From the NCBI RefSeq assembly GCF_000264495.1, contig NC_017954.1:62001-126000 (forward strand): 64,000 nt of DNA, given 5' to 3'. Positions 1 to 64,000 of this stretch are shown here, in pieces. Position numbers and translations under genes: made by a program. The notes below the pieces were generated by a model that was given only the letters and a program-made list of their open reading frames with translations, was not told the DNA's origin and made no database searches. Within the stretch, counting starts at the first letter, position 1. Every line of letters begins with the position of its first letter. This DNA is from Thermogladius calderae 1633 (lineage in GTDB: Archaea; Thermoproteota; Thermoprotei_A; Sulfolobales; Desulfurococcaceae).

Positions 1-837
1 GCAGAAGTGGTCGAAGTCGAGAAGAAGGTCTTCCCCGACGGAGAGGTCTACGTGAGGCTCAAGGGCTTGCCGTCCGACCTCGGCTCCACCTGTGTCACAG
101 TGGCGAACACCATGTACCCGAACCAGGACACCGCTCTCGTCGAGACGCTCTTGCTACTAAACGCGGTCCACAAGGCGGGTGGGAGAAACGTTGTTCTCGT
201 CGCACCATACCTCCCGTACATGAGGCAAGATAAGGTGTTTCTCCAAGGAGAGCCCGTATCGGCGGAGGTGGTCCTAGAGGTGCTAACAAGGACAATAAAA
301 CGGGGTCTGGTAGTCGATGTACACAACCCGGGCATTCTCGGGAGTAGACCCTGGATCAATATACTAGTATCCGACATATTGGTAGCCCAGGCTTTGAAGT
401 ACGTCGCCGACCCCATTGTCATGGCCCCAGACAGGGGGGCCTTGGAGAGAGCCAGTTTTGCCGCCAGCAAGTTGAACCTAGAGTTCGACTACTTGATAAA
501 AGAGAGAGACAGAGTGACTGGTGAAGTTACTGTGAAACCGAAGAGCGTGAGCGTGGCGGGGAGAGACGTGGTGATCGTAGACGACATAATAAGTACCGGC
601 GGGACGTTGGCGGAGGCTGCTAAGTTCCTGCGTTCGCAGGGAGCACGCAGGATCGTCGTGGCGGCCACGCACGGTCTACTAGTTGGTGGAGCCATGAAGA
701 AAATCTATGAGGCCGGGTTCTCTAAAATAATACTCGCAGACACTCTGGGGGTCACTCACAACAGCCCGAGTATCAACTACGTAAGCGTTGCGGAGAGGAT
801 TAGCGGTTTCCTGAAAGAGGTCTGTTTAGAGCAATGA
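1..837 (+). CDS. prs: Ribose-phosphate pyrophosphokinase (PRPP synthetase), 5' end outside the window
   Basis: Transfers pyrophosphate from ATP to ribose 5-phosphate to make PRPP for purine, pyrimidine, His and Trp synthesis. The readable protein opens inside the family's usual FPDGE segment, contains the NTMYPNQD-type stretch, and ends with the PRPP-binding loop VVIVDDIISTGGT. No start is chosen: the frame is open to base 1 and family members normally have roughly ten more residues before this point, so the gene is 5' truncated by the window edge; GTG at 7 is just the first in-frame start codon. Its stop overlaps the next gene in an ATGA, so it heads a co-directional trio with the tRNA methylase and RNase Z. 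Confidence 0.95.
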   Translation, partial: AEVVEVEKKVFPDGEVYVRLKGLPSDLGSTCVTVANTMYPNQDTALVETLLLLNAVHKAGGRNVVLVAPYLPYMRQDKVFLQGEPVSAEVVLEVLTRTIKRGLVVDVHNPGILGSRPWINILVSDILVAQALKYVADPIVMAPDRGALERASFAASKLNLEFDYLIKERDRVTGEVTVKPKSVSVAGRDVVIVDDIISTGGTLAEAAKFLRSQGARRIVVAATHGLLVGGAMKKIYEAGFSKIILADTLGVTHNSPSINYVSVAERISGFLKEVCLEQ

Positions 838-1832
838 GTACTCTCTACTACATCTTGTCGGGCGAGAATGAGGACATCTCGGAAAGCGAGCTTAAGACAC
901 TCCTGGAGCTCTACGACAGGGGGCACAGCGTCTTCTGCTGGCCGATGATATGCGTGGTGAGGCACTCTAACGAGAGTGCTTGGAAGAGGGTTGCCGAGAG
1001 AGCTAGTAATGTGCGAGAGGTTGGTCAGGTGTATGACCTCGGATCTCTAGCGGGCTGGGAGGACGTAAACGTACTAGCTGGTAAGCTCAGGGACCTGGCA
1101 AAGGGCTCCGAGTGGATCCACGTAACACAGCTCCACAGTTACTGGGGGGGCGAGGAGCTGAAGAGGCTAGCGGGGGTGTTAGAGGAGAAAACCGGGCTAA
1201 CGACCAGGTACCGTCGAGGGCCTTCACTCAGGCTGATTTTCTCGGGCGGGATTGTAGTAGTGGGTAGGACGCTGTTCAGAGCTAAACGTAGACCGGTCTA
1301 CACGAAGGTCTTCGACAGGAGTTTCGCGATTACTCCGTCGCTCGCGAGAACTCTGGTAAACCTATCAGCGGTTAAAGAAGGTGGAGTCCTACTAGACCCC
1401 TTCGTTGGAACAGGGACGATAATCCTGGAGGCGCGCTCGATCGGGGTGATCGGAATAGGGGTGGACATAGACTGGAGTATTATAAACGGGCTCGCGAGGA
1501 ACCTGAGGCACAACAAGAACCCTTCTATACCTGTTTTGTCAGACGGGAGTCGCGCCTCCTTCGCGAACATCGACGCTGTCGTCACAGACCCTCCCTACGG
1601 TAGAGGTGCTAGCACCAGGGGGGTCGAGCTACGGGAGCTCCTCGAGAACTTCTTATCCAGGGCTCTCGAGAGTGTGGTTAAGTGGGGGCGGGTCGTGTTC
1701 ATGGTCCCAGCGGAGGTCGAGCTCGAAGTAGACGACGTTATCACACGTGTAGGTGGTTTAATAAAGAGTAAACACTATATGTACGTTCACAGTAGTCTAG
1801 CCCGAGTAATATACGTGGTCGTACCGGTTTGA
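834..1832 (+). CDS. tRNA (guanine-N2-)-methyltransferase, Trm-G10/Trm11 family
   Basis: Predicted to methylate N2 of G10 in tRNA with SAM as donor. The first ~150 residues look like the ferredoxin-like/THUMP RNA-binding half. The second half is a Rossmann methylase with the SAM-binding DPFVGTGTI loop, an acidic motif ending in GVDID, and the catalytic VTDPPYGRG, which is the N2-guanine/N6-adenine type NPPY signature. Length 332 residues fits the archaeal family. ATG start overlaps the prs stop by four bases; the stop overlaps the RNase Z start in a TTGA. All three reading frames are probably on one transcript. Exact methylation product (m2 or m2,2) cannot be read from sequence. Confidence 0.85.
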   Translation: MSTLYYILSGENEDISESELKTLLELYDRGHSVFCWPMICVVRHSNESAWKRVAERASNVREVGQVYDLGSLAGWEDVNVLAGKLRDLAKGSEWIHVTQLHSYWGGEELKRLAGVLEEKTGLTTRYRRGPSLRLIFSGGIVVVGRTLFRAKRRPVYTKVFDRSFAITPSLARTLVNLSAVKEGGVLLDPFVGTGTIILEARSIGVIGIGVDIDWSIINGLARNLRHNKNPSIPVLSDGSRASFANIDAVVTDPPYGRGASTRGVELRELLENFLSRALESVVKWGRVVFMVPAEVELEVDDVITRVGGLIKSKHYMYVHSSLARVIYVVVPV

Positions 1833-2581
1833 ACAGTAGGATCGTTTTCCTAGGGACGGGGGCGGCCATACCTATCAATAGGGGTTTACCCTGCGTAGCC
1901 CTCAAAGTAGACTCATCCATCTACTTGCTAGACGCAGGTGAGGGGTGCCAACACAGGCTGTTCAAAGCAGGGCTCAGCCCGCTCAAGGTCAAGACTGTCT
2001 TCATAACGCATGGCCACGGAGACCACTACCTCGGCCTTTTCGGCTTAGTACAGTCAATGAACCTACTGGGGAGGGAGAGCGAGCTAAACGTGGTGGCACC
2101 AGAGCAGGTAGTGCAACTGATTAGTGGAGTTCTCGAGAGCATGTTGGAGAAAGTTGGGTTCGAGGTCAACGTTGTAGTTGGCAGAACAGGAGAAGTGTAC
2201 AAGGAGAACGACCTCGAGGTAACCCCGTACCCAGTGTGCCACACCGTGGAAGCCCACGGCTACTTGGTTAGAGTCGGGGACAAGACTGTGAGCTACACGG
2301 GCGATACCAGGCCTTGCCCCAGCATAGTGGAGTTCTCAAAGAACGCAAAAATCCTGATACACGAGGCTACATTCGCGAGCGAGTACTCGGAAGAGGCCCT
2401 GAAGCAAGGACACTCTACAGCAAGGGACGCTGCTTTAGCCGCCAGCGAGGCCGGTGTAGGGTTGCTAGTGCTAACGCACCTTAGCTCCAGGTACAAGGAC
2501 GACACCGCGATTTTTGTTGACGCGTACAGGTTCTTCAAGAAGCTAGTCGTGGCAAGAGACTTCATGACCCTCATACTCTAG
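1829..2581 (+). CDS. rnz: Ribonuclease Z (tRNA 3' processing endonuclease)
   Basis: Metallo-beta-lactamase fold endonuclease that removes 3' trailers from pre-tRNA before CCA addition. The N-terminus reads MNSRIVFLGTGAAIP, the zinc motif HGHGDH lies at residues 61-66, and further ligands are seen in PVCHTVEAHG, YTGDTRP, the EATF segment and the H in GHSTARDA. Length of 250 residues is slightly short for the ~300-residue form because the exosite arm is small. TTG start chosen because it overlaps the preceding stop by four bases. Context with a tRNA methylase and, on the opposite strand nearby, the CCA enzyme makes this a small tRNA-maturation neighbourhood. Confidence 0.9.
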   Translation: MNSRIVFLGTGAAIPINRGLPCVALKVDSSIYLLDAGEGCQHRLFKAGLSPLKVKTVFITHGHGDHYLGLFGLVQSMNLLGRESELNVVAPEQVVQLISGVLESMLEKVGFEVNVVVGRTGEVYKENDLEVTPYPVCHTVEAHGYLVRVGDKTVSYTGDTRPCPSIVEFSKNAKILIHEATFASEYSEEALKQGHSTARDAALAASEAGVGLLVLTHLSSRYKDDTAIFVDAYRFFKKLVVARDFMTLIL

Positions 2582-2739
2582 ACGTTCAACTAGACGGCCC
2601 TACTCTCCCTAATTAGTTTCGCCTTACTGCTTCAAGATTTAAGGGAGATGGCTTTAACTACATTACACGACCTATTTAAAACTTGAATACTACTTAAAGG
2701 CTTGCCACGGTTCAGATTTAAACAAGGGAGTAAATTAAT
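2582..2739. other. AT-rich spacer, probable promoter region
   Basis: This 158-base gap between RNase Z and the small Zn-ribbon gene holds several TTTAAA-like tracts (around 2674 and 2718) that could be TATA elements for the rightward gene. No RNA gene or coding sequence was seen. Confidence 0.3.
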
Positions 2740-2796
2740 ATGTACCTACTCCTTATACCGCGGTATTACCGGCTTATTATACATCGGTGCATTCTG

Positions 2797-3060
2797 ATGC
2801 CAATCAAGTACGTGTGCAGCCACTGTGGTGAGGTCATTTTCGAGTTCAGATATGTGGGGCAGGACTACTACGGTATCCCCACTCCTCAGGAGGTCTACAA
2901 CCTATACGGTGGTGTATGCCCCCACTGCCACAACGAGCTGAGGATTCCAACAGTAAAGGACATCACGATCAGGCCTAGGCTTTACAGCCTCAAGCTGGCT
3001 AGACTACCAACAAGCCTCTCTGCCAGTACTATAGCTGTACCAGCCCAAGGCACCGCTTGA
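2797..3060 (+). CDS. Small zinc-ribbon protein, function unknown
   Basis: An 87-residue protein with two CxxC knuckles: CSHC near residues 7-10 and CPHC near residue 42, each followed by a short hydrophilic turn, the arrangement of a single treble-clef or rubredoxin-like zinc ribbon. The rest is a short basic tail (RPRLYSLKLARLP) that could touch nucleic acid. I chose ATG at 2797 because a GGTG Shine-Dalgarno-like motif sits 7 bases upstream and the protein then starts just before the first knuckle; a longer ATG start at 2740 would add a hydrophobic 19-residue leader. Its 3' end overlaps the convergent kinase gene by 32 bases. No specific function recognised. Confidence 0.6.
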   Translation: MPIKYVCSHCGEVIFEFRYVGQDYYGIPTPQEVYNLYGGVCPHCHNELRIPTVKDITIRPRLYSLKLARLPTSLSASTIAVPAQGTA

Positions 3061-3802
3061 CGTTATTCAGGTTTTCTTCGTTCACTGAGTTCTTGTACGC
3101 CCTAAGCGTCTCCAGCACAGCGTCCTCTTTTATATTGAGTGCCCTCTTGAGTTGGTCGGAGTATTTGAACCTGTGGAGGAGGTACGAGACGAGCTGGGTT
3201 AGATTAGAGGGCTTACCACTACGGCTCGCAGACTCCCAGTCCAGTACCTTCACGCCACCTTCGCACACCATTATGTGTGAGCCGGGCCTGTTTAGTTCTC
3301 TATGAAATAAGCCGTGCTTGTCTAGGAGGAATAGAGCGTCGAGCACTCTCGACACTGCACTCCTTACCCCCTCGACGTCCCCTTTTACGACCAGCCTAGC
3401 CAGGCTCTCCTCGAAGGGGGTGCATTTACTCGAGTCGAGGTACTCCATGAAAACGTAGTCGTCATCGTAGTAGTAGACTCGTGGCGCGACTCCGAGCGTG
3501 CTCGCATAGGAGAGGAGCTCTCCTTCAGTGGCGAGGCTTGCCCTGCGGCTATCCAGCCTCCTGACCTTTAGAGCACCTAGTCCGTGCACCGCGTGTAGTG
3601 CTAGTACGACTACTGAGGTGTAGCCTTTCCCCAAGACCCTGATCCCCTGGAACAGTTTGCCCTCCTCGACTAGGCTTAGAAATCCTGCCCTGACCAGTCT
3701 CGAGACGCGGTCACTTAACTCGGCGCAGCTCGGTTTAGGAAAGCACAGTACTCTGGAGACGTAGGTGTCCTGCTTCTCTAACTCGTGCACTCGAGAAGCC
3801 AA
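3029..3802 (-). CDS. RIO-like predicted serine/threonine protein kinase (COG2112-type)
   Basis: A minimal kinase of 257 residues. Visible elements: a glycine-rich loop GKGYTSVV, the ATP-anchoring lysine in LGALKVRRLD, an FMEYLD hinge, a catalytic-loop equivalent HRELNRPGSHIM (the usual HRD aspartate is glutamate), and a metal-binding VLDWESA in place of DFG. This combination is typical of the archaeal COG2112 group related to RIO kinases. Substrate unknown. TTG start is preceded by a GGAAGGTC motif; the gene starts 25 bases inside the end of the CCA gene, giving an operon thpR-cca-kinase. A GTG at 3790 is an alternative start. Confidence 0.75.
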   Translation of the reverse strand: MASRVHELEKQDTYVSRVLCFPKPSCAELSDRVSRLVRAGFLSLVEEGKLFQGIRVLGKGYTSVVVLALHAVHGLGALKVRRLDSRRASLATEGELLSYASTLGVAPRVYYYDDDYVFMEYLDSSKCTPFEESLARLVVKGDVEGVRSAVSRVLDALFLLDKHGLFHRELNRPGSHIMVCEGGVKVLDWESASRSGKPSNLTQLVSYLLHRFKYSDQLKRALNIKEDAVLETLRAYKNSVNEENLNNVKRCLGLVQL

Positions 3803-5187
3803 GACTCGACCTTCCCCAGTGACGCCCGCAGGAACTCCTCACCGTACTTGGAGGCTATCTCTTTAAGCTTCGCAGGTGTGAGCTCGTAGACTGTGGGGCT
3901 GCTAGCCTTGAAGTGTGGTGATACAAGGTATTCGCGCTGTTTACTCTCTAGTAACTCGACAGCTCGTAGAACAGGTCTTCTGGACACAGACATCAACCTG
4001 CCATCCCTATCCAACCACAACTTAACGGACTTACCAATGTGCTTCGAGACAAAGTCTGACACTCTGTCCAGCTCGGAGAAGGGCGGCCCCTCGTACAACT
4101 TGTACGCGGGTTTAGCGCATTCGTCGAGCTCTACGACAATGACCCCTTTCCTGGAGTCGTCTGTCCAGGCCGACGAGTGATAGACCAAGAAGTCGTGCCC
4201 AGACAGTAGTTTTACACAACGGTCTCTAACCCTGTCGACTTCACCCCATACAACCTCGGGTGGGAGCGGTTTCTCGGACTCGACCTCAACTACCACGATA
4301 CACCTACCTCCTAGCGAACTCTCGAGAGTCTCGAGGTCGTACTCGACACGGTTCTCGAAGAAGGTCTTACTCGGGTGTCTCAGGAAGCACTTCGAAGCTA
4401 GTATGAACCTCGCCAACTTCTCGAAGCTCACGGCCGCGGTGACGTTCCTTGCGTGGTCCACGGGATCCGGCATGTAGATGACGCTGTCAGGGTACCTCTT
4501 CGTGAGTACTTCCACGGATCTCCTAAACAGCCACTCCTCGCCCAGGGTGTTCACGTACACCGGCGGTCTCCACTCGGATGCCGCACGCAGTACGTCCAGG
4601 AAACCCCCGTAGGCGATCACTAGTAGCTCTACAGCGTAACCCGAAAACCCCTTTGTCTTTATCTCGGCCCCGTACGAGCCAATACCCTTCATAAACTTCT
4701 TGAGTAGCCTCACGTCGTTGTTTAAACCCCCCTTTAGATGGGAGTTCACAAACTCTGTGTGGAAGGGTGTCCTGTCCACGGCCGTCCTTATTCGAGATGG
4801 AGAACTCAACTTGTAAGCCGGGACTATGTCTGCCTCGACGTCCTCCACGAATACTCTAATATAGGGGTGCTCGGCGTATCTTATCTCGACCCTCCCGACG
4901 TCTCTAACAGCCTCCTTGATTAATTCGAAGCCCTTGGTCTTCACATCCGCGACAGACCAGTCCTCGGGGTACAAGACGAAGACGTCGATGTCCCGGTCTC
5001 CCCTGAGCCAGGTGTCGTGTGCCACGCTGCCTTGTAGGGTGACCTCAGCCCACACGTTGTTCCTTCTTAGGTGCTCTTCTAACCTGGTCTTAATGATCTC
5101 GTAGACTCTTGTGATCTTCTCTCTCTCGTGGGGTGTCGGGGTGATCTCGTCCAGTACGCTCTTCAGCAGAGCCTCGAGGTCCGTCAC
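3778..5187 (-). CDS. cca: CCA-adding enzyme (class I tRNA nucleotidyltransferase)
   Basis: Adds or repairs the 3' CCA of tRNA without a nucleic acid template. The active site motif GSVAHDTWLRGDRDIDVF near residues 48-65 carries the two metal-binding aspartates (DRDID) of polymerase-beta-type nucleotidyltransferases; the ~470-residue length and the long alpha/beta tail match the archaeal class I enzyme. The GTG start at 5187 gives a four-base GTGA overlap with the ThpR stop; a GTG at 5208 would add seven residues. It lies between ThpR and a RIO-like kinase, and not far from RNase Z, in line with a tRNA 3'-end processing role. Confidence 0.92.
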   Translation of the reverse strand: MTDLEALLKSVLDEITPTPHEREKITRVYEIIKTRLEEHLRRNNVWAEVTLQGSVAHDTWLRGDRDIDVFVLYPEDWSVADVKTKGFELIKEAVRDVGRVEIRYAEHPYIRVFVEDVEADIVPAYKLSSPSRIRTAVDRTPFHTEFVNSHLKGGLNNDVRLLKKFMKGIGSYGAEIKTKGFSGYAVELLVIAYGGFLDVLRAASEWRPPVYVNTLGEEWLFRRSVEVLTKRYPDSVIYMPDPVDHARNVTAAVSFEKLARFILASKCFLRHPSKTFFENRVEYDLETLESSLGGRCIVVVEVESEKPLPPEVVWGEVDRVRDRCVKLLSGHDFLVYHSSAWTDDSRKGVIVVELDECAKPAYKLYEGPPFSELDRVSDFVSKHIGKSVKLWLDRDGRLMSVSRRPVLRAVELLESKQREYLVSPHFKASSPTVYELTPAKLKEIASKYGEEFLRASLGKVESWLLECTS

Positions 5188-5750
5188 TTCAGCAGCTCGA
5201 CCTCGCACACGTCTTTATATACCGGCCCCCTCGGCGTGAGGAAGCTCTCCTTTAACACCACTCTATCTGCTGTGAAGCTCCCGAAGTCTATACCGGTAGA
5301 GGCCTTTATCAGCCTAACAAGCTCACTTATACCTCTACTACTCCTAACTCTCGCCAGCGTTACGTGGGGTATGTACTCCTCCCTGTCTGGCTGAACACCC
5401 AGCTTCCTTAGCTTCTCCTCGTAGAAGTCGTGTATTTTTGTTAACTCACTAGACCCCTCTAGTACTCCAGCCCAGACGACTCTAGGTCTCTCAACAGAAG
5501 GGAAGGCGCCTACACCGCTAACGTGTACAAGGAAAACCTGGTGTCTTAGGCTTTTCACGACGTCGCATACACGGGATACTACCTGGTCGTCCACTTCGCC
5601 TATAAACCTTATCGTGATGTGCAAGTTCTCGTCCTCGACAGGTTTGACGTCCGCTCCCGTCGACACGATCTCTCTAATGTACTTCGCTAAATTCGCAAGA
5701 ACCTGCTTGTCTCTTATGTCGACGGCTATGAATATCCTGTGTAACGGCAC
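5184..5750 (-). CDS. thpR: RNA 2',3'-cyclic phosphodiesterase (2H family, LigT/ThpR)
   Basis: Member of the 2H phosphoesterase family, first described as 2'-5' RNA ligase; opens 2',3'-cyclic phosphate ends of RNA. Both catalytic HxT/S tetrapeptides are present: HITI in ENLHITIRFIGEV and HVTL in YIPHVTLARV. The usual ~185-residue length is obtained with GTG at 5750 (protein starts VPLHRIFIAVDI), preceded by GAGGGTG. The frame stays open further upstream to 6158, but that extension runs through the opposite-strand kinase gene and has no family similarity, so I reject it. Ends in a GTGA overlap with cca, suggesting co-transcription. Confidence 0.88.
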   Translation of the reverse strand: MPLHRIFIAVDIRDKQVLANLAKYIREIVSTGADVKPVEDENLHITIRFIGEVDDQVVSRVCDVVKSLRHQVFLVHVSGVGAFPSVERPRVVWAGVLEGSSELTKIHDFYEEKLRKLGVQPDREEYIPHVTLARVRSSRGISELVRLIKASTGIDFGSFTADRVVLKESFLTPRGPVYKDVCEVELLK

Positions 5751-5834
5751 GCTAACGACACCCTCGTCGTGTAACTCTAGATAAATACAAGGTTTGATAT
5801 ATTCGATTAATAGGCTTTTACCCCGTGGTCTGAG

Positions 5835-6410
5835 ATGATACTGGTACTCTTGACCGGAATGCCTGGAGCAGGGAAGAGCATAGTAGTGAAAGCAGCAGAG
5901 GAGATGGGACTGCCGGTTGTCAGCATGGGCGACGTTGTTAGAGAAGAGACCTTGAAAAGGTACGGGATTATCACCCCCGATCTGATGCTGAAAACTTCTT
6001 CGGAACTCAGAAGAGAGCACGGAGACGACTACATCGCGCTCAAGACCATAGAGAGGCTCCCGAGAAAAAGCGGGATCGTAGTCGTAGACGGTGTCAGAAG
6101 CCTGGTCGAGGTAGAGACCTTCAGAAGAGCAGGTGATACGGTGATAGTAGCCGTACACGCCTCCCCGAAAACCAGGTTTAAGAGACTCCTTAAGAGAAAC
6201 AGACCAGGGGATCCCAAGAGTATAGAGGAGTTTAACGCCAGGGACTCCCTAGAGCTGAGCTTTGGGATCGGCTCGGTTATAGCCCTCGCCGACTACCTCA
6301 TAGTCAACGAGGGGAGTTTCGAGGAGGCGTATAAGGAGGCTAAGAAGATATTAAGCAAGGTGGTCTCGAATGCCAAGGGTAACAGTGGAGGCCGAAGTAC
6401 GTCCGACTGA
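5835..6410 (+). CDS. UPF0200-type P-loop kinase (dephospho-CoA kinase-like)
   Basis: P-loop protein of 191 residues opening MILVLLTGMPGAGKS, a Walker A motif at residues 8-15, followed by the VSMGDVVREE adenylate-kinase-like segment and a Walker B-like VVVDGVRS. It belongs to the archaeal COG0237/UPF0200 set, which resembles dephospho-CoA and nucleotide kinases but whose substrate is not settled. ATG start lies just downstream of a TTTTACCCCG stretch, so the message may have a very short leader. Its 3' end overlaps the next gene by 41 bases, and UPF0200 followed by UPF0201 is a pairing I recall from other archaea. Confidence 0.75.
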   Translation: MILVLLTGMPGAGKSIVVKAAEEMGLPVVSMGDVVREETLKRYGIITPDLMLKTSSELRREHGDDYIALKTIERLPRKSGIVVVDGVRSLVEVETFRRAGDTVIVAVHASPKTRFKRLLKRNRPGDPKSIEEFNARDSLELSFGIGSVIALADYLIVNEGSFEEAYKEAKKILSKVVSNAKGNSGGRSTSD

Positions 6411-6759
6411 AAGCGTAGAGAAGGTCAAGAGGGCGGTCCAGAACTTCTTCGCAGGGGATCTACTGGTTTTAGAGGTAAGAGAGGGCTGGTTTATAGTGAG
6501 AGGGGTTTCAGACAGCATTGAGTCCCTGCGTGCTCTGCGGGACAGGGCAAGGGCTGAAGGGATCGAGCCCGCTCTGAGGAGCTACCTTGTCAAGAATAGG
6601 AGGGGCAATACAACGAGCCTTATGCTACACAAACAAGCAGCGTATGTTGGTAGGATATCACTAATAGACACGCCAAAGGAGTCTCCTCTAGGCCCAATCA
6701 CGATAACTATAGAGGGCGACGACCTAGACCAGTCTATTGACTACTTAACCAGCTCGTAG
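6370..6759 (+). CDS. UPF0201 protein, predicted RNA-binding (COG1325-type)
   Basis: 129 residues beginning MPRVTVEAEVRPTESVEKVKRA, the typical start of the UPF0201 family, which has a ribosomal L5-like alpha/beta fold and has been discussed as an exosome-associated RNA-binding protein. The second half has the conserved LHKQAAYVGRISL and a DTPKESPLGPI segment. No catalytic residues are evident. It overlaps the preceding P-loop kinase by 41 bases and is followed convergently by the methylase gene after 18 bases, so it is the last gene of its transcript. Confidence 0.7.
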   Translation: MPRVTVEAEVRPTESVEKVKRAVQNFFAGDLLVLEVREGWFIVRGVSDSIESLRALRDRARAEGIEPALRSYLVKNRRGNTTSLMLHKQAAYVGRISLIDTPKESPLGPITITIEGDDLDQSIDYLTSS

Positions 6760-6777
6760 AGGTGCCGGCATCCTAGG

Positions 6778-7989
6778 TCAGTCTCGACCCACCAGTCTGA
6801 GCGGTATCGGTACTAGGTTCTCGAGCTCGTTCTTCGAGACCTGCGTGTTACCCGTTATGGCGCTGACCAGCCTGTTCACGAGGCCCGAGTTCAAGTACTC
6901 TACCAGCCTCTCCAACTCCTCGAGTCTCGCCTGGCTCGGCGGGTAGACCACGTTGACGTGGTTCTCCGCGACGAATACCACGCCGGGTGGTACCAGGGCG
7001 GCCTCTAGTCTGAGCCTCTTGGGGTGGCCTGTGACCCTCTTCACGACTATCGCAGGACCCCTATCCACCGGCCCGCCCCACCTTATGTACTGGGGTCTCC
7101 GCCCGCTGCCAAGGACTAGCCTCCCGCTCCTGATGTTGTGGGACCATATGAGGAGGACGCCCTGTCTGGGGTCGTCGGTCAGCTTGTCCTTGTGCTGGTT
7201 CCATACAACCCTGCCCGTCTGGACTCTGTAGCCCAGCCCCCCTAGGGTCGCTGAGCCCTCGAATACTTTCTTCAGCTCCTCCGCCTTCTCGGAGAATATG
7301 AGTGTGTTTCCCCGCCTGAACACGTACCTGCCCGTGTTCGGCGCCTTCCTCAGGACTAGCACCTGGAATGTGTGGTTGACCTCCTCGAAGACGTAGGGGT
7401 CGTCTACGACCCTCATGTAGGCTATGTCCGCTACCCTCACGATGTACTCCCTGAGCTTCTTGAAGTAGGCCCCGTTGTTCATAGAGGAGGAGACGACTAG
7501 GCCCAGCCAGCCGCCGGGCTTTAGTAGCCTGAGGGAGAGGTAGACGAAGAGGGCGTAGACGTTGACACGCCCCCAGATCACCTCCCTGAACTTCTCCCTT
7601 ACCCACTCGCTGGGCTTGAACTCGTAGTACGGGGGGTTCGTGACCACTACGTCGAACTCCTCCCTGAACGGCTTTGTAAGCGAGTCGACGACCTCGACCC
7701 TAGCCTCGGTCACCACCCTCCTAGCTATTTCAGCCAGCCTGGGGTCCACCTCCCAGCAGTAGAGCTCGGGCTCCACGAAGTACCCCCGGGCAGACAGCAG
7801 GAACTCACCAGTCCCGCAAGCCGGGTCGAGGACTCTCGGCCCCACGAGGCGGGGGATGTGCTTCAGCACCTCCTCCCTCAGCCACCTAGGCGTGAAGAAC
7901 TGGCCCCTCCGAGACCTCTCCTCCAGCGGGAGGGCCTCCAGCACCCTCAGCGTCTCCGGGTGGAGTTCGCCCTCTAAGTTAACTCTCAT
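6778..7989 (-). CDS. N6-adenine DNA methyltransferase, TaqI-like, orphan
   Basis: A 403-residue SAM-dependent methylase. Residues 29-33 give the GQFFTP segment, 55-61 the SAM loop DPACGTG, and 118-121 the catalytic NPPY, in the order X-I-IV found in gamma-class adenine methylases such as M.TaqI. The C-terminal half, with WSHNIR, a VENHV-like segment and ELENLVPIPL, resembles a target-recognition domain of type I/IIG enzymes. No restriction endonuclease gene lies beside it; neighbours are UPF0201 and a tRNA. It could be a solitary epigenetic methylase or the remnant of a restriction system. ATG start with an AT-rich region upstream. Confidence 0.8.
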   Translation of the reverse strand: MRVNLEGELHPETLRVLEALPLEERSRRGQFFTPRWLREEVLKHIPRLVGPRVLDPACGTGEFLLSARGYFVEPELYCWEVDPRLAEIARRVVTEARVEVVDSLTKPFREEFDVVVTNPPYYEFKPSEWVREKFREVIWGRVNVYALFVYLSLRLLKPGGWLGLVVSSSMNNGAYFKKLREYIVRVADIAYMRVVDDPYVFEEVNHTFQVLVLRKAPNTGRYVFRRGNTLIFSEKAEELKKVFEGSATLGGLGYRVQTGRVVWNQHKDKLTDDPRQGVLLIWSHNIRSGRLVLGSGRRPQYIRWGGPVDRGPAIVVKRVTGHPKRLRLEAALVPPGVVFVAENHVNVVYPPSQARLEELERLVEYLNSGLVNRLVSAITGNTQVSKNELENLVPIPLRLVGRD

Positions 7990-8047
7990 TAGATATACCC
8001 GTGATTAGGTTTAATAGAAGGGTGTAGACTAGTATAATAGTACTCGA

Positions 8048-8153
8048 GGGGCCGTCGTCTAGCCTGGCTAGGATGCCGGCCTGGGGGGATACCCCGCCTA
8101 GCCGGGTTGTCCCGGAGCGCCGGTGGTCCCGGGTTCAAATCCCGGCGGCCCCA
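8048..8153 (+). tRNA. tRNA-Pro(GGG) with a 31-base intron
   Basis: Acceptor 7-mer 8048-8054 pairs with 8146-8152, discriminator A at 8153, T-arm with TTCAAAT loop. Anticodon stem CCGGC pairs with GCCGG (8119-8123); anticodon GGG at 8083-8085. An intron of 31 bases (8087-8117) interrupts after position 37, the canonical archaeal bulge-helix-bulge site. CCA is not encoded. Confidence 0.9.
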
Positions 8154-8158
8154 TTACC

Positions 8159-8548
8159 TCAACGGGCTTTAACTTTACCCAGGAATCTCTCCTTGTCGAC
8201 TATGTATCTCTCGTGTAGCCCTTTGCCTATTGTCTCATTGTTGTACAGGGCTTCGACTTCGAAAAGTATTCTCTTACCGTCGAACTCGACAACTTTGGAT
8301 TTCACTACAACCTTACCTCCAAGAGGTGCTGGTTTTAGGTGTCTCACGTTCACCATGGTGCCAACAGTTGTATACTGTGGAGGCAGGTACTTCTGGACGC
8401 AGTTTAGGCTCGTCTTCTCCATGAAAGCTATCATGCTGGGGGTAGACAGGACTGAGACTGTGCCTGAACCTATATGCGATGCGGTGTGTTTCTCTTCTAC
8501 GACGAACTCTTCTACGCACTCCTCGCCTACTTTAACTTGGATGCTCAT
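8159..8548 (-). CDS. Hotdog-fold acyl-CoA thioesterase (FlK-like)
   Basis: 129 residues with the single-hotdog pattern of fluoroacetyl-CoA thioesterase-like proteins: an N-terminal half containing the hydrophobic helix TPSMIAFMEKTS, where the glutamate is the usual catalytic position, and a beta half with VGTMVNVRHLKPAPLG, VVEFDGKRILFEVEAL and a terminal E-R pair. Probably hydrolyses a short acyl-CoA to protect CoA pools; the true substrate is unknown. ATG start has a near-perfect Shine-Dalgarno (AAGGAGGTG) four bases upstream, located within the end of the preceding gene, which it overlaps by 17 bases. Confidence 0.8.
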   Translation of the reverse strand: MSIQVKVGEECVEEFVVEEKHTASHIGSGTVSVLSTPSMIAFMEKTSLNCVQKYLPPQYTTVGTMVNVRHLKPAPLGGKVVVKSKVVEFDGKRILFEVEALYNNETIGKGLHERYIVDKERFLGKVKAR

Positions 8549-8816
8549 TTACACCTCCTTGTTTCTGGAGGTACCACTTGACTCTGCTATTCCACATCGA
8601 GGGGGGAGTCCAGAGCACCCAGGCCGGTACAGCCTTAATCAGTTCGTAGGCCTCCTCCCAGGACTCGAGGCCTAGTTTACGGGCCAGCTCGTCCAGGCTC
8701 ATGGGCGCTTTCAAGTAATCTCTCAACACAGCGAGCGTGTTCTCGTTAATCTCGACTTCCTTTCCACCGACTTTAACGACGAACACCACCTCTTCGCTCA
8801 TACCGTAAACACCCAT
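8532..8816 (-). CDS. Conserved small protein with a helix-turn-helix-like middle
   Basis: 94 residues. After a beta-strand start (EVVFVVKVGGKEVEINE) comes a segment MSLDELARKLGLESWEEAYELI that looks like a helix-turn-helix or winged-helix core, then a tryptophan-rich tail. The arrangement suggests a small DNA- or protein-binding factor, but I do not recognise the family. Upstream, a TATA-like TTATAAAA lies about 29 bases before ATG 8816, so the message may be leaderless from that codon; ATG 8801, five codons in, with GGGTG upstream, is an equally good alternative. Co-transcribed with the thioesterase gene downstream. Confidence 0.6.
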   Translation of the reverse strand: MGVYGMSEEVVFVVKVGGKEVEINENTLAVLRDYLKAPMSLDELARKLGLESWEEAYELIKAVPAWVLWTPPSMWNSRVKWYLQKQGGVNEHPS

Positions 8817-8970
8817 AGTTTGAGGAGATTAAACGGATTTTATAATCTTTTACCTATAATTCTACCCGATGATGACGCGTTCCAGCACAGACCTGTGAAG
8901 AGCTCCTTACGCCCCACTGAGTGTTTCAAGTAGTTCCTGCGGGAACTACCCGAGCATGACTGCCTATAAG

Positions 8971-11097
8971 TCAGTATCTCGAAGTCTTTGCGAGCTTCCC
9001 AGGCATCGGCTCGTAAAGTTCCCCGCTATTCTTGAGGTACTGGATCATCTCGTAGACGAAGTCTTTCTCGAATCCTTTCTCTCTAGCCAGTTTAACTAGC
9101 TGGCTCACCTCGATTTCTGGCACCTGCTCGAATGTCTCGTTGAGGAACCTGACAAACTCCTTCATTTTCTCCCGCTTGCTCCTTGATACACCTGTCTCAA
9201 GGACGTCAATGTCGATGGTTTTCGACTCTATGTCGAATCCGACCTTCCTCAGAGTAGCGTACATTAGCCTTATAGCCTCCTCGACATCTTCTATAGTGAC
9301 CTTGTCTTTCAGCGCCATTTTAGCGTGCGCCTCAGCCAACCTGATCAGGCCCTCTAACTGCCTGGGCGTTATAGCTATAGGTGGTGGCGTCTTCAAGTCC
9401 TCGCCCTTGATACCGCCTTTACGCATAGCCACGTAGAACTCCTCTATCAGCCTCATGGCCTCCGGGGTCAACTGTGGTCTAACGTACTTCCTAGCGTAGC
9501 TCACGTACTTCTTCAATAGTTGCGGGTCTATGAAGGGCTTAGCCTTCTCAATATCGCTGTGTACTCCTAGTATGTGCCTCGCGAGCCTCCTGTCCTTTTC
9601 GGGTAACGGGACGTCCTGGATAACGAAGATGAGATCGAACCTGGATAGGATCGTGGGCGGCAAGTCGATGTTCTTACTTATAGGCTGGGTGAGGTCGTAA
9701 CGCCCAAACCTCGGGTTGCCCGCCGCGAGGACACTGGCTCTAGCGTTCAGCCTGGCAACTATACCCGCCTTCGCTATACTGACTGTCTGCTGCTCGAGGG
9801 CCTCGTGTATTGCGCTCCTGTCCTCCTCCCTCATTTTGTCGATCTCGTCTATGGCGGCCACCCCACCGTCGGCGATCACCATCGCCCCCGCCTCCAGGTA
9901 GTACTCGCCCGTGGTCTTGTCCCTTAAGACCGTGGCCGTGAGGCCGGCCGCCGTGGAGCCCTTGCCACTCGTGTAGATACCTCTCGGCGCTATCCTGGCA
10001 GTGTACTGGAGGAGCTGGGACTTTGCCGTACCCGGGTCTCCTACGAGTAGTACGTGTATGTCACCCCTAATCCTGGTACCGTCGGGCATCACCTTCGGTA
10101 CCCCGCCGAAGAGCAGTAGGGCGATCGCCTCCTTTATGTCGTGGTACCCATAGATCGACGGGGCGATGCTGGCAACGATCTTCTCCCTAACCCAGGGGTC
10201 TCTGGCCAGCTCTCTGATCTTCTCCTCGTCTTCCCGCGTGATCTCGATCTCTTCCAAGACCTTCTGTTGGACGTCGACGTGGTTTGCCTCTATGTAGAAC
10301 GAGAAGACCGACCTACCCATAGCCTTCTGTACTGCTTGTGTCGGCATTACTCTCAGAACTCCCGTTATGAGCGCTCTGTCGCCGGGCCTGGCAGAATCCA
10401 CCAGGTCGCCTGTTAACACTACTTCGATACTCCTCGGGATCTGGCCGGGCGGTATCTCCTCGGGCCTCTCCTGGACCACGACCTTCTGCCAGTCGACGAA
10501 CTTGCTCTTCTCTAGGTCGATCTCGAACCTGCCCGTCCTGCCGCAGACAGGGCACACGACGGGCTTCTCGATCCTCTCCCCCATCTCTCCGTGCTCCGGG
10601 AAGTCAAATTCATGGGTATCCCCGTCTGGCGTTACGTGGATGTAGTGTGCTTTAACGAGCTTCGCCTCGACTCTCGTGACCCTGGTGACGATCCCCTCGA
10701 CAGCGACGAACTTACCTATGTAGTCGCTCGTCAGCTCCCTTATCTTCAGCACTCTGGGCGGCTGCCTGATCCTGACGTAGACCTTGCCGACTACCTCCTT
10801 GTACTCCGGCTGCTCCTTCTCCAGGTACTCCATCAGCGCCGAAGAGAACTCCTCTAGAGCCTGGTCGGGTTCTTCCTCGACGTGTCTGGCCAATTCCCTG
10901 TCATACAGGATCACGTCGCTGAAGTCCACCACTAAGCTCTTTTGCATCATGTGGGTCATTCTAAATATTCTCTCTCTGTACTTGAAGACGCCCGCGGAGT
11001 CCCTGAAGTCCTGGAGGAACTTGTAGAACTTCAATTTCCAGTCTACGGCCCTCTTGACCTCCCTGCCCTGTACCGCCTCGACCACGCTACTCACCAA
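8971..11097 (-). CDS. mcm: Replicative DNA helicase MCM
   Basis: Homohexameric 3'-5' helicase that unwinds DNA at the fork. The N-terminal domain (to ~residue 270) holds the OB-fold region with only one clear CxxC (CPVCG, near residue 182), so the zinc site is reduced compared with four-cysteine MCMs. The AAA+ domain shows Walker A GDPGTAKSQ, Walker B AAIDEIDKM, sensor 1 AAGNPRFGRYD and the arginine finger segment LSRFDLIF. A winged-helix domain closes the 708-residue protein. TTG 11097 (or GTG 11094) lies inside the 3' end of the GINS gene, so the two are translationally linked, as in other crenarchaea. Confidence 0.97.
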   Translation of the reverse strand: MVSSVVEAVQGREVKRAVDWKLKFYKFLQDFRDSAGVFKYRERIFRMTHMMQKSLVVDFSDVILYDRELARHVEEEPDQALEEFSSALMEYLEKEQPEYKEVVGKVYVRIRQPPRVLKIRELTSDYIGKFVAVEGIVTRVTRVEAKLVKAHYIHVTPDGDTHEFDFPEHGEMGERIEKPVVCPVCGRTGRFEIDLEKSKFVDWQKVVVQERPEEIPPGQIPRSIEVVLTGDLVDSARPGDRALITGVLRVMPTQAVQKAMGRSVFSFYIEANHVDVQQKVLEEIEITREDEEKIRELARDPWVREKIVASIAPSIYGYHDIKEAIALLLFGGVPKVMPDGTRIRGDIHVLLVGDPGTAKSQLLQYTARIAPRGIYTSGKGSTAAGLTATVLRDKTTGEYYLEAGAMVIADGGVAAIDEIDKMREEDRSAIHEALEQQTVSIAKAGIVARLNARASVLAAGNPRFGRYDLTQPISKNIDLPPTILSRFDLIFVIQDVPLPEKDRRLARHILGVHSDIEKAKPFIDPQLLKKYVSYARKYVRPQLTPEAMRLIEEFYVAMRKGGIKGEDLKTPPPIAITPRQLEGLIRLAEAHAKMALKDKVTIEDVEEAIRLMYATLRKVGFDIESKTIDIDVLETGVSRSKREKMKEFVRFLNETFEQVPEIEVSQLVKLAREKGFEKDFVYEMIQYLKNSGELYEPMPGKLAKTSRY

Positions 11098-11674
11098 CCT
11101 TCTTCTTCCAGAGGGCCACTATTGCCCGTAGTGTCTTCAAGAGGTACTTCTCCTCCTCGCTAAGCTTCTCTTCAACGTCTTGCTGCACGTCTGGGAGGAG
11201 CGAGTAGTTGACCAACTTCCTAACCCGCGACTTTAGGAGAGAGTCCATTGCGTCCTCTATTTTCTTCAACTCCTCGAATTTCGACAGGTCACCCGTAGTC
11301 TTGGCCTCCTCGGTTAAGTCGCGCCTCGCCTTGAACATCGTCATGTAGAAGAACCCTTTCAGCTTGTTGGTGAGAGGCTTCGAGTAGGCGGTCTCCTCGT
11401 TGTAGGCCAAAACAGAGAGGCTCTCCACGGGTATCCTGGCGTCTTTTATCTTGACGTAGCCTTTCTTCGCAAGTAAGTCCGCGAGCCATCTCGGGACGGT
11501 GTACTCCCCACCTTTGACAAGCTCTAGAACCCCCTCGAAGGTCGTTAGCCTTAAACCGTCTTTGTAAACCTCGATCTTCACCGAGTCCTCCTCGAAATCC
11601 CTCTTAAGGAATTCCATTACTCTCCCAAAAACCAGCTCGAAAAGCATCCGCGCCCACACCACTATCATATCCAT
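11087..11674 (-). CDS. GINS complex subunit (Gins23-type)
   Basis: Subunit of the GINS complex that joins MCM and GAN/Cdc45-like protein in the archaeal CMG helicase. The beta-rich B domain comes first (VPRWLADLLAKKGYVKI near residues 57-75) and the helical A domain follows, the order of Gins23 rather than Gins51. Length 195 residues fits. It sits directly upstream of mcm with an 11-base overlap, the crenarchaeal gins23-mcm arrangement. The start at 11674 is divergent from rfcS, with only 34 bases between the start codons, so the two transcripts must share a compact promoter region. Confidence 0.8.
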   Translation of the reverse strand: MDMIVVWARMLFELVFGRVMEFLKRDFEEDSVKIEVYKDGLRLTTFEGVLELVKGGEYTVPRWLADLLAKKGYVKIKDARIPVESLSVLAYNEETAYSKPLTNKLKGFFYMTMFKARRDLTEEAKTTGDLSKFEELKKIEDAMDSLLKSRVRKLVNYSLLPDVQQDVEEKLSEEEKYLLKTLRAIVALWKKKVGE

Positions 11675-11708
11675 TAAAAGTGGTTTATTTACCCAGTACC
11701 AGATAGAG
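11675..11708. promoter_or_regulatory. Divergent promoter between gins-mcm and rfcS-rfcL
   Basis: Thirty-four bases separate the two starts. A TTTATTTA tract near 11686-11693 lies ~20 bases before the rfcS ATG, the right distance for a TATA box of a near-leaderless rfcS message; its complement could serve the leftward gins gene, though spacing there is very short. Confidence 0.4.
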
Positions 11709-12713
11709 ATGAACAGGGGTCGATCTTATTTGAGCGAGCAACCCCTCCTTTTATGGGCTGAGAAGTATAGGCCCAGAACCCTCGACGAGGTCGTAAACCA
11801 GAAAGAGGTCGTGGCAAGGCTCAAGAAGTTTGTCGAAGAGAAGAACATGCCCCATCTCCTGTTCGCAGGACCGCCTGGCACAGGAAAGACAACCCTAGCC
11901 CACTGCCTTGCCCACGACCTCTACGGTGATAACTACAGGCAGTACATGCTGGAGTTGAACGCGAGCGACGAGAGAGGCATCGACGTGATAAGGAGCAAGG
12001 TGAAGGAGTTCGCGAGGACGAGGGTTGCCGGCGAGGTACCGTTCAAGATCATACTACTGGACGAGGCCGACAACATGACAGCCGATGCCCAGCAGGCCTT
12101 GAGGCGGCTCATGGAGCTCTACACCGCGACGACGAGGTTTATCCTGATAGCCAACTACCCGAGCAAGATAATAGAGCCTATACAAAGCAGGTGCGCGGTG
12201 TTCAGGTTCACCCCGTTATCTAGGGAAGACGTTGTAGAGAGGCTGAAGTACATAGCCGAGAAGGAGAACGTGAAGTATAACACAGAGGCACTCGAGACTA
12301 TACACGAGCTCTCCGAGGGGGATATGAGAAAGGCGATAAACATTCTACAGGCCGCCTCTGCCCTCGGCGAGGTCACAGTAGAAGCGGTTTACAAAGTCGT
12401 CGGGCTAGCACACCCCAAAGAGGTGAGGCAGATGCTACAGCTGGCTCTAAGCGGCAACTTCACCGAGGCCAGGAGCAAGCTAAGAGAGCTCATGTTGAAC
12501 TACGGCCTCAGCGGCCTAGACATAATAAGGCAGATACACAGGGAGATCTTCTCCAGCGACATAAAGTTGTCCGACGAAGCCAGGATCATGATCGCCGACT
12601 ACGCCGGCGAGATACAGTTCAGGCTAGTAGAAGGTGCAGACGACGAGATCCAGCTAAACGCCTTCCTCGCACGCCTCGCGTTCATGGGGAAGAAGTTCAG
12701 GCCCACATCGTAG
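11709..12713 (+). CDS. rfcS: Replication factor C small subunit (clamp loader)
   Basis: AAA+ clamp-loader subunit; four copies with one large subunit load PCNA onto primed DNA. The signatures are the RFC box LLWAEKYRPRTLDEVV, Walker A GPPGTGKTT, Walker B LLDEADNM, sensor 1 region FILIANYPSK and the SRC motif QSRCAVFRF; the C-terminal collar domain completes 334 residues. ATG 11709 is used; a TTG at 11730 would give a start closer to most homologues (SEQPLLLWAEKYRP). Followed nine bases after its stop by rfcL, so both subunits come from one transcript. Confidence 0.97.
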   Translation: MNRGRSYLSEQPLLLWAEKYRPRTLDEVVNQKEVVARLKKFVEEKNMPHLLFAGPPGTGKTTLAHCLAHDLYGDNYRQYMLELNASDERGIDVIRSKVKEFARTRVAGEVPFKIILLDEADNMTADAQQALRRLMELYTATTRFILIANYPSKIIEPIQSRCAVFRFTPLSREDVVERLKYIAEKENVKYNTEALETIHELSEGDMRKAINILQAASALGEVTVEAVYKVVGLAHPKEVRQMLQLALSGNFTEARSKLRELMLNYGLSGLDIIRQIHREIFSSDIKLSDEARIMIADYAGEIQFRLVEGADDEIQLNAFLARLAFMGKKFRPTS

Positions 12714-12722
12714 GGTGGTTTA

Positions 12723-14006
12723 TTGAGTGAGCGCTTACCGTGGATAATCAAGTACAGGCCCAAGAACTTGGACGAGTTCGTCGACCAGGAGGAGGCTAAA
12801 AAGGTTTTTATAAGCTGGTACGAGGACTGGAAGAAGGGGGAAGTCAAGAAGAAGGCTGCCCTGCTATACGGTCCTCCGGGGACCGGTAAGTCCAGCTTCG
12901 TACAAGCCTTCGCGGCAACCTACGGGCTTGAACTCTACGAGATGAACGCGAGCGACTACAGGCGTAAGGGCGACATAGACAGGCTACTGAGAGTCACCGC
13001 CTCTTCGGGTAGCCTCAGCGGAAGGGGCAAGCTGATATTTCTCGACGAGGTAGACGGGCTGAACCCGAAGTCCGACGCCGGGGGGCTGGAGGCGATACTT
13101 CAGCTAATCGAGAACTCTAAACACCCCGTTGTCATGGCAGCCAACGACGCGTATAACCCCAACATAAGGCCTCTCAGGGACGTGTCTCTCCTAATCGAGT
13201 TTAAGAGACTGAGGGAAGGCGCCGTTGTGCAGTTGCTGAGCAGGATCTGCGAGAAGGAGCGAGTCCGCTGCGACAAGGACGCCCTAGACGTGATAGCGAA
13301 GAGGAGCGAAGGCGACTTGAGGAGCGCTATTAACGACCTCGAGGCCATCGCGGAGGCCTATGGTAGGGTCACGAAAGAACTGGCCATGTCCGTGAGCACT
13401 TATAGGGACAGGGAGTACGCCCCGTTTGAAGTGCTGAGAAGAGTGTTCAACGCCAAGTACATCTTCCAGGCGAAAGATGCCGTGAGCTCCGCCAACATAG
13501 ACTACGACACGCTGAAGGTTTGGATCAACGAGCACATACCCACCTACTACGAAGACCCCGAGGAGGTCTCGAGGGCCTTTGAAGCCCTGAGTAGGGCGGA
13601 CGTGTACATGGGCAGGATCATCAAATCCGGGTCGTGGGACCTACTGAGCTACGCCATGGAGATGATGGGGCCCGGAGTCGCCTACGCTAGAAAGACTTAC
13701 AGTGGGAAGTTCAAGGCGTTCAAGTACCCTGAGAGGTTTAGGCTGCTATCCGAGACCAAGAAGGTCAGAGAAGTAAGGGATAGCATTGCCGAGGCCCTAG
13801 CTAGGAGGCTACTAACAAGCAAGGCTACTGTGAAGTCTGACGTCATACCATACCTGAAGGTCATCTTCACGTCAAACCCGAAAATGGCCGCCGGCATTGC
13901 TAAGGCCTACGGCTTGAGCGAGGACATGGTCAAGTTCCTCGCGGGGAGTAAGGCCAGCGAGGTAATGTCTTACCTGAAGAAGCATGCTAGAACTAGGAAG
14001 ACCTGA
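12723..14006 (+). CDS. rfcL: Replication factor C large subunit
   Basis: Large subunit of the clamp loader. It begins with the RFC box PWIIKYRPKNLDEFVDQ, then Walker A GPPGTGKSSF, Walker B IFLDEVDGL, and a sensor region VMAANDAYNP; the SRC motif is absent, as is usual for this subunit. The last ~120 residues are helical and lysine-rich. At 427 residues it is a typical crenarchaeal length; no clear PIP box could be seen at the very C-terminus, which ends in basic residues. TTG start. The 3' end overlaps the convergent wHTH gene by 14 bases. Confidence 0.95.
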   Translation: MSERLPWIIKYRPKNLDEFVDQEEAKKVFISWYEDWKKGEVKKKAALLYGPPGTGKSSFVQAFAATYGLELYEMNASDYRRKGDIDRLLRVTASSGSLSGRGKLIFLDEVDGLNPKSDAGGLEAILQLIENSKHPVVMAANDAYNPNIRPLRDVSLLIEFKRLREGAVVQLLSRICEKERVRCDKDALDVIAKRSEGDLRSAINDLEAIAEAYGRVTKELAMSVSTYRDREYAPFEVLRRVFNAKYIFQAKDAVSSANIDYDTLKVWINEHIPTYYEDPEEVSRAFEALSRADVYMGRIIKSGSWDLLSYAMEMMGPGVAYARKTYSGKFKAFKYPERFRLLSETKKVREVRDSIAEALARRLLTSKATVKSDVIPYLKVIFTSNPKMAAGIAKAYGLSEDMVKFLAGSKASEVMSYLKKHARTRKT

Positions 14007-14184
14007 GCTTGACGATCCTTAGCCTACCGTACCTCTTCTCCTCGACTACCCCCTGCTCGACCAGCTCCACAACGATCTTCTCTAGGACAGAGAAGTGTAT
14101 CCCGGTCAACCTAGACAGCTTCGTTATGTTCAGCTCGCCGTGTTTCCTAAGGGTTTCTATGACCAGTTTTCTCCTGTCGATCAT
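13993..14184 (-). CDS. Small winged-helix DNA-binding protein
   Basis: 63 residues: MIDRRKLVIETLRKHGELNITKLSRLTGIHFSVLEKIVVELVEQGVVEEKRYGRLR read as helix, helix-turn-recognition helix and a basic wing, i.e. a stand-alone wHTH domain. ATG 14184 is chosen because it begins one base after the Cdc6 stop with GGTG upstream; TTG and GTG codons at 14199 and 14196 are alternatives inside cdc6. Directly downstream of the initiator gene, so it could be a co-expressed regulator or accessory replication factor, but its targets are unknown. Confidence 0.65.
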   Translation of the reverse strand: MIDRRKLVIETLRKHGELNITKLSRLTGIHFSVLEKIVVELVEQGVVEEKRYGRLRIVKLRSS

Positions 14185-14185
14185 T

Positions 14186-15439
14186 CTAAGTCGCACCAAT
14201 CGCGATCTTCCTCTTGATCAAGTCCAAGAGGTACTGCTCGAGCATGTCTAGGGGGCCGTAGTTTATCCCTATAAGTGTCGTCCTACCTTTCATACCTTTC
14301 CCGCTAGACTTTGCTTCTATTACACCCGCCTTCTTAAGGTTCATCACGTACTCGTATACCTGGGTGTGTCTTCTGGGCTGCTGGCCTAGAGTCTCGCAGA
14401 CCAGCTCGTACTCTTTCTCGACATCGCCTATCTTGACGTACGGGTTGCCGGTTCTCCTCAAGAGTCTCACCGCCGCGAGGAGGATGAGCAGTTCGTGTAG
14501 GGAGCTGTAGTTTATCGCCTCAGACACGTTGACGATGTCCCTGCTGATTTTCATGATCGCCTTTCTCGCGTGCTCCAACGTGATCCTCTTAGCCCCTTCG
14601 TTCTCGGCCATTACGCCGGCTATCATCAGGACTTCTATGGCGTGCCTAGCGTTCCCTCCCCCACCCTTATCGTGCCCCTCGTAGTCGGCGATGAACTTCA
14701 GTACTGTGTCGTCGTAGGTACCCTCGTAGAACGCCTTGCTGGCCCTGTACCTCAGTATGTCGAGTAACTGTGCCGAGGTATAGGGCTCCAGCTTAATCAT
14801 GTGCCGTAGCAGGTAGCTCTCGAGCGAGGGGTCTAGAAGAGAGAGCTTGGCGGTGTCCTGGGAGATGAAGATGAAGTTTAGCCTCTTGACAGGTGTCTCG
14901 AACACGTCGTAGGCCCGGACTATGAAGTAGACAGCGTCCCTCCCGGCGAGGCTTGCGAAGTAGTGGAACTCGTCCAAGGATATTATTGCGTACTGGTCTG
15001 TCTCGTCCAGGTACGTTAAAAGAGCCTCGAACATCTCCCTCGCGGACAGCCCCCTCGAGGGCAGGGGGGCGTTTAGCTGCCTGGACATATCGGCTACAAC
15101 GTTGTAGAGCGTCCTGTTGCTGTGGCAGTTCACGTGGGCGTACTTCACCTTGTAGCCCTTGGTTAGCGCGTACCTAGTGAAGTCCCGGCCGAAAACCCTA
15201 GCGGTAGCCGTCTTACCCGTCCCGACACCGCCTATTAAGAGGACTCTCTGGGAGAAACTACCAGGCGAGGATACGAGGTGCTTAAAGTAGGACGCTAGCT
15301 CCTTTAACTCCTTCTCCCTGTGGGGTAGGGTGTCGGGTATGTACTCTGGTGTGAGGCTCTCCTTGCTCTTGAAAATCGACGGCCTCTCAACTTCCTCTTC
15401 TATTATCTTCCAAACGTCCTCGCCCAATGAAAAGGACAC
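14186..15439 (-). CDS. cdc6: Orc1/Cdc6 replication initiator
   Basis: AAA+ initiator that binds origin repeats and recruits MCM. Visible: Walker A GGVGTGKTAT near residues 69-78, Walker B IISLDEFHYF, sensor 1 FIFISQDTA, and a C-terminal winged-helix segment (LGQQPRRHTQVYEYVMNLKKAGVIEAKSSG) that would contact DNA. 417 residues is the normal size. Crenarchaea have one to three paralogues; which one this is cannot be told without alignment. It sits beside RFC genes and 2 kb from gins-mcm, a replication cluster that often lies near an origin, but I could not find convincing ORB repeats here. Confidence 0.93.
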   Translation of the reverse strand: MSFSLGEDVWKIIEEEVERPSIFKSKESLTPEYIPDTLPHREKELKELASYFKHLVSSPGSFSQRVLLIGGVGTGKTATARVFGRDFTRYALTKGYKVKYAHVNCHSNRTLYNVVADMSRQLNAPLPSRGLSAREMFEALLTYLDETDQYAIISLDEFHYFASLAGRDAVYFIVRAYDVFETPVKRLNFIFISQDTAKLSLLDPSLESYLLRHMIKLEPYTSAQLLDILRYRASKAFYEGTYDDTVLKFIADYEGHDKGGGGNARHAIEVLMIAGVMAENEGAKRITLEHARKAIMKISRDIVNVSEAINYSSLHELLILLAAVRLLRRTGNPYVKIGDVEKEYELVCETLGQQPRRHTQVYEYVMNLKKAGVIEAKSSGKGMKGRTTLIGINYGPLDMLEQYLLDLIKRKIAIGAT

Positions 15440-15465
15440 CTGAAACTTTCAGCCTTCTAATAACA

Positions 15466-15969
15466 CTACGTCTCCTTAAAAACCGCCTTGCACAGCCCTT
15501 TCCCAAGCAGTATAGACTCCTTGAACACCATTATGTAGAGACAAGTCGGGGAAGACTTGTCTACGAGACCCCCTGCTCTCTCAATGTACTCTACGGCCAT
15601 ACGCCACACCTCGCTTGAGACCCCCCTTACACCAAACGACTTTACTCTCAACCTGACCCTCTCACCCGCGCGGACGATCAACCTGATCGCCGCTTCCAGT
15701 TCCTCTAGCCTAGAGAGAACTCTGTCCACGGGAACAATGTTCTCTACAAACCCGTACTCTCCTCCCTTGGCTCTGTTGTATAGTAGTCTTGGCTCGGCAC
15801 TAGAACACACGACCAGCACATCTGGGAACCCCGTCTCGACGACAACGATATCGGGGCTCACTTCGAACAAGACGTCGCCTATTTCTTCCTCGCACCAGGC
15901 TCTGGTACCAGTCCGGCAGGTTACAAGCAGGGCGGGTCTCCACCCGTCATTAGGGCACTTCAGAGGCAA
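15466..15969 (-). CDS. THUMP-domain RNA-binding protein (Tan1-like)
   Basis: 167 residues that fit the stand-alone THUMP proteins (COG1818) related to Tan1, the tRNA-binding adaptor for N4-acetylcytidine formation at C12. It starts WRPALLVTCRTGTRAWCEEEIGDVLF, the typical Tan1 opening, and contains the THUMP helix-strand pattern around RVRLRVKSFGVRG and SSPTCLYIMVF. No catalytic residues, consistent with an adaptor. TTG start (protein MPLKCPNDG). A tRNA gene follows on the other strand within 100 bases. Partner acetyltransferase not in the window. Confidence 0.7.
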   Translation of the reverse strand: MPLKCPNDGWRPALLVTCRTGTRAWCEEEIGDVLFEVSPDIVVVETGFPDVLVVCSSAEPRLLYNRAKGGEYGFVENIVPVDRVLSRLEELEAAIRLIVRAGERVRLRVKSFGVRGVSSEVWRMAVEYIERAGGLVDKSSPTCLYIMVFKESILLGKGLCKAVFKET

Positions 15970-16055
15970 GCCCCCCTCCTCACTCCACTCGCTAGGGCGT
16001 CAGCTCTCTCCGAGGTAAGTTTTAAAAGCAAAACCATTTAATTAACTATGGTTGA

Positions 16056-16131
16056 GCGGCGGTCGTCTAGCCTGGACTAGGACGCCGGCCTGCCACGCCG
16101 GAAATCCCGGGTTCAAATCCCGGCCGCCGCA
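16056..16131 (+). tRNA. tRNA-Gly(GCC)
   Basis: Acceptor GCGGCGG (16056-16062) pairs with CCGCCGC (16124-16130), discriminator A. Anticodon stem CCGGC/GCCGG encloses the loop CTGCCAC, giving anticodon GCC. T loop TTCAAAT. No intron. AT-rich promoter just upstream (TTTAATTAAC near 16037-16046). Confidence 0.95.
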
Positions 16132-16151
16132 CTAAAAACAACCACGGCTTC

Positions 16152-16337
16152 TCAAACCGTGCCCGAGACCTTGTTTATCACGGTTACAGCAACCTACTCG
16201 CCAACGAAGGCTCCGACACTAACATCCATGATACAGATGGGCTTGCCATCGAAACTAGGTACTTTAATGCGCGCCCTCCTCCAAGAGTCACTGGAAACGT
16301 GGCTCCGACGCTCCACGCGGTAAAAGTCGTGAGAGTA
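16152..16337 (-). pseudogene. Possible gene remnant with one in-frame stop
   Basis: In the 410-base gap right of tRNA-Gly one minus-strand frame reads like the tail of a protein: a basic segment (ERRSHVSSDSWRRARI), then KVPSFDGKPICIMDVSVG, AFVGE, a TAG stop, VAVTVINKVSGTV and a final TGA. The FVGE-x-VAVTVI pattern recalls TRAM-type RNA-binding domains. With the TAG read through, the strand pattern continues smoothly, so this may be a decayed gene tail. It is only ~60 codons, so chance cannot be excluded. Confidence 0.3.
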
Positions 16338-16541
16338 TCAGCCGCACAGTCTTGAAGAAATTAAGTGACACTTTGATACGTTAACCGCTGTGCACCCAGC
16401 ACCACGTGCTTGTTAGTTGCGCGTTTTTGCACAAGCGAGTTGACAGCAGTTAACACCGTACAGAGCCCTGTGAAACAGGCTGTGACTACTAGGCGGCCGA
16501 TGACCACAGTATTCTTAGTTGTTGAGAGTACAGTCACGCCT

Positions 16542-17753
16542 TCAAGTCTTGTACAGTAAAATTGGGTAGCTCAATGTCTCATTCAAGTCCTCCAATTTCA
16601 CGTTCAATACAGCTAACATTACATTGTTGACCTCGAAGACCTTGTCTACCCCGCCTCTTCTTCCAAATATCATCTGGAGTTTTCTTCCACTTACTCTAGC
16701 TTCCGAGTACTCCGCTTCTAGCTCCTCTTCCCCTATGATCTTCAGTGAAACTGTTTTCTCGTCAATCTTCAACTCATTGTCTAGTAAATATGCATCTATT
16801 GAAACTGTAAGCTCGCCACCCTTAATCTCTGCTTTGTGAGGTTCTATGCCCTTGTCTGTAGACTTATTCATGTAGACTAGTAGGGGAGGCTTAATGCTCT
16901 TTAAGTGTAGGAGGGACCCCTCTTCTCTAGATAATCTCCATGGAACATATATGGCTAAGTGTATGTGTTTTTCCTCGTCAGCGACGACACCTATAGCTTT
17001 TCTAATTCCATAAAGGTAGTGGAGGTCTGCTATTCTCTTTAACTCCATAGACAGGTTGTATTTACTATTATAGTAGTATGTTGGTTGCTTAGTCTTGGAA
17101 TCAATCCACCCACCCTTAATATCGACTACCAAATTTTCTTCGAATAAGTAGATGTCCCCTGATGATAGGCCTGGTCTCACGTGTGAGGGTACTATGGGAG
17201 CTTGCATTATCGAGAAGGGTAGAAACGGCTTCCTGCGATCTATGAGGACGTAGCAGGCCTTAAGCTCGTTCTTCAGTCCTGCTAGATCCTCAAAGGCCAT
17301 ACGCTCTAGTTCAATAGGCTCTTTCTCCATGCCAAGAACTTCCTTGATGATCTTGCTTAGCTTGCTTAAGGTATCTTCATCCCCATGAGCCACGCCCATT
17401 ACTTCGCTCCACAGGAAGACATACTCTTTTGATAATTGCCTATAGATTTCAGAGACTAAGTACCTCCCAAGAGCCCATCCACGTTTTCTAGACCGCTTAA
17501 TCCACTTAATGAATCCATCCAAATCAGGCTTAATAGTGAAGTAAAGCCATTGTAGTGTCCTGTAAACGGGCACTCTAAAACCATAGTCTATATAAGCCCA
17601 AGGGTATGATTGTGCTTGCTCGGCCAAGGACAGGAAAACTAAGTAATCGGCAATATGACCGCTGGATCTCGAAACGTGCTCATAGAAGCTCTTGAGAATC
17701 TCGCCGACTTTATTAAATCTACTATACCAGAAGGAGGCCACCACGGATTCCAA
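16542..17753 (-). CDS. Putative PD-(D/E)XK-type nuclease, AT-rich, probably transferred
   Basis: 403 residues, no family recognised outright. In the middle lies SSGDIYLFEENLVVDIKGGWID: an aspartate, a hydrophobic strand ten residues later, and DIK, the D-x(n)-(D/E)xK arrangement of restriction-endonuclease-fold nucleases. The region before it is helical (RSRKRGWALGRYLVSEIYRQLS); the region after includes KYNLSMELKRIADLHYLYG and a beta-rich tail. Codons are clearly richer in A and T (AAT, ATA, TTA) than the neighbours, and the gene sits close to a tRNA, both hints of horizontal origin. TTG start comes one codon after an in-frame stop, so the N-terminus could be truncated; a TATATAATG tract near 17790 could be its promoter. 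Confidence 0.55.
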   Translation of the reverse strand: MESVVASFWYSRFNKVGEILKSFYEHVSRSSGHIADYLVFLSLAEQAQSYPWAYIDYGFRVPVYRTLQWLYFTIKPDLDGFIKWIKRSRKRGWALGRYLVSEIYRQLSKEYVFLWSEVMGVAHGDEDTLSKLSKIIKEVLGMEKEPIELERMAFEDLAGLKNELKACYVLIDRRKPFLPFSIMQAPIVPSHVRPGLSSGDIYLFEENLVVDIKGGWIDSKTKQPTYYYNSKYNLSMELKRIADLHYLYGIRKAIGVVADEEKHIHLAIYVPWRLSREEGSLLHLKSIKPPLLVYMNKSTDKGIEPHKAEIKGGELTVSIDAYLLDNELKIDEKTVSLKIIGEEELEAEYSEARVSGRKLQMIFGRRGGVDKVFEVNNVMLAVLNVKLEDLNETLSYPILLYKT

Positions 17754-17974
17754 GGCTCATACCCACATGGTATTCCAGCACAGGCCCATTATATACAAGA
17801 TCCTCCACAGCGCTTACTTGAAGGTGTCACCTTGTAAGAGCACGTAAACGGCTAGTTCGTCTCCTTTCTACAGTTGGTGAGAGAGGTACACAGCAATGTT
17901 CCTTCTACACGCGCCGGTCGACTCTATGTTGGAAGATTTATGTGTCTACACTTAATCACTACACATAGGCTACG

Positions 17975-18748
17975 GTGTATAGGAGTTTGCCCCACGTGTT
18001 CTTCGAGGCTAGGGGGCGGGTGCCCGGTGACTTCCTGTCCTTTGTAGAAGAGGTGGTCTCGGATTTTTACAACGCGGTGGAGACAGCGCCAGAGATACTG
18101 GAGGTCTATGTGTTCGAGTCTACGTGGCTTAAGAGGCGGTTCCTGGAGGACGAAGCCCGGGAACTCGGCGTCCTAGTCGTAGGGGACTACCCCGTCTCCC
18201 ACGACGCGTGGCGTGGGTGGCCTAGGATCCACTTGGACTACGAGAAACTGAAGAACCTGCAACCACGCACTGTAAGGGCCCTACTCGCGCACGAGTGCGC
18301 CCACGCTATACTACACGGCTCGCTATCGAGTTACTTGATACGTGTAGAGGGTTGGACAGAAGAGGAGCTAGGAGAGGGCTTCATAGAGGGCCTCTACCTG
18401 GCCTCGACCGTTGTAAAAGACCTTGAAGTAAGCGCGTTTCTGAAAGAGAGGGGTCTCTACGACGTGCTAGCGGACTACTACAGCTATGTTAGGGAGGAAC
18501 TAGCGGGTACGGATTGTGAGGGTCTCCACGGCCTCTTAGACTTCGCGAAGCTCGCGACTCCCTGCGCCTTAATAGACTGCGACCCACCCCCGTGTATACT
18601 GGCGAGGGGGTGTTGCGCTAAGCGCTGTGAAGATATAGTAGAGGTCTTACGAGAGGTCTCCAGGCTGAAGACGGGTCTCAGTGAGAGAGTAACCTTTCTA
18701 TTAAGGAGGATAAAGGAACTAGTGGGAGAAGAGAGAGTGTGCTTGTAG
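17975..18748 (+). CDS. Predicted zinc metallopeptidase-like protein (HExxH)
   Basis: 257 residues containing LLAHECAHAILHG, the HExxH zincin motif (H at ~110 and ~114) followed by a possible third ligand in LGEGFIEGLYLAS. A cysteine-rich patch near residue 200 (DCDPPPCILARGCCAKRC) could bind a second metal or an iron-sulfur cluster. No signal peptide, so cytoplasmic. Similar short HExxH proteins are widespread in Desulfurococcales without a proven substrate. GTG start; it is followed 27 bases later by the surface repeat gene on the same strand. Confidence 0.55.
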   Translation: MYRSLPHVFFEARGRVPGDFLSFVEEVVSDFYNAVETAPEILEVYVFESTWLKRRFLEDEARELGVLVVGDYPVSHDAWRGWPRIHLDYEKLKNLQPRTVRALLAHECAHAILHGSLSSYLIRVEGWTEEELGEGFIEGLYLASTVVKDLEVSAFLKERGLYDVLADYYSYVREELAGTDCEGLHGLLDFAKLATPCALIDCDPPPCILARGCCAKRCEDIVEVLREVSRLKTGLSERVTFLLRRIKELVGEERVCL

Positions 18749-18775
18749 GGTGGCCGATGTGCGGAGGGTCTGGGG

Positions 18776-20014
18776 TTGAACGTGGGGGATGTCATTCCTA
18801 TATTAATCCTCGTGACCTGCGTACTACCCGCTGCTCTCTCGGGCCCCCTTTCAGTCCACGCAACTCTTAGCAATACCCCGCCCAGCTCTTGCGATAACGG
18901 GGTTGGTCTCGCCGTCGTTAACGCTGTTGGAGTAGTGATAAGTGGACACAATATGACAAATTGCCTCTACGGCGTGTACATTGCTAACTCGAGCCACGTT
19001 ACCGTCCGGGACCTCTTCGTCTCAGACAACGTTGTAGCAGTTGTCGTAGTGAACTCCCAGGACATCTCCATCGTGGACACAGTTGCGGTGAGGAGTCTAA
19101 CCGGGGTCGAGATCGTTAACTCTAGCGTCACAATCTACAATTCTACGGTCGAGTCGAACATGGACGGGGTTGTCGTCTTAGCCTCCCCTAATTTCACCAT
19201 GCACGGCACCATAGTAGCTTATAACACCGTGGGGTTGAGGGCCTACAACACCTCGGGCGGGTTGGTTTACGGGAACGCCTTTATCAACAACGTACAGCAA
19301 GTGGCGTTAGAGAACAGCGTTCTCCAGTGGAATAGCACCTACTACGGGAACTACTGGTCGGACTACAAGGGGGTAGACGCCGATGGAGACGGTGTAGGCG
19401 ACCAACCCTACACCATCGACGAGTATAACGTGGACTGGAAGCCTCTCGTGCGATACCCGCCGTTAATCGGAGGGCAGGTCAACACGAGCACGACCACAAC
19501 CACCACTACACCACCTGTTACCGAGACAACAACAACGGCGACCACGACAACGGCGCCTACCACGACGAGCACAACGGTCCCCACCGAGAGCGCTCACACT
19601 ACGACGGCTACAACGACCACGGGTACCACTACAACTATATTCTCCACAACCACTACCGCACCGCCGTTCTCGTCTACCCCGGTTCATACAACGGTAACAA
19701 CTGCACTGCCAACACCTCCTTGGTCGTCAACCACCAGCGGGGGTGAGAGAACAAGCACGAGCAGTCTACAGAGCACGACCACCTCTACGACAACGCAACC
19801 AAGATACACGGCGTACAGCACTTCTACCACTCTTCAGAGTTCGCCGTGGACCCAGCAGAGTACTCCGCAGACTACTGCCCCTGCAACGAGCCCTGAGAAC
19901 CCGGGTGCTACGACCCTCCAACCTAGCCAAGTAGCTGCCTACCTGGCCTTGGGCCTAGCCTTACTAGTCGTTGTTTTAATAGCGAGAAGTGTTACTAGAG
20001 TTCGGAGGAGGTAA
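18776..20014 (+). CDS. Cell-surface beta-helix protein, NosD/CASH-like, Thr-rich stalk and TM anchor
   Basis: 412 residues. An N-terminal signal peptide (ILILVTCVLPAAL) precedes a right-handed beta-helix with repeated units such as SSHVTVRDLFVSDN and NSSVTIYNSTVESNMDG, which are typical NosD/CASH parallel-beta-helix rungs. A conserved closing segment GNYWSDYKGVDADGDGVGD carries a calcium-like D-rich loop. Residues ~235-380 are almost pure Thr/Ser/Pro, a likely heavily glycosylated spacer, then a TM helix (AAYLALGLALLVVVLIA) and a basic RRR stop-transfer. TTG start. The protein would be displayed outside the cell; its ligand is unknown. Confidence 0.75.
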   Translation: MNVGDVIPILILVTCVLPAALSGPLSVHATLSNTPPSSCDNGVGLAVVNAVGVVISGHNMTNCLYGVYIANSSHVTVRDLFVSDNVVAVVVVNSQDISIVDTVAVRSLTGVEIVNSSVTIYNSTVESNMDGVVVLASPNFTMHGTIVAYNTVGLRAYNTSGGLVYGNAFINNVQQVALENSVLQWNSTYYGNYWSDYKGVDADGDGVGDQPYTIDEYNVDWKPLVRYPPLIGGQVNTSTTTTTTTPPVTETTTTATTTTAPTTTSTTVPTESAHTTTATTTTGTTTTIFSTTTTAPPFSSTPVHTTVTTALPTPPWSSTTSGGERTSTSSLQSTTTSTTTQPRYTAYSTSTTLQSSPWTQQSTPQTTAPATSPENPGATTLQPSQVAAYLALGLALLVVVLIARSVTRVRRR

Positions 20015-20034
20015 GTAGTCCGTCGGGTGGTCGG

Positions 20035-20604
20035 TTGTCTAGTAGAGACGAGTTGGACAAGCTACTGGCCTTGTACAACATCCCCAGGGCTGGGTGGCTG
20101 ATCAGAGGTGTGCCAGCCGCCTTCGCCGAGGATGTGGCTTCTCACTCGTACCTCGTAGCTGTCCTAGCTCTGAGAATCGCGCACGAGGCTAGAGGCTGCG
20201 GTGGGGGGATCGACGAGGGTAAGGCCTTGACCATGGCCTTAATACATGACTTGCCCGAGGCGCTCACCGGCGATATACCGAGGCCCGTGAAAGAGAGGCT
20301 GGGAGACGTGGTGGGGAGACTAGAGGAGGAGGCCCTGGGTAAGCTTGGCTTCGAGTACCTCAAAGACCTGTACGCGGAGATGGAGTCGGCTACTAGTGTC
20401 GAAGCCATACTCGTCAAGATAGCAGACGACCTGGCCACCTACCTGAGAGCCGTGTCCTACCTCAACAACGGGTTCGAGGGGGTAAGGGACATCGTCGAGA
20501 ACACGCGGTCTAACGTGATGAGCCTGGTACCGAGGCTTCCCGGAGGGTTAAGGGAGTGCGTGCAGAAATACGTCGCAAGCCTACTGGAATACAAAGCCAG
20601 GTGA
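20035..20604 (+). CDS. HD-domain phosphohydrolase, YfbR-like
   Basis: 189 residues with the HD-domain metal ligands in order: an H in AEDVASHSYLVAV, the HD dyad in ALIHDLPEALTGDIPRPVKE, and a distal D in ILVKIADDLATYL. This is the YfbR/COG1896 type, 5'-nucleotidases acting on deoxynucleoside monophosphates. TTG start 20 bases after the surface gene stop. It is followed four bases later by rpiA on the same strand, so a nucleotide/pentose-phosphate operon of two genes is likely. Confidence 0.8.
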   Translation: MSSRDELDKLLALYNIPRAGWLIRGVPAAFAEDVASHSYLVAVLALRIAHEARGCGGGIDEGKALTMALIHDLPEALTGDIPRPVKERLGDVVGRLEEEALGKLGFEYLKDLYAEMESATSVEAILVKIADDLATYLRAVSYLNNGFEGVRDIVENTRSNVMSLVPRLPGGLRECVQKYVASLLEYKAR

Positions 20605-20608
20605 GCGG

Positions 20609-21340
20609 GTGATCGGTGTGGAGACCGAGGTGGCGAAGAGGAACGCCGCGTATAGGGCTGTCGATATCGTCCTAGAGAGAGGGTACAAGCTTATCGGCGT
20701 CGGTACGGGGAGCACGGTGGAAAAGTTTATCGAGGAGCTCTCGAAGAGGCTCGGAGCTAGGGAAGGCGTCCTCTTCGTGCCGTCCTCTATTAGTACAGCA
20801 CTCTTATTGAGGCGAGAAGGGTTCAGAGTCCTAGACGCCTCGACCGTGGACTTTGTAGAGGTATACGTCGACGGGGCCGACGAGGTCTCGGAGGACGGCT
20901 CGATGATCAAGGGCGGTGGCGCGGCCATGACTCTCGAGAAAATACTGGCATACAGCTCGCTGTTCAACGTCTTCATAGTGGACTACACTAAGAAGGTCAA
21001 GAGGCTCGGCGAGAGACACCCACTACCAGTCGAGGTCGTCCCGCAGGCGCTCAACATCGTGTTACGCAAGCTTAAGTCGATGGGCCTCGAGGCGGATGTC
21101 CGCGTATCTGGGAGAGGCAAGTACGGCCCCGTGGTCTCGGACTTGGGGGGCGTCATCGTCGATGTGAGAGTGCCCGAGAAAGCGGACTTGAACGAGCTGT
21201 CTGAGACAATAGAGTCGATACCAGGAGTTGTGTCGACCGGGTTCTTCAAGGGGTTTACCGACCTGCTAATAGTAGGGTACAGTGACAGGGTCGAGGAGTT
21301 GAGGTTTACCAGGAAAAAAGGTGTTCACCTGGCTGAGTAG
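20609..21340 (+). CDS. rpiA: Ribose-5-phosphate isomerase A
   Basis: Interconverts ribose 5-phosphate and ribulose 5-phosphate, feeding PRPP synthesis. Diagnostic segments: GVGTGSTVEKFIEEL (phosphate-binding), YVDGADEVSEDG, IKGGGAAMTLEKIL with the catalytic glutamate, and the strand VVPQALNIVLRKL. Length of 243 residues is standard. GTG start. A second, unrelated isomerase of RpiB type is encoded at 42938, so the reaction is apparently covered twice. The gene ends convergently against the tnpB-tail relic and the PNGase-like gene. Confidence 0.95.
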   Translation: MIGVETEVAKRNAAYRAVDIVLERGYKLIGVGTGSTVEKFIEELSKRLGAREGVLFVPSSISTALLLRREGFRVLDASTVDFVEVYVDGADEVSEDGSMIKGGGAAMTLEKILAYSSLFNVFIVDYTKKVKRLGERHPLPVEVVPQALNIVLRKLKSMGLEADVRVSGRGKYGPVVSDLGGVIVDVRVPEKADLNELSETIESIPGVVSTGFFKGFTDLLIVGYSDRVEELRFTRKKGVHLAE

Positions 21341-21378
21341 ACCGTTTGTCCCTTGACGTTCATTCCAATTAATTTTCA

Positions 21379-21404
21379 CTCGGTCGCGTCGCTCGGTCGC
21401 GTCG
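21379..21404. repeat. 13-base tandem duplication
   Basis: CTCGGTCGCGTCG is present twice head to tail (21379-21391 and 21392-21404), at the 3' boundary of tnpB-tail relic A. Confidence 0.9.
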
Positions 21405-21600
21405 AGGGACTTCCGCCTCGCCCACAGGTCACGCGCGATCACTATGGGTTCACGGGCGGCGGTCGAGCCCAACGGCACGGGGCTCCCATCTAGGTTGAGG
21501 CCCGCGGGGCTTGGAGCAGTGCTCCCACCGCCCCGCTGGAGCGCCTTGACGATCGAAGGTGAACGGAGGCAGAGCTTATAAACTTTACCTCTTACCACCA
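21379..21600 (-). mobile_element. tnpB-tail relic, copy A
   Basis: Intergenic block between rpiA and the PNGase-like gene. In the minus-strand frame it reads AGLNLDGSPVPLGSTAARE followed by PIVIARDLWARRKSLDATE, which resembles the C-terminal tail of crenarchaeal TnpB proteins. On the plus strand 21462-21491 matches the tnpB 3' end at 46142-46171 in 29 of 30 bases. The same block also aligns along most of its length with the relic at 47975-48226. There is no upstream catalytic part, so it is not a working tnpB. A perfect 13-base tandem repeat closes its left side. Confidence 0.6.
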
Positions 21601-23412
21601 ATTATTAACTACCCCTACAACGTCCCTCTCGAGCGCGTAGACTAGTGGCGGGTACGTGGTGGAGCCTACTGTTAGCCTGTTAAACCTGTACAGCAGGCTT
21701 GCCCCGAGCTTGAGATCGTAGTACTCGCTCTTGGTGTTCTTCGCTGACACGCTCGAAATAGACGTTATAATTGCGCCTGTAGGCGATACGTACAGCAGGT
21801 TAGCGACCATGCCCCCGTAGGCGGACACGGACTGCTTCATGTACGCTGTAACGGGGTAGCCGTACAAGTTGGTTGCGTATGTCGACTCGTACGAGTGGGA
21901 GACGAACACCCTCATCACGTCCTGCGCGGGCACAGGGCTACTTACTGTCGCCTTGCTTATGTCACCTTGCGGGACCACTATTTCGTAGTAGTTCATTCTT
22001 ATAGAGGAGCTCTCGGTCCTCGCCGCGAAGTTCGTCCCCCACCTGCTCTTGAACCCCCAGACCTGGTTTAGCGTCGTGTTCCACCAGACGTCGCTGTAGG
22101 CCTGGCTCCCCGAGGCGTAGACGTAGTAGTCTGTTATGTAAGTGTACGTCGATCCGCCCACTGTTATACTGAGTCTAGCCGTGTTGACGTAGCTCGACGT
22201 TACAGTGTAGACTACGCCTCCAGCTACGCTGAGCTGGTTCTCAACGCGAGAGAACACGGGGTTGTCGCCTAGGAACGTGTAGGAGACGCTCTGGCTAGAG
22301 AGTTTGAGGGCTATGGACCCGCCTACAAGCCAGTAGTTCATGTTGTTGCTCACGGTTATTGACAGGTTGTGCGTCCCCACCAGGAACGGTAGGTAAGGCG
22401 TAACGTCGACCACAAACGGGTGGAAGGCGTAAGTGTCGATAGCGGGCACAGGTCTCCAGAGGAATGGCAGTACCCCTCCCGTGTAGATGTATGGGAACGC
22501 CTGTGTCACCGCGACCAGCCTACCATCGGAGTAGACCATTATGAACCTGTCCGTGGGTATGTTCGTCCACCAGAACTCGTCGTACGACGCGCCCTCGGCG
22601 TACAAGTAGAGGAAGGCCTGAACAGCGTTGGACGGTATGTTGACGACCTGCCACGCGACCGGTTGCCTGGTGTTCAGCGTGACCCACGCTATCCCGGAGG
22701 TGTTCCAGAGAGGTAGGACCGCGTCGGGGACGTCTGGCGGCGGTGTCCCGGGGTAGTAGAGTAGGCTAGCGTTGACCACAAAGTACCCTGTCAGCCCTAG
22801 ACTGGGTATGACCCAGTTGTTGAGTATCATTGTGAAGTTGTGAGACCCGCCCACCAAGACTGGGTACAGGTACGTCACATCCGCGACTAGCGTGTAGTTG
22901 AATCTCTGGGCCGTAGTCCCTATTAATAGAGGTATGCCGTCCACGAATATCCAGAGAGCTCTGTCGTAGTTGACCCCGGGCCTACCGGGGACAGCGCTCT
23001 GTAGCGTGACGTTGACTCTCAACAGGATCTTTGAGAAGCTACCCGACGGGAGGCTCACTACAGCTGTTGAGGGGACTGGCGGGTAGTTGGGGTCTGAGAG
23101 GTTGTTTGAGGCAGCGTTTACCAGTATCGGGACTTCGACGGGCTGGACTGAGGGGACGTAGCCGGGGTAGTCCTGCCAGCTCCAGAAGCCCTGCGTGTTG
23201 ACGCCAGGTCTACTGTCGAACCCGGCGTACAGCGAGTAGCCTGGGGGTATGATCGGCACCGCGTAGGCCTGCTGAACAACCCTCTCTGAGAGAGGGGACA
23301 CCGCAAGGCTCCTTAACCTAGTGTCCGGTTGTACACTGCTAGAGACGGGGAGGGCTTGCAGGACGGCTACCAGGAGGAGACCCAGCGCTATTACTATTAG
23401 AATTCTCCGCAT
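21592..23412 (-). CDS. Secreted PNGase A-like protein (peptide N-glycosidase A family)
   Basis: 606 residues. The signal peptide MRRILIVIALGLLLVAVLQ is followed by a domain with the PNGase A pattern: FDSRPGVNTQGFWSWQDY, strands such as ILLRVNVTL, the YDRALWIFVDGIPLLIGTTA segment and a paired segment ending LVGGSHNFTMILNNWV; a second beta-sandwich half repeats the layout (VVDVTPYLPFLVGTHNLSITVSNN). Plant and fungal relatives hydrolyse the N-glycan-asparagine bond. No membrane anchor at the C-terminus, so it may be released or bound to the S-layer. ATG start with GGTGGTG just upstream and a TATA tract further back. Enzymatic activity is inferred from the fold only. Confidence 0.7.
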   Translation of the reverse strand: MRRILIVIALGLLLVAVLQALPVSSSVQPDTRLRSLAVSPLSERVVQQAYAVPIIPPGYSLYAGFDSRPGVNTQGFWSWQDYPGYVPSVQPVEVPILVNAASNNLSDPNYPPVPSTAVVSLPSGSFSKILLRVNVTLQSAVPGRPGVNYDRALWIFVDGIPLLIGTTAQRFNYTLVADVTYLYPVLVGGSHNFTMILNNWVIPSLGLTGYFVVNASLLYYPGTPPPDVPDAVLPLWNTSGIAWVTLNTRQPVAWQVVNIPSNAVQAFLYLYAEGASYDEFWWTNIPTDRFIMVYSDGRLVAVTQAFPYIYTGGVLPFLWRPVPAIDTYAFHPFVVDVTPYLPFLVGTHNLSITVSNNMNYWLVGGSIALKLSSQSVSYTFLGDNPVFSRVENQLSVAGGVVYTVTSSYVNTARLSITVGGSTYTYITDYYVYASGSQAYSDVWWNTTLNQVWGFKSRWGTNFAARTESSSIRMNYYEIVVPQGDISKATVSSPVPAQDVMRVFVSHSYESTYATNLYGYPVTAYMKQSVSAYGGMVANLLYVSPTGAIITSISSVSAKNTKSEYYDLKLGASLLYRFNRLTVGSTTYPPLVYALERDVVGVVNNWW

Positions 23413-23460
23413 TACACCACCAAAGTGGAATTATCTCACAGTCAAGGTTATAAGTATTGA
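23413..23460 (-). promoter_or_regulatory. Promoter and ribosome site of the PNGase A-like gene
   Basis: On the minus strand an ACTTATAACC TATA-like box (about 23444-23453) is followed by GGTGGTG four bases before the ATG. The same layout, TATA box plus a strong GGTGGTG site, precedes the S-layer gene, suggesting both are highly expressed. Confidence 0.55.
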
Positions 23461-23616
23461 CCATTACCTGCTGCGTACGGCTACCTTCTATACTTACTTG
23501 CTAAACACACACATAAACCACAAGGTATATACGACGGGAGAGTAGAGGGTAGGGCTGACAGCCTACAAGAACACTGCTGGACAACGGCCCGAGGACGGTT
23601 AGGCGGGGGCAAAGTA

Positions 23617-24225
23617 CTACTTGGAGAGAGCCCCTGCTGCTAACCTAGCGTTCTTGGAGTATATGAGGAGCTCTTGCGTCGTCTCGATGAGTCTCCTAGC
23701 AGTGTCTATCTTATGCCTGAAGCCGGGGAGAAGGGCGTCCGGGAAACTGACCTTCCTCAGGTTGTCGTAAACGTACTTCATCAAGCGGAGGACCCTCTCC
23801 GCCTCTTCGAGTTTGCCTATGAGTAGCAGGTCGAGGGCGTGCCTCTTGAGCTCGCCGATGAAGTCCGCCAGCCCTAGCAGGTACGAGACGTGGTCTACGC
23901 CGATCTCGGCTCTGCTCGGCACTCTGCCCTCGGTTATCGCGTAGTAGGTCATATACGCCTCTACGTACTCGACTAACGCCCCCTGCAATATTCCGCTGTA
24001 TAGTATGTCGGGGTGCTCCGCCAGCACGCTACCCAAGCTGATGTAGACGTCCCCGGCTCTCCTGATGTTCTCGAGAGCCCGCGGCAGGTCGCCTGCGTGT
24101 ATTAGGCGGGTGGCCTCGGTCGAGTACCTCAGTATCTCCCTAGAAGCCTTCAAGACTTGTTCTCTAACCTTGTCCTTGACCGAGAGGTATTCGATGGCCT
24201 CGTTAACCTCTTGTTCGAGCCCTAT
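23617..24225 (-). CDS. Translin-family protein with unclear start codon
   Basis: A helical protein of about 200 residues matching the archaeal translin set (COG2178): helices DKVREQVLKASREILRYSTEA, TRLIHAGDLPRALENIRRA, ALVEYVEAYMTYYAITEGR, GLADFIGELKRHALDLLLIG and EAERVLRLMKYVYDNLRKVSFPD. Translins bind single-stranded RNA/DNA and some act in tRNA fragment processing. The frame is open back to a GTG inside tRNA-Tyr, and no ATG, GTG or TTG occurs between the tRNA and the first conserved helix; I list from an ATA at 24225 as a placeholder. The true start may be non-canonical or a frameshift may be present. Confidence 0.6.
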   Translation of the reverse strand: MGLEQEVNEAIEYLSVKDKVREQVLKASREILRYSTEATRLIHAGDLPRALENIRRAGDVYISLGSVLAEHPDILYSGILQGALVEYVEAYMTYYAITEGRVPSRAEIGVDHVSYLLGLADFIGELKRHALDLLLIGKLEEAERVLRLMKYVYDNLRKVSFPDALLPGFRHKIDTARRLIETTQELLIYSKNARLAAGALSK

Positions 24226-24266
24226 AGTTGACCACCTCGTTGAGGGTAGGACGGGAGGGTTAAAAA

Positions 24267-24396
24267 TCCCGCCGGGGGGACTTGAACCCCCGACCACCCG
24301 GTAACTGCCGACCCACCCTCATCCAACCCCAGGGCGGGTAGTTTGGTGGGCGGGTAACCCCTACAGCCGGGCGCTCTGCCGCTGAGCTACGGCGGG
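24267..24396 (-). tRNA. tRNA-Tyr(GTA) with a 58-base intron
   Basis: On the minus strand acceptor CCCGCCG (24396-24390) pairs with CGGCGGG (24274-24268), discriminator A. Anticodon GTA is at 24364-24362. The intron, 24303-24360, interrupts between 37 and 38 and is the longest tRNA intron in the window. A TATATAATG-type promoter lies ~25 bases upstream. Confidence 0.9.
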
Positions 24397-24464
24397 TTTA
24401 CGCGCCAGACCAATCTCATTATATAGAGACTGCCCTTTTATAAGCAATGCCTGCGAGGGTTTAG

Positions 24465-24553
24465 TGGGCCCGCGGGGACTTGAACCCCGGGCCTCCGCCT
24501 CTCCTAGCCTTGCTTGTAAGGGCGGCGTCCTAACCAGGCTAGACGACGGGCCC
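24465..24553 (-). tRNA. tRNA-Val(TAC) with a 14-base intron
   Basis: Acceptor GGGCCCG (24553-24547) pairs with CGGGCCC (24472-24466), discriminator A. Anticodon stem CCGCC/GGCGG, loop CTTACAA, anticodon TAC. A 14-base intron at 24501-24514 follows position 37. A TTTAAAAC promoter element lies ~30 bases upstream. Confidence 0.88.
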
Positions 24554-24650
24554 CAGACTATGATTATGATGATGGAGAGGAGGGTTTTAAACTTGGGAGT
24601 AAGGCCCCTTAGGGGCCCGATGTTTAGAAAAAAGAGTTGTGGTCGGGGTT

Positions 24651-27644
24651 TTATCCAGCTAGCTTCCTGTGTAGTACTATGACCTCGTATATTGCAGCAG
24701 CCGCAGCAATCAGCGCTAGTATGAGTGTTACCAGCACGTAGTTGGAGACGGTGGACACCTGAGAGCTCAGCGCTGACTGGGCGGAGTCGATCTTGCTCGA
24801 CAGGCTCGACTGAGCGGAGCTCACGGCGTTCGTGATAGCGGACTGGGCACTGCTGATAGCGTTGCTCAGGCTGCTTGTGCTACTGTCGATCTTGTCCGAC
24901 ACGGCGCTTATGGCGCTCGACATGTTGGCGAAGCCTTTGTCCACCTTATCGCTTAGAGTCGACAGGCTGCTCGACAGTGTGTTCACGCTACTGCTCAGAG
25001 CGTTCACAGTGGACTGCAGCCCAGACACTACGCTGGACAGCGAGTCTACGGTTGCCCTTATCACGCCCACAGTTGTGCTGATTGTGGCTACAGTGCCGTT
25101 TAGACTCAGTACAACGCCCTGTATTGTGCCCACGGCAGTCTTAATTTCTGCCACAGTGCCGTTGATGGACACTACAACTGGCTGTATAGCCTGTACGGTC
25201 GTCTTTATCGTACCCACGTCAGTCTTGATGGTCGCTATGTCGCCCTGTACCGAGACCAGTGTGGCGTTGATCTGCTGTAGGTTCACGAGTATCTGGGACA
25301 CGCCGGCCTTTATAGCGATCACATTGTCTCTAATGAGCTGTATGTCAGCTATGTCGTTGAATATACCTATGTATGTCGGCGCGGACAGGCTGCCGTCGGG
25401 CATTATCATCCTCAGCTCGTAAATGCCGGGCTCTAGTACAGGTATGTAGAGGCCTGGGAACACGCTCGGCGACAGCACGTCGGTGAGGGTGCCGTTGGGG
25501 GTGATCCTCCAGTTGGTCACGTGCATGTTAACGCCCATGATACCGTCGTTGAGGTTCTGCTTGTACGCGCCGCCGGCAATAGTGTCTAGTACCGTAGTCC
25601 TAATGGCTACGCCAGCGACGCCGCCGGTAGCACCGTACGGCAGACCTGTAGCTACGACCTCAGCCACGTAGGGGCCAACAGCTACTGCCGGGTTGAGGTA
25701 GAACCCTGGTAGTACCTGGAATGACGTGATGCTCGGGTTAGCTATGTAGACAGCCTGTACCTGGTCGTAGCCTCCAGATATCCTGCCGACGAACACCCAT
25801 ATCTTGTACTTTGCTCCGGGTAGTGTCGGGAATATGAACCACGTCGAGAAGCTACCCTTGCTGTCTGTTGTGGTGTACGCGACTAGGATACCGTCGGGCA
25901 GGAAGCTCGATAGGTTCTGCCCGTAAGCGGCGAAGTAGCTCGGGTACAGTAGCCTCAGGTCGACTGGTGGAACTCCCTCAATGAAGACTAGCACTGGCTG
26001 GTTGGGGTCGAAGCCGACGCCGGACACCGTCACGTTGGTGCCGAGAGCAGTCTTCCACAGCTGTACGACATTTGTAGGCGCGGTGACGTTAATCCCGCAG
26101 ACTGTCATGCCCGAGACCAGGCAGTAGTACGGGCCTGCGAAGCTACCCGAGACGACACCAATGCCTGTGTTAGGCTCAACTCCGACAATGCTGGTGTACG
26201 GCCCTACTGTACCGGCTGGTGGCGTGAAGTAGGCTGTTGGACCGACAGCTATGTTGGTTCTAGCCGAGAACCTCAGCTGGACGGGGGCGGTGATGTTCTG
26301 GGTCTCACCGATCTCGTGGCCGCCCCTCACTATGGCCGAGGGCATTAGGACTACTACAATGTTGAAGCCGTCAGCGTCGGGCAGGAAGTTGTAACTGTCG
26401 ATCTGCGTGCCAACCACGACGCTGGAGATCGTCAGGGTGTTGTCTGGAATGTCGACGTCAATGAATATGTGGGCTGGGACGCTTACAGTGCCAGCAGCAG
26501 TCGTGATGTTGCCTGGGGCGAACGCCCAGCCGAACACTATCACCTTGGCACCAGGGCTGGTTACCTTGAGAGCTGGCATAGAGGCCGCCACTACGTTATA
26601 GGCTGTAGAGCCGAAGGCGCCCACGTAGGCGTTGTAGTCGTAGGCCTCTATGTACGCGTTGAAAGTGATCACGTCCTTGAACGTGTAGCTGGCGTTGGTC
26701 GACTCGGTGACAATGACCGTGTAGGTGCCTCCAGGTATGTGGCCTATATACAGGGCGGTAGAGAACACGCCGTAAGCGTCAGTGGCGGCTATGACGGGTA
26801 TCGTCTTGATGTAGTTGTAGAACGAGTTCCTGAACGTTATGTCTATTACGCCCACATTGGGGTCGAAGCCGGTGCCCACTACTAGTAGCTGGGTTATGTT
26901 CTCCTCGAGATCTCTGACAAAGGTGCCGGATATTGTGAGCAGGTCGACGTATACGCCTGTGTTGGGGTCGTAGAACCATAGGGCTGGCACAACGTTTATC
27001 GTGGTGCTAGCTGTGACGACGCCGTCGGTGGCTACTATCGTGTAAGTGCCCTTAGGCATGTTCTGGACCGACCATATGTATGTGAACACGCCTCTAGCAT
27101 TGGTCTGAACGGAGCCGATCTGGACGTTTGTCTCGTTGATGTAGATGGTTACACCAGCGCCAGCTGTGAAGCCCACACCAGTTATGTTTACGATCGAGCC
27201 TGGTATTAGGCCACCCATACCGCCGGACTTGACAGTCGTGACGTTGAGTATCAGCTTGGGCACTAAGGTGAACGGCACGTAGTCGTAGGTGTTGGCCTCG
27301 AAGCCTGGGACGAAGGCATACACAGCGTAGTTAGTCGCGTAAGGGACGTAGGGCACTACTAGGACAGCCTGGAACTTACCGCCCTGCCCGACAAGTGCTA
27401 GTGTGCTAGCTAGGACCTGGTAGTTGCCTGGGGCAGGCGCTGTGCCTGTGTAGTTTACGAACGACACGTTGACCGTGTAGCCTAGAGGCGCTACGCCTGT
27501 AATTACGATGACGTCGCCGGGAGAGCCCTTACTAGGGGTGACTTGTAGCTGTAGGTTGCCTGTGACTCCTGCTACTGCCACTATTGGCGTTACTATAGAG
27601 GCGATTATTAGGGCGAGTACGAGCGTATAGGTTACTCTACTCAT
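24651..27644 (-). CDS. S-layer / stalk surface protein with coiled coil and C-terminal TM anchor
   Basis: 997 residues. Signal peptide (LVLALIIASIVTPIVAVA), then several Ig-like/IPT-type beta domains marked by repeated openings such as VTPSKGSPGDVIVITG, PGSIVNITGVGFTAGAGVTIY and VVGTGFDPNVGVIDITF. From ~residue 780 to 960 the chain becomes a long helical coiled coil built of repeats (LSSVVSGLQSTVNALSSSV, SAISAVSDKIDSSTSSLS), ending in a TM helix and short basic tail. Ig-like head plus coiled-coil stalk plus membrane anchor recalls the tetrabrachion-type stalk of Staphylothermus. ATG with GGTGGTGG upstream. Probably a main component of the cell coat. Confidence 0.75.
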   Translation of the reverse strand: MSRVTYTLVLALIIASIVTPIVAVAGVTGNLQLQVTPSKGSPGDVIVITGVAPLGYTVNVSFVNYTGTAPAPGNYQVLASTLALVGQGGKFQAVLVVPYVPYATNYAVYAFVPGFEANTYDYVPFTLVPKLILNVTTVKSGGMGGLIPGSIVNITGVGFTAGAGVTIYINETNVQIGSVQTNARGVFTYIWSVQNMPKGTYTIVATDGVVTASTTINVVPALWFYDPNTGVYVDLLTISGTFVRDLEENITQLLVVGTGFDPNVGVIDITFRNSFYNYIKTIPVIAATDAYGVFSTALYIGHIPGGTYTVIVTESTNASYTFKDVITFNAYIEAYDYNAYVGAFGSTAYNVVAASMPALKVTSPGAKVIVFGWAFAPGNITTAAGTVSVPAHIFIDVDIPDNTLTISSVVVGTQIDSYNFLPDADGFNIVVVLMPSAIVRGGHEIGETQNITAPVQLRFSARTNIAVGPTAYFTPPAGTVGPYTSIVGVEPNTGIGVVSGSFAGPYYCLVSGMTVCGINVTAPTNVVQLWKTALGTNVTVSGVGFDPNQPVLVFIEGVPPVDLRLLYPSYFAAYGQNLSSFLPDGILVAYTTTDSKGSFSTWFIFPTLPGAKYKIWVFVGRISGGYDQVQAVYIANPSITSFQVLPGFYLNPAVAVGPYVAEVVATGLPYGATGGVAGVAIRTTVLDTIAGGAYKQNLNDGIMGVNMHVTNWRITPNGTLTDVLSPSVFPGLYIPVLEPGIYELRMIMPDGSLSAPTYIGIFNDIADIQLIRDNVIAIKAGVSQILVNLQQINATLVSVQGDIATIKTDVGTIKTTVQAIQPVVVSINGTVAEIKTAVGTIQGVVLSLNGTVATISTTVGVIRATVDSLSSVVSGLQSTVNALSSSVNTLSSSLSTLSDKVDKGFANMSSAISAVSDKIDSSTSSLSNAISSAQSAITNAVSSAQSSLSSKIDSAQSALSSQVSTVSNYVLVTLILALIAAAAAIYEVIVLHRKLAG

Positions 27645-27695
27645 TCCACCACCACACTCGGACTGATAATTGATAAAGGGGGTTGGTTTTTAAGG
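27645..27695 (-). promoter_or_regulatory. S-layer gene promoter and ribosome site
   Basis: On the minus strand, a CTTAAAAACC box (about 27683-27692) lies ~40 bases before the ATG and GGTGGTGG lies directly before it, giving a short leader of roughly 15 bases with a strong Shine-Dalgarno site. Confidence 0.55.
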
Positions 27696-27782
27696 GTGCG
27701 TACACAACCCTAAACCGATCATTAGATCCTGTGCACAGACCGCGGGAAGAGCTGTGCCCTCGTGGGCAGTCCAGGTTTCATG

Positions 27783-28349
27783 CTAAGCCTTGAACTCGAC
27801 GACTATTATGCCTTTAGAGACCTCCTCTCTCAGTATGGTATAGCCGAGCCCTGCTAGCAGGCCCTCAATAAAGCTGGCTGTCATACTCGTCTCAACCTCG
27901 TCCATGACCGTGGAAACGCACATAAGCTTATAAGAGTCTCCCTGCTCGACTACCGAGACCTCGTTTAAGTCCCACCTGGTCTTCTCGAGAAAAGACCTCA
28001 CGATGTCGAGCGACCCCCTGTACTTGTTCCTAATGTACAGCCCGTAGGCCCTCCCCGCCTCATAGAACACCCTCCGGACGTCGTCGCTGTCGCCCGTCTT
28101 CTCCAGTAGGGTCTCTACTACCTCGTGGGGGACGAACACTGCTCCGAGCTTCTTCTCTACCTCTACTACCTTGAGGAGGTCTATCAGCTCCTCCATGTTG
28201 TAGCCCATGTCGAAGGCCTCTACTACCTGCCTCAGTACCCGGTCTAGTAGCTTAGCAAGCGACTCGCCTCTAGCGTAGGCTAGCCTCGCAAGCCTCTCCA
28301 GCACGTCCTCCGAGACGTATATTAACTTCTTCCTGCTCGCGTCAGGCAT
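27783..28349 (-). CDS. RHH-type regulator-like protein, second of a paralogous pair
   Basis: 188 residues. The N-terminal ~50 residues (RKKLIYVSEDVLERLARLAYARGESLAKLLDRVLRQ) have the strand-helix-helix form of a ribbon-helix-helix DNA-binding domain. The rest is a mixed alpha/beta region ending with SFIEGLLAGLGYTILREEVSKGIIVVEF, closely parallel to the end of the upstream gene product. I do not recognise a named family; V4R/heme-NO-binding-like small-molecule domains have a similar ending. ATG start overlaps the previous stop by 8 bases, so the two are translationally coupled and probably form a heterodimer. Confidence 0.6.
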   Translation of the reverse strand: MPDASRKKLIYVSEDVLERLARLAYARGESLAKLLDRVLRQVVEAFDMGYNMEELIDLLKVVEVEKKLGAVFVPHEVVETLLEKTGDSDDVRRVFYEAGRAYGLYIRNKYRGSLDIVRSFLEKTRWDLNEVSVVEQGDSYKLMCVSTVMDEVETSMTASFIEGLLAGLGYTILREEVSKGIIVVEFKA

Positions 28350-28926
28350 TGCCCGATCTACCTGTCACGATCACCGTCTTACCCACTACCTCGCTTGAGT
28401 CCACTCTGTACCCGAGCCCCTCTAAGAAGCCCTCTACCATGGACTTGAACAGGTCTGCGTACTCCGGGCTGAACCGAGGGCTGGTGACAAACACCTCGAC
28501 CCCGTCACCCAACTCCCTGACCTCGAACTCGGGTATGTCCCAGAAAATCCAGGTCGCCATGCTCTTGAACTGAGATAGGGCCCTCTCGCCGTACTTCGCT
28601 TTAAAAGACTTGGCCATCCACACCCCCGCGTCCCTCCAGGCCGCGTGCGCCTCCAGGCGGTTCCTGTAAGCCATCTTAACCATGGCCTGGAAGAGGTTCT
28701 CGAGCAGTAACACGAAGCCTGACTCACGTATTTGCTTGAAGAATAAGAACTCGTTGACAACACCCGTGATCGAGTACCCCTCCTTCTCTGCCTTGATAGC
28801 CACCTCGAAAAGCTCGTTCACGTAGTCGTACAAGCTGTAGCCCCTTCTCCTGGCGATCTCCTTTACCGCGTCGATCAAGTCCTCGCGGGCCGCAAAAGTC
28901 TTCCTCCTAGCCGACACAAAAACCAT
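28342..28926 (-). CDS. RHH-type regulator-like protein, first of a paralogous pair
   Basis: 194 residues with the same architecture as the next gene: an N-terminal basic strand and two helices (RRKTFAAREDLIDAVKEIARRRGYSLYDYVNELFEVA), a central helical region containing HAAWRDAGVWMAKSFKAKYGE, and a C-terminal part ending SMVEGFLEGLGYRVDSSEVVGKTVIVTG. The two proteins are clearly paralogues by layout but diverged in sequence. They lie upstream of the S-layer gene on the same strand, so one idea is control of surface genes; this is inference from position only. Confidence 0.6.
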   Translation of the reverse strand: MVFVSARRKTFAAREDLIDAVKEIARRRGYSLYDYVNELFEVAIKAEKEGYSITGVVNEFLFFKQIRESGFVLLLENLFQAMVKMAYRNRLEAHAAWRDAGVWMAKSFKAKYGERALSQFKSMATWIFWDIPEFEVRELGDGVEVFVTSPRFSPEYADLFKSMVEGFLEGLGYRVDSSEVVGKTVIVTGRSGNA

Positions 28927-29105
28927 CCTCAGGTATAGTTAAGTCGCCCCGAACTTAATAACGTGAGTGCGCGGAGGTCGAAGCTGGGAACCACGATATA
29001 GCGTGAAGATTTAATAGGTTCACCAACACTATTCATCAACCGATAAAGGGCCCGGACATAGAGCGTAAAGCGATGATGAGCTTGGGCCATTAAGCAGCGA
29101 AAATG

Positions 29106-29205
29106 GCCCGGGTAGCTCAGCCTGGTAGAGCGCCGGGCTGTGGACGGCCCCTAATAGGGGCCGGCACAGACCCGGAGGTCCCGGGTTCAAATCCCGGCCC
29201 GGGCC
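29106..29205 (+). tRNA. tRNA-His(GTG) with a 26-base intron and encoded G-1
   Basis: Acceptor GCCCGGG (29106-29112) pairs with CCCGGGC (29198-29204); discriminator is C at 29205, as in tRNA-His, and the base before the acceptor (29105) is G, so the identity element G-1 is encoded. Anticodon GTG at 29140-29142. The intron 29144-29169 forms its own hairpin (GGCCCC TAATA GGGGCC). Confidence 0.9.
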
Positions 29206-29482
29206 CTTCATTTGACTTAAGCGTTTCCCTTTAATGCACGACACGAAGTAATGAGTATTGGGTCGTTCTACTCTCTGAGACCCGTTTAAGGCGTGTCTCT
29301 GCTAGTAGAGCCCCGAAGGTCGGAATAGCAAGCTTAGAATTCGACGCCCCTAGTCCCCGAGATAGAGTCCTCTAGAGACGCCTCATTACAGTCTTGGCCT
29401 CTAGAATGTCGTCTCTAAAGCCTCACGTGCCCCCTGACCTGTGTAACCGCATGAAGCCCTGAGATGATGATAGGCACCTGGT
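29206..29482. other. Spacer without recognised features
   Basis: Between tRNA-His and the MFS gene tail. A GATGATGA string near 29464 resembles a C box, but no partnering D box at the proper distance was found, and no coding frame with archaeal codon use is apparent. Confidence 0.3.
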
Positions 29483-30631
29483 TTACCTGGGGCGATCCCC
29501 ATTGCTTCTCGACTTAGAGTAAGCAATGACTATGGAGGAGAGGGCCGCTGCTGTGATGAAACACCCTGCTCTCAGCGTGTTAGAGCCCACTAGGGGTTGA
29601 GCTGGTAGGAGGAGGATACCGCCGAGGCTTGTGAAGAATATGACCTGTCCAAAGCCGTGAGTTCTGTTGTTCTCCCTACTCCTCTCCGCGACGTACGAGT
29701 ACACTGACGTGTCTAGGAACGGGTATAGGGGGACCAGCCAGAGCAGGGCCGGCACGATACCGCTTGTCAGGGCGAACAGCCAGTAGGTGACTAGGTAGGA
29801 GGCGCTCGACGCTATGTAAACGTTTAACGGACCATACTTGTCGACTACGCGGCCCGACACCAGCCTCGCGAAGGGGCTTATAAGGGAGCCTATGAAGCCG
29901 TAGAACAACCCGTACAAGACGTACCTTGTCCCCTCGTCTACTTGTGAAAACAGCTCGTCTATACTCCTGCTAAGCTTTACAGCGCCCACAGCGAAGAACA
30001 TCTCGCGGGCGAATACGATTAGGGTTAAAGACGTGAGGAAGGCTGTCAACCCTCTGTCCCTTAGCCCCCACTCAATTTTACTGTAGCTAGTGCTCTTCCC
30101 CGTAGGGCTTAAAGCCCAACCCGCTACGAACGTGGTCGCGAATAGGAGGGCTATTAACAGGAACACGAGAAAGGCCCCACCCAACTTGTACACGAGGCCA
30201 GATAGTAGGGCTCCGACCCCGAAGCCTAGCCCTGTCGCGATTGTGAAGCTACTGTAGGCCTTACCGTACTCGCCCGTGACCTCCTGGAACACGGAGGAGA
30301 TGACGCTCGGCCACGATAAAGCCCACAAGAGGCTCGACAAGCTTATGACAGCCGAGAAAGCGTAAGGCTCCTTAATGAAGCTCGACGCGACGATCGGTAG
30401 CGAGGAAAGGCCCCCGATCAGAATACTCTTTCGGCCGAGACGCTGCTCTAGGAGAGCCGCGAAAAGCGAGGCCATGCTCATCCCCCATTCTAGACCTGCC
30501 AGCAACATGACGACCCTGCCCGCCGACAACTCGTCGACCAGGTACCTCCGCGTAAACGAGTAGTAGACTCCCCATCCCAGAGTGTTAACGAAGGCGACAG
30601 CCGCGTAAGCGCTCTTCTTGTCCTTGAACAT
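29483..30631 (-). CDS. Major facilitator superfamily transporter
   Basis: 382 residues with about twelve predicted membrane helices, e.g. VVMLLAGLEWGMSMASLFAALLE, FSAVISLSSLLWALSWPSVI and FLVFLLIALLFATTFVAGWAL. The loop after TM2 reads EQRLGRKSILIGG, the GxxxD/RxGRK signature of MFS carriers, and the second half repeats it as VVDKYGPLNVYI. Substrate cannot be inferred. ATG start. Upstream is adenine deaminase in the same orientation, separated by 70 bases, so a role in purine uptake is possible but unproven. Confidence 0.8.
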   Translation of the reverse strand: MFKDKKSAYAAVAFVNTLGWGVYYSFTRRYLVDELSAGRVVMLLAGLEWGMSMASLFAALLEQRLGRKSILIGGLSSLPIVASSFIKEPYAFSAVISLSSLLWALSWPSVISSVFQEVTGEYGKAYSSFTIATGLGFGVGALLSGLVYKLGGAFLVFLLIALLFATTFVAGWALSPTGKSTSYSKIEWGLRDRGLTAFLTSLTLIVFAREMFFAVGAVKLSRSIDELFSQVDEGTRYVLYGLFYGFIGSLISPFARLVSGRVVDKYGPLNVYIASSASYLVTYWLFALTSGIVPALLWLVPLYPFLDTSVYSYVAERSRENNRTHGFGQVIFFTSLGGILLLPAQPLVGSNTLRAGCFITAAALSSIVIAYSKSRSNGDRPR

Positions 30632-30700
30632 CGCTCCACCACGCTGGTTGACGGCACCTTGTTAGCCTTCTTATTGTACTCGCCCGTGTTTAAAGCTGAT

Positions 30701-32470
30701 TCATCTGTAAACCTCGATGACCGGGTCGACCAGCTTGTAGTCTACAACTAGACCTCTGTCCGTGATCCCGATCTCGGGGACAGACGGCAACGAAACGAAC
30801 TCTAGCTGCATGAACGGATTGGGGAGGCTCAACCCCAGCACGTGCCTCGCGATGTACTCGAGTCTGTTTAACCTCTCCACGACCTCCTCGTAGCTCCTAG
30901 TCGACATCAACCCAGCGAACTCTAGAGGGAGCTCCGCCAATATCTCACCGCCCATTACGGCGACGAAGCCCCCACCTATCTCGCTCAGCCTTCTCACAGC
31001 GACGTACATGTCTAGAGGGTCTACGCCAACTACCACTATGTTGTGGTGGTCGTGTGACACGCTTGAACCTATCGCCCCCTTCTTCAGGCCGAAGCCCCTC
31101 ACAAAACCCTTGCCTACGTTGGGCAGCCCCTTGTGCCTCTCCACCACTGCTATGTGGATGATGTCGCGCCCCACGTCCCCAATTACTACTCCGCTTCTAA
31201 CCCCTAGCCACTCTCTTAGCTCCTTCTTGAGGATCTGCCCAGGGATCACTCCTATCACCCTCACTAGGGCCTTTCTACTCTCCGAGCCGACTTTTACCAC
31301 AAGGTCCTCCGCCTTTAGACCCTGGTTGACTCTCACGGTGTTCCTCGCCCACTCGGGTAACTCGACCCGCGGGACCTCGAACATGAGTCTACCTTCGTGG
31401 TACACAGTCTCACCGTCGAAGACTACGGTCCTTATACCCAGCTTCTCGAGACTGTCTACGACCAATACGTCTGCTTTACGACCTGGGGCCAGAGAGCCTA
31501 TTAAGTGGTCTAGCCTGAAGTACGTGGCGGGGTTTATAGTCGCCATCTGAACCGCCACGATAGGGTCTAGACCCTCCTCAATAGACTTTCGTACATTGTA
31601 GTCGATGTGCCCTTCTCTCAAGATGTCCGTGGGATGCTTATCGTCGGTGCAGAACATCAGTTGGCGGTAGTCCCTGAGCCTGCCCACCAATCCCTTGACC
31701 ACGTCGGTGAGGTTCCTCTCGCTACTACCCTCTCTCACCATGACTGCTACACCCCTGACCAGCTTAACAAAAGCCTCGTCGCCGGAGACAACCTCGTGGT
31801 CGTCTGTAAGCACGGCTGACGCTAGCGCGTTAACGAAGTCTTCCTCTACTACTCCAGCCATGTGACCATTAGACCTCTTCCCGAGCTTCAAAGCTGCCTC
31901 AACCCTCCTCAGGTAGCCCGGATCCCTCAGTATGTTCTGGTAGTTCAGCTCGCCAAGCGAGACAGCGGATTCTTCTCTGAGCAGCTCCTCCACATCTCTG
32001 TCCTCTAGTACGGCACCTGTAGTCTCTAGCCCGGGTGCTGTGGGGACCCTGGATGGGACTTGTACGAACACCCTGATCTTCGACATCCTACTCATCTCCA
32101 CTAGTAGCCTGACGCCTCTTACTCCGAGGACGTTGGCTATCTCGTGGGGGTCTGCCATGAGAGTGGTGACACCGTGTGGTATGAGGAGGCGTGCTAGTTG
32201 CTGTGGGACGAGTAGTGTGCTCTCGATGTGGATGTGGGAGTCTATGAAGCCGGGTAAGAGGTAGTGACCCTTAACGTCGAGTACCAAATCGGCGTCTCTG
32301 ACTCTCTTAGTCAACCCGATGATCCTGTCCTTGTAGATCTCGAGGTTCCCCTCGACAACGCTGCCGGTAAACACGTCGACGATACGCGCGTTCTTTAGGA
32401 GAAGAGTCGGCCTCCTCCTACCGGCGGCCGCCTCGAAGTACTCGATAAGGCTCCGCACCAAGAACAACAC
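30701..32470 (-). CDS. ade: Adenine deaminase
   Basis: Converts adenine to hypoxanthine and ammonia in purine salvage. Amidohydrolase motifs: GHYLLPGFIDSHIHIEST with the HxH metal pair, the ADPHEIANVLG segment, a NGHMAGV histidine and TDDHEVVS; the later FCTDDKHPTDI and VSHDHHNIVVVG are typical of this adenine deaminase subfamily. 589 residues, as usual. ATG start, with the region before the initiator tRNA carrying TTTAAAAACC as a likely promoter. Works with the phosphoribosyltransferase at 62695 and the PRPP synthetase at 1. Confidence 0.93.
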   Translation of the reverse strand: MLFLVRSLIEYFEAAAGRRRPTLLLKNARIVDVFTGSVVEGNLEIYKDRIIGLTKRVRDADLVLDVKGHYLLPGFIDSHIHIESTLLVPQQLARLLIPHGVTTLMADPHEIANVLGVRGVRLLVEMSRMSKIRVFVQVPSRVPTAPGLETTGAVLEDRDVEELLREESAVSLGELNYQNILRDPGYLRRVEAALKLGKRSNGHMAGVVEEDFVNALASAVLTDDHEVVSGDEAFVKLVRGVAVMVREGSSERNLTDVVKGLVGRLRDYRQLMFCTDDKHPTDILREGHIDYNVRKSIEEGLDPIVAVQMATINPATYFRLDHLIGSLAPGRKADVLVVDSLEKLGIRTVVFDGETVYHEGRLMFEVPRVELPEWARNTVRVNQGLKAEDLVVKVGSESRKALVRVIGVIPGQILKKELREWLGVRSGVVIGDVGRDIIHIAVVERHKGLPNVGKGFVRGFGLKKGAIGSSVSHDHHNIVVVGVDPLDMYVAVRRLSEIGGGFVAVMGGEILAELPLEFAGLMSTRSYEEVVERLNRLEYIARHVLGLSLPNPFMQLEFVSLPSVPEIGITDRGLVVDYKLVDPVIEVYR

Positions 32471-32535
32471 GCCACTTCATTCAACTGAGCTTTAAAAACC
32501 CGTGTAGAATAATATAGATAACGGCGGGGTAAAGC

Positions 32536-32609
32536 AGCGGGGTAGGGCAGCCAGGTAGCCCGCGGGGCTCATAACCCCGAGGTCGGTGGTTCAAATCCAC
32601 CCCCCGCTA
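32536..32609 (+). tRNA. Initiator tRNA-Met(CAT)
   Basis: Acceptor AGCGGGG (32536-32542) pairs with CCCCGCT (32602-32608), discriminator A. The A1-U72 end pair and the three consecutive G-C pairs next to the anticodon loop (GGGG CTCATAA CCCC) are initiator hallmarks. Followed by a 6-bp hairpin (CCTGCC gcga GGCAGG). Confidence 0.9.
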
Positions 32610-32704
32610 TACCCCTGCCGCGAGGCAGGCCCCGCCATTACCACAAAGCCTCTTTTGTTTTCCTCGATCTTCTCAATTACCTCTGTTAGCTGGTATTACA
32701 GAGG

Positions 32705-32733
32705 AACAAAAAGATGATAAGAGATGAAAAAGA
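32705..32733 (-). terminator. Poly-T terminator downstream of serA
   Basis: Read on the minus strand this stretch holds two T tracts (TTTTT twice within 25 bases) just past the serA stop, the form of an archaeal intrinsic terminator. No GC-rich stem is directly attached. Confidence 0.5.
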
Positions 32734-32746
32734 GACGGAATAAAGT

Positions 32747-33676
32747 CTACTTCAGAAGCTCGGCTATTTTCTTGGCGACCTCTATCCCGGCTTGATCCTG
32801 GGCCTCCACGCTACTGGCACCTATGTGTGGGGTCAAGACCACGTTGTCTAGTTGGAGTAACGGGTGGTCTTTCGGCAATGGCTCTTCCTCGAACACGTCT
32901 AGTGCTGCACCTGCTATCCAGCCTTCTTTGAGGGCCTTTACCAGGGCATTGGTGTCGACTACCGCGCCTCTAGCCGTGTTTACTAGAATAGCCGTCTTCT
33001 TCATCAGCCTCAGCTTCTCCTCGTTGATCAGGTGAGTCGTCTCGGGCGTCAAGGGGACGTGAAGGGAGACGATGTCTGCCGTCCTGAGCAGTGTGTCTAG
33101 GTCTACACACTCGGCGTTGAACTCCCTCCCAGCCTCTATGTTACACTGTCTATCCGTGTAGATGATCTTCATGCCGAACCCGTAGTAGCAGATCCTAGCC
33201 ACCGCCCTGCCGATCCTGCCGAAGCCGACTAAGCCTAAAGTCTTGCCCTTCAGTTCTGTGCCCACCGCCTCGTGCTTCACCCACACGCCCTCTCTCATCT
33301 TCCTGTCACTGAACGCGATTTTCCTCAGAAGCGCCAACATCAAGCCTACGGTCAACTCGGCTACAGCCTGCGTGACCGACTCGGGGGCGTTCACGACTTT
33401 TATACCCCTGCTCTCGGCGGCCTGGACGTCGATGTTGTCGAGGCCTACGCCAGCCCTGGCTATTACCTTCAACTGGTCGGCAGCCTCGATGACTCTCCTT
33501 GTTACTCTAGGTTTGCTCCTCACGATTATCGCATGGAAACCCTTGATGAGCCTGGCCAGCTCGTCTTCGCTGGGCTCGTGTACCTCGACTACCTCGAAGC
33601 CTTGAGACTTCAGGTAGTCTACTGCGCTCCTGCTGATCTTGCTCGCGACTAGAACCCTGTAGACCACGTGCTTCAC
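32747..33676 (-). CDS. serA: D-3-phosphoglycerate dehydrogenase / 2-hydroxyacid dehydrogenase
   Basis: NAD-dependent dehydrogenase of 309 residues, no C-terminal ACT domain. Signature parts: RAGVGLDNIDVQAAESRGI, the Rossmann loop GLVGFGRIGRAVA, SLHVPLTPETTHLI, and catalytic ARGAVVDTNAL and LTPHIGASS with the R-E-H triad. The gene overlaps the upstream class V aminotransferase by four bases (ATGA), so the pair is co-translated. Together they probably run the phosphoglycerate-to-serine branch or glyoxylate-linked interconversions. Substrate choice cannot be proven from sequence. Confidence 0.88.
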   Translation of the reverse strand: MKHVVYRVLVASKISRSAVDYLKSQGFEVVEVHEPSEDELARLIKGFHAIIVRSKPRVTRRVIEAADQLKVIARAGVGLDNIDVQAAESRGIKVVNAPESVTQAVAELTVGLMLALLRKIAFSDRKMREGVWVKHEAVGTELKGKTLGLVGFGRIGRAVARICYYGFGMKIIYTDRQCNIEAGREFNAECVDLDTLLRTADIVSLHVPLTPETTHLINEEKLRLMKKTAILVNTARGAVVDTNALVKALKEGWIAGAALDVFEEEPLPKDHPLLQLDNVVLTPHIGASSVEAQDQAGIEVAKKIAELLK

Positions 33677-34830
33677 CTCTTGGCAAAGCCGAGGGAGGCC
33701 AGTACTTCCTTGAGGTTCCTGAACAGCTCTTCTATGTCCTCCTGGGTGATGTAGCCCATGTGCCCTATCCTGAACGTGATGTCCCTGACCTTACCGTAGC
33801 CCTTGGCTATCTCTATCCCCCGCTTCCTCAACTCCTCGTATATCACAGGCCCCTTGATACCCGGCGGGTTGTAGACTACTGTTATGGTAGGGCTGTAGTA
33901 GCCTGGCTCGGCGAACAGCTCTAGGCCAAACTCGAGGACTCTTCTCCTTATCGTCTCGGCTCTCTCAGCGTACATCTTGAGCCAGGCATCTTTACCACCC
34001 ATCCGGTCGATGATCCTTAGCATTACGTCCAGCCCTATGATTATCGAGATCGGCGGCGTTGTCGGGGTCGACCACTGCTTCTCTAGGAACTCCCTTATTT
34101 CTAGGAGGTCGAAGTACAGGCCTCTCTCTGGTATCTTTCTGGCCCTCTCGAAGACCTCCTCGCTGACAGCCGCCATGGCCAGCCCTGGCGGGAGTCCAAA
34201 CGCCTTCTGGCTACTGGCGAAGACTAGGTCTATACCCCAAGCGTCCACCTTTATGTCGGCCGCCCCCATCGCCGATACAGCGTCTACAAAAACCAGCTTC
34301 CCGTGCTCCTTTGCGACCTTAGCCAACTCTCTCAGCGGGTTGAGAACGCCGGTGCTCGTCTCGTTGTAGGTTATCGTGACGGCCTCCACGTCCGGGTTCT
34401 TTTTAAGCGCGTCGTCCAGCTCCTCGGGCTTAACAGCCTTGCCCAGCTCCTCCTCGAGAACAACAGGTACTCTCCCGTTCCTCTCCACGGTCTCCTTGTA
34501 CCTGTTACCAAACTCGCCTATCACCGTGACTAGAACCTTACCTCTGGGAGATATCGCGTTCCTCACGCTGGCCTCCATGAAGCCGGTCCCACTGGAGGGT
34601 ATCAGCAGGACTGTGGCCTTATCAGCCTCAAGGAACTTCTTCAGCCTCAGCGTAGCGTCCTTGTGGAGCTCCTGGTACTCCTTAGACCTGTGGCTGAACA
34701 TCTGGAACTTCATTGCCTCCAGCACTTCTGGGAAGCAGGCTACCGGACCTGCTGTAAACAGCCTCATTTTCCTAGGCCACACCAGTTGCTCTACTTCTCT
34801 TACAACGTCCAGGTACATGGGATCCCCCAC
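33673..34830 (-). CDS. Class V aminotransferase (alanine-glyoxylate / serine-pyruvate type)
   Basis: PLP-dependent aminotransferase, 385 residues. N-terminal MRLFTAGPVACFPEVLEAM, SGTGFMEASVRNAISP, the FVDAVSAMGAADI aspartate that contacts the PLP ring nitrogen, and FASSQKAFGLPPGLA with the Schiff-base lysine. This is the AgxT branch; in archaea such proteins supply the amino transfer of serine formation. The four-base overlap with serA strongly supports a joint role in serine biosynthesis. ATG start with GGGG upstream; a TATA-like tract (AAGGTATATTT on the plus strand near 34853) lies before it. Confidence 0.85.
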   Translation of the reverse strand: MGDPMYLDVVREVEQLVWPRKMRLFTAGPVACFPEVLEAMKFQMFSHRSKEYQELHKDATLRLKKFLEADKATVLLIPSSGTGFMEASVRNAISPRGKVLVTVIGEFGNRYKETVERNGRVPVVLEEELGKAVKPEELDDALKKNPDVEAVTITYNETSTGVLNPLRELAKVAKEHGKLVFVDAVSAMGAADIKVDAWGIDLVFASSQKAFGLPPGLAMAAVSEEVFERARKIPERGLYFDLLEIREFLEKQWSTPTTPPISIIIGLDVMLRIIDRMGGKDAWLKMYAERAETIRRRVLEFGLELFAEPGYYSPTITVVYNPPGIKGPVIYEELRKRGIEIAKGYGKVRDITFRIGHMGYITQEDIEELFRNLKEVLASLGFAKR

Positions 34831-35033
34831 CGATTACGTGATATCGAGTGCAAGGTATATTTCCTTTACTACCCCCACGTAGAGTGCGGACAGTAGTCTG
34901 TAGAAGTAGAACAGGGATGCTGCGGTCCCAGTCGCTCCACCTACATCACACACTCAGTCCGTCTCTGCCAGGTCATCCCGTGTGGTAAGATTTTCAAAAC
35001 CGGATTATATATCGTGTAGTAGGATGGTAACAT

Positions 35034-35354
35034 ATGAAGGTCTACTTGAAGACAAGGGCAGGCAAGTGGATACTCGTCAAGGGCTGGCTTAAGCAGGTCT
35101 CCACGAGGTCTGGGAAGAGGACTCAAGGCTATGCCTTACTAGGCGAAGAGACCGACCCTCCCGAGGTCGAGGGTGGGGAGGAACTGGTAATCCCTGCGTC
35201 GGGCTTCTCGAGACTATTGTCAAAGGTCGTCAACGCGGGGGAGGGAGTTGTAGTAGTCGAGCAAGTGGATACAGAGCACCTGCGCGTGCGGGGCAAGAGC
35301 GAGGATGTTAGAAGAGTCGCACAAATAGCGAGAGAGCTGAAGATTGTGGAGTAG
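35034..35354 (+). CDS. Conserved small protein, function unknown
   Basis: 106 residues, beta-rich and acidic: MKVYLKTRAGKWILVKGWLKQV, SGKRTQGYALLGEE, ELVIPASGFSRLLSKV, VVVVEQVDTEHLRVRGKSEDVRRVAQIA. No motif recognised. Preceded by an AT-rich TTATATATCG tract about 30 bases upstream of the ATG, a good TATA position for a near-leaderless message. It stands alone between the divergent aminotransferase and the rightward IMPase-family gene. Confidence 0.55.
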   Translation: MKVYLKTRAGKWILVKGWLKQVSTRSGKRTQGYALLGEETDPPEVEGGEELVIPASGFSRLLSKVVNAGEGVVVVEQVDTEHLRVRGKSEDVRRVAQIARELKIVE

Positions 35355-35449
35355 GGCTCCTCCACGGGTTGGTTTAAATACGCCCGATCCTACATCTTAG
35401 ATAAATTAATACAGGCAGGCCTAGGTTTTGTCGGAGACGAGGCGTTTCA

Positions 35450-36232
35450 ATGGACGTTCTGGGGCTGAGGAGTGAGGTAGGCTGGATAGGGACAGAGCTA
35501 GTCCGCTTCCTGCGGGAGAACATAGGTAGAGCTGAGCTGGGCAGGGAGATTGGAAGAGGGATTACAGGGGACACGACTAGGAAAATAGACTTGATGGCAG
35601 AGGAGTATCTTGTAGATCTCTTCAAGTCCAAGGGGATCAACGCGTGGGTCTTGAGCGAGGAGAGGGGGCTCTACGAGATCGCTAGAAACCCAGACTACCT
35701 GGTCCTGGCCGACCCTCTGGATGGCAGTTTGAACTACGTGCTTGAGATACCCTTTTCAGCCGTCTCTATAGCCGTGTACCCCATGAGCGAGCTAAGTTAC
35801 GGGAGGGTCGTCTACGGTTTCGTCTCCAACGTGTTCAGGGACGAGAAATACGAGTACTTCAACGGAGTTGTCTACTTGAACAATGAGGAGTACAAATTCT
35901 CTGCGAGGGGCAAGGGGCTTATCTGCATCCACACGATCAACCCAAGGCTGGTAGAGAAGATAAGGAAGTTCGTCTTAGACAAAGGCGGGAGACCTAAGTT
36001 GAGAACGCTGGGCGCTGCCTCGCTTGAAGTCCTCTACACGGCTATAGGGAAGATGGAGTACTACATAAACGACATCGGTAAACTGAGAATAAACGACATC
36101 GCAGTAGGGCTGGCTGTAGCAGTGAATAGGGGGTTGAGGGTCATACTGAGGCCTCCGCTTAATAGGATCAGCCCCACGAGCATAACCGTCCTCGACGAGG
36201 TCTGGATCACGCCGGGTGAATACGGGCCGTAA
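35450..36232 (+). CDS. Inositol monophosphatase / fructose-1,6-bisphosphatase family
   Basis: Mg-dependent Li-sensitive-type phosphatase fold, 260 residues. Motif order: TRKIDLMAEEYL, SEERGLYE (metal ligand Glu), LADPLDGSLNYV (the DPxDGT/S metal site), and RTLGAASLEVLYTA, with the final INDIA taking the place of the usual WDxAAG, i.e. the tryptophan and glycine of that third motif are lost but the metal-ligand Asp remains. Archaeal members often hydrolyse both inositol 1-phosphate and FBP. ATG start; single gene unit. Confidence 0.8.
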   Translation: MDVLGLRSEVGWIGTELVRFLRENIGRAELGREIGRGITGDTTRKIDLMAEEYLVDLFKSKGINAWVLSEERGLYEIARNPDYLVLADPLDGSLNYVLEIPFSAVSIAVYPMSELSYGRVVYGFVSNVFRDEKYEYFNGVVYLNNEEYKFSARGKGLICIHTINPRLVEKIRKFVLDKGGRPKLRTLGAASLEVLYTAIGKMEYYINDIGKLRINDIAVGLAVAVNRGLRVILRPPLNRISPTSITVLDEVWITPGEYGP

Positions 36233-36269
36233 AGAAGGTTGGTTCTCTCAACTTTGTTCGCCCGCTAAA

Positions 36270-37382
36270 TCAGGCCTCTAAGACCTGGCTAAGACTCGAG
36301 GACAACACCCTGGCACCCCTCTCGTCTACAAGCACGTCCTCTTCTATCCTAACCCCGACAACGCCGGGTATGTAGACACCTGGCTCGATCGTGAACACCA
36401 TGTTCTTCTCTAGCACAGTCTCGTGGCCGACTCTAAGGTAGGGCGGCTCGTGGACTACAACGCCGATTCCGTGTCCAAGTCCGTGTATAAACCTCTCCTT
36501 CAGCCCGTGCCTCTCCACGACAGCTATAGCCCTCTCCGCCACCTCGCCGGCTTTAACGCCCGGGTGTACGTAGTCGAGCGACTCGGAGACCGCCTCGACT
36601 ACCACATCGACCAGCCGCTTGAACTCGCCCGGTATACTCCCAACCTTTACGACCCTCGTGAGGTCGCTGCACCTCCCGCCGATTCTCACCCCGACGTCTA
36701 TCACTATTAGGTCGCCCTGCTTCACCTTCGCAGTTGTAGGTGTGTTGTGGGGGTAGCTGTTGTTGGGAGAGGTGGATACTATGAGAGGGAAGGCGTAGTC
36801 CTCGACCCCCATCTTCCTGACAGCCCCCTCGAAGACGCCCGCGAGCTCCGCCTCGGATACTCCCACGTCGACCGAGTCGACCACAGCCCTAATGCCCTGG
36901 ATCGTGACGTCGACGGCTCTCTTTATCAGCTCTATCTCCCAGTCCTCCTTGACCATCCTGTACTTAGATACGTCGTCCGACACGTCGACATACTCTCCCA
37001 GGCTCCTCATGACGACCCCCATTAAAGGTGATGTGAACCGCGCGTCGAGCCCGACCTTACCACCCCCCGCAAGGGTCTTAACCAGCTCGGCCCAGTCCTT
37101 GTTGACGACACGCGCATCAGACGGCTTCAGGGTCTTCGAGAGCCCGTAGACCTCTACACCAGAGGCCTCGAGAGAGTCCCTGTACCTGTAGTAGTCTAGG
37201 AGCGGGGTGTACACCTGCGTAGACCTCCTCCGGCGGTCGTAAAACAGTAAGACGATCCCGTCGGCTAGGGACTTAACACCGGTAAAGTACTCGACGTTCT
37301 CCGGCGACACTATAATGACGGCGTCCAGCCCGCGTCTCTCCGCTATCTCCTCCACTTTCCAGAGCATGCTTCTCAAAAACAA
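36270..37382 (-). CDS. pepQ: Xaa-Pro dipeptidase/aminopeptidase, M24 family
   Basis: Pita-bread metallopeptidase of 370 residues: creatinase-like N-terminal domain up to ~130, then the metal site ligands in IVIDVGVRIGGRCSDLTR (two Asp), HGLGHGIGVVVHEPP (His), FTIEPGVYIPG (Glu) and VRIEEDVLV (Glu). Cleaves Xaa-Pro bonds in cytoplasmic peptides. ATG start. It points toward the IMPase-family gene and diverges from the small zinc-binding gene to its right. Confidence 0.9.
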   Translation of the reverse strand: MFLRSMLWKVEEIAERRGLDAVIIVSPENVEYFTGVKSLADGIVLLFYDRRRRSTQVYTPLLDYYRYRDSLEASGVEVYGLSKTLKPSDARVVNKDWAELVKTLAGGGKVGLDARFTSPLMGVVMRSLGEYVDVSDDVSKYRMVKEDWEIELIKRAVDVTIQGIRAVVDSVDVGVSEAELAGVFEGAVRKMGVEDYAFPLIVSTSPNNSYPHNTPTTAKVKQGDLIVIDVGVRIGGRCSDLTRVVKVGSIPGEFKRLVDVVVEAVSESLDYVHPGVKAGEVAERAIAVVERHGLKERFIHGLGHGIGVVVHEPPYLRVGHETVLEKNMVFTIEPGVYIPGVVGVRIEEDVLVDERGARVLSSSLSQVLEA

Positions 37383-37476
37383 CCCCTCAGCGTACAGTAT
37401 TCCTGCGTTATTTTAATAATGCTTTTCTCGCCGATCTTAATAAGCGCTAAATCGACTAGGTTTTACAAGTGAGAAC

Positions 37477-37701
37477 ATGGCCCAGGTGACGAGGACCGAG
37501 AACGGCTACCTTTGCAGGAGAGACGGTAGCCTGATGTATGTCGTCTACGAGTCGGAGAAGACCATGGACAACAAGCTTAGGGTCTCTATAGCCTACAAGT
37601 GTCCTGTCTGCGGCTTCAGAGTGGAGACGGAGACACTGGAGATGACTAGGGGGCGGGACTCGTATACGTTGACCAGGACTGTCAGGAGGCTGCCAGCCTA
37701 G
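37477..37701 (+). CDS. Small conserved protein with a CPVC knuckle
   Basis: 74 residues with one clear CxxC (CPVCGF, near residue 45) and an isolated Cys at YLCRRDG (residue 14). Possibly a small zinc-binding or OB-like protein; the alternating hydrophobic/charged residues (RVSIAYKCPVCGFRVETETLEM) suggest a beta hairpin around the knuckle. No named family. ATG start ~28 bases after TTTTACAAG-type AT-rich sequence. Neighbours are an M24 peptidase (divergent) and an FHA protein (downstream). Confidence 0.55.
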   Translation: MAQVTRTENGYLCRRDGSLMYVVYESEKTMDNKLRVSIAYKCPVCGFRVETETLEMTRGRDSYTLTRTVRRLPA

Positions 37702-37817
37702 CAAGCGCAGTCGCGCGCGGCGTGTACAGCTAGAAAGATTAATTTACCAATTTTCTTTAATCAATCATATTGCATAAAAATTAAGTAGGTGGAATATTTT
37801 ATTGAGAGGCGTTTAAA

Positions 37818-38153
37818 TTGTTCAGAAGGAAGGTAAAGAAAACAGGGAAGGTCATCGAGCTGACTTTAACCGAGTCGCCGCACCCCCTTCCCGCGGTGAG
37901 CTGGGAGTTTCCCCCAGGGGAGTACGTTTTAGGCCGTAACCCCACGTGTGACGTCGTGTTACTAGACCCTACTGTGTCGAGGCTACACGCGAGGATATAC
38001 TTCAGTGACGGAGAGTGGTTTATCGAGGATTTGGGTAGCACTAACGGGACTGTTGTTGACGGGGTGGAGATCAAGGGTAAAGGGCCGGTCAGACTAAAAG
38101 ACGGCAGTAGGGTTGTTGTCGGGAAGTCCGTACTAGTTGTTAAGTTCAAGTAG
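37818..38153 (+). CDS. FHA-domain phosphothreonine-binding protein
   Basis: 111 residues that are essentially one forkhead-associated domain. It shows the four conserved spots in order: GRNPTCDV, SRLHARI, DLGSTNGT and a closing V strand. FHA domains bind phosphothreonine peptides. The start is a TTG (MFRRKVKK). It lies 13 bases upstream of a Ser/Thr kinase gene on the same strand, so the natural reading is that the kinase phosphorylates partners that the FHA protein docks onto, or the kinase itself. Confidence 0.88.
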   Translation: MFRRKVKKTGKVIELTLTESPHPLPAVSWEFPPGEYVLGRNPTCDVVLLDPTVSRLHARIYFSDGEWFIEDLGSTNGTVVDGVEIKGKGPVRLKDGSRVVVGKSVLVVKFK

Positions 38154-38166
38154 GGACAGATGAGGT

Positions 38167-39759
38167 ATGGTGCTCAAAGAGTACGCTAATATCGAGGAGT
38201 TGAGCGATATCCTAGGCGACCCTCTTCAGATATCTAGACTTCTACTGAGGATAAAGTTCGAGGTAGCTAACAAGAGGGCGCCGTTTAACGAAGCCCTCGG
38301 CGAACTCGAGAGGACGGCTAAGTCTAGTATCAAGGACCACCAGGCGGTCTACTTCCTGCTGAGACACGAGGAGAGGAGTAGGGTCATCAGGGGTGTTCTC
38401 GTCGGGGACTACGTGATAGCTTTGACGGTCGAAGAAGGCGGGGTTATCAGGCTGAAGGGTAAAGCAGCCTTCAGCGAGGTGGCGACCTCCTACAAAGCCT
38501 CGAACCCGGTGATCAAGGTTAGCTACGCTAGGATAACACCCGACGTTGTAAAGGATACACCCATCGAAAACTACCTGAGGGAGATCATAAGCAGGGTGTC
38601 CGAGGAGAAGCCACCTAACATATGGGTGGGAAGGCTACTCTACGACTACAAGGTAGTCGAGGCGGTGTCGGACAAGGGCGGTTTCACCTACGTTTTGAAA
38701 ACCGTGGGGAAAGACGGGCTGACATACGTCTTCAAGATACCCAGGGACAAGCTACCCAACGGGACACTACTCGCTCTCTCAGGCCCCGAGAAGATCAGCG
38801 ATTTCATGAGGAGCTACATTAACGTGCTCCAGGTGTGTCACCCTGACAAGGAAGAGATCGCGAGGTTTTTGGCGAGGGCGGGGCTTGGGGAGGCTTTGTA
38901 CAACGAGCTCAGCCTGTATAAGAAGTACGTTTTATGCCCTCACGGATTCGTACTCACACAGGAGACCTACGACGCCGACTCGTACATCGATAACCCGCCT
39001 GTGATCATAGAACCCTTCGCCGACCTGGGCGACTTGCAAGACTACGTCAGTAGGAGAGGGGTGGACGCGAAGTTTATCGCCAGCGTGGGGCTGAGAGTAG
39101 CGGGGGCTCTAGCACTAGCACACGCGCTCAGCATACTACACCTCGACGTGAAGCCGCACAACATCCTACTGAGGAGCGACCCTAAGGAGCCCTACGGTGT
39201 CCGGCCTTACATCAGCGACTTCGCTAGTACGGGTAGGGCTGTTGAGGGGTGGTATAAGCCCACGAGGCTCACACCGGAGTTCGCGGACCCGCTATCCCTC
39301 CTAGAGATGAGGGCCGGGTTTGACTACGACGTGTACTCGCTGGGGTTGACTCTTCTGACAACGCTGACATCCAAGAAACTCCCCCACAGGACACTGGTCA
39401 ACCTCCTAGCACTAAAGTACGTGTATGGGATGGACATCAGCGTAGAACCCTTCCTCCTCGACTACCCCGCGTTGGCTACTTTCCATAAGGAGGTAGAGCC
39501 TTTGTTCAAGAGCCTGGCCGAGGGCAGGGTCAGGGTTGGAGAGCTTGTCGAGAGGGTGATCCCGCTGGTCTTAGACCGCGACAAGATATCCATGGACGTG
39601 CTGTCGAGAGAGGTCGATAAAGACCTCTTCGCACTCCTATCCAAAACCATCACCCTTAAGAGAGAGGACAGGTTCAAGAACGCGCTGGAGTTCTGGCTGA
39701 GCTTCAAGAAACTGCTACAGGATAAGAAGTGGGAGGACGCGATTCCCAAGCCCTCGTGA
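38167..39759 (+). CDS. Ser/Thr protein kinase with large N-terminal extension
   Basis: 530 residues. Eukaryotic-type kinase core from ~170: GFTYVLKTV, ATP-lysine K190 in TYVFKIP, catalytic loop HLDVKPHNIL at 325-334 (Asp 327), DFA instead of DFG at 351-353, and YDVYSLGLTLLTTL (the DxxxxG helix). The first ~165 residues have no clear motif and may bind a ligand or the FHA partner; the last ~100 residues are helical. ATG with GGGACAGATGAGG before it. Paired with the FHA gene 13 bases upstream. Unusual Ala at the DFG glycine could change regulation. Confidence 0.8.
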   Translation: MVLKEYANIEELSDILGDPLQISRLLLRIKFEVANKRAPFNEALGELERTAKSSIKDHQAVYFLLRHEERSRVIRGVLVGDYVIALTVEEGGVIRLKGKAAFSEVATSYKASNPVIKVSYARITPDVVKDTPIENYLREIISRVSEEKPPNIWVGRLLYDYKVVEAVSDKGGFTYVLKTVGKDGLTYVFKIPRDKLPNGTLLALSGPEKISDFMRSYINVLQVCHPDKEEIARFLARAGLGEALYNELSLYKKYVLCPHGFVLTQETYDADSYIDNPPVIIEPFADLGDLQDYVSRRGVDAKFIASVGLRVAGALALAHALSILHLDVKPHNILLRSDPKEPYGVRPYISDFASTGRAVEGWYKPTRLTPEFADPLSLLEMRAGFDYDVYSLGLTLLTTLTSKKLPHRTLVNLLALKYVYGMDISVEPFLLDYPALATFHKEVEPLFKSLAEGRVRVGELVERVIPLVLDRDKISMDVLSREVDKDLFALLSKTITLKREDRFKNALEFWLSFKKLLQDKKWEDAIPKPS

Positions 39760-39821
39760 ACTACGAGGCTACCGGCTACGCCATGCTCCATGCTATGTTA
39801 GAATAGAAGGTTGGGTTTCCA

Positions 39822-39895
39822 AGCCGCGGCCGGGATTCGAACCCGGGACCTCTGCCTTACCAGGGCAGCGCTCCACCAGGCTGAGCTACCGCGGC
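39822..39895 (-). tRNA. tRNA-Thr(GGT)
   Basis: Minus-strand acceptor GCCGCGG (39895-39889) pairs with CCGCGGC (39829-39823), discriminator T. Anticodon stem CTGCC/GGCAG, loop CTGGTAA, anticodon GGT. T loop TTCGAAT. No intron. Confidence 0.92.
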
Positions 39896-39960
39896 TCTTT
39901 AATTGTTAATAATGTAGCGAGATTTAAAACTTGCTAGCCTTACAGGACCTACGTAGGAGT

Positions 39961-40146
39961 TTAGCTCGTCTTAGCAGCTGTCCTGACAGCTTTCTTGGGC
40001 CTCAGTGTACCCACCGAGTGGCATCTCCGGCACTTGGTCGCACCAGGCGGGTTTAACGCGCCGCACCTACGGCATACAGTCTTGTTGAGCACTCTGTCGT
40101 AGACGATCTTCAGCTTGACTGGGTCGTTGATCGGCGTAAGCACCAC
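39961..40146 (-). CDS. rpl40e: Large-subunit ribosomal protein eL40
   Basis: A 61-residue zinc ribbon: after [20 protein letters not shown] comes the four-cysteine motif [20 protein letters not shown], then a basic tail ending in [13 protein letters not shown]. This is the archaeal/eukaryal eL40. GTG start at 40146, with a second GTG directly after it. It stands between tRNA-Thr and a nucleotidyltransferase gene; AT-rich sequence upstream (TTTAAAACTT region) supplies a promoter for the transcript. Confidence 0.93.
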
Positions 40147-40173
40147 CTCTAGCGTCTAATTGTTCGAGGGGGT

Positions 40174-40731
40174 TTAAAACTTAAAGCCTACGCTCCTCAG
40201 CCTCTCGGCTATGTCCTCCGACTCCTCGGGGAAGTAGCTTAGTGTAGTTTCGAGTAGGCTCGTATTCAGCTTACCGAGCTGCCTGTAGTAGTTTCTAAGC
40301 TTGTCCAAGTCTACTCCCTGCCTAGCCTTCAGTACAAAGTACTGCTCGGGGTGTAGAACCCTCACTTTAACCCCATTTATAGAGGCCTGCCGCGTGTTGG
40401 CAACTACTTCATCCGGTATATTGAAGTCCATGATGTTCTCGTAGAGCTCGACCTCTACTGTCTCACCTTCAACGTTAGCGATCAGCTTTAGTGTGCCCAG
40501 CTCTGTTAAACCGACCTCCCACCCCTCCTCCGCGGCTAGGCTCCGGTAGAAGTCCTCGTTTGCGACAGGACTGGGCTCTATGACAAAGAGGTCCAAGTCG
40601 CCCTCGAAAACGTCCTTGTTTAGTGCGAGCTCTACAGCTGTACTACCTATCACAACGAACTCGACGCCCCTCTTACTGATTTTCTCGACAACCCTTGCCA
40701 GGGCCTTTCTACTAAAGGACACTACCACCAC
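40174..40731 (-). CDS. Nucleotidyltransferase-fold protein
   Basis: 185 residues with the polymerase-beta-type motif VVIGSTAVELALN followed by GDLDLFVIE: G-S-x9-DxD, the nucleotidyltransferase active site. The middle has EVELYENIMDF and a VLHPEQYFVLKARQGVDLDKL segment seen in AbiEii/DUF-type solo nucleotidyltransferases. In some systems such proteins are toxins of toxin-antitoxin pairs, but no clear antitoxin is here; a 26-codon frame (40732-40812) ends directly before its GTG start. Function left open. Confidence 0.65.
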   Translation of the reverse strand: MVVVSFSRKALARVVEKISKRGVEFVVIGSTAVELALNKDVFEGDLDLFVIEPSPVANEDFYRSLAAEEGWEVGLTELGTLKLIANVEGETVEVELYENIMDFNIPDEVVANTRQASINGVKVRVLHPEQYFVLKARQGVDLDKLRNYYRQLGKLNTSLLETTLSYFPEESEDIAERLRSVGFKF

Positions 40732-40812
40732 CTACTCTTCGCTAAACATCCCCTCGGATACCTCATTATCGGCTATTAAGGTTTTATGCCCATTCTTAGT
40801 TATGTTACTCAA
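40732..40812 (-). CDS. Possible 26-residue leader peptide (low confidence)
   Basis: Minus-strand frame from TTG 40812: MSNITKNGHKTLIADNEVS and so on, ending in GAA GAG TAG immediately before the GTG of the nucleotidyltransferase gene. The perfect abutment and charged composition hint at a translated leader or a short antitoxin-like peptide, but 26 codons could easily be chance. Confidence 0.2.
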   Translation of the reverse strand: MSNITKNGHKTLIADNEVSEGMFSEE

Positions 40813-41195
40813 CCTTTGATGCCTACCAGGCTGCCCTCTTTATTCAGAATAAACAAAAACAACGCAGGGGCTCCCCGAAATAGTGAAGCTGAGTACTCTT
40901 GTATGTGTAAAATGGCCTCCACCTGTTTCGATACTAGCATGGAAAGCGCTAGTAGAGTCGACCGTGGAGACGATACTGTACCTCGAGAACGAGTAGGCTC
41001 TTTACCCAGCCTCAGATAACCCTATTAAGCCGTCTCCTTGACCACGTCGCCCGTGGACTCGCACCCGCCCTATTCAAGTCAAGGCAACTATATAACAGGT
41101 TGTATACGAGAACCTCCAGACTACTGTTCGACCGATGCGGATAATCCTAGACGACGTCCTGGCACGGGATGTCTAAGCCGACGCTTCTCGGCGGG
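40813..41195. other. Spacer without recognised genes
   Basis: A 380-base region of mixed composition. A TATATAACAGG stretch near 41090 resembles a promoter element and two short frames can be drawn, but none shows archaeal codon bias or a family match. No tRNA or C/D box structure found. Confidence 0.3.
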
Positions 41196-42872
41196 CTAGT
41201 CGCGAGTGCGGAAGATCTTAAGTGGTCTGGATGGTATTGTCTTGAGTCCCGCCAAGAACAGGTAATAGGCTACTGTGGCGAACACTCCGAGTTTAAGCAG
41301 TACTCCTAGTGTGTCTAGCAGACCCGCAACGGACGGAGGGGTAAACTGTTGGCTGTCTAGAACTCTTTTTATGGCCTCTAGCGCGGCAACCGTGGACTCG
41401 AGGCTTGTCTCGCCAGGTACTAAATATACCCTGACATATAGTTGAGAAGTGGTGGACCTGTCTCTTATCAAGACGGGTAATAGGGCGGCTGCTATCGTAC
41501 AGCTCGTATTCCACTTGCTAGCCTGCACGAGATACACGTGTACACCGTTCACATCTTGAACCCATGATCTTACAACACTGTATCCTTCCAAGCTGAGGTC
41601 ATAGTTCCACGCGTGTAGGAGTGTGGGTGTCTCGGCGACCTCAACGACCGCGTGATAGGATGCCTTATTACTGCTGAAGGTCACGTGCCTCACGTTCAGT
41701 ACGCCTAGTAGGCCCGCCGTAGCAGGGTCGCTCCAGGCACTCTCGATCTTGAAGCCCGCGAAAATGTAGTTCTCGGGCCTTGACACAAAGTCCCAGGCGC
41801 TGACTCCCGGGGAAGTTATCGTGTACCCCCACGAAGTGTTTATGGGGCTTAAAACCGCTACCAGCGTCGTGAAAGCGAGCAGTAGCAGTAGTACTAGACC
41901 GGTTACAGCCCTCACGCCCGCGTCGGCTTTACCGCGAGAGGCCTCTTTACTACCGGGAGTATCGGAGATAAACGACCCGGATACCAGGTATACGGCGAAA
42001 ATAGACGAGGCCGCTACATATATTATAGTGGGGGTGTAGCTGAGAGCACCCCAGGCGAGGGGGATACCTTCATACCTTACCGCCTCGACCAGGACGACCG
42101 CTCTCAACATTTCGCCGACAAAACCGATCAGGAGCCCTACTGCGACAGATAGTAGGGCGAGCACGCTCTTCCGTCTAAGGCTCAAAGTATTCCTAGAAAC
42201 TACCCAGAGTACCACTGGCAGCAGTGCAATCGTCGACGTGAGAGGGGTGTACCCGAGACGTATTGATACCAGTGGCACCTCCACGGGACCGTAACTAGTG
42301 TGGACAGTTATCTGCCCGAAGCCGTCTCCGTAATTAAACGTCGAACCGGTTATCCCCGCCGCGATCTCTCCCGCTGCTCTCGAAAAGACTTGCGCCGCGT
42401 TGTCGAGGGAGCTCGCCGGGATCGGCGTTAACAGCAGTACTAAGAGGTAGGGTACAAGGGCTCTCGTGCTAGTTGGTGTGAATATGAACAGTAGTGTGGA
42501 GAATACAAGTAGGCTGAAGCTCAGACCCCGGTAGAAAGTCGTGTACTCACCTACTAGGGGGGCTACCAGGTAGAAGAACACCGAGAACAAGACCAGCAGT
42601 AGTGTCGCGAGGACCTTACTAACACTGACCTCGAACCTGAAGACCTCGTCTCTCAAGGCAAGGTAGAGCACTAACACCGCGTTGCCTAGAGCGATTAACA
42701 AGTAGGAGTGTACGTCGCCGAGTATTACTATGGCTACATCCCTCACGTAGTCCCTGTATAGCGTGGAAATAAGGAGAGCAACTATGCCAGCTAGTCCAGT
42801 TAAACCGATGAAGAACGCTCTACGAGAGGTCGTGTCCGGGGGTGCGCTCTCCAGCCCTGGCACATCCACCAC
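41196..42872 (-). CDS. Archaeosortase/exosortase-like polytopic membrane protein lacking the catalytic Cys
   Basis: 558 residues, ~10 membrane helices, then an extracellular domain (~330-540) and a last TM. The core reads like the exosortase family: TPIPASSLDNAAQVFSRAAGEIAAG at 149-173, then VEVPLVSIRLGYTPLTSTIALLP (198-219), where exosortases have their active-site Cys-Ser-Gly, and GEMLRAVVLVEA (253-264) with the conserved Arg at 257. The Cys position here is Gly/Tyr and a matching His is not evident. Exosortases process and anchor secreted proteins. A homologue without the Cys may be non-peptidase. GTG/ATG start uncertain (MVDVPGLES). Family assignment is tentative. Confidence 0.5.
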   Translation of the reverse strand: MVDVPGLESAPPDTTSRRAFFIGLTGLAGIVALLISTLYRDYVRDVAIVILGDVHSYLLIALGNAVLVLYLALRDEVFRFEVSVSKVLATLLLVLFSVFFYLVAPLVGEYTTFYRGLSFSLLVFSTLLFIFTPTSTRALVPYLLVLLLTPIPASSLDNAAQVFSRAAGEIAAGITGSTFNYGDGFGQITVHTSYGPVEVPLVSIRLGYTPLTSTIALLPVVLWVVSRNTLSLRRKSVLALLSVAVGLLIGFVGEMLRAVVLVEAVRYEGIPLAWGALSYTPTIIYVAASSIFAVYLVSGSFISDTPGSKEASRGKADAGVRAVTGLVLLLLLAFTTLVAVLSPINTSWGYTITSPGVSAWDFVSRPENYIFAGFKIESAWSDPATAGLLGVLNVRHVTFSSNKASYHAVVEVAETPTLLHAWNYDLSLEGYSVVRSWVQDVNGVHVYLVQASKWNTSCTIAAALLPVLIRDRSTTSQLYVRVYLVPGETSLESTVAALEAIKRVLDSQQFTPPSVAGLLDTLGVLLKLGVFATVAYYLFLAGLKTIPSRPLKIFRTRD

Positions 42873-42937
42873 GCCGCGGGTCTAAGCTGAGCCTCTGGAT
42901 AGTCTCCTAGTTGCGGGTAAAAAACTACTCTCGATCC

Positions 42938-43432
42938 TTACGCCCGCCCTTTGGAGCCCCTGAACTCCCCGTCTATGGACTTAAGTCTCTCGATGTTCTC
43001 TAGTTCGGAGGCGTCGGGGGCCTTTACGGATAGCCAGGCGTCTATGATCTCCCTGGCGAGAATGTCTGTTACGAGCCTGCCACTCATCGCCAGCACATTT
43101 GCGTCGTTCCACAACCTAGCACCGCGCGCGGTCTCGGGGTCGTTGCAGAGAGCAGCCCTGACACCTGGGATCTTGTTCGCCGCGATCGAGACGCCCGTCC
43201 CCGTGTAGCACACCACCACCCCGAAGTCGGCCTCACCCCGGGCGACGGCTAAGCCCACTTCTCTCGCTACCAGCGGCCACGGCTCCGGCTTACCAGTCTT
43301 CAGGGCGCCTACCACTACTACCTCGAAGCCCTTCCTCCTGAGGTGCTCAACCGCCTCCCTAGCACAAGCGTACAAGTCGTCCGAGCCGACTATAGCCCTT
43401 GGCAAAATCGCATCCCTACCTATACGCAACAT
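42938..43432 (-). CDS. rpiB: Ribose-5-phosphate isomerase B / LacAB family
   Basis: 164 residues. Features: AIVGSDDLYACAREAVEHLRR (usually GSDHAG with catalytic Asp; here GSDD), VVVCYTGTGVSIAANKIPGVRAALCND, the anion-hole/GTG segment of RpiB, and DANVLAMSGRLV. The catalytic Cys of typical RpiB lies in the CGTG context; here it reads CYTGTG. The enzyme isomerises ribose 5-phosphate or a related sugar phosphate. The window also encodes RpiA, so this copy may act on a different sugar (allose-6-P or similar). ATG start. Confidence 0.75.
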   Translation of the reverse strand: MLRIGRDAILPRAIVGSDDLYACAREAVEHLRRKGFEVVVVGALKTGKPEPWPLVAREVGLAVARGEADFGVVVCYTGTGVSIAANKIPGVRAALCNDPETARGARLWNDANVLAMSGRLVTDILAREIIDAWLSVKAPDASELENIERLKSIDGEFRGSKGRA

Positions 43433-43780
43433 GGTCTTAGTGCCTTAAATTCGTTGGTCGAGAACGTGTCCTCGAACAGGCCTTTCTCTTGGACGGCATC
43501 AATGGCAGTTGTACTCTACTCGTCGGCCTCGCCGAGACCTACCACCTCTCTTTACGAGCTCGTACTCACCCCCTCAGCGATTTTCTAGACCCCTCGAGAG
43601 CTCCAGCTGCCTAAGGCCGTCCCGGTCTCTACTGGAAGCGCCTACAGGACGCAGACAACAATAGACATTCACCATAAAACAGTATTCCAACGAACAACCG
43701 AGAAGAAACCCCAGCGTCTACTCCGTTGAAGCAAGCGGCGAACTCTACTCTCGCTCTGCTAATAGCGAGTTTAGCCTCGA
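43433..43780. other. Spacer, nothing recognised
   Basis: About 350 bases between rpiB and tRNA-Arg. Both strands were read; frames are short and interrupted. A minus-strand GTTTTATGG tract near 43673 could be a promoter for rpiB. Just left of the tRNA there is a short inverted repeat (ctcgct att agcgag) near 43750-43769. Confidence 0.3.
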
Positions 43781-43855
43781 CGGGCCCGCCGGGACTTGAA
43801 CCCGGGACCTCCGGCTCCGAAGGCCGGCGCCCTATCCAAGCTAGGCGACGGGCCC
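43781..43855 (-). tRNA. tRNA-Arg(TCG)
   Basis: Minus-strand acceptor GGGCCCG (43855-43849) pairs with CGGGCCC (43788-43782), discriminator G. Anticodon stem CCGGC/GCCGG, loop CTTCGGA, anticodon TCG. T loop TTCAAGT. No intron. Confidence 0.92.
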
Positions 43856-43910
43856 TAATCTAGTAGTGTCTTATGAACTGTAATTAACTTTTGAGGACTG
43901 CTACGAGCAG

Positions 43911-43995
43911 TGCGGGGGGTGGGATTCGAACCCACGCAGGCCTACGCCATCGGGTCCTAAGCCCGACCCCTTTGACCTAGCTCGGGCACCCCCGC
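43911..43995 (-). tRNA. tRNA-Leu(TAG)
   Basis: Class II tRNA of 85 bases with a long variable arm. Acceptor GCGGGGG (43995-43989) pairs with CCCCCGC (43918-43912), discriminator A. Anticodon loop CTTAGGA, anticodon TAG. Identical to the tRNA-Leu at 60763 except for the wobble base. Confidence 0.93.
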
Positions 43996-44000
43996 TCTAA

Positions 44001-45428
44001 TTATTTCTGTTGATTCTTCCACGGGTTATAAACGTGAGCGGTAGGGTTGCTTCTAACCTTCTCGACTTCCTCGAGCGCTCTCCTGTAGAGACTTTCGCTG
44101 AGCGCCTTGCTCCTCCACGCATCTTCCAGTTTATCGAGGTCTACGACCTCGGGTACCCCGTCTCTCCTGACCACGACATCTACCTCCAGGTCCAGGTACT
44201 CGACTACACCCTCCCCGACGTCCGGGGGCGTGTTGATGTTCACGTACGTGCCCAGGTAGTCCGAGCCCCTGTAGTAGTTGTGGGATATGGTCCAAGACGA
44301 CGTGTCCACCACCATGTAGTCCACGTCCCCGGGCATCTTCTCCACCCCCAGCCCGTCATATACACCACCTGACCTCATTACCCTCTTGAAGACGAGGGTC
44401 AGCCCTCCCCGCCCCGCCTCCACTTTCTCTAGCACACCGGGTGAGAGCTTTACGACCCCTCCGTCCGGCTTAACCTGCCTGAACGAGAACTCCCGCCCGA
44501 CCTGCTTGTACACCAGGTAGCTGGAGAGTAGGGCTGTGCTCTCCCTCGTTATCGCCTTATTGGACAGCAGGTACTCGGTGTAGTCCACTACCTCGTCTAA
44601 CCCCATGTACTTCAGCTGGTGGTGCCCCATCGCTGTCGGGGCGACCCTACCCCTCAACTCGTCCAGCCTAGCCTTCGCAGGCGACGTCAGGTATACTAGG
44701 GCTATGGACTCGCCCTCGTACAGCACTCCCACGTCGCCCCCGCTCTTCAGCTTCGCCTCGAAATCCCTCAAAACCCCGAGTAAAAAGTCGATCTCCCTAG
44801 ACACCTCGTGCGGGTCTGCGTACTGGCTGTTACTCCTGAACCTCACGCCTAGACCAGACCCCACGAGCTTGGAGACCGCCAGCGCCGAGAGCTCTGCTTT
44901 CTTCGCCGGGTCTCTGATGAACTCCGAGAACTCTATCTTTCCTCCTTTAATGAGGGAGACGTAGAGCCCGTCGAACCTCAGCTCCCTGGAGACTACGGCC
45001 CTCTCCCCCCTCCTAAACGAGGGCCTTGCAACGGACACGACCACGAGGTCGCCCTCTCTTCCGTGGCACGCGCGCAGGACCCCCTCAACCCCGCCCGGTA
45101 GCTCTAGTACACACCCGCCCTCCTCGAGCCTGCTGACCCGCGCCCTCACCACGGCATGGAGACCAGGCCTCCCCCACCAGACCACTACGTCCCGTAGCTC
45201 CGTGGTGATCGAGTCCAACACTTCTCTGACCCCTTCAGGCTTGCCGAGGACTACGAGCGTGCTCGGCTCCTCGGAGTCCTTCACAGTGACCTCGGCAGGG
45301 GAGGTGTCGAAGGGTATCCCCAGCCTCTCTCTGATCACACCCGACGCTTGTACGACCCTGAAGCCCCTCAACAGGAACAGGTAGGAGAGCGCAGTTGACG
45401 AGATACCTCTGACTCTGACGCTCGTCAA
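44001..45428 (-). CDS. fau-1: RNA-binding protein/ribonuclease FAU-1 (RNase E/G-like, DUF402)
   Basis: 475 residues. The N-terminal half is RNase E/G-like, with a VVVWWGRPGLHAVV region, an S1-like segment (VLELPGGVEGVLRACHGREGDLVVVSVARP) and GLGVRFRSNSQYADPHEVSREI, the catalytic-domain strand of the RNase E/G family. The C-terminal part is a DUF402 domain (DYMVVDTSSWTISHNYYRG, YVNINTPPDVGEGVVEYLDLEVDVVV). Archaeal FAU-1 binds AU-rich RNA and has been reported to trim rRNA precursors. ATG start. It is followed 5 bases away by tRNA-Leu on the same strand. Confidence 0.85.
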   Translation of the reverse strand: MTSVRVRGISSTALSYLFLLRGFRVVQASGVIRERLGIPFDTSPAEVTVKDSEEPSTLVVLGKPEGVREVLDSITTELRDVVVWWGRPGLHAVVRARVSRLEEGGCVLELPGGVEGVLRACHGREGDLVVVSVARPSFRRGERAVVSRELRFDGLYVSLIKGGKIEFSEFIRDPAKKAELSALAVSKLVGSGLGVRFRSNSQYADPHEVSREIDFLLGVLRDFEAKLKSGGDVGVLYEGESIALVYLTSPAKARLDELRGRVAPTAMGHHQLKYMGLDEVVDYTEYLLSNKAITRESTALLSSYLVYKQVGREFSFRQVKPDGGVVKLSPGVLEKVEAGRGGLTLVFKRVMRSGGVYDGLGVEKMPGDVDYMVVDTSSWTISHNYYRGSDYLGTYVNINTPPDVGEGVVEYLDLEVDVVVRRDGVPEVVDLDKLEDAWRSKALSESLYRRALEEVEKVRSNPTAHVYNPWKNQQK

Positions 45429-45453
45429 AAAGGTGAACCCCGTTCAGGACCAG

Positions 45454-45732
45454 CTAGTCGTGTATTGTCTCTAGGATCGCGATGACCTGCCAGATCTTCG
45501 TCCTAGCCGACAGCGGCATGTTGGGGTCTTGGCTGACCTGGTCGAGCACGCTCACGGCGTTGGCCGCCCTCACGCCAGGCGTAAGGTTCTCGCTCCTCAG
45601 GTAGTTCAGCGCCTCGGTGGCAGCCCTCCTTATGTTCCTGGGGACAGCCGTGTCGTTGATGATGGAGAGCAGCAGGTATATCGCGTTGTTGATCTTGGCA
45701 GTATTATCGGGCACCCTCACCCCGGAGGACAC
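45454..45732 (-). CDS. UPF0147 protein
   Basis: About 92 residues of helix-rich sequence with the UPF0147 core LSIINDTAVPRNIRRAATEAL, LRSENLTPGVRAANAVSVLDQV and NMPLSARTKIWQVIAILE. Function unknown; conserved in most archaea. GTG at 45732 is chosen because it is preceded by GGTGGTC and gives the usual family length; the open frame upstream to 45789 starts in a poor context. A TTTTAAT tract near 45775 could be its promoter. Located directly upstream of the FAU-1 gene in the same orientation. Confidence 0.8.
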   Translation of the reverse strand: MSSGVRVPDNTAKINNAIYLLLSIINDTAVPRNIRRAATEALNYLRSENLTPGVRAANAVSVLDQVSQDPNMPLSARTKIWQVIAILETIHD

Positions 45733-45857
45733 GCCGACCACCCCCACTTCTCTAATGTGTAAATGGCGATTAAAACAGTGTAGGGGCACCGCCCCGAAGA
45801 CTGCCGTATGCTCCTGGCCCGCGCGGCACGGGTCGGCGCCGAGATAGAAATGGAGCG

Positions 45858-45874
45858 CCCGGCTTATAGCCGGG
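45858..45874. terminator. Compact 7-bp hairpin downstream of tnpB
   Basis: CCCGGCT, a 3-base loop TAT, and AGCCGGG form a perfect stem. It lies past the 3' end of tnpB, about 180 bases downstream. It may be a terminator, a transposon-end hairpin or part of a guide-RNA 3' region; no poly-T tract is attached. Confidence 0.45.
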
Positions 45875-45908
45875 AGAAACAGATGTGAACGGGGAAAAAC
45901 TGTTTGAG

Positions 45909-46053
45909 TCAGGCGGTGGAGGAGAATCCCACGCTTATTACGTAGGACTCCCCGCCCTCGCTCATTACTATTTTGAGCTTGTGTTTGAGGTAGCCCGGAG
46001 GAGACACGCCGTTAACCGAGACCGCTACGAGCGTTTCCCCATCCACGGTGCTT
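45909..46053 (-). other. Coding-like fragment downstream of tnpB
   Basis: Minus-strand frame after the tnpB stop reads TVDGETLVAVSVNGVSPPG, then YLKHKLKIVMSEGGES and ends YVISVGFSSTA before TGA. It looks like a beta-rich protein tail without a start, so it could be the 3' part of a gene split by the element, or chance reading within the element's 3' region. Confidence 0.3.
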
Positions 46054-47340
46054 TTAATTGGTTTCAATTACTTTTAATTCCGTGGGTGGGGTTGGCCCTT
46101 GGTGCGGGTTCACTAGCTTCACCCGCACCTCATGGGGCCCCGTCGAGCCCAACGCCACGGGGCTCCCATCTGCGGTCAGGTGCTTCAACCCTATGTTTAC
46201 GGCCCCGACGACGTCCCTGTCTAGGGTCAGCCCGTTGCTCAGCCTGGCCAGCCTTAGGACGACCTTGGCTACCCTCACCCTCCTCCCTCTCACCGCAACG
46301 CGGATCACAGAGGGGGCGTAGCCCTTGATGGGCTCCCCGCTGAAGGGATCCCTCGAGGAGGAGTACGCCTCCGGCACCTCGACGACGTGTATGGGCTTGT
46401 TGTCCAGTACCTCCACCAGCTTCGAGACGCTCCACTGGTGGATCCTGTGCCTGAGGTTGTTGCTCCCCGCCCTGCTAACAAGCCTTCTCTTGCCCTTGTG
46501 AACATTTCCAACAACCACGACGGCGCTGTTTATATAAGCCAGCTCCTCGATGAACCTGGCGACCTTGTAGATAATGTCCGTCTTCCTCTCCCCCTCCCTC
46601 AGCTTCCTAAGTGCTTTCTTCACGCTCCTATCCTTTGTCGACTTGCCCCCAGTTATTCTCTTCCTCCTCTCAGAGTAGGCAATAACTATCCTACCTAGGT
46701 TAGTTTCAATTCTGTAGACGTCGCCGAGCCTTCCGTTCCTGAATACCGCCAGCGTGACGTTGTTCTCATTAACATCGACAGCAATGACATTGTTAGGGTT
46801 GTAGGAGACCTCGAAAACCCTCCTGAACGTCAAGTATACGAGAATCCTCTTACCAGCGGGCTTGAGCTTGAGTTCACTAGACAGTTTCCACCCACCGTAG
46901 AGATACCTCACCAACTGTCTAGTATACCTCAGGTTAAGCCTAATCCAGCCCCTATGAGTCCTGAGCTCCACGTCACCACCAACCAGCCTCCAATCCTGCG
47001 AGTCAGAGTAGGTCACCGTGATGTTCTTCACCACCGGCTTGTCGCCCTGCGCGAGCCCCTTCTTCTTCAACCTCAGGAAGCTCCTAGCCCTCCTGACCGC
47101 GTCGCGGTAGCAGCCCTTGATCACCCTGGTCGGTAGCCAGGGGTACTCCTCCCTGAACCTGCTGTAGAACACCCTGTGTAGGGTGGCCTGCGAGGCGTTG
47201 TGCTCGACCGCGTATTCGACCATCTCCTGGAGCATGGCTCTGTATGCTTCAAAGACCTCCCTAAGCGCTCGCCTGCCAGCACTATTAACCCAGCCTTCTA
47301 AGACTACTGTCCTCTTAAGGGTCTTTAACAGCTTGCTCAA
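46054..47340 (-). CDS. tnpB: IS607-type TnpB without RuvC-II Glu or zinc finger
   Basis: 428 residues. Transposon-encoded RNA-guided nuclease family. The helical N-terminal half (EAYRAMLQEMVEYAVEHNASQ, EYPWLPTRVIKGCYRDAVRRA) and wedge-like strands are intact. RuvC-I Asp is at 189 (IAVDVNENN). The strand where the RuvC-II Glu belongs reads AVVVVGNVHKG, Gly 278-Asn 279 instead of Glu-Asp. The CxxC zinc knuckles between RuvC-II and III are replaced by SSSRDPFSGEPIKGYAPS. RuvC-III Asp 376 (LTLDRDVVGAVNI) is kept. So nuclease activity is doubtful unless another acidic residue substitutes. TTG start overlaps the tnpA remnant, as in IS607. Confidence 0.85.
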   Translation of the reverse strand: MSKLLKTLKRTVVLEGWVNSAGRRALREVFEAYRAMLQEMVEYAVEHNASQATLHRVFYSRFREEYPWLPTRVIKGCYRDAVRRARSFLRLKKKGLAQGDKPVVKNITVTYSDSQDWRLVGGDVELRTHRGWIRLNLRYTRQLVRYLYGGWKLSSELKLKPAGKRILVYLTFRRVFEVSYNPNNVIAVDVNENNVTLAVFRNGRLGDVYRIETNLGRIVIAYSERRKRITGGKSTKDRSVKKALRKLREGERKTDIIYKVARFIEELAYINSAVVVVGNVHKGKRRLVSRAGSNNLRHRIHQWSVSKLVEVLDNKPIHVVEVPEAYSSSRDPFSGEPIKGYAPSVIRVAVRGRRVRVAKVVLRLARLSNGLTLDRDVVGAVNIGLKHLTADGSPVALGSTGPHEVRVKLVNPHQGPTPPTELKVIETN

Positions 47341-47521
47341 CGGCCTCCACCACCTTCCTGTACTTGCGGCTACGCTTGCCGTAGATTTTGCCGGCGAAGC
47401 TGGTGACGATCGCCATTAGGTCCTCGACTAGCTCCTGGTAGTAGTCTTTGGGCTCCTGGTCGAAAACGACTACTACTCTCACACCATATGCCTCGAAGAG
47501 CTTCTCGAGATAGGTAAAGCC
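47315..47521 (-). pseudogene. tnpA: C-terminal remnant of IS607 serine recombinase (tnpA)
   Basis: Minus-strand frame from 47521: GFTYLEKLFEAYGVRVVVVF, DQEPKDYYQELVEDLMAIVT, SFAGKIYGKRSRKYRKVVEA then VEQAVKDP and TAA. These are the end of the catalytic domain and the arm helix of IS607-family serine recombinases. The N-terminal HTH and the catalytic serine part are absent; the frame begins abruptly at the junction with the VWA-type gene fragment. Its tail overlaps the tnpB TTG start by 26 bases. Confidence 0.75.
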
Positions 47522-47894
47522 TGTCGGCGAACAAGCAGTCTAGGATGTCGTTCACCACGGCGTCGGCGGCGATGTTGGAGACCATGCTAACCGTCTGCGG
47601 GTCGAGGTCGCTGAACATCCGCTTCAGCTCCTTGGTCATGCCGACGTGGTCGAAGACGATGTGCAAGAGGACGTGGGAGAGGACATAGGGCTCCGTGTCC
47701 TTGAAGTCCGCGACACGTGGCGTTAAGGATATCGCCTTCCCGTCTGTCCACGCTGGAGCCGGCGGTTCGTAATCTGGTACTATGAAGACCTCGGTTTTCT
47801 TTAGTAATTCGGCGAGGATTGGCAAACCCCCCGTCAGCAGGCTCTCCACCGACTGCTCGTACAAGGCCCTGCCTAACTTGTAGAGGTCGTCCAC
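47521..47894 (-). pseudogene. Interrupted VWA-like metallopeptidase-domain gene (DUF2201 type), 5' part
   Basis: From GTG 47894, with GGAGGGAGAGGG directly upstream, the frame encodes ~124 residues: IVPDYEPPAPAWTDGKAISL, then YVLSHVLLHIVFDHVGMTKEL with an HxxxH-x-x-x-x-H zinc-like site, and VSMVSNIAADAVVNDILDCLF. This is the N-terminal metallopeptidase-like half of DUF2201/VWA proteins, which usually pair with a MoxR ATPase. At ~47521 the sequence switches frame into tnpA, so the VWA half has been lost or displaced by the insertion. The ORF continues out of frame into tnpA sequence, but that tail is not real protein. Confidence 0.7.
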
Positions 47895-47974
47895 CCCTCT
47901 CCCTCCTTCTGTGTAGTCCTCGGGCTTAGGCGGCCCCTCGCGGGGCTAGGTGGTCCGGCCGCGGGCATACCCGC

Positions 47975-48226
47975 CTACCCCTGCGAGACATGCCTTGAGA
48001 CGCCGCTCGCCCCCAGAATGCTGTTTATAGTCCCCTCTAGGGTCCTCCGCCTCGTCCACAGGGTTTTTGACACCCCCGCGGGCTCACGGGCGACCGTCGA
48101 GTTCAACGACGGGGGACCCCCGTCCAGGGGTAGCCCGCCTAGGCTCGGAGCAGCACCTACACCGCCCGGGCGGCCCGGTAGCCTCTCAAACACTCGGCCC
48201 CGACCATCTGTAAAAATTTTCCTCAA
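47975..48226 (-). mobile_element. tnpB-tail relic, copy B
   Basis: Minus-strand reading gives GRPGGVGAAPSLGGLPLDGG, PPSLNSTVAREPAGVSKTLW and TRRRTLEGT, which lines up residue by residue with relic A (LDGSPVPLGSTAAREP, DLWARRKSLDAT). On DNA the shared backbone on the plus strand includes TCCGCCTCG-CCACAGG, TCACGGGCG, GTCGAG and GGAGCAG, with the same spacing as relic A. Like relic A it contains only a tnpB C-terminal tail. It lies ~80 bases upstream of the interrupted VWA gene. Confidence 0.55.
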
Positions 48227-48244
48227 TATTACTTATAAACGTTT

Positions 48245-48440
48245 AACCCACGCTCTCTTGGAAAATCTAATGGTACGCTTTGCTAGTGGTGTAGCGGGTC
48301 GTGAGGGTCGCGGTCGTACGGGGGGAGGCCGACAACGCGGCTGGGGGAGGGGGAGGCGTATGCCAGGGGGGTCGTTGAGTACCTGGAATAGAAGCCCCCG
48401 TGCCGAGGGGCCCTCGCTGGCGCTAGCTTGCAATTAAAAC
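48245..48440 (+). other. G-rich region with a coding-like tail
   Basis: A strongly G-rich stretch on the plus strand. One frame ends RLGEGEAYARGVVEYLE then TAG (about 48338-48393); a neighbouring frame contributes RVAVVRGEADNAA just before, as if one gene tail had been frame-shifted. It may be a decayed gene next to the relics or a structured RNA; neither can be proven by eye. Confidence 0.25.
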
Positions 48441-48464
48441 CCTCTATAGATATTTGGTATCCAT

Positions 48465-48854
48465 GTGTGGTCTGACTTGGTGGAGGCTGAAGTAGACCCC
48501 GTCAAGAAGATGGCCGAGCTTATCAAGGCCGGGGCGGTAATGCTGGCCGAGACATGCCCTTACCCGGGCTGCGGCCTCCCTCTGTTCAGGCTGAAGACGG
48601 GTGAGGTGGTCTGCCCCGTCCACGGTAGGGTCTACTTGGTCAAGACCGAGGAAGAGGCCAGGGCGGTGAAGACCTCTGTGAGCCTGGCCATGACGCTGGA
48701 CAGGATTGAGGAGAGGGCCTTGATGGAGATGAACGCCATGCTGAGCGAGAGGGGGGAGATAGACCCCACCGAGCTGATAAGGTGGCTTGAGGTCGTCGAG
48801 AGGGTGAGGAGGATCAAGAGCGTCATCGCGTCTAGGCCTTCCTCTACGAAGTGA
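48465..48854 (+). CDS. ZNRD2/Sjogren autoantigen-type zinc-ribbon protein (COG1645)
   Basis: 129 residues: helix KKMAELIKAGAVMLAETCPYPGCGLPLFRL, second knuckle EVVCPVHGRVYLV, then a helical tail with EERALMEMNAMLSERG and LIRWLEVVERVRRI. The spacing C-x4-C ... C-x2-H is the zinc site of the SSSCA1/ZNRD2-like archaeal proteins, which have no known biochemical role. GTG start with a TATAGATATTT tract ~25 bases upstream. Its 3' end overlaps the convergent tmk gene by 11 bases. Confidence 0.75.
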   Translation: MWSDLVEAEVDPVKKMAELIKAGAVMLAETCPYPGCGLPLFRLKTGEVVCPVHGRVYLVKTEEEARAVKTSVSLAMTLDRIEERALMEMNAMLSERGEIDPTELIRWLEVVERVRRIKSVIASRPSSTK

Positions 48855-49461
48855 GCCGGTCGAGCAGGGGCCTCACCAGACCCCAGACGTCCCGGAAGAC
48901 TTCCTCGAGCCCCCTGCTGGAGTCGACTACTACGAGCAGGCCTTCTCTGACCATCCTCAAGTAAACCTCCCTGACCCGGGAGAGGAAGTCGACCCTCTCG
49001 TACTCGGGAAACCTCGACGGGACCCCCTTCTTCCTCGCCAGCCCGAGCGAGGGCTCTACGTCGAGGTATACTGCCAGGTCGGGCCTCGGCGCGAACCTGT
49101 TCACCTCCAAGACCCACTCGTAGGGTGCCCCCGAGGCGGTCTGATAGGCGACGCTACTGTAGAAGTACCTGTCGCACACCACCACAGCGCCCTCCCTCAG
49201 AGCCGGCTCTATCACCGTCTTCCAGTGTATGAGCCTGTCCAAGGCGTAAGCCAGCGCGTCGACATAGGCGTCCCTAGCGCTGGAGTACTCGCCTTTAACG
49301 GCTCTGACGATGCTCGAGTCGTAGGGCTCGTAGGTGTAGGTTGCCCTGTAACCCAGCTCGCCAAGCCTGCTTATGAGGATGTTGGCGATGCTCGTCTTCC
49401 CCGAGCCGTCCAGCCCCTCGAGGACTAAGAACAGGCCTCTCCTACTCGAAGTGTAGCTCAA
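48844..49461 (-). CDS. tmk: Thymidylate kinase
   Basis: Phosphorylates dTMP to dTDP. 205 residues with P-loop LEGLDGSGKTS at 13-23, the substrate motif DRYFYSSVAYQ (DRYxxS), and a lid region RKKGVPSRFPEYERVDF. The archaeal length and single domain fit Tmk. ATG start. It overlaps the phosphomevalonate dehydratase small-subunit gene upstream by 20 bases, suggesting one transcript with that gene and the large subunit. Confidence 0.93.
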   Translation of the reverse strand: MSYTSSRRGLFLVLEGLDGSGKTSIANILISRLGELGYRATYTYEPYDSSIVRAVKGEYSSARDAYVDALAYALDRLIHWKTVIEPALREGAVVVCDRYFYSSVAYQTASGAPYEWVLEVNRFAPRPDLAVYLDVEPSLGLARKKGVPSRFPEYERVDFLSRVREVYLRMVREGLLVVVDSSRGLEEVFRDVWGLVRPLLDRLTS

Positions 49462-49831
49462 TGTAGTCTCTCCCCTTCTCGTGCACGAGCACTGCTCTTT
49501 TAGAGCCCACCTCTTCTAAAAACCCTTTCCTGACCTGGAAGAGGGGTATATCCGCCATGATGCACCCCGTAATGATGATGGGCTCGGGCTCCTCCACCAA
49601 CATGCAGCTCGGCTCTCTCCCGTAGTACTTCAGCGCGTAGATAACGTAGGAGCCCACCGTACTCCCGCGCCCGCCCCTGAAGGCCAGCGCTACGCCGGCT
49701 ATCTGCTCGCCCACCGACCTAAGCGTGCCGGCCGCGGGGTCTACCTCTCCGAAGAAGCTGATGTAGTCGTTGTAGACGCGGAGGGGGGCCCGGCAGTCCC
49801 CGTCCACAAGGACTCTAACCCGCTCCCTCAC
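49442..49831 (-). CDS. Phosphomevalonate dehydratase small subunit (AcnX swivel domain)
   Basis: 129 residues of the DUF126/aconitase-X small subunit: SFFGEVDPAAGTLRSVGEQIAGVALAF, the GGRGSTVGSYVIYALKYYG active-site loop with Ser, and EPIIITGCIMADIPLF. Forms the swivelling half of the dehydratase that converts 5-phosphomevalonate to trans-anhydromevalonate 5-phosphate in the archaeal mevalonate pathway. Overlaps the large-subunit gene by 17 bases, so the two subunits are co-translated. Confidence 0.9.
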   Translation of the reverse strand: MRERVRVLVDGDCRAPLRVYNDYISFFGEVDPAAGTLRSVGEQIAGVALAFRGGRGSTVGSYVIYALKYYGREPSCMLVEEPEPIIITGCIMADIPLFQVRKGFLEEVGSKRAVLVHEKGRDYIELHFE

Positions 49832-50993
49832 CGTAGACAGCCCTTATCACCCCCAGGGTGTTCGTCAGGTAGTACTTTGCTTTTAGTTGCTTACTCAAGT
49901 AGAAGACCGCTTTACCGGAGTTCGTCACGAGGTGGTCGAACACCCGCGTCAGCCTGGAGACTACAGGGCAGGTGCCAGCGGCCACGTCCACGCCCAGCCT
50001 ACGCAACCGCAAGACCTCGATGTAGTGTCTCTCGTAGACCTCTACAGGTATCGTTATTAGGAGCCTCCTGTCTCTGGGTAGCACACCCCGCTTCACGACT
50101 TGCCTATATATCTCGAGGAACTCCCACGGGTAAAGGTGGGGGCATCCGAGGTAGCCCAGTATGCTACCACCGCCGGGCTCCGTACCTATATACTCCTCTA
50201 CATCGCCCCACTCCACCTCGACCTTGTCCACGAGATCAGTCGAGTAGAACCCCCTGGGCGTCACCCCTTCCAGGACGACGAGGGCGTGGGAACCCGAGGC
50301 AGCGGACGCCGCGAGCATTATCTTCAAGTCCGCCAAGCCCTGTCCAGCACCCCTGACGAGCGGTATCTCCCTGACCCTGCAGCCCAGCCATAACCCGAGA
50401 GCTCCCGGGTTCCCTCTAACGCGTGGATCCTTAACGTAGACCAGGACTCTCGCGACCCTGTTCCCCGGGTCGTGGAGACCCGCGTAGTATGTGAAGCCCG
50501 TTAACGCGGAGGCCAACGCCAGCGGTCCCCCCTCCCGGTTCGTGCTCGCTCCGAACACGCTGTTGGCCACTGCGACAGCGCTACTCTCGCCCCAGGCTAG
50601 GAACTCCCCCTGAGCCGGGGGCCTGTGGTAGTACGGGATGCAGGTGAAGACCGGCTTAAACCCCATTTTGATTAGGGAGTCGTCTATCACAGCCTGTTTC
50701 CTAGCGTAGGAGCCGTCTATCAACTCCGATAAACCCGAGTAGTCGACGCACCCCGGGTTGACCGTGGTGTATACCCGAGCCCTGCCACCCCCGAGAAACA
50801 GGCTACGGATAAACTCGAGCCCGGGGTCTAGGATGTTAGAGTAGGAGACCCCCGACACGTGGGCGTGGGCGACCTCGACTAGCTTTGTGGCCCCCAGCGC
50901 CTCACCCGTCTTGACGATTATAGACATAGCCTTCGCGACAACCCAGCCAAACTCCCCGTTCAACATCCTCTCTTGTTCGCGCGTCAGGTACAT
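49815..50993 (-). CDS. Phosphomevalonate dehydratase large subunit (aconitase X)
   Basis: 392 residues. AcnX-type features: MYLTREQERMLNGEFGWVVAKAMSIIV at the start, TTVNPGCVDYSG and IPYYHRPPAQGEFLAWGESSAVAVANSV with cysteines and acidic residues that can hold the Fe-S cluster, FGASTNREGGPLALASAL, LGCPHLYPWE, and TCPVVS. With the small subunit it forms the Fe-S dehydratase of the modified mevalonate route. ATG 50993 is chosen because GGTG lies upstream and a TATATCATG tract ~28 bases before it; a GTG at 51005 is possible. The partner UbiD-like decarboxylase is 2.6 kb away. Confidence 0.9.
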   Translation of the reverse strand: MYLTREQERMLNGEFGWVVAKAMSIIVKTGEALGATKLVEVAHAHVSGVSYSNILDPGLEFIRSLFLGGGRARVYTTVNPGCVDYSGLSELIDGSYARKQAVIDDSLIKMGFKPVFTCIPYYHRPPAQGEFLAWGESSAVAVANSVFGASTNREGGPLALASALTGFTYYAGLHDPGNRVARVLVYVKDPRVRGNPGALGLWLGCRVREIPLVRGAGQGLADLKIMLAASAASGSHALVVLEGVTPRGFYSTDLVDKVEVEWGDVEEYIGTEPGGGSILGYLGCPHLYPWEFLEIYRQVVKRGVLPRDRRLLITIPVEVYERHYIEVLRLRRLGVDVAAGTCPVVSRLTRVFDHLVTNSGKAVFYLSKQLKAKYYLTNTLGVIRAVYGEGAG

Positions 50994-51193
50994 TACATTC
51001 AACACCGCTTAAAGTACATGATATACCAACCCGGAGGATAAAAGTGGGGTGTTACCCTGCCCCGGACTCTCGCCAGCTTCGCCTGGAGGAGTAGACGGGT
51101 GGGTGTATCCCACAAAGTTTTTCGCGTAGTCTCTACTGTATTTAGTCTATTTTTACTACCCCACCGTAATACCCCTAACAGGGTAGGCGACGA

Positions 51194-52216
51194 ATGCCGT
51201 TCACCACGTACCACCTAGCCTCAGGGTTTCTGGTGGGGCTCCCGCTTAGAAGGAGGGTCCACTTACCGACCCTCTTGGTCGCGACGACTATACCAGTCGA
51301 CCTCGGGTCTGTCCTCCTAGTCCTTGGCGGAATAGACGCTAGACCTCACGGGTTGACGCATGGTTTCGTCGTCGCGGCCCTTCTAGGGGTACTCACGGCC
51401 ATCGTTGTCTACGTGCTCGACCGCTACTTGAAAGTCCATAAGACCCTGTACAGAGCATTCTACCTGGCTCAGGGCGACGAGGAGTTCCACAAGTATATTG
51501 CCGGAGGAGTTATCGGCGCGCTCCTCCACGTAGTTCTAGACGCGCCGTTATACGAGGACATGAGCCCCTTCGAGCCCTTTGTCTCGGGCGTAAACCCGTT
51601 CCTCCTCTCGGGCACTCAATTAACGCTGCCCCTATACGACTTAGTCTTGTACGCCGGGCTACTGGCGTACCTCGTATTCTTCTACGAGATGTCGAGAAGG
51701 GCGCTGGGGGGACCGGTGGCAAGGTTGCAGCTAGGTGTCCTTGTTATCTTAGTAGCCATATTACTCGCCCCCACCACGGTCGATGTCGAACTCCTATTCG
51801 GAGAGCCCGAGGCGTTTATACCCCTGGGTGTTGGGGTTCTCGGTGTAGTTCTCGCCGTGCTATCTCTCGTGGAGATGAGGTTGATGAGCACTGTACGGGC
51901 AGGCCTCGTACTCTCGGTGACGGCAACCCTACTTGCCACCGCCTACGCCGACCTGGGAGGCCTGCTACTCTCCTCTACGGCCGCTACTCTGGTCTACACT
52001 GGAGTCGCTGCGATAATAGTTTTGTTGAGGAGCCCGCTGACCCGTATCCGCATCACGTTTATGAATAAGTCTCTTAAAGCCGTAGACCTCCTATTGATGG
52101 GGTGGTTGAGCGCGTTGCTAATTGTGGGGGTCCCTGTCTTCGTCGCTGCCTTGTTTACAATACTGGTGGAGTCGAGAAGGCTGGCGGGCCTAGAGCCTCT
52201 GGCACGCCCGCGCTGA
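51194..52216 (+). CDS. Membrane-bound hydrolase-like protein (YdjM/DUF457-like)
   Basis: 340 residues, ~8 TM helices. Opens MPFTTYHLASGFLVGLPLRR, then HGLTHGFVVAALLGVLTA and ALLHVVLDAPLY: the scattered HxxxG, HG...HG and HxxxD residues are the metal-ligand pattern of the YdjM/DUF457 family of membrane-bound metal-dependent hydrolases. The C-terminal half holds further helices without motifs. Substrate unknown. ATG start. The upstream sequence (CGACGA then ATG) lacks a strong Shine-Dalgarno; the AT-rich TTTAGTCTATTTTTAC near 51140 could be the promoter. Confidence 0.6.
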   Translation: MPFTTYHLASGFLVGLPLRRRVHLPTLLVATTIPVDLGSVLLVLGGIDARPHGLTHGFVVAALLGVLTAIVVYVLDRYLKVHKTLYRAFYLAQGDEEFHKYIAGGVIGALLHVVLDAPLYEDMSPFEPFVSGVNPFLLSGTQLTLPLYDLVLYAGLLAYLVFFYEMSRRALGGPVARLQLGVLVILVAILLAPTTVDVELLFGEPEAFIPLGVGVLGVVLAVLSLVEMRLMSTVRAGLVLSVTATLLATAYADLGGLLLSSTAATLVYTGVAAIIVLLRSPLTRIRITFMNKSLKAVDLLLMGWLSALLIVGVPVFVAALFTILVESRRLAGLEPLARPR

Positions 52217-52253
52217 GCGCGCTCTTCGAGCCGCTACGTGTACGCGTCGGTCT

Positions 52254-53483
52254 CTAGTACTCGATGTACTCCTCCTTGAAGTCCTCTGTCAGCCTTATGG
52301 TGGAGGCCCTCACAACTCTCACGGGGAGTTCCGGGCAGGGGGTTCTAGCGAGTAGTTTACCCGCGTCGAAGTCTATCTTCTCCACGATACCCGGGCACTC
52401 GCTACCCTTCCCGTCGGAGAGCGAGACGTAGAGCCCTCTCTCGAAGCCCTGCGGGTAGACTGTCAGCTTTTCTCTCCCCAGGCTAGCCGACAGCTCCTCG
52501 TAGACTCTCCTGGTGTCGCCTCTAGCCACTACGAAGTACTTGCCGCCTAGTACACTGCTGTACACCACCCTCTCGTCGTGTAAGTCGACTCGAGCCCCCT
52601 GGAGCAGGGGCATGTCTACGAAGACCAGCTGGTTGAGGTCGTACTTCACCATGGCCGCGTTGGCGAAGAACTCCCTGTACCTGTCGCTCCGGTACTCTCT
52701 CCTCTCAGACCTGTCCCTCACCTTCTTCACGCTGGGCGACGGGACAGTTCTGTACTTGACCCCCAGTCTCTCGAGGGCTGAAAAAGAGGGGTCTGAGCCG
52801 CCCACGTGGACCAGGTAGTCTGGTCTCACCTCTACCACGAGCTTGGTCTTGTACAGGACCGCTCCGACCTCCTTCATCCAGCCGTCAGTGTCGACCACAA
52901 CGGGTGTCCTACCCTCGCTGACAGCCTGCTCCACCAGCCTCTTGACGTAGTTGACTATTGCGTCCGTGCTCCTCTGGGGCTTGTTGTCCCCGACAAAACA
53001 CATTCTCACGGGCTTTAGCCCCCTGTTCCACAGGGTCTGCTCGCTCGGGTAGGCGAGTGATACGTAGCCCGGGGGCGCAACGTCGGCTTGACCTACGTCC
53101 GCGTCTACGAGAGCCGGCCTCATCCCCCTCTCGAGGGCCTTGTTGAGGAGAAGCGTCGTGAAAGAAGACTTGCCAGAGTCTACTTCGCCTATAACCACTA
53201 CTACTGTAGGGTTACTGCTCACGATTTCCTCGCTAAGCTTAACCCACTCGAAGTAGGCCTCGTTGTCCTCGAGCCTCTTAATCTGCGCCTCGTTGACCAT
53301 GCTCAAGTCGAGCTCCGAGTCCTCGAGAGCTACCACAGCGTAGCTCTTCAGCCTGTGGATTATGACCCTCTCCCCTACGACGACCTTCTTGCCCAAGATC
53401 TCTACCGTGCCCCTCAAGAGCGTGAACGCCATCGGCCCGAACAACTTGACGCCCTCACCTTTGTTCAGCTTAAGAGTCGGCAC
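52254..53483 (-). CDS. Clp1/Grc3-like polynucleotide 5'-hydroxyl kinase
   Basis: 409 residues, P-loop kinase that phosphorylates 5'-OH ends of RNA in tRNA splicing or rRNA processing. N-terminal beta domain up to ~90, Walker A GEVDSGKSSF, the Clp1 signature VDADVGQADVAPPGYVSLA, and VVVDTDGWMKEVGAVLYKTKLVVEVRPDYLVHVGG. The C-terminal domain (SRLTE-like, GLYVSLSDGKGSECPGIVEK) completes it. Fits with the five intron-bearing tRNAs in this window. ATG start with an AAGGTGAGG-type region inside the first codons, so the Shine-Dalgarno is weak. Confidence 0.85.
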   Translation of the reverse strand: MPTLKLNKGEGVKLFGPMAFTLLRGTVEILGKKVVVGERVIIHRLKSYAVVALEDSELDLSMVNEAQIKRLEDNEAYFEWVKLSEEIVSSNPTVVVVIGEVDSGKSSFTTLLLNKALERGMRPALVDADVGQADVAPPGYVSLAYPSEQTLWNRGLKPVRMCFVGDNKPQRSTDAIVNYVKRLVEQAVSEGRTPVVVDTDGWMKEVGAVLYKTKLVVEVRPDYLVHVGGSDPSFSALERLGVKYRTVPSPSVKKVRDRSERREYRSDRYREFFANAAMVKYDLNQLVFVDMPLLQGARVDLHDERVVYSSVLGGKYFVVARGDTRRVYEELSASLGREKLTVYPQGFERGLYVSLSDGKGSECPGIVEKIDFDAGKLLARTPCPELPVRVVRASTIRLTEDFKEEYIEY

Positions 53484-53597
53484 AGCCGCTCACACCACTC
53501 GTAGTGGGTTTCACCAGGCCTTTTTACATGTGATGGTAACTTGGTGGGCGTCTATTAAGCTTCCTACAGGAGGAGAATTCCAATAGCGGGCCCGCTG

Positions 53598-54896
53598 TTA
53601 GGGCACGCCGGCCCTCCTATACTTGGACCACGGCTCATTGAAGGGTTTCGTCGCGATCACTATTAGTTTGTCCCCGACCCCCTCCGGGCTCCTTGGGTCC
53701 AGCGTACTAGCCTTGGCGTTCCTCAGCACGACGACGTCTTCGCCGGGCTTGCTGCGCGTCGCTATAGCCCACTCGACCTGTAAGGGGTCGTCGACGTCTA
53801 TGTCCTCGTCTACGACTACGACCACCTTCATGCTGGGGTGGGCCGTGAGGGCCGCCAGGGCCGCGCTGAGGGCCTCTCCCCTAGTAGACTGCTCGATGGC
53901 TATGACCCCTATGAGCCAGCTGCCGCCGCCGACAGCCAGCCGGACTGCCCTGACGCCCGGCGCCACCTTCTTGACACTCTCGTAGATAAGCGGCTCTCTC
54001 GGGAGGCCCATCAAGTAGAAGTGGTCGCTTGTCGCCGGCACTATGGCGTGGTACACCAATCTGCCCTGGGCGTTAACGTAGTAGGCAACGGGCTTGAAGA
54101 CGTTCTGCCTCCTCCTCTCGTCTACTAGACTCAGTATGTCGACGAAGGGGCCCTCCCAATCCTCCTCCCTGGAGATGACCCCCTCGACAACCAGCGAGGC
54201 GGTGACCGGTACAGGTATGTTGAACAGAGGAGTCTTGGCCACCCTGTTCACCCCGCTTAGGGCTGCCCCTATCCCCACCTCGAAGACGCCGTAGGGTGGG
54301 CTCATGGCGGCCGCGATCTCCTGGTAGACGTCTAGGCCTAGCACCATAGCCACGGGCAGGTCTCTACCCGCCTCGAAAGCCTTTTTCACCATGTAGTGCA
54401 GGTGCCTCGGGACGATCCTGAGCGTAGCCCTGTCGTCGTCGATGTACATGACCCTGTGGAAACTCGAGTTGCAAACGCCCTCCCAGCACGCTATGAAAAC
54501 AGCGCTGGTCAGGTAGGGGCCCCCGTCCTCGCGGTAGAACTTGATGAAGGGGAGGTCTCGTAGAGCCATGTCGGCTCTCCTGAAGCTGCCGGCGAAGTCC
54601 ACAACCTCGAGCTGTGAAGGGCTGTAGTACGCTCTCAGGAGCTTCTCGTACAGCTCGGAGTCGCTCCTCGCACCCACCAGCTCGTATACGTCTCCCCGGT
54701 CCCTCAGTATATTTGAGACGCACTCCCACTCCTTGCCCTTGAGCCTGAACACTACTCTCTCCCGCCTATGCCCGTAGACCGCCCTCGTGGGCTCGTATTC
54801 GGGGTCTAGGTCGCCGGCAAAAAACGTGTCTTTGCGCCCCTTTAAAGAGTCCACTAGCGAGGCGAGCGTGGTCAAGTAGACGCCCTCTACACTCAT
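53598..54896 (-). CDS. UbiD-family decarboxylase (anhydromevalonate phosphate decarboxylase candidate)
   Basis: 432 residues, prFMN-dependent UbiD fold. Shared elements: FIKFYREDGGPYLTSAVFIA, the NSSFHRVMYIDD segment, SPPYGVFEVGIGAALSGV, EGPFVDILSLVDE with the conserved Glu, and ATSDHFYLMGLPRE. Short archaeal UbiD homologues of this type carry out the decarboxylation of trans-anhydromevalonate phosphate to isopentenyl phosphate. Presence of both PMDh subunits 3-4 kb away favours this reading over a phenylacrylate-type role. ATG start. It is divergently or separately transcribed from the PMDh genes. Confidence 0.82.
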   Translation of the reverse strand: MSVEGVYLTTLASLVDSLKGRKDTFFAGDLDPEYEPTRAVYGHRRERVVFRLKGKEWECVSNILRDRGDVYELVGARSDSELYEKLLRAYYSPSQLEVVDFAGSFRRADMALRDLPFIKFYREDGGPYLTSAVFIACWEGVCNSSFHRVMYIDDDRATLRIVPRHLHYMVKKAFEAGRDLPVAMVLGLDVYQEIAAAMSPPYGVFEVGIGAALSGVNRVAKTPLFNIPVPVTASLVVEGVISREEDWEGPFVDILSLVDERRRQNVFKPVAYYVNAQGRLVYHAIVPATSDHFYLMGLPREPLIYESVKKVAPGVRAVRLAVGGGSWLIGVIAIEQSTRGEALSAALAALTAHPSMKVVVVVDEDIDVDDPLQVEWAIATRSKPGEDVVVLRNAKASTLDPRSPEGVGDKLIVIATKPFNEPWSKYRRAGVP

Positions 54897-54964
54897 CAGC
54901 TAACGTAAATTAATCTCTGGCGAGACGGAGACTTAACCTTATCTGGCGTCGGTAGCCGGAAGTG

Positions 54965-55618
54965 CTATAGCACCTCGACCCCCTGCTTCAAGGCTATCCT
55001 CAGGGCTGCCAGGACGTCCTTATTGCCTCTAAGGTACTGCCTGTTCACGACGAGGCCCTTCAAGAGGAGCCGGGCGCTAGCCCTACTGTGTGAGGGCGTG
55101 GTGTTGTACTCGCTCACGAGCTCTACTCTAACACCCGGGACCCTTATCTTGACGTCTCTGGCTATTTCGAGCCCCCGACCGTGAGCCCCCACTCTAACGA
55201 CGACGGATGTCGCCGGGACGCACTCTACCAGCTCCCTCACTTTGCCGACCAGGTCGTCCATGAACCCCCAGTCTACTACAACCGAGTCGCCTAGAGCTAT
55301 GAACGCGTGCCTCGAACCCGGGTCGACCCCTATTGTCAGGCTACCGTACTCGCTTTTCATGAGAGAGGCGAGCACTGCCTTCTCCAGCCCTCTACAAGTC
55401 CTCTCCGGGTCGTAGACCACTGTTAAATCCCTCCTGGCGCCGACCTCGTCTCTTATCTCGCTAGAGTCCGTGTAGACGACGCTGTACTCAGGTACCTCGC
55501 CGAGCGTGTAGTAGAAGGAGAACTTGATACCCCTCCTCCTGAGCTTGTCGACGACTTCTCTAAACCACTTAGGGTCGTATACTGCGACTACCAGGTTCCT
55601 GTACAGCAATACAACCAC
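54965..55618 (-). CDS. RuvC/YqgF-like RNase H-fold protein, possible resolvase
   Basis: About 217 residues. From residue ~95 the order of motifs is that of an RNase H-fold nuclease: TIGVDPGSRHAFIALGDSVVVDWG (first Asp), a middle strand SVVVRVGAHGRGLEIARDV, VELVSEYNTTPSHSRASARLL (Glu) and GNKDVLAALRIAL (final Asp). That pattern matches RuvC/YqgF-type Holliday-junction enzymes, but the domain before it (YDPKWFREVVDKLRRRGIKFSFYY) is not family-typical. GTG 55618 chosen; TTG 55609 is also possible. Divergent from a RadA paralogue 80 bases away, which favours a role in recombination. Confidence 0.55.
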   Translation of the reverse strand: MVVLLYRNLVVAVYDPKWFREVVDKLRRRGIKFSFYYTLGEVPEYSVVYTDSSEIRDEVGARRDLTVVYDPERTCRGLEKAVLASLMKSEYGSLTIGVDPGSRHAFIALGDSVVVDWGFMDDLVGKVRELVECVPATSVVVRVGAHGRGLEIARDVKIRVPGVRVELVSEYNTTPSHSRASARLLLKGLVVNRQYLRGNKDVLAALRIALKQGVEVL

Positions 55619-55701
55619 TTCTATTATTAAAGGATACAAGAGTAGATTATAGGTTGTGAGCGATACAAAGACCCGTAGCCATCACCAGAGGTTTCGCGGG
55701 C

Positions 55702-56304
55702 TTGCGCGTGCCGACCGAGTTGAGGAGGCTGGTCTCCGGGTCTCCTACAACCCTCTTCTACGGCCCGGCAGCCGCTGGTAAGACGAACATATTGATCAGC
55801 CTGGCAAGAGAGTTCTGCGTCTTCGGGAAGAGGTGCGTGTTCATAAGCACCGAGGGCACCCTCCACTACGACAAGATAGCTAAGGCCGGCGTAGGTTTCG
55901 GGAACGTAGAGTTCGCGGACGTGGTGGACTTCGACGTCTTCGCCGAGCTGCTTCTCAAGCTATCATCGGCAACGGTATTCAACTACGTCTTTATAGACAG
56001 TATTAACGCCCTCTACAGGCCGATTGCTACTAGGGCCGACGTGCTGTCCAAGTACCTATTTACTCTCGCCAAGCTCTACAACTATAGCCTCAGGGGTGGT
56101 AGGGTGGTCGCCTCTGCGCAGGTGAGGGTGGGGGAGGACGGCGAGTTGGAGGCCTCGGGCTTCAAGCTACTAGACTACTACTTCGACACTATCTTCCAGG
56201 TCAACTTCGAGGGCTCCAAGAGGTTTATTAGACTCGAGAAGCCCCCTAACCAGAAGCTTAAAGTGTACTTTAGGGTAGGTGACGAGGGTGCTGTATTCTA
56301 CTGA
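55702..56304 (+). CDS. RadA paralogue (RecA-type ATPase)
   Basis: 200 residues, a single RecA-like ATPase domain: Walker A GPAAAGKTNIL at ~20-30, FISTEGTLHYDKIAKAG, Walker B-like FNYVFIDSINALYRP, and VVASAQVRVGEDGE. There is no N-terminal HhH domain, so this is one of the short RadA paralogues (RadB/aRadC-like) that assist strand exchange. TTG start (or GTG at 55708). It overlaps carS by 26 bases, so the two share a transcript; the opposite-strand neighbour is the RuvC-like protein. Confidence 0.78.
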   Translation: MRVPTELRRLVSGSPTTLFYGPAAAGKTNILISLAREFCVFGKRCVFISTEGTLHYDKIAKAGVGFGNVEFADVVDFDVFAELLLKLSSATVFNYVFIDSINALYRPIATRADVLSKYLFTLAKLYNYSLRGGRVVASAQVRVGEDGELEASGFKLLDYYFDTIFQVNFEGSKRFIRLEKPPNQKLKVYFRVGDEGAVFY

Positions 56305-56815
56305 CAGCACCCTGGTGGTCCTAGTCGAGTTCGTGCTTGTGTACTACCTCTCCCCGATGGTGGCAAACAGCGCCCCCGTCCTAGTCAGAGGGAGGACTCT
56401 CATCGACGGGGGGAGGCTGTTCCTGGACGGTAGACCGGTCTTCGGATCCCACAAGACCTGGGAAGGCTTCCTCGCAGGGGTAGTAATGGGTTTCACCTCC
56501 TCGTGTACTGTAGGCCTGGTTTTCGAGAGTCTGCCCCTCACGTTCCTCAACATGGGCGGCGTAGTAGCGGCATTACTAGGGGACCTGGTAGGGGCGTTCG
56601 TGAAGAGGAGGCTGGGTATCGAGCCGGGAGAGCCCCTGCCAGTCGTAGACCAGCTCGACTTCGCCCTCGCTGCGACGCTACTATACCTCCTCCTAGACGC
56701 GGGTTTCGCGTCGCGCCTAGACCTCGTGGTAATGTCTCTGCTTATTATACTCGTACTCCACTTGCTGACAAACAACGTCGCCTTCGTGCTCGGGTTGAAG
56801 AATAAAAGGTGGTAA
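56279..56815 (+). CDS. carS: CDP-archaeol synthase (CarS)
   Basis: Transfers CTP onto 2,3-di-O-geranylgeranylglyceryl phosphate in archaeal membrane lipid synthesis. 178 residues, about five TM helices, and the motif GRPVFGSHKTWEGFLAG followed by MGGVVAALLGDLVGAFVKRRLGIEPGEPLPVVDQLDF, the CTP-binding signature of the CDP-alcohol CDS/CarS family. GTG/ATG-context start overlaps the RadA-like gene by 26 bases. Together with the mevalonate genes it points to isoprenoid ether lipids. Confidence 0.93.
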   Translation: MTRVLYSTDSTLVVLVEFVLVYYLSPMVANSAPVLVRGRTLIDGGRLFLDGRPVFGSHKTWEGFLAGVVMGFTSSCTVGLVFESLPLTFLNMGGVVAALLGDLVGAFVKRRLGIEPGEPLPVVDQLDFALAATLLYLLLDAGFASRLDLVVMSLLIILVLHLLTNNVAFVLGLKNKRW

Positions 56816-56861
56816 CGTTTTTAACCATTAATAAAATGGTAGTTGAGGAGGGTGCTTACTC

Positions 56862-57149
56862 GTGAAGATACCCAAGGTGATTGTGACCTACTGTCCGAGG
56901 TGCAGGAGGCACACCGAGCACACCGTGACGATCTACAAGCACGGTAAGAGGAGGAGCCTGGCCGAGGGCGAGAGGAGGTACGCCAGGAAGAAGCAGGGGT
57001 ATGGTTCCAAGAGGAAGGCCGAGCAGAAGAGGTTCGCTAAGACTACCAAGAAAGTTGTGCTGAAGCTGAAGTGTAAAGAGTGCGGCTACACCCTCCACAG
57101 GGAGGGTATTAGGCTGAAGAAAGCCGAGCTCGTAGAGGTGGCCAAGTAG
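56862..57149 (+). CDS. rpl44e: Large-subunit ribosomal protein eL42 (L44e)
   Basis: 95 residues, basic, with two CxxC knuckles: YCPRCRRHTEHTV and LKCKECGYTLHR. The middle YARKKQGYGSKRKAEQKRFAKTTKKVV is the conserved rRNA-binding part of archaeal/eukaryal L44e. GTG start with GAGGGTG about nine bases upstream and TTTTTAACC as promoter ~45 bases upstream. The stop and the next gene's GTG overlap by one base (TAGTG). Confidence 0.96.
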   Translation: MKIPKVIVTYCPRCRRHTEHTVTIYKHGKRRSLAEGERRYARKKQGYGSKRKAEQKRFAKTTKKVVLKLKCKECGYTLHREGIRLKKAELVEVAK

Positions 57150-57355
57150 TGAAGAAGCGGCTAATCCCGGTACCCCAGCCCAGGAGCAGGTTCTATAGGG
57201 TTATCTGCAAGACATGTGGAGCGGAGAACGTAGTCTTCAGCCACTCGACGTACCCGGCGAGGTGCAAGGTCTGCGGCACAGTCCTAGTCAAGCCGACAGG
57301 GGGCCGGGCTATCGTACTCAAGGACAAAGCCGAGATAGTAGCCGAGCTAGGCTGA
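57149..57355 (+). CDS. rps27e: Small-subunit ribosomal protein eS27
   Basis: 68 residues with a C4 zinc site CKTCGAENVVFSHSTYPARCKVCG, the standard eS27 ribbon, and a typical end GGRAIVLKDKAEIVAELG. GTG start overlaps the rpl44e stop by one base, so the genes are translated together. In many archaea eIF2-alpha and Nop10 genes follow; here a large secreted protein gene comes instead, so that operon is broken. Confidence 0.95.
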   Translation: MKKRLIPVPQPRSRFYRVICKTCGAENVVFSHSTYPARCKVCGTVLVKPTGGRAIVLKDKAEIVAELG

Positions 57356-57439
57356 GACATAACCCGCTCTTGTCCCGAACCCTCCCTGCTCGACTGTTCT
57401 TCGTTGCGGGCCGTTAGAGTCGGCGCTGCGCTCGCTACA

Positions 57440-57489
57440 CAAATTTTTTTAAGACTAAAGTACGTACCAGTAATTTAGGGAGGTGGTGT
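57440..57489 (+). promoter_or_regulatory. Promoter and strong ribosome site of the secreted-protein gene
   Basis: A TTTTTTTAAGA tract (57446-57456) is followed ~30 bases later by GGGAGGTGGTG (57478-57488) directly before the TTG start at 57490. It is the same signal layout as for the S-layer and PNGase-like genes. Confidence 0.55.
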
Positions 57490-59931
57490 TTGCACTATAA
57501 GGGTGTTCTAGTCGCATTAGCTCTCATACTTCTCAGCCTTCTACCAGCTACAGTAGTCTCGTCTTACGCGCAACCAGGCGACGGCGTCTACTCGGTTAAG
57601 TACATAGTGGTCAAGGTCTCCCAGGTACCGGCGTTGATCGGCTGCAGACAGGACAGTCTAAGGGCGGTCACCTATCTACCGGGCGGGGGCATAGTACACG
57701 GACGCCTCTTCATCGCCCCCAGAGAGTTCGTCGCGTCCAATAGTACGCTAAAGGGGCTGATCGAGATCCCAGTACTCGGAAACGGCCTGGTCGACGCGGA
57801 CACCGTGCTCATGGTCCAACTACTCGTACCTCAAGCAGGGAAAGACCAGCACGCGGCGTACCAGCCTGGAGTAGGAGAGACCTTCCCATGGCCGGTTGAG
57901 TACGCGAAAGACAGGGTTAGAAGCAGGGCGATTGTACAGGTAGAGCCGGGCAGCCTCGTAATCGACCCCGCTAGGGGATTAGAGTACGCTCAAGCACCGA
58001 TGACTCTAGGGCTCTACTGTGATAGAGACCCGAGGGGCTCTAACGCTGTCTTCGATAAGGACGTCCTCCAAATTCTGAAGTACGCTGTTGAGAAGGGGGT
58101 GTTCTCGGCGGTTAGGATAGTCAGGGAAGAGCACTTTAAGGGGTTTGTTGTAGACCTCAAGAGAAACTCCATTAGCGCTGTGCTTTCTGACAACCAGTAC
58201 AGTACAGAGTCGGTGAGTAGTCAAGGCCTGATCGTTATTGAGGGCGGTGGCGGGCCAAGCCAGCTCTATCAGTTTGTCTACCCGCTCGTACCGCCCGAGT
58301 TCGCGAAGTATTTGGCGGGGGGCATCTCCTACAACTCCATCTATCTAGGTCCCTACGTCTACAATGTGAAGTTGAATATCAAGTTCTCGGCGGTTAGCCC
58401 CGGTAGCGTCTTAGAGGTAAAGTATGTGCTCAAGAACATCGACCCCACGACAGGCCGGGTTTTGAGCATACTCGAGTCGAAAGACTTGTTCTTCGAGGCC
58501 CCTACAACGCCGACTCTTATTACGTTGTACCCGTCCAACGTCGATTACTACGGTAATTTGAGCATGGACATCTCGTTGAACACGTGGGTGAAATCGTCGG
58601 GCACGTTACAGAGCGGGGGGAACATCTCGCTTAGGACACTGTCCGTCTACGTGGAGAAGCTCTACCCCGAAATGCCGATACCACAGACGAGGAGAGCCGT
58701 GCAGGTCTTGTCTACAGGAGTCCAGTCCAGCATACTGCCTTCCAACACCAGCAGCTACTTCAGGGACGCGGGGGCCTACTTCTACGTGCCCTACACTATC
58801 TCGCTGTCGGCTACGCTTATCAACGGGCAGTACTTGAACTACATTACAGGCAACGGTAGTATAAAGGTCAGGGTCGTAATAGACAACGTCAGCCCCTTTG
58901 GTACTTCAACACCCTTCAGCGGCTGGGTGGCCATATATGTCAACAACTGGCTTTACACTAACAAGACTGTGTCCAGCCGCCTCGTAGGGAGCGTATACAT
59001 GGCAGACACCTACACCGAGGTACCAATCGAGCTGGCCCTCGCGTATTTCGAGATGGCGGCGGGACCTCTCCTGACTATTACAGTTAACGCGACAGACATT
59101 TACGGCTCCCGGTCTTATATAAGGGCGTACGTCGACGCCTGGGTCGAAGAGTGGTACGCTCCAGAGGTGTGGAACCCCTACAACCCGTGCCCCTGGATAA
59201 TCTACCAACCCTCTTCAATCCAGGTGTTCGCGCAGGCGATAGAGAGCGACCTGAGAGTTGTTGATCATCCCACAACCATACTTGGCGTTAGCTTGGCGGG
59301 GGTTAATCTAGGTGTTGTCACAAGAGCAAGCACGTGGCTGGCCTTTGAGATAAAGGCCTCAGGCGTGAGAACAAGTAATCTCGTCACCGGCGTACACTCG
59401 ATAAACCTACGAATCAGGATGCCCCTCGAGATGGCCCGATACGTCGGCCCCTCTGCCATCTTTAAGTCGGGTGCTTCAATAGGAGGGGAAGAGACTGTCG
59501 TACAGCTAGCTGGTATTACACACTCTCTGATATCTTTCATCTTTAACGTCCTGGAGTACGCTGGAAAAATCAGTTCGGACGTCGCGTTGGTGATTGATAC
59601 CGTTTTCACCATTCTTGGTATACTATTGGACGTCAGATCGGGGGGTGTTAGCGGGGAGAACCTCCGTACGTGGAGCGACGGGCAGTTCTACTACGTTCTC
59701 TACGAGTGGTCCCCAGCCTTCCAAACTGTTGAATGGGCCTCGGCTAGGATTTATTTGAACTCTGGAGGGGTCGCTATCCCGTCCAACAGATCGTACGTCA
59801 TTTACGTGTCGGGTAGCGTGAACGGGAAGGAGCTCGGCGAGTTTCCTGTGAGTGTGTACTTGTTGCCCCCTCCCATCCCAGAGTACGACGAGCCTAGTGG
59901 TGTATATGGTGTATTCAATGCCTGGTGGTAG
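57490..59931 (+). CDS. Large secreted protein of unknown function
   Basis: 813 residues with an N-terminal signal peptide (GVLVALALILLSLLPATVV). The remainder is mostly beta-strand with many aromatic and Asn-Ser/Thr positions that could be glycosylated; segments include DPARGLEYAQAPMTLGLYCDR, ISYNSIYLGPYVYNVKLNIKF and TLSVYVEKLYPEMPIPQTRRA. A possible membrane-associated stretch occurs near residue 690 (TVFTILGILLDV). No family recognised. TTG start supported by the GGAGGTGGTG site. It overlaps the following membrane-protein gene by 14 bases, so the two probably work together at the cell surface. Confidence 0.65.
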   Translation: MHYKGVLVALALILLSLLPATVVSSYAQPGDGVYSVKYIVVKVSQVPALIGCRQDSLRAVTYLPGGGIVHGRLFIAPREFVASNSTLKGLIEIPVLGNGLVDADTVLMVQLLVPQAGKDQHAAYQPGVGETFPWPVEYAKDRVRSRAIVQVEPGSLVIDPARGLEYAQAPMTLGLYCDRDPRGSNAVFDKDVLQILKYAVEKGVFSAVRIVREEHFKGFVVDLKRNSISAVLSDNQYSTESVSSQGLIVIEGGGGPSQLYQFVYPLVPPEFAKYLAGGISYNSIYLGPYVYNVKLNIKFSAVSPGSVLEVKYVLKNIDPTTGRVLSILESKDLFFEAPTTPTLITLYPSNVDYYGNLSMDISLNTWVKSSGTLQSGGNISLRTLSVYVEKLYPEMPIPQTRRAVQVLSTGVQSSILPSNTSSYFRDAGAYFYVPYTISLSATLINGQYLNYITGNGSIKVRVVIDNVSPFGTSTPFSGWVAIYVNNWLYTNKTVSSRLVGSVYMADTYTEVPIELALAYFEMAAGPLLTITVNATDIYGSRSYIRAYVDAWVEEWYAPEVWNPYNPCPWIIYQPSSIQVFAQAIESDLRVVDHPTTILGVSLAGVNLGVVTRASTWLAFEIKASGVRTSNLVTGVHSINLRIRMPLEMARYVGPSAIFKSGASIGGEETVVQLAGITHSLISFIFNVLEYAGKISSDVALVIDTVFTILGILLDVRSGGVSGENLRTWSDGQFYYVLYEWSPAFQTVEWASARIYLNSGGVAIPSNRSYVIYVSGSVNGKELGEFPVSVYLLPPPIPEYDEPSGVYGVFNAWW

Positions 59932-60718
59932 TCTCAGGCTACTACTAAACATTCTCGAGTACATCGGGGTCGTCACTCTGCTTGTTCTGCCCGCATCCTT
60001 CGCATACTCGTTTGTGATTAAGAGCTACTTACTAGCGTTCCAAGACGACAGAGTGCTACCCTACGTGACGGGTCTTGAGTTCACCCTGGCACTCTTCCTC
60101 CCAATCTTTCTCCTGCTCCTCCCACTATACGTGGCCGCTAGGGAGGGGGCGCTCGTGCCACCCGTAGTGATACGTATAGTGAGGAACACTGCCTTCGTGT
60201 TCGCGCCGTATACCATGTATTCTCTAGTGGGAATCCTGTTGTCAGCCTTCGGTATTAGGAGGTTGATCGACCCCGTTGTCTCGTTCTTTATCGTGGGGGT
60301 TATCCTCTCGCCGATTCTAGGGTTCCTTGTTTTGGCGATCTTCTTTCTCATGCCGGCTCTCTCGTGCTTCATAGTACACTACGACGGAGAAGTAAGGTGG
60401 GGTGCCTACAGGTACCTCTGGAGCATCGTCAAGTCCCTGTGGGTTAGATCGCTGGCAGGCTCCCTGCTAGCCCTATTCGCATCGGCTATTGTAGGCCGAG
60501 CCCTCTTCTTAACTCTGGCACCCCTCTTTCCCAGCTTCTTCCTCGAGAAGGTCGTAAGCTACACTGCGTACGACTGGTGGATAAGGGGCTTACTTGACAA
60601 GTACATCCTGAACTACCTCAGCGTTGTCCTGGGCATCCCCAGCACTATAGTCTACAGCGTGATAGCTATAGAGGTCGTGAGAGGTAAGTGTAGGTCGGTC
60701 ACAGCCCCAAGCGCGTGA
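59918..60718 (+). CDS. Polytopic membrane protein, partner of the secreted protein
   Basis: 266 residues with about six TM helices, e.g. GVVTLLVLPASFAYSFVIKSYLL, LALFLPIFLLLLPLYVA and FIVGVILSPILGFLVLAIFFLM. No catalytic or transport motif recognised. ATG 59918 is used because GGTG is 6 bases upstream and the hydrophobic N-terminus follows directly; a longer frame upstream to 59852 lies inside the preceding gene. The 14-base overlap links it to the secreted protein. Permease-like, but substrate unknown. Confidence 0.6.
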   Translation: MPGGSLRLLLNILEYIGVVTLLVLPASFAYSFVIKSYLLAFQDDRVLPYVTGLEFTLALFLPIFLLLLPLYVAAREGALVPPVVIRIVRNTAFVFAPYTMYSLVGILLSAFGIRRLIDPVVSFFIVGVILSPILGFLVLAIFFLMPALSCFIVHYDGEVRWGAYRYLWSIVKSLWVRSLAGSLLALFASAIVGRALFLTLAPLFPSFFLEKVVSYTAYDWWIRGLLDKYILNYLSVVLGIPSTIVYSVIAIEVVRGKCRSVTAPSA

Positions 60719-60762
60719 AGCCTCCGGCAGAGGCCTTTTTTAACAATTGGTTTAACCCGAAG

Positions 60763-60847
60763 TGCGGGGGGTGGGATTCGAACCCACGCAGGCCTACGCC
60801 ATCGGGTCCTGAGCCCGACCCCTTTGACCTAGCTCGGGCACCCCCGC
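60763..60847 (-). tRNA. tRNA-Leu(CAG)
   Basis: Class II tRNA, 85 bases. Acceptor GCGGGGG (60847-60841) pairs with CCCCCGC (60770-60764), discriminator A. Anticodon loop CTCAGGA, anticodon CAG. Identical to the tRNA-Leu at 43911 apart from base 34. Confidence 0.93.
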
Positions 60848-60902
60848 TCAGTTAATATATTTATTTGGAGACCCGTTTTAAGCAAGGAGGGTTTGCCTAA
60901 AG

Positions 60903-61006
60903 CGCCGGGGGCGGGATTCGAACCCGCGTGCCCCGTATGGGGCAGTAGGTCTCTCGCTCTAGCCGGAACTCGAGCCTACCCCCTTAGGCCGCTCGGGCAC
61001 CCCGGC
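60903..61006 (-). tRNA. tRNA-Ser(CGA) with an 18-base intron
   Basis: Class II tRNA. Acceptor GCCGGGG (61006-61000) pairs with CCCCGGC (60910-60904), discriminator G. Anticodon stem GTAGG/CCTAC, anticodon CGA at 60972-60970. The 18-base intron 60951-60968 interrupts after position 37; long variable arm with GCCCCATACGGGGC. Confidence 0.9.
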
Positions 61007-61034
61007 TCAACATATTCTATATTGTTAGAGCGGT

Positions 61035-62633
61035 TTAAATCGCTCGTTCTACTAGGGACTTCACGAAGCCCGTGAAAACGGGGCTCGGGCTCAGCGGCCT
61101 GCTCTTGAACTCCGGGTGGAACTGGACTCCTAGGTAGAACCTGTGCCCCTTCAACTCGACCACCTCGACAAAGCCCTCATCGCTCCAACCCGTGGGTTTG
61201 AGGCCCGCCTCGCTGAGCTTGTCGACGTACTTGGGGTTCACGGTGTACCTGTGCCTGAACCTCTCGTAAACAGGTGTAGTGCCGTAGAGCCTCCATACCA
61301 GGCTGTCCTTCTCGAGGTTCACCTTGTGGGCGCCTAGCCTCATAGTCCCGCCCAGCCTGCTCACGCCCCTCTGCCAGGGTATCAAGTCTACAACCGGGTG
61401 CTCTGTCCCCGGGTCTAGTTCCGTGCTGTTAGCCCCCTCCAAGCCGAGCACGTTCCTCGCCGCCTCTACCACCATGAGCTGCATGCCGAAGCATATCCCC
61501 AGGACGGGCTTACCCTCCTCCCTGAGCTTCTTCAAAGCCCTAATCTTGCCCTCGGCCCCCCTCTTCCCGAAGCCTGGTAGTATGACGGCGCCGTCGTACT
61601 CGTCGAGGACGTCCAGGTTCACAAGGCCGCTCTCTATGTCGGTCGACTCGATCCAGCCCAGGTTGACCCTCGCTCCCACCTGGGCGGCAGAGTGCCTCAA
61701 CGCCTCCACGATACTTATGTAGCTGTCTCTGACCTTGGTGTACTTCCCCACCATGGCTACTTTAACTTCCTTACTGGCACTCCTCGCCTTCTCGGCTAGC
61801 GAGGACCAGTCGCCTAGGTATGGCTCCCTGTAGTCTAGCCTTAGCACTTCTGCCACGTACTTGAGTAGCCCCTCTCTGTGGAGGATTAGTGGCACCTCGT
61901 AGACAGATGAGACGTCGGGGTCGCTGAACACCGCCCTCTGAGGCACGTTGCCGTAGAGGGCTATCTTCGCCTTCTCCTCCTCGTTTAGCATCCTACCAGA
62001 CCTCACCACTATCGCGTCTGGCTGTATACCGATCCTCCTGAGCTCCTGGACGCTGTGCTGGACGGGCTTGGTCTTCAGCTCGCCAGTGGATATGATCGGG
62101 GCCAGGGCCACGTGAATGAACACCGTGTTCGAAGGCCCCTCCTCGAGCCTCATCTGCCTAATTGCCTCTAGGAAGGGGAGGCCCTCTATGTCCCCTACCG
62201 TACCTCCTACTTCGACTATGAGTACGTCTGAGCCGCGACTCCTCGCCACCTCTCTGATCCTGCTCTTGATCTCGTCTGTCACGTGGGGGACGACCTGGAC
62301 GCACTGCCCCAGGTACTCCCCTTCCCTCTCCTTCTCCAGGACTGAAAGGTATATCTGCCCCGCAGTGATGTTGTTCAGCCTCGACATGTCCTTACCTAGG
62401 AACCTCTCGTAGTGGCCTAGGTCGAGGTCTGTCTCGCCACCGTCCCCGGTCACGAAGACCTCTCCGTGCATGTAGGGGTTCATAGTACCAGCGTCTACGT
62501 TCAGGTAAGGGTCTATCTTGACAGCGTCGACGTTGTACCCAGCTCTACTGAGGAGCAAGCCTATAGATCCCACTATAACGCCCTTGCCCAGGCTCGAGAG
62601 GACTCCTCCTGTTACAAAAATGTACTTGACCAA
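61035..62633 (-). CDS. pyrG: CTP synthase
   Basis: Makes CTP from UTP, ATP and glutamine. 532 residues: synthetase domain [18 protein letters not shown] (P-loop-like), [24 protein letters not shown], and [14 protein letters not shown]; glutaminase domain with [17 protein letters not shown] (nucleophile Cys) and [15 protein letters not shown] (catalytic His-Glu). Full length and all catalytic parts present. ATG start; a TTTATAAACTTG-type promoter lies between it and the divergent phosphoribosyltransferase gene. Confidence 0.97.
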
Positions 62634-62694
62634 GTGCCCTTGCCTTAATTAGCCTTACGTTACTTTATAAACTTGAAGCCAGATATGTTGATAC

Positions 62695-63219
62695 ATGGTC
62701 GACAAGACTTCTCTAAAGTACGTTACATGGGATGAAATACACAAAGCTCTAGCAGTGCTATCCAGGAGAGTGAAGGAGACCTTCAAGCCAGACATACTAG
62801 TGGCGATCGCTAAGGGGGGGTACATCCCGGCCCGTATACTCTCGGACTTCCTTAACGTCGGCGAGATAGGGTTCGTGGAGATAAAGTTCTACAAGGAGAT
62901 CGGTAAGACGAGGGAGAGGCCTGTTGTCTACCAGTTCTCGCTCAGGAACATCGAGGGTGTCAACGCCCTACTAGTAGACGACGTCGTCGACTCGGGTAGG
63001 ACCCTGCAGACGGCGACAAACCTCTTATCGAACTTCGGCGCGAAGGAGATCCGTAGCCTCGCCATATACGTCAAGAAGTGGAGCCCGGTCCTGCCCGACT
63101 ACTACTGGGAGGTCTCGGACAAGTGGATCGTCTTCCCGTGGGAGATATGTGAGACGGCTCGCGAGGTCGGCGGCGGCAACCTGCCACCAGAGGTGGGTGT
63201 TGTAGAGCACTGCTACTAG
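62695..63219 (+). CDS. Purine phosphoribosyltransferase (hypoxanthine/xanthine-guanine type)
   Basis: 174 residues, type I PRTase fold. The PRPP loop is LLVDDVVDSGRTLQTA (DD-x3-SG-T), and VAIAKGGYIPARILSDFL is the pyrophosphate-binding segment. Archaeal members salvage hypoxanthine, guanine or xanthine; specificity cannot be decided. ATG start ~30 bases after TTTATAAAC. Divergent from pyrG. Fits with adenine deaminase at 30701 for purine salvage and with PRPP synthetase at base 1. Confidence 0.85.
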   Translation: MVDKTSLKYVTWDEIHKALAVLSRRVKETFKPDILVAIAKGGYIPARILSDFLNVGEIGFVEIKFYKEIGKTRERPVVYQFSLRNIEGVNALLVDDVVDSGRTLQTATNLLSNFGAKEIRSLAIYVKKWSPVLPDYYWEVSDKWIVFPWEICETAREVGGGNLPPEVGVVEHCY

Positions 63220-63224
63220 CAGTG

Positions 63225-64000
63225 CTACAGCACGAGGGCCGTTATCACGGCCACCGACAAGACGGTCAGTAGTACCGAGTAAACCACGTAGACGCCCTCG
63301 TCGAAGACCATGAGGCTGAACATGTCCATTACCCTCCACAGCTCCGTGTTGGGCTCCTTGATGTGCACGTGAGCCCACCAGCTGGTCGGGAACATGAAGA
63401 CCCAGAACGCGATGTAGGCTATGTAGACCATCGATGCCACCATTCTACGCCTGGACCCGCCCACCTGCAGGGCCGCCAGCCCTATCCCCGGCACGAAGTA
63501 CTGGTAGTTCACTCTCCAGTACGAGGTCGTGAAAGCCAGGTAGAGGAGGAGTGCCAAGAGGCCCGCGTCGCGCTCTCTGGTACTAGTGAGCCAGATTGCC
63601 ACCAGTACGTTTAAGACCAGGTAGAAAACCCACCAGTACGAGACGACCCACTCGTAGTCACCCCCACTGTACTGGTGCATGTATGTGGCTAGGCTCGACA
63701 GCCCGTTGAAGCTGTACACAATCGGGTAAGTGTACCCTGGTTTCAGCGAGGCGAGCACCTCGAAGGCCTTGGACAGGGTCTGGCTGTAGTAGGCTGCGAA
63801 GGGCGCGAAGGGCGATAATGCGCCCAGTACGAATGCCGCGAGACCGGATAGCCTGCTCTTTAAGCACTTGTCCTCCACCAGACTGGAGACCAGTACGCCT
63901 AGTGAGGCGGGGGCTACGTTGGGTTTGAAAGTCGCGGCTAGCCCCGCCAAGGCCAGGCTCGGCAGGCGCCTACCCGACCTGTACAGGTAGAGGGACGCGA
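63225..64000 (-). CDS. Membrane glycosyltransferase-like protein, 5' end outside the window
   Basis: At least 258 residues in the window; the frame is open to base 64000, so the N-terminus is cut off. The visible part has about seven TM helices, and motifs such as ALAGLAATFKPNVAPASLGV, YTYPIVYSFNGLSSLATYMHQY and TTSYWRVNYQYFVPGIGLAALQ, a pattern resembling polyprenol-dependent mannosyl/arabinosyltransferases (GT-C fold), where the first extracellular loop holds the acidic catalytic pair outside this window. Substrate unknown. Confidence 0.55.
   Translation of the reverse strand, partial: ASLYLYRSGRRLPSLALAGLAATFKPNVAPASLGVLVSSLVEDKCLKSRLSGLAAFVLGALSPFAPFAAYYSQTLSKAFEVLASLKPGYTYPIVYSFNGLSSLATYMHQYSGGDYEWVVSYWWVFYLVLNVLVAIWLTSTRERDAGLLALLLYLAFTTSYWRVNYQYFVPGIGLAALQVGGSRRRMVASMVYIAYIAFWVFMFPTSWWAHVHIKEPNTELWRVMDMFSLMVFDEGVYVVYSVLLTVLSVAVITALVL

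What the first reader, a model, noticed from the sequence alone, without database searches (positions are those of the whole stretch)
46054..47340. TnpB missing the RuvC-II glutamate and the zinc knuckle
RuvC-I Asp 189 and RuvC-III Asp 376 are intact, but the RuvC-II position reads VVVVGN instead of V-E-D, and the CxxC pairs are gone (SSSRDPFSG). The gene is otherwise full-length with no stops, so it seems maintained. It may be a catalytically dead, guide-RNA-binding TnpB, which would make it a candidate RNA-guided regulator like the dead TnpB repressors described in bacteria, or its glutamate may have moved elsewhere, as happens in some TnpB lineages.
Basis: partly seen in the sequence, partly recalled or inferred. 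Interest (0 to 1): 0.65.

Follow-up and report, generated by a model that had tools for sequence, protein, structure and literature searches.

The report
Archaeal TnpB with relocated catalytic glutamate
This hyperthermophile gene looks like an inactive RNA-guided DNA cutter, but its missing catalytic glutamate has moved to another spot in the active-site region across the whole family, so it is probably a working, zinc-free cutter from a jumping gene rather than a dead regulator.

Summary
The sequence observation is correct. ORF 46054-47340 (minus strand, 428 aa) is a TnpB with RuvC-I D189 and RuvC-III D376; the RuvC-II glutamate position is G278 and the zinc cysteines are gone. In 43 relatives from Desulfurococcales to Sulfolobales, G278 and E324 are both invariant; in 32 canonical sister TnpBs the two positions read E and P/A/S. 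Across the alignment exactly one acidic column is lost (278) and one gained (324). E324 sits just after predicted RuvC strand β5, six residues before the lost zinc finger: the 'Ealt' position of Fanzors and, by inference, of the 'RII-r5' TnpBs, one of which cleaves dsDNA. The clade has one origin (100/99 support), median dN/dS 0.14, and a guide-RNA scaffold overlapping the tnpB 3' end with 19 compensating base pairs. Most copies sit next to an IS607 serine-recombinase tnpA. The window copy is 5'-truncated (tnpA remnant, left end lost) but keeps tnpB, scaffold and right end; a full-length copy lies elsewhere in the genome. Best explanation: an RNA-guided nuclease with relocated glutamate and no zinc finger. 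Cleavage and active-site geometry were not tested.

The parts
46054..47340 (-). tnpB ORF, 428 aa, TTG start
   Evidence: fold matches to Cas12f, TnpB and Fanzor2
46774..46776 (-). codon of D189, RuvC-I catalytic Asp (AVDVNENN)
   Evidence: invariant in 43/43 relatives, with GAT and GAC codons
46507..46509 (-). codon of G278, where the canonical RuvC-II Glu would be
   Evidence: Gly in 43/43 of the clade with all four Gly codons; Glu in 32/32 canonical sisters
46369..46371 (-). codon of E324, the relocated RuvC-II glutamate (VPEAYSSS), right after predicted strand 319-323
   Evidence: Glu in 43/43 with GAG and GAA codons; Pro/Ala/Ser in 32/32 sisters
46213..46215 (-). codon of D376, RuvC-III catalytic Asp
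   Evidence: 39/43; exceptions are L046 (His) and three copies that are truncated or appear frame-shifted in this region
46219..46359 (-). region replacing the zinc finger: no cysteines, predicted long beta-hairpin (strands 342-351 and 355-366)
47318..47521 (-). 3' remnant of IS607 tnpA (last 68 of 209 codons); tnpA 5' part and element left end deleted
   Evidence: 100% identical to aa 142-209 of TnpA of the full-length copy in the same genome
46031..46170 (-). guide-RNA (reRNA/omegaRNA) scaffold: four helices, overlapping the 3' end of tnpB
   Evidence: 31 pairs, 95.5% of cells paired, 19 pairs with compensatory changes; RNAalifold finds the same helices; single-sequence z -6.06
46010..46030 (-). 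right-end boundary and expected guide segment (T/CGTAGCGGTCTCGGTTAACG)
   Evidence: homology to dozens of copies stops at about 46030; the guide has no second match in the genome at up to 3 mismatches
47522..47894 (-). 5' part of the host gene that abuts the truncated element
   Evidence: same junction in a same-genus genome, 94% nt identity
45909..46028 (-). short coding tail beyond the right end, possibly the 3' part of the interrupted host gene (inference)
   Evidence: reading-frame inspection only

Best explanation
The gene encodes an IS607-type TnpB, an RNA-guided DNA endonuclease whose RuvC active site has been rearranged. The RuvC-II glutamate was lost from the end of strand beta-4 (E to G278) and replaced by a glutamate at the end of strand beta-5 (P/A/S to E324), so that D189, E324 and D376 form the metal-binding triad. 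The zinc finger was lost in the same lineage and replaced by a zinc-free hairpin. The change happened once, in an archaeal TnpB lineage with a D-x-N-E RuvC-I motif. The protein should bind a guide RNA made from the 3' end of its own gene and the right end of the element (scaffold 46031-46170), whose roughly 20-nt guide is the flanking DNA, and cut matching unoccupied sites to keep the element in the genome. Shown here: the residue swap, its monophyly, purifying selection, the conserved guide-RNA scaffold and the IS607 context. Inferred: that E324 reaches the active site, that the enzyme cuts DNA, and that the window's own truncated copy is still expressed.
For: Exactly one acidic column lost (278) and one gained (324) between 38 clade members and 32 sisters. 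43/43 invariance with synonymous codon change. E-x6-(first zinc ligand) spacing is identical to the Fanzor 'Ealt' site. Predicted strands 273-279 and 319-323 end at G278 and just before E324 (AF2 mean pLDDT 82), and the fold matches Cas12f, TnpB and Fanzor2 structures. The tree gives one origin at 100/99 with the motif columns left out. Median pairwise dN/dS is 0.14. tnpA lies next to most copies, with full-length copies in this genome and in G030. The guide-RNA scaffold covaries. An RII-r5 TnpB and Fanzors with a moved glutamate are active nucleases in the literature (PMC10278001; PMC10432273).
Against: No coordinates were available, so the distance of E324 to D189 and D376 was not measured. 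No clade member has been assayed here. The zinc finger, conserved in the sister TnpBs and reported for ISDra2 TnpB and SpuFz1, is absent. The window copy has lost tnpA and the left end, and its middle third was exchanged with a divergent relative, so this copy could be on the way out even though its ORF is open.
Confidence: 0.82

Rival explanations
1. Catalytically dead, guide-RNA-binding TnpB working as an RNA-guided transcription repressor (TldR-like).
For: Canonical RuvC-II glutamate and zinc finger are missing; the guide-RNA scaffold is conserved; the window copy has lost most of tnpA.
Against: A new invariant acidic residue appears exactly at the known alternative site; D189 and D376 are retained; the family stays linked to IS607 tnpA and occurs as scattered multi-copy elements; the guide matches nothing else in the genome.
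Confidence: 0.07
2. The family is active, but the window copy is a decaying relic: a 5'-truncated IS607 copy with an ORF that has not yet broken.
For: tnpA N-terminus and left end deleted; the same truncated junction exists in a sister species; many broken relatives exist in the order.
Against: tnpB and the scaffold are intact and both ends of the tnpB/right-end sequence are identical to the full-length copy; dN/dS against that copy is 0.20; the middle exchange kept all catalytic positions.
Confidence: 0.25
3. Another acidic residue fills the RuvC-II role, for example E192 of the DxNE motif or D374/E374 next to D376, and E324 is conserved for another reason.
For: E192 is invariant in clade and sisters; 374 is Asp or Glu in 40 of 43.
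Against: E192 was already present in sisters that also have the canonical Glu, so it does not compensate; 374 is Lys in two members; E324 is the only acidic residue gained with the loss.
Confidence: 0.06

Closest known systems
TnpBs with rearranged RuvC-II (RII-r3, RII-r5 clades; named in Nety et al. 2023, PMC10278001)
   Same: Canonical RuvC-II Glu lost while the other catalytic aspartates stay; RNA-guided TnpB; one RII-r5 ortholog shown to cleave dsDNA. That the '5' refers to strand beta-5 is my recollection, not checked.
   Different: Whether this archaeal clade falls inside the published RII-r5 group could not be checked (the census paper is not held). This clade also lacks the zinc finger and has a D-x-N-E RuvC-I motif.
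Fanzor / pro-Fanzor proteins with Ealt (Yoon et al. 2023, PMC10711439; Saito et al. 2023, PMC10432273)
   Same: Glu placed six residues before the first zinc ligand position; IS607 association (pro-Fanzors); RNA-guided.
   Different: Fanzors have a DPG RuvC-I motif and a zinc finger; this clade has DVN/DGN/DIN and no zinc finger. Yoon's search pattern required CxxC pairs, so it would have missed this clade.
Canonical archaeal DxNE TnpBs (for example the paralogue at G000:C1:1122597-1123796, L003)
   Same: Same RuvC-I motif, IS607 tnpA, related guide-RNA scaffold (model R1 finds it at E 3e-21).
   Different: Canonical E at position 278, P/A/S at 324, zinc ligands kept; 34-36% identity.
TldR, nuclease-dead TnpB repressors (PMC13418256)
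   Same: Missing canonical RuvC residue; conserved guide RNA.
   Different: Catalytic glutamate relocated rather than lost; association with transposon tnpA rather than host cargo genes.

Membership tests
RNA-guided TnpB (IS200/IS605, IS607) | TnpB fold (WED/REC + RuvC) | tested here: met
   AF2 model matches TnpB, Cas12f and Fanzor2 structures, Foldseek E 1e-14 to 5e-10; NF040570 match below cut-off, TIGR01766 above
RNA-guided TnpB (IS200/IS605, IS607) | Association with tnpA in an insertion sequence | tested here: met
   IS607 serine recombinase next to most clade members; full-length in this genome's second copy; 3' remnant in the window
RNA-guided TnpB (IS200/IS605, IS607) | Guide RNA from the tnpB 3' end and right end | tested here: met
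   Covarying 140-nt scaffold ending at the element boundary; expression not tested
RNA-guided TnpB (IS200/IS605, IS607) | Canonical D-E-D RuvC triad | tested here: not met
   E replaced by G278; see the rearranged-RuvC-II rows
RNA-guided TnpB (IS200/IS605, IS607) | Zinc-binding TNB domain | tested here: not met
   Zinc-ligand cysteines absent across the clade; 3 scattered Cys in all 38 clade members in this region, against 3.7 per sequence in the sisters
Rearranged RuvC-II TnpB (Ealt; likely RII-r5) | Canonical Glu absent, Glu six residues before the first zinc-ligand position | tested here: met
   E324 followed by AYSSSR, then D331 aligned with the first Cys
Rearranged RuvC-II TnpB (Ealt; likely RII-r5) | Phylogenetic placement within the published RII-r5 clade | not testable with these tools
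   The TnpB/Cas12 census paper is not held; no reference sequences available
Fanzor / pro-Fanzor | DPG RuvC-I motif together with Ealt | tested here: not met
   RuvC-I reads DVN/DIN/DGN in all clade members
TldR (nuclease-dead TnpB repressor) | RuvC catalytic residues lost without replacement | tested here: not met
   E324 gained as G278 replaced E; D189 and D376 kept
TldR (nuclease-dead TnpB repressor) | Loss of tnpA linkage and gain of a conserved non-transposon partner gene | tested here: not met
   tnpA linked across the clade; the window copy alone lacks full tnpA; neighbour conservation was not surveyed systematically
TldR (nuclease-dead TnpB repressor) | Guide directed at a host promoter or gene elsewhere | tested here: not met
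   20-nt guide matches only its own position at up to 3 mismatches; shorter seed matches were not searched

The most novel reading that the evidence does not exclude
Hyperthermophilic archaea independently evolved the Fanzor-type RuvC active site in a TnpB that also gave up its zinc finger, and this nuclease serves in trans a set of protein-free mini-elements that carry only a left end and a guide RNA.
Probability: 0.4. Interest if true: 0.55.

Novelty: new variant of a known kind. Interest (0 to 1): 0.42.

Why it matters
Surveys that judge TnpB activity only by the canonical glutamate, or that require CxxC pairs next to the moved one, would call this whole archaeal clade dead or miss it. The clean one-for-one swap with close canonical sisters, one in the same genome, makes it a good natural test of how an RNase-H-type active site can move a catalytic residue. 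A small, probably thermostable, zinc-free RNA-guided nuclease would also be useful as a tool.

Tried and rejected
Rfam: nothing meaningful over the element, only sub-threshold chance matches. Sequence search of the PDB with the clade profile gave no TnpB/Cas12 match, so catalytic positions were mapped through canonical archaeal sisters and a mixed profile. Viral contigs: no relatives; plasmids: one distant Pyrococcus record. Direct measurement of the E324-D189-D376 distances was not possible because models come without coordinates. Phylogenetic comparison with Fanzor/pro-Fanzor sequences was not made because none could be fetched. TAM: the bases left of the left-end tip (AGGCTGT) show no obvious common motif by eye, so no TAM is claimed. 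The dead-regulator reading was rejected on the one-loss/one-gain result.

Full report
What is there. The ORF at 46054-47340 lies on the minus strand, starts with TTG, has 428 codons and no internal stop. Profile matches identify a TnpB (NF040570 guided_TnpB E 4e-18, below its curated cut-off; TIGR01766 5.6e-12, above it). The AF2 model (mean pLDDT 82, pTM 0.71, 23-sequence alignment) matches Cas12f, ISDra2 and ISFba1 TnpB and mimivirus Fanzor2 structures. D189 and D376 sit at the RuvC-I and RuvC-III aspartates; VVVVGN puts G278 at the RuvC-II position; the zinc ligands are absent.

The genome itself settles part of the question. It holds three TnpB genes: the window copy, an 88% identical second copy, and a 34-36% identical paralogue (L003) with canonical RuvC-II (VMERLG) and the sequence CPVH...C in the zinc region. 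Relatives were collected from the same order and phylum and from named genomes (Desulfurococcales, Acidilobaceae, Staphylothermus, Thermosphaera, Metallosphaera and others).

The swap. In 43 family members aligned and counted, position 278 is always Gly (all four Gly codons used) and position 324 is always Glu (GAG and GAA). In 32 canonical sisters 278 is always Glu and 324 is Pro, Ala or Ser. Scanning all alignment columns, exactly one acidic position was lost (278) and exactly one gained (324). E324 is followed by six residues and then the position of the first zinc cysteine, which is the 'Ealt' spacing that Yoon et al. give for Fanzors and their prokaryotic relatives (PMC10711439). In the model, strand 273-279 carries G278 near its end and strand 319-323 ends just before E324; by the general RNase H fold (established knowledge) these correspond to neighbouring strands beta-4 and beta-5. 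Distances were not measured because no coordinates were given.

Origin and selection. A maximum-likelihood tree built without the motif and zinc columns puts all 38 intact relocated-glutamate proteins in one clade (100/99), among canonical archaeal TnpBs that share the D-x-N-E RuvC-I motif. Because Fanzors carry DPG instead, the archaeal relocation probably arose independently of theirs; this is inference, as no Fanzor sequence was in the tree. Pairwise dN/dS has a median of 0.14 over 131 pairs, and is 0.20 between the window copy and the second copy.

The element. The second copy has a full-length 209-aa serine-recombinase tnpA in front of tnpB, and the G030 copy a 215-aa one; tnpA sequences lie next to most clade members. 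The window copy keeps only the last 68 codons of tnpA (47318-47521); the rest of tnpA and the left end are gone and the junction abuts another gene. The same junction is seen in a same-genus genome, where the contig ends inside the tnpA remnant, so the truncation is older than that species split. The right end is at about 46030: similarity to dozens of copies stops there. The two copies in this genome are identical at both ends but about 25% different over roughly 46406-47005, a recombination patch.

The guide RNA. The last 140 nt of the element (46031-46170) overlap the tnpB 3' end and form four helices. In 28 sequences 95.5% of pair cells are standard pairs (80% in shuffles; 32-49% when partners are slid), and 19 of 31 pairs show changes on both sides. 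RNAalifold finds the same helices without being told. The scaffold is related to that of the canonical sisters (model R1 finds the L003 scaffold at E 3e-21). The guide expected from the flanking DNA matches nowhere else in the genome at up to 3 mismatches, as expected for a selfish element's own-site guide and not suggestive of a repressor aimed at another gene.

Function. Nety et al. report clades with rearranged RuvC-II (RII-r3, RII-r5) and that one RII-r5 ortholog cleaves dsDNA (PMC10278001). Fanzor nucleases, which carry the moved glutamate (PMC10711439), are active DNA endonucleases (PMC10432273). Together with tnpA linkage, purifying selection and the conserved guide RNA, an active RNA-guided nuclease with triad D189/E324/D376 is the best explanation. 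Features of TldRs (acid lost without replacement, loss of tnpA linkage, guide to a host gene) were tested and not met. Whether the window's truncated copy is itself expressed is open.

What is new. Relocation of the RuvC-II glutamate is a known phenomenon, so this is not a new kind. What looks new, on the limited literature available, is a whole archaeal IS607 clade that combines the relocated glutamate with loss of the zinc finger and a D-x-N-E motif, sharply separated from canonical sisters, one of them in the same genome. The census of TnpB diversity could not be read, so the clade may already be listed there.

Side observation. With the scaffold model, reRNAs outnumber TnpB genes in several relatives (G030: 22 reRNA matches against 6 TnpB matches). 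G030 carries five copies, 90-99% alike, of a roughly 210-bp unit made of a left-end-like sequence and a reRNA with different guides, probably non-autonomous mini-elements, similar in idea to the 'standalone ghost loci' mentioned for Fanzor (PMC10432273).

Noticed in passing
window 21342-21490, minus strand: A second reRNA scaffold of the canonical-sister type (71 bits, E 2.5e-18) with no TnpB gene found at that place: a solo reRNA or the remnant of another element.
   Followed up: partly
window 48003-48124, minus strand: A weaker reRNA match (37.8 bits, E 7.9e-9) within a short frame resembling the C-terminal end of canonical TnpB (LDGGPPSLNSTVAREP...TLEGTINS): a relic of a second, older element next to the truncated one; a similar frame is present in same-genus genome G186.
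   Followed up: partly
L191-L195 (G030:C1, about 26919, 386628, 33587, 377938, 821527): Five 90-99% identical units of about 210 bp with a left-end-like sequence and a reRNA but no protein, each followed by a different guide: MITE-like guide-RNA mini-elements.
   Followed up: partly
L122+L123 (own genome, across the numbered origin): The full-length second IS607 copy sits inside a gene resembling a GPN-loop-type GTPase; the N- and C-terminal parts flank it and a middle part appears to be missing.
   Followed up: no
window 46406-47005 versus the second copy: The two copies are identical on both sides of a roughly 600-bp patch that differs by about 25%: recent exchange with a divergent relative. 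The patch covers D189 and G278 but not E324 or D376.
   Followed up: partly
L043:2495-4285: A clade member whose ORF runs on past the usual end to 597 codons, with a coiled-coil-like extension.
   Followed up: no
L046:2477-3796: A clade member with His in place of the RuvC-III Asp (D376H) in an otherwise intact ORF: possibly a truly inactive copy.
   Followed up: no
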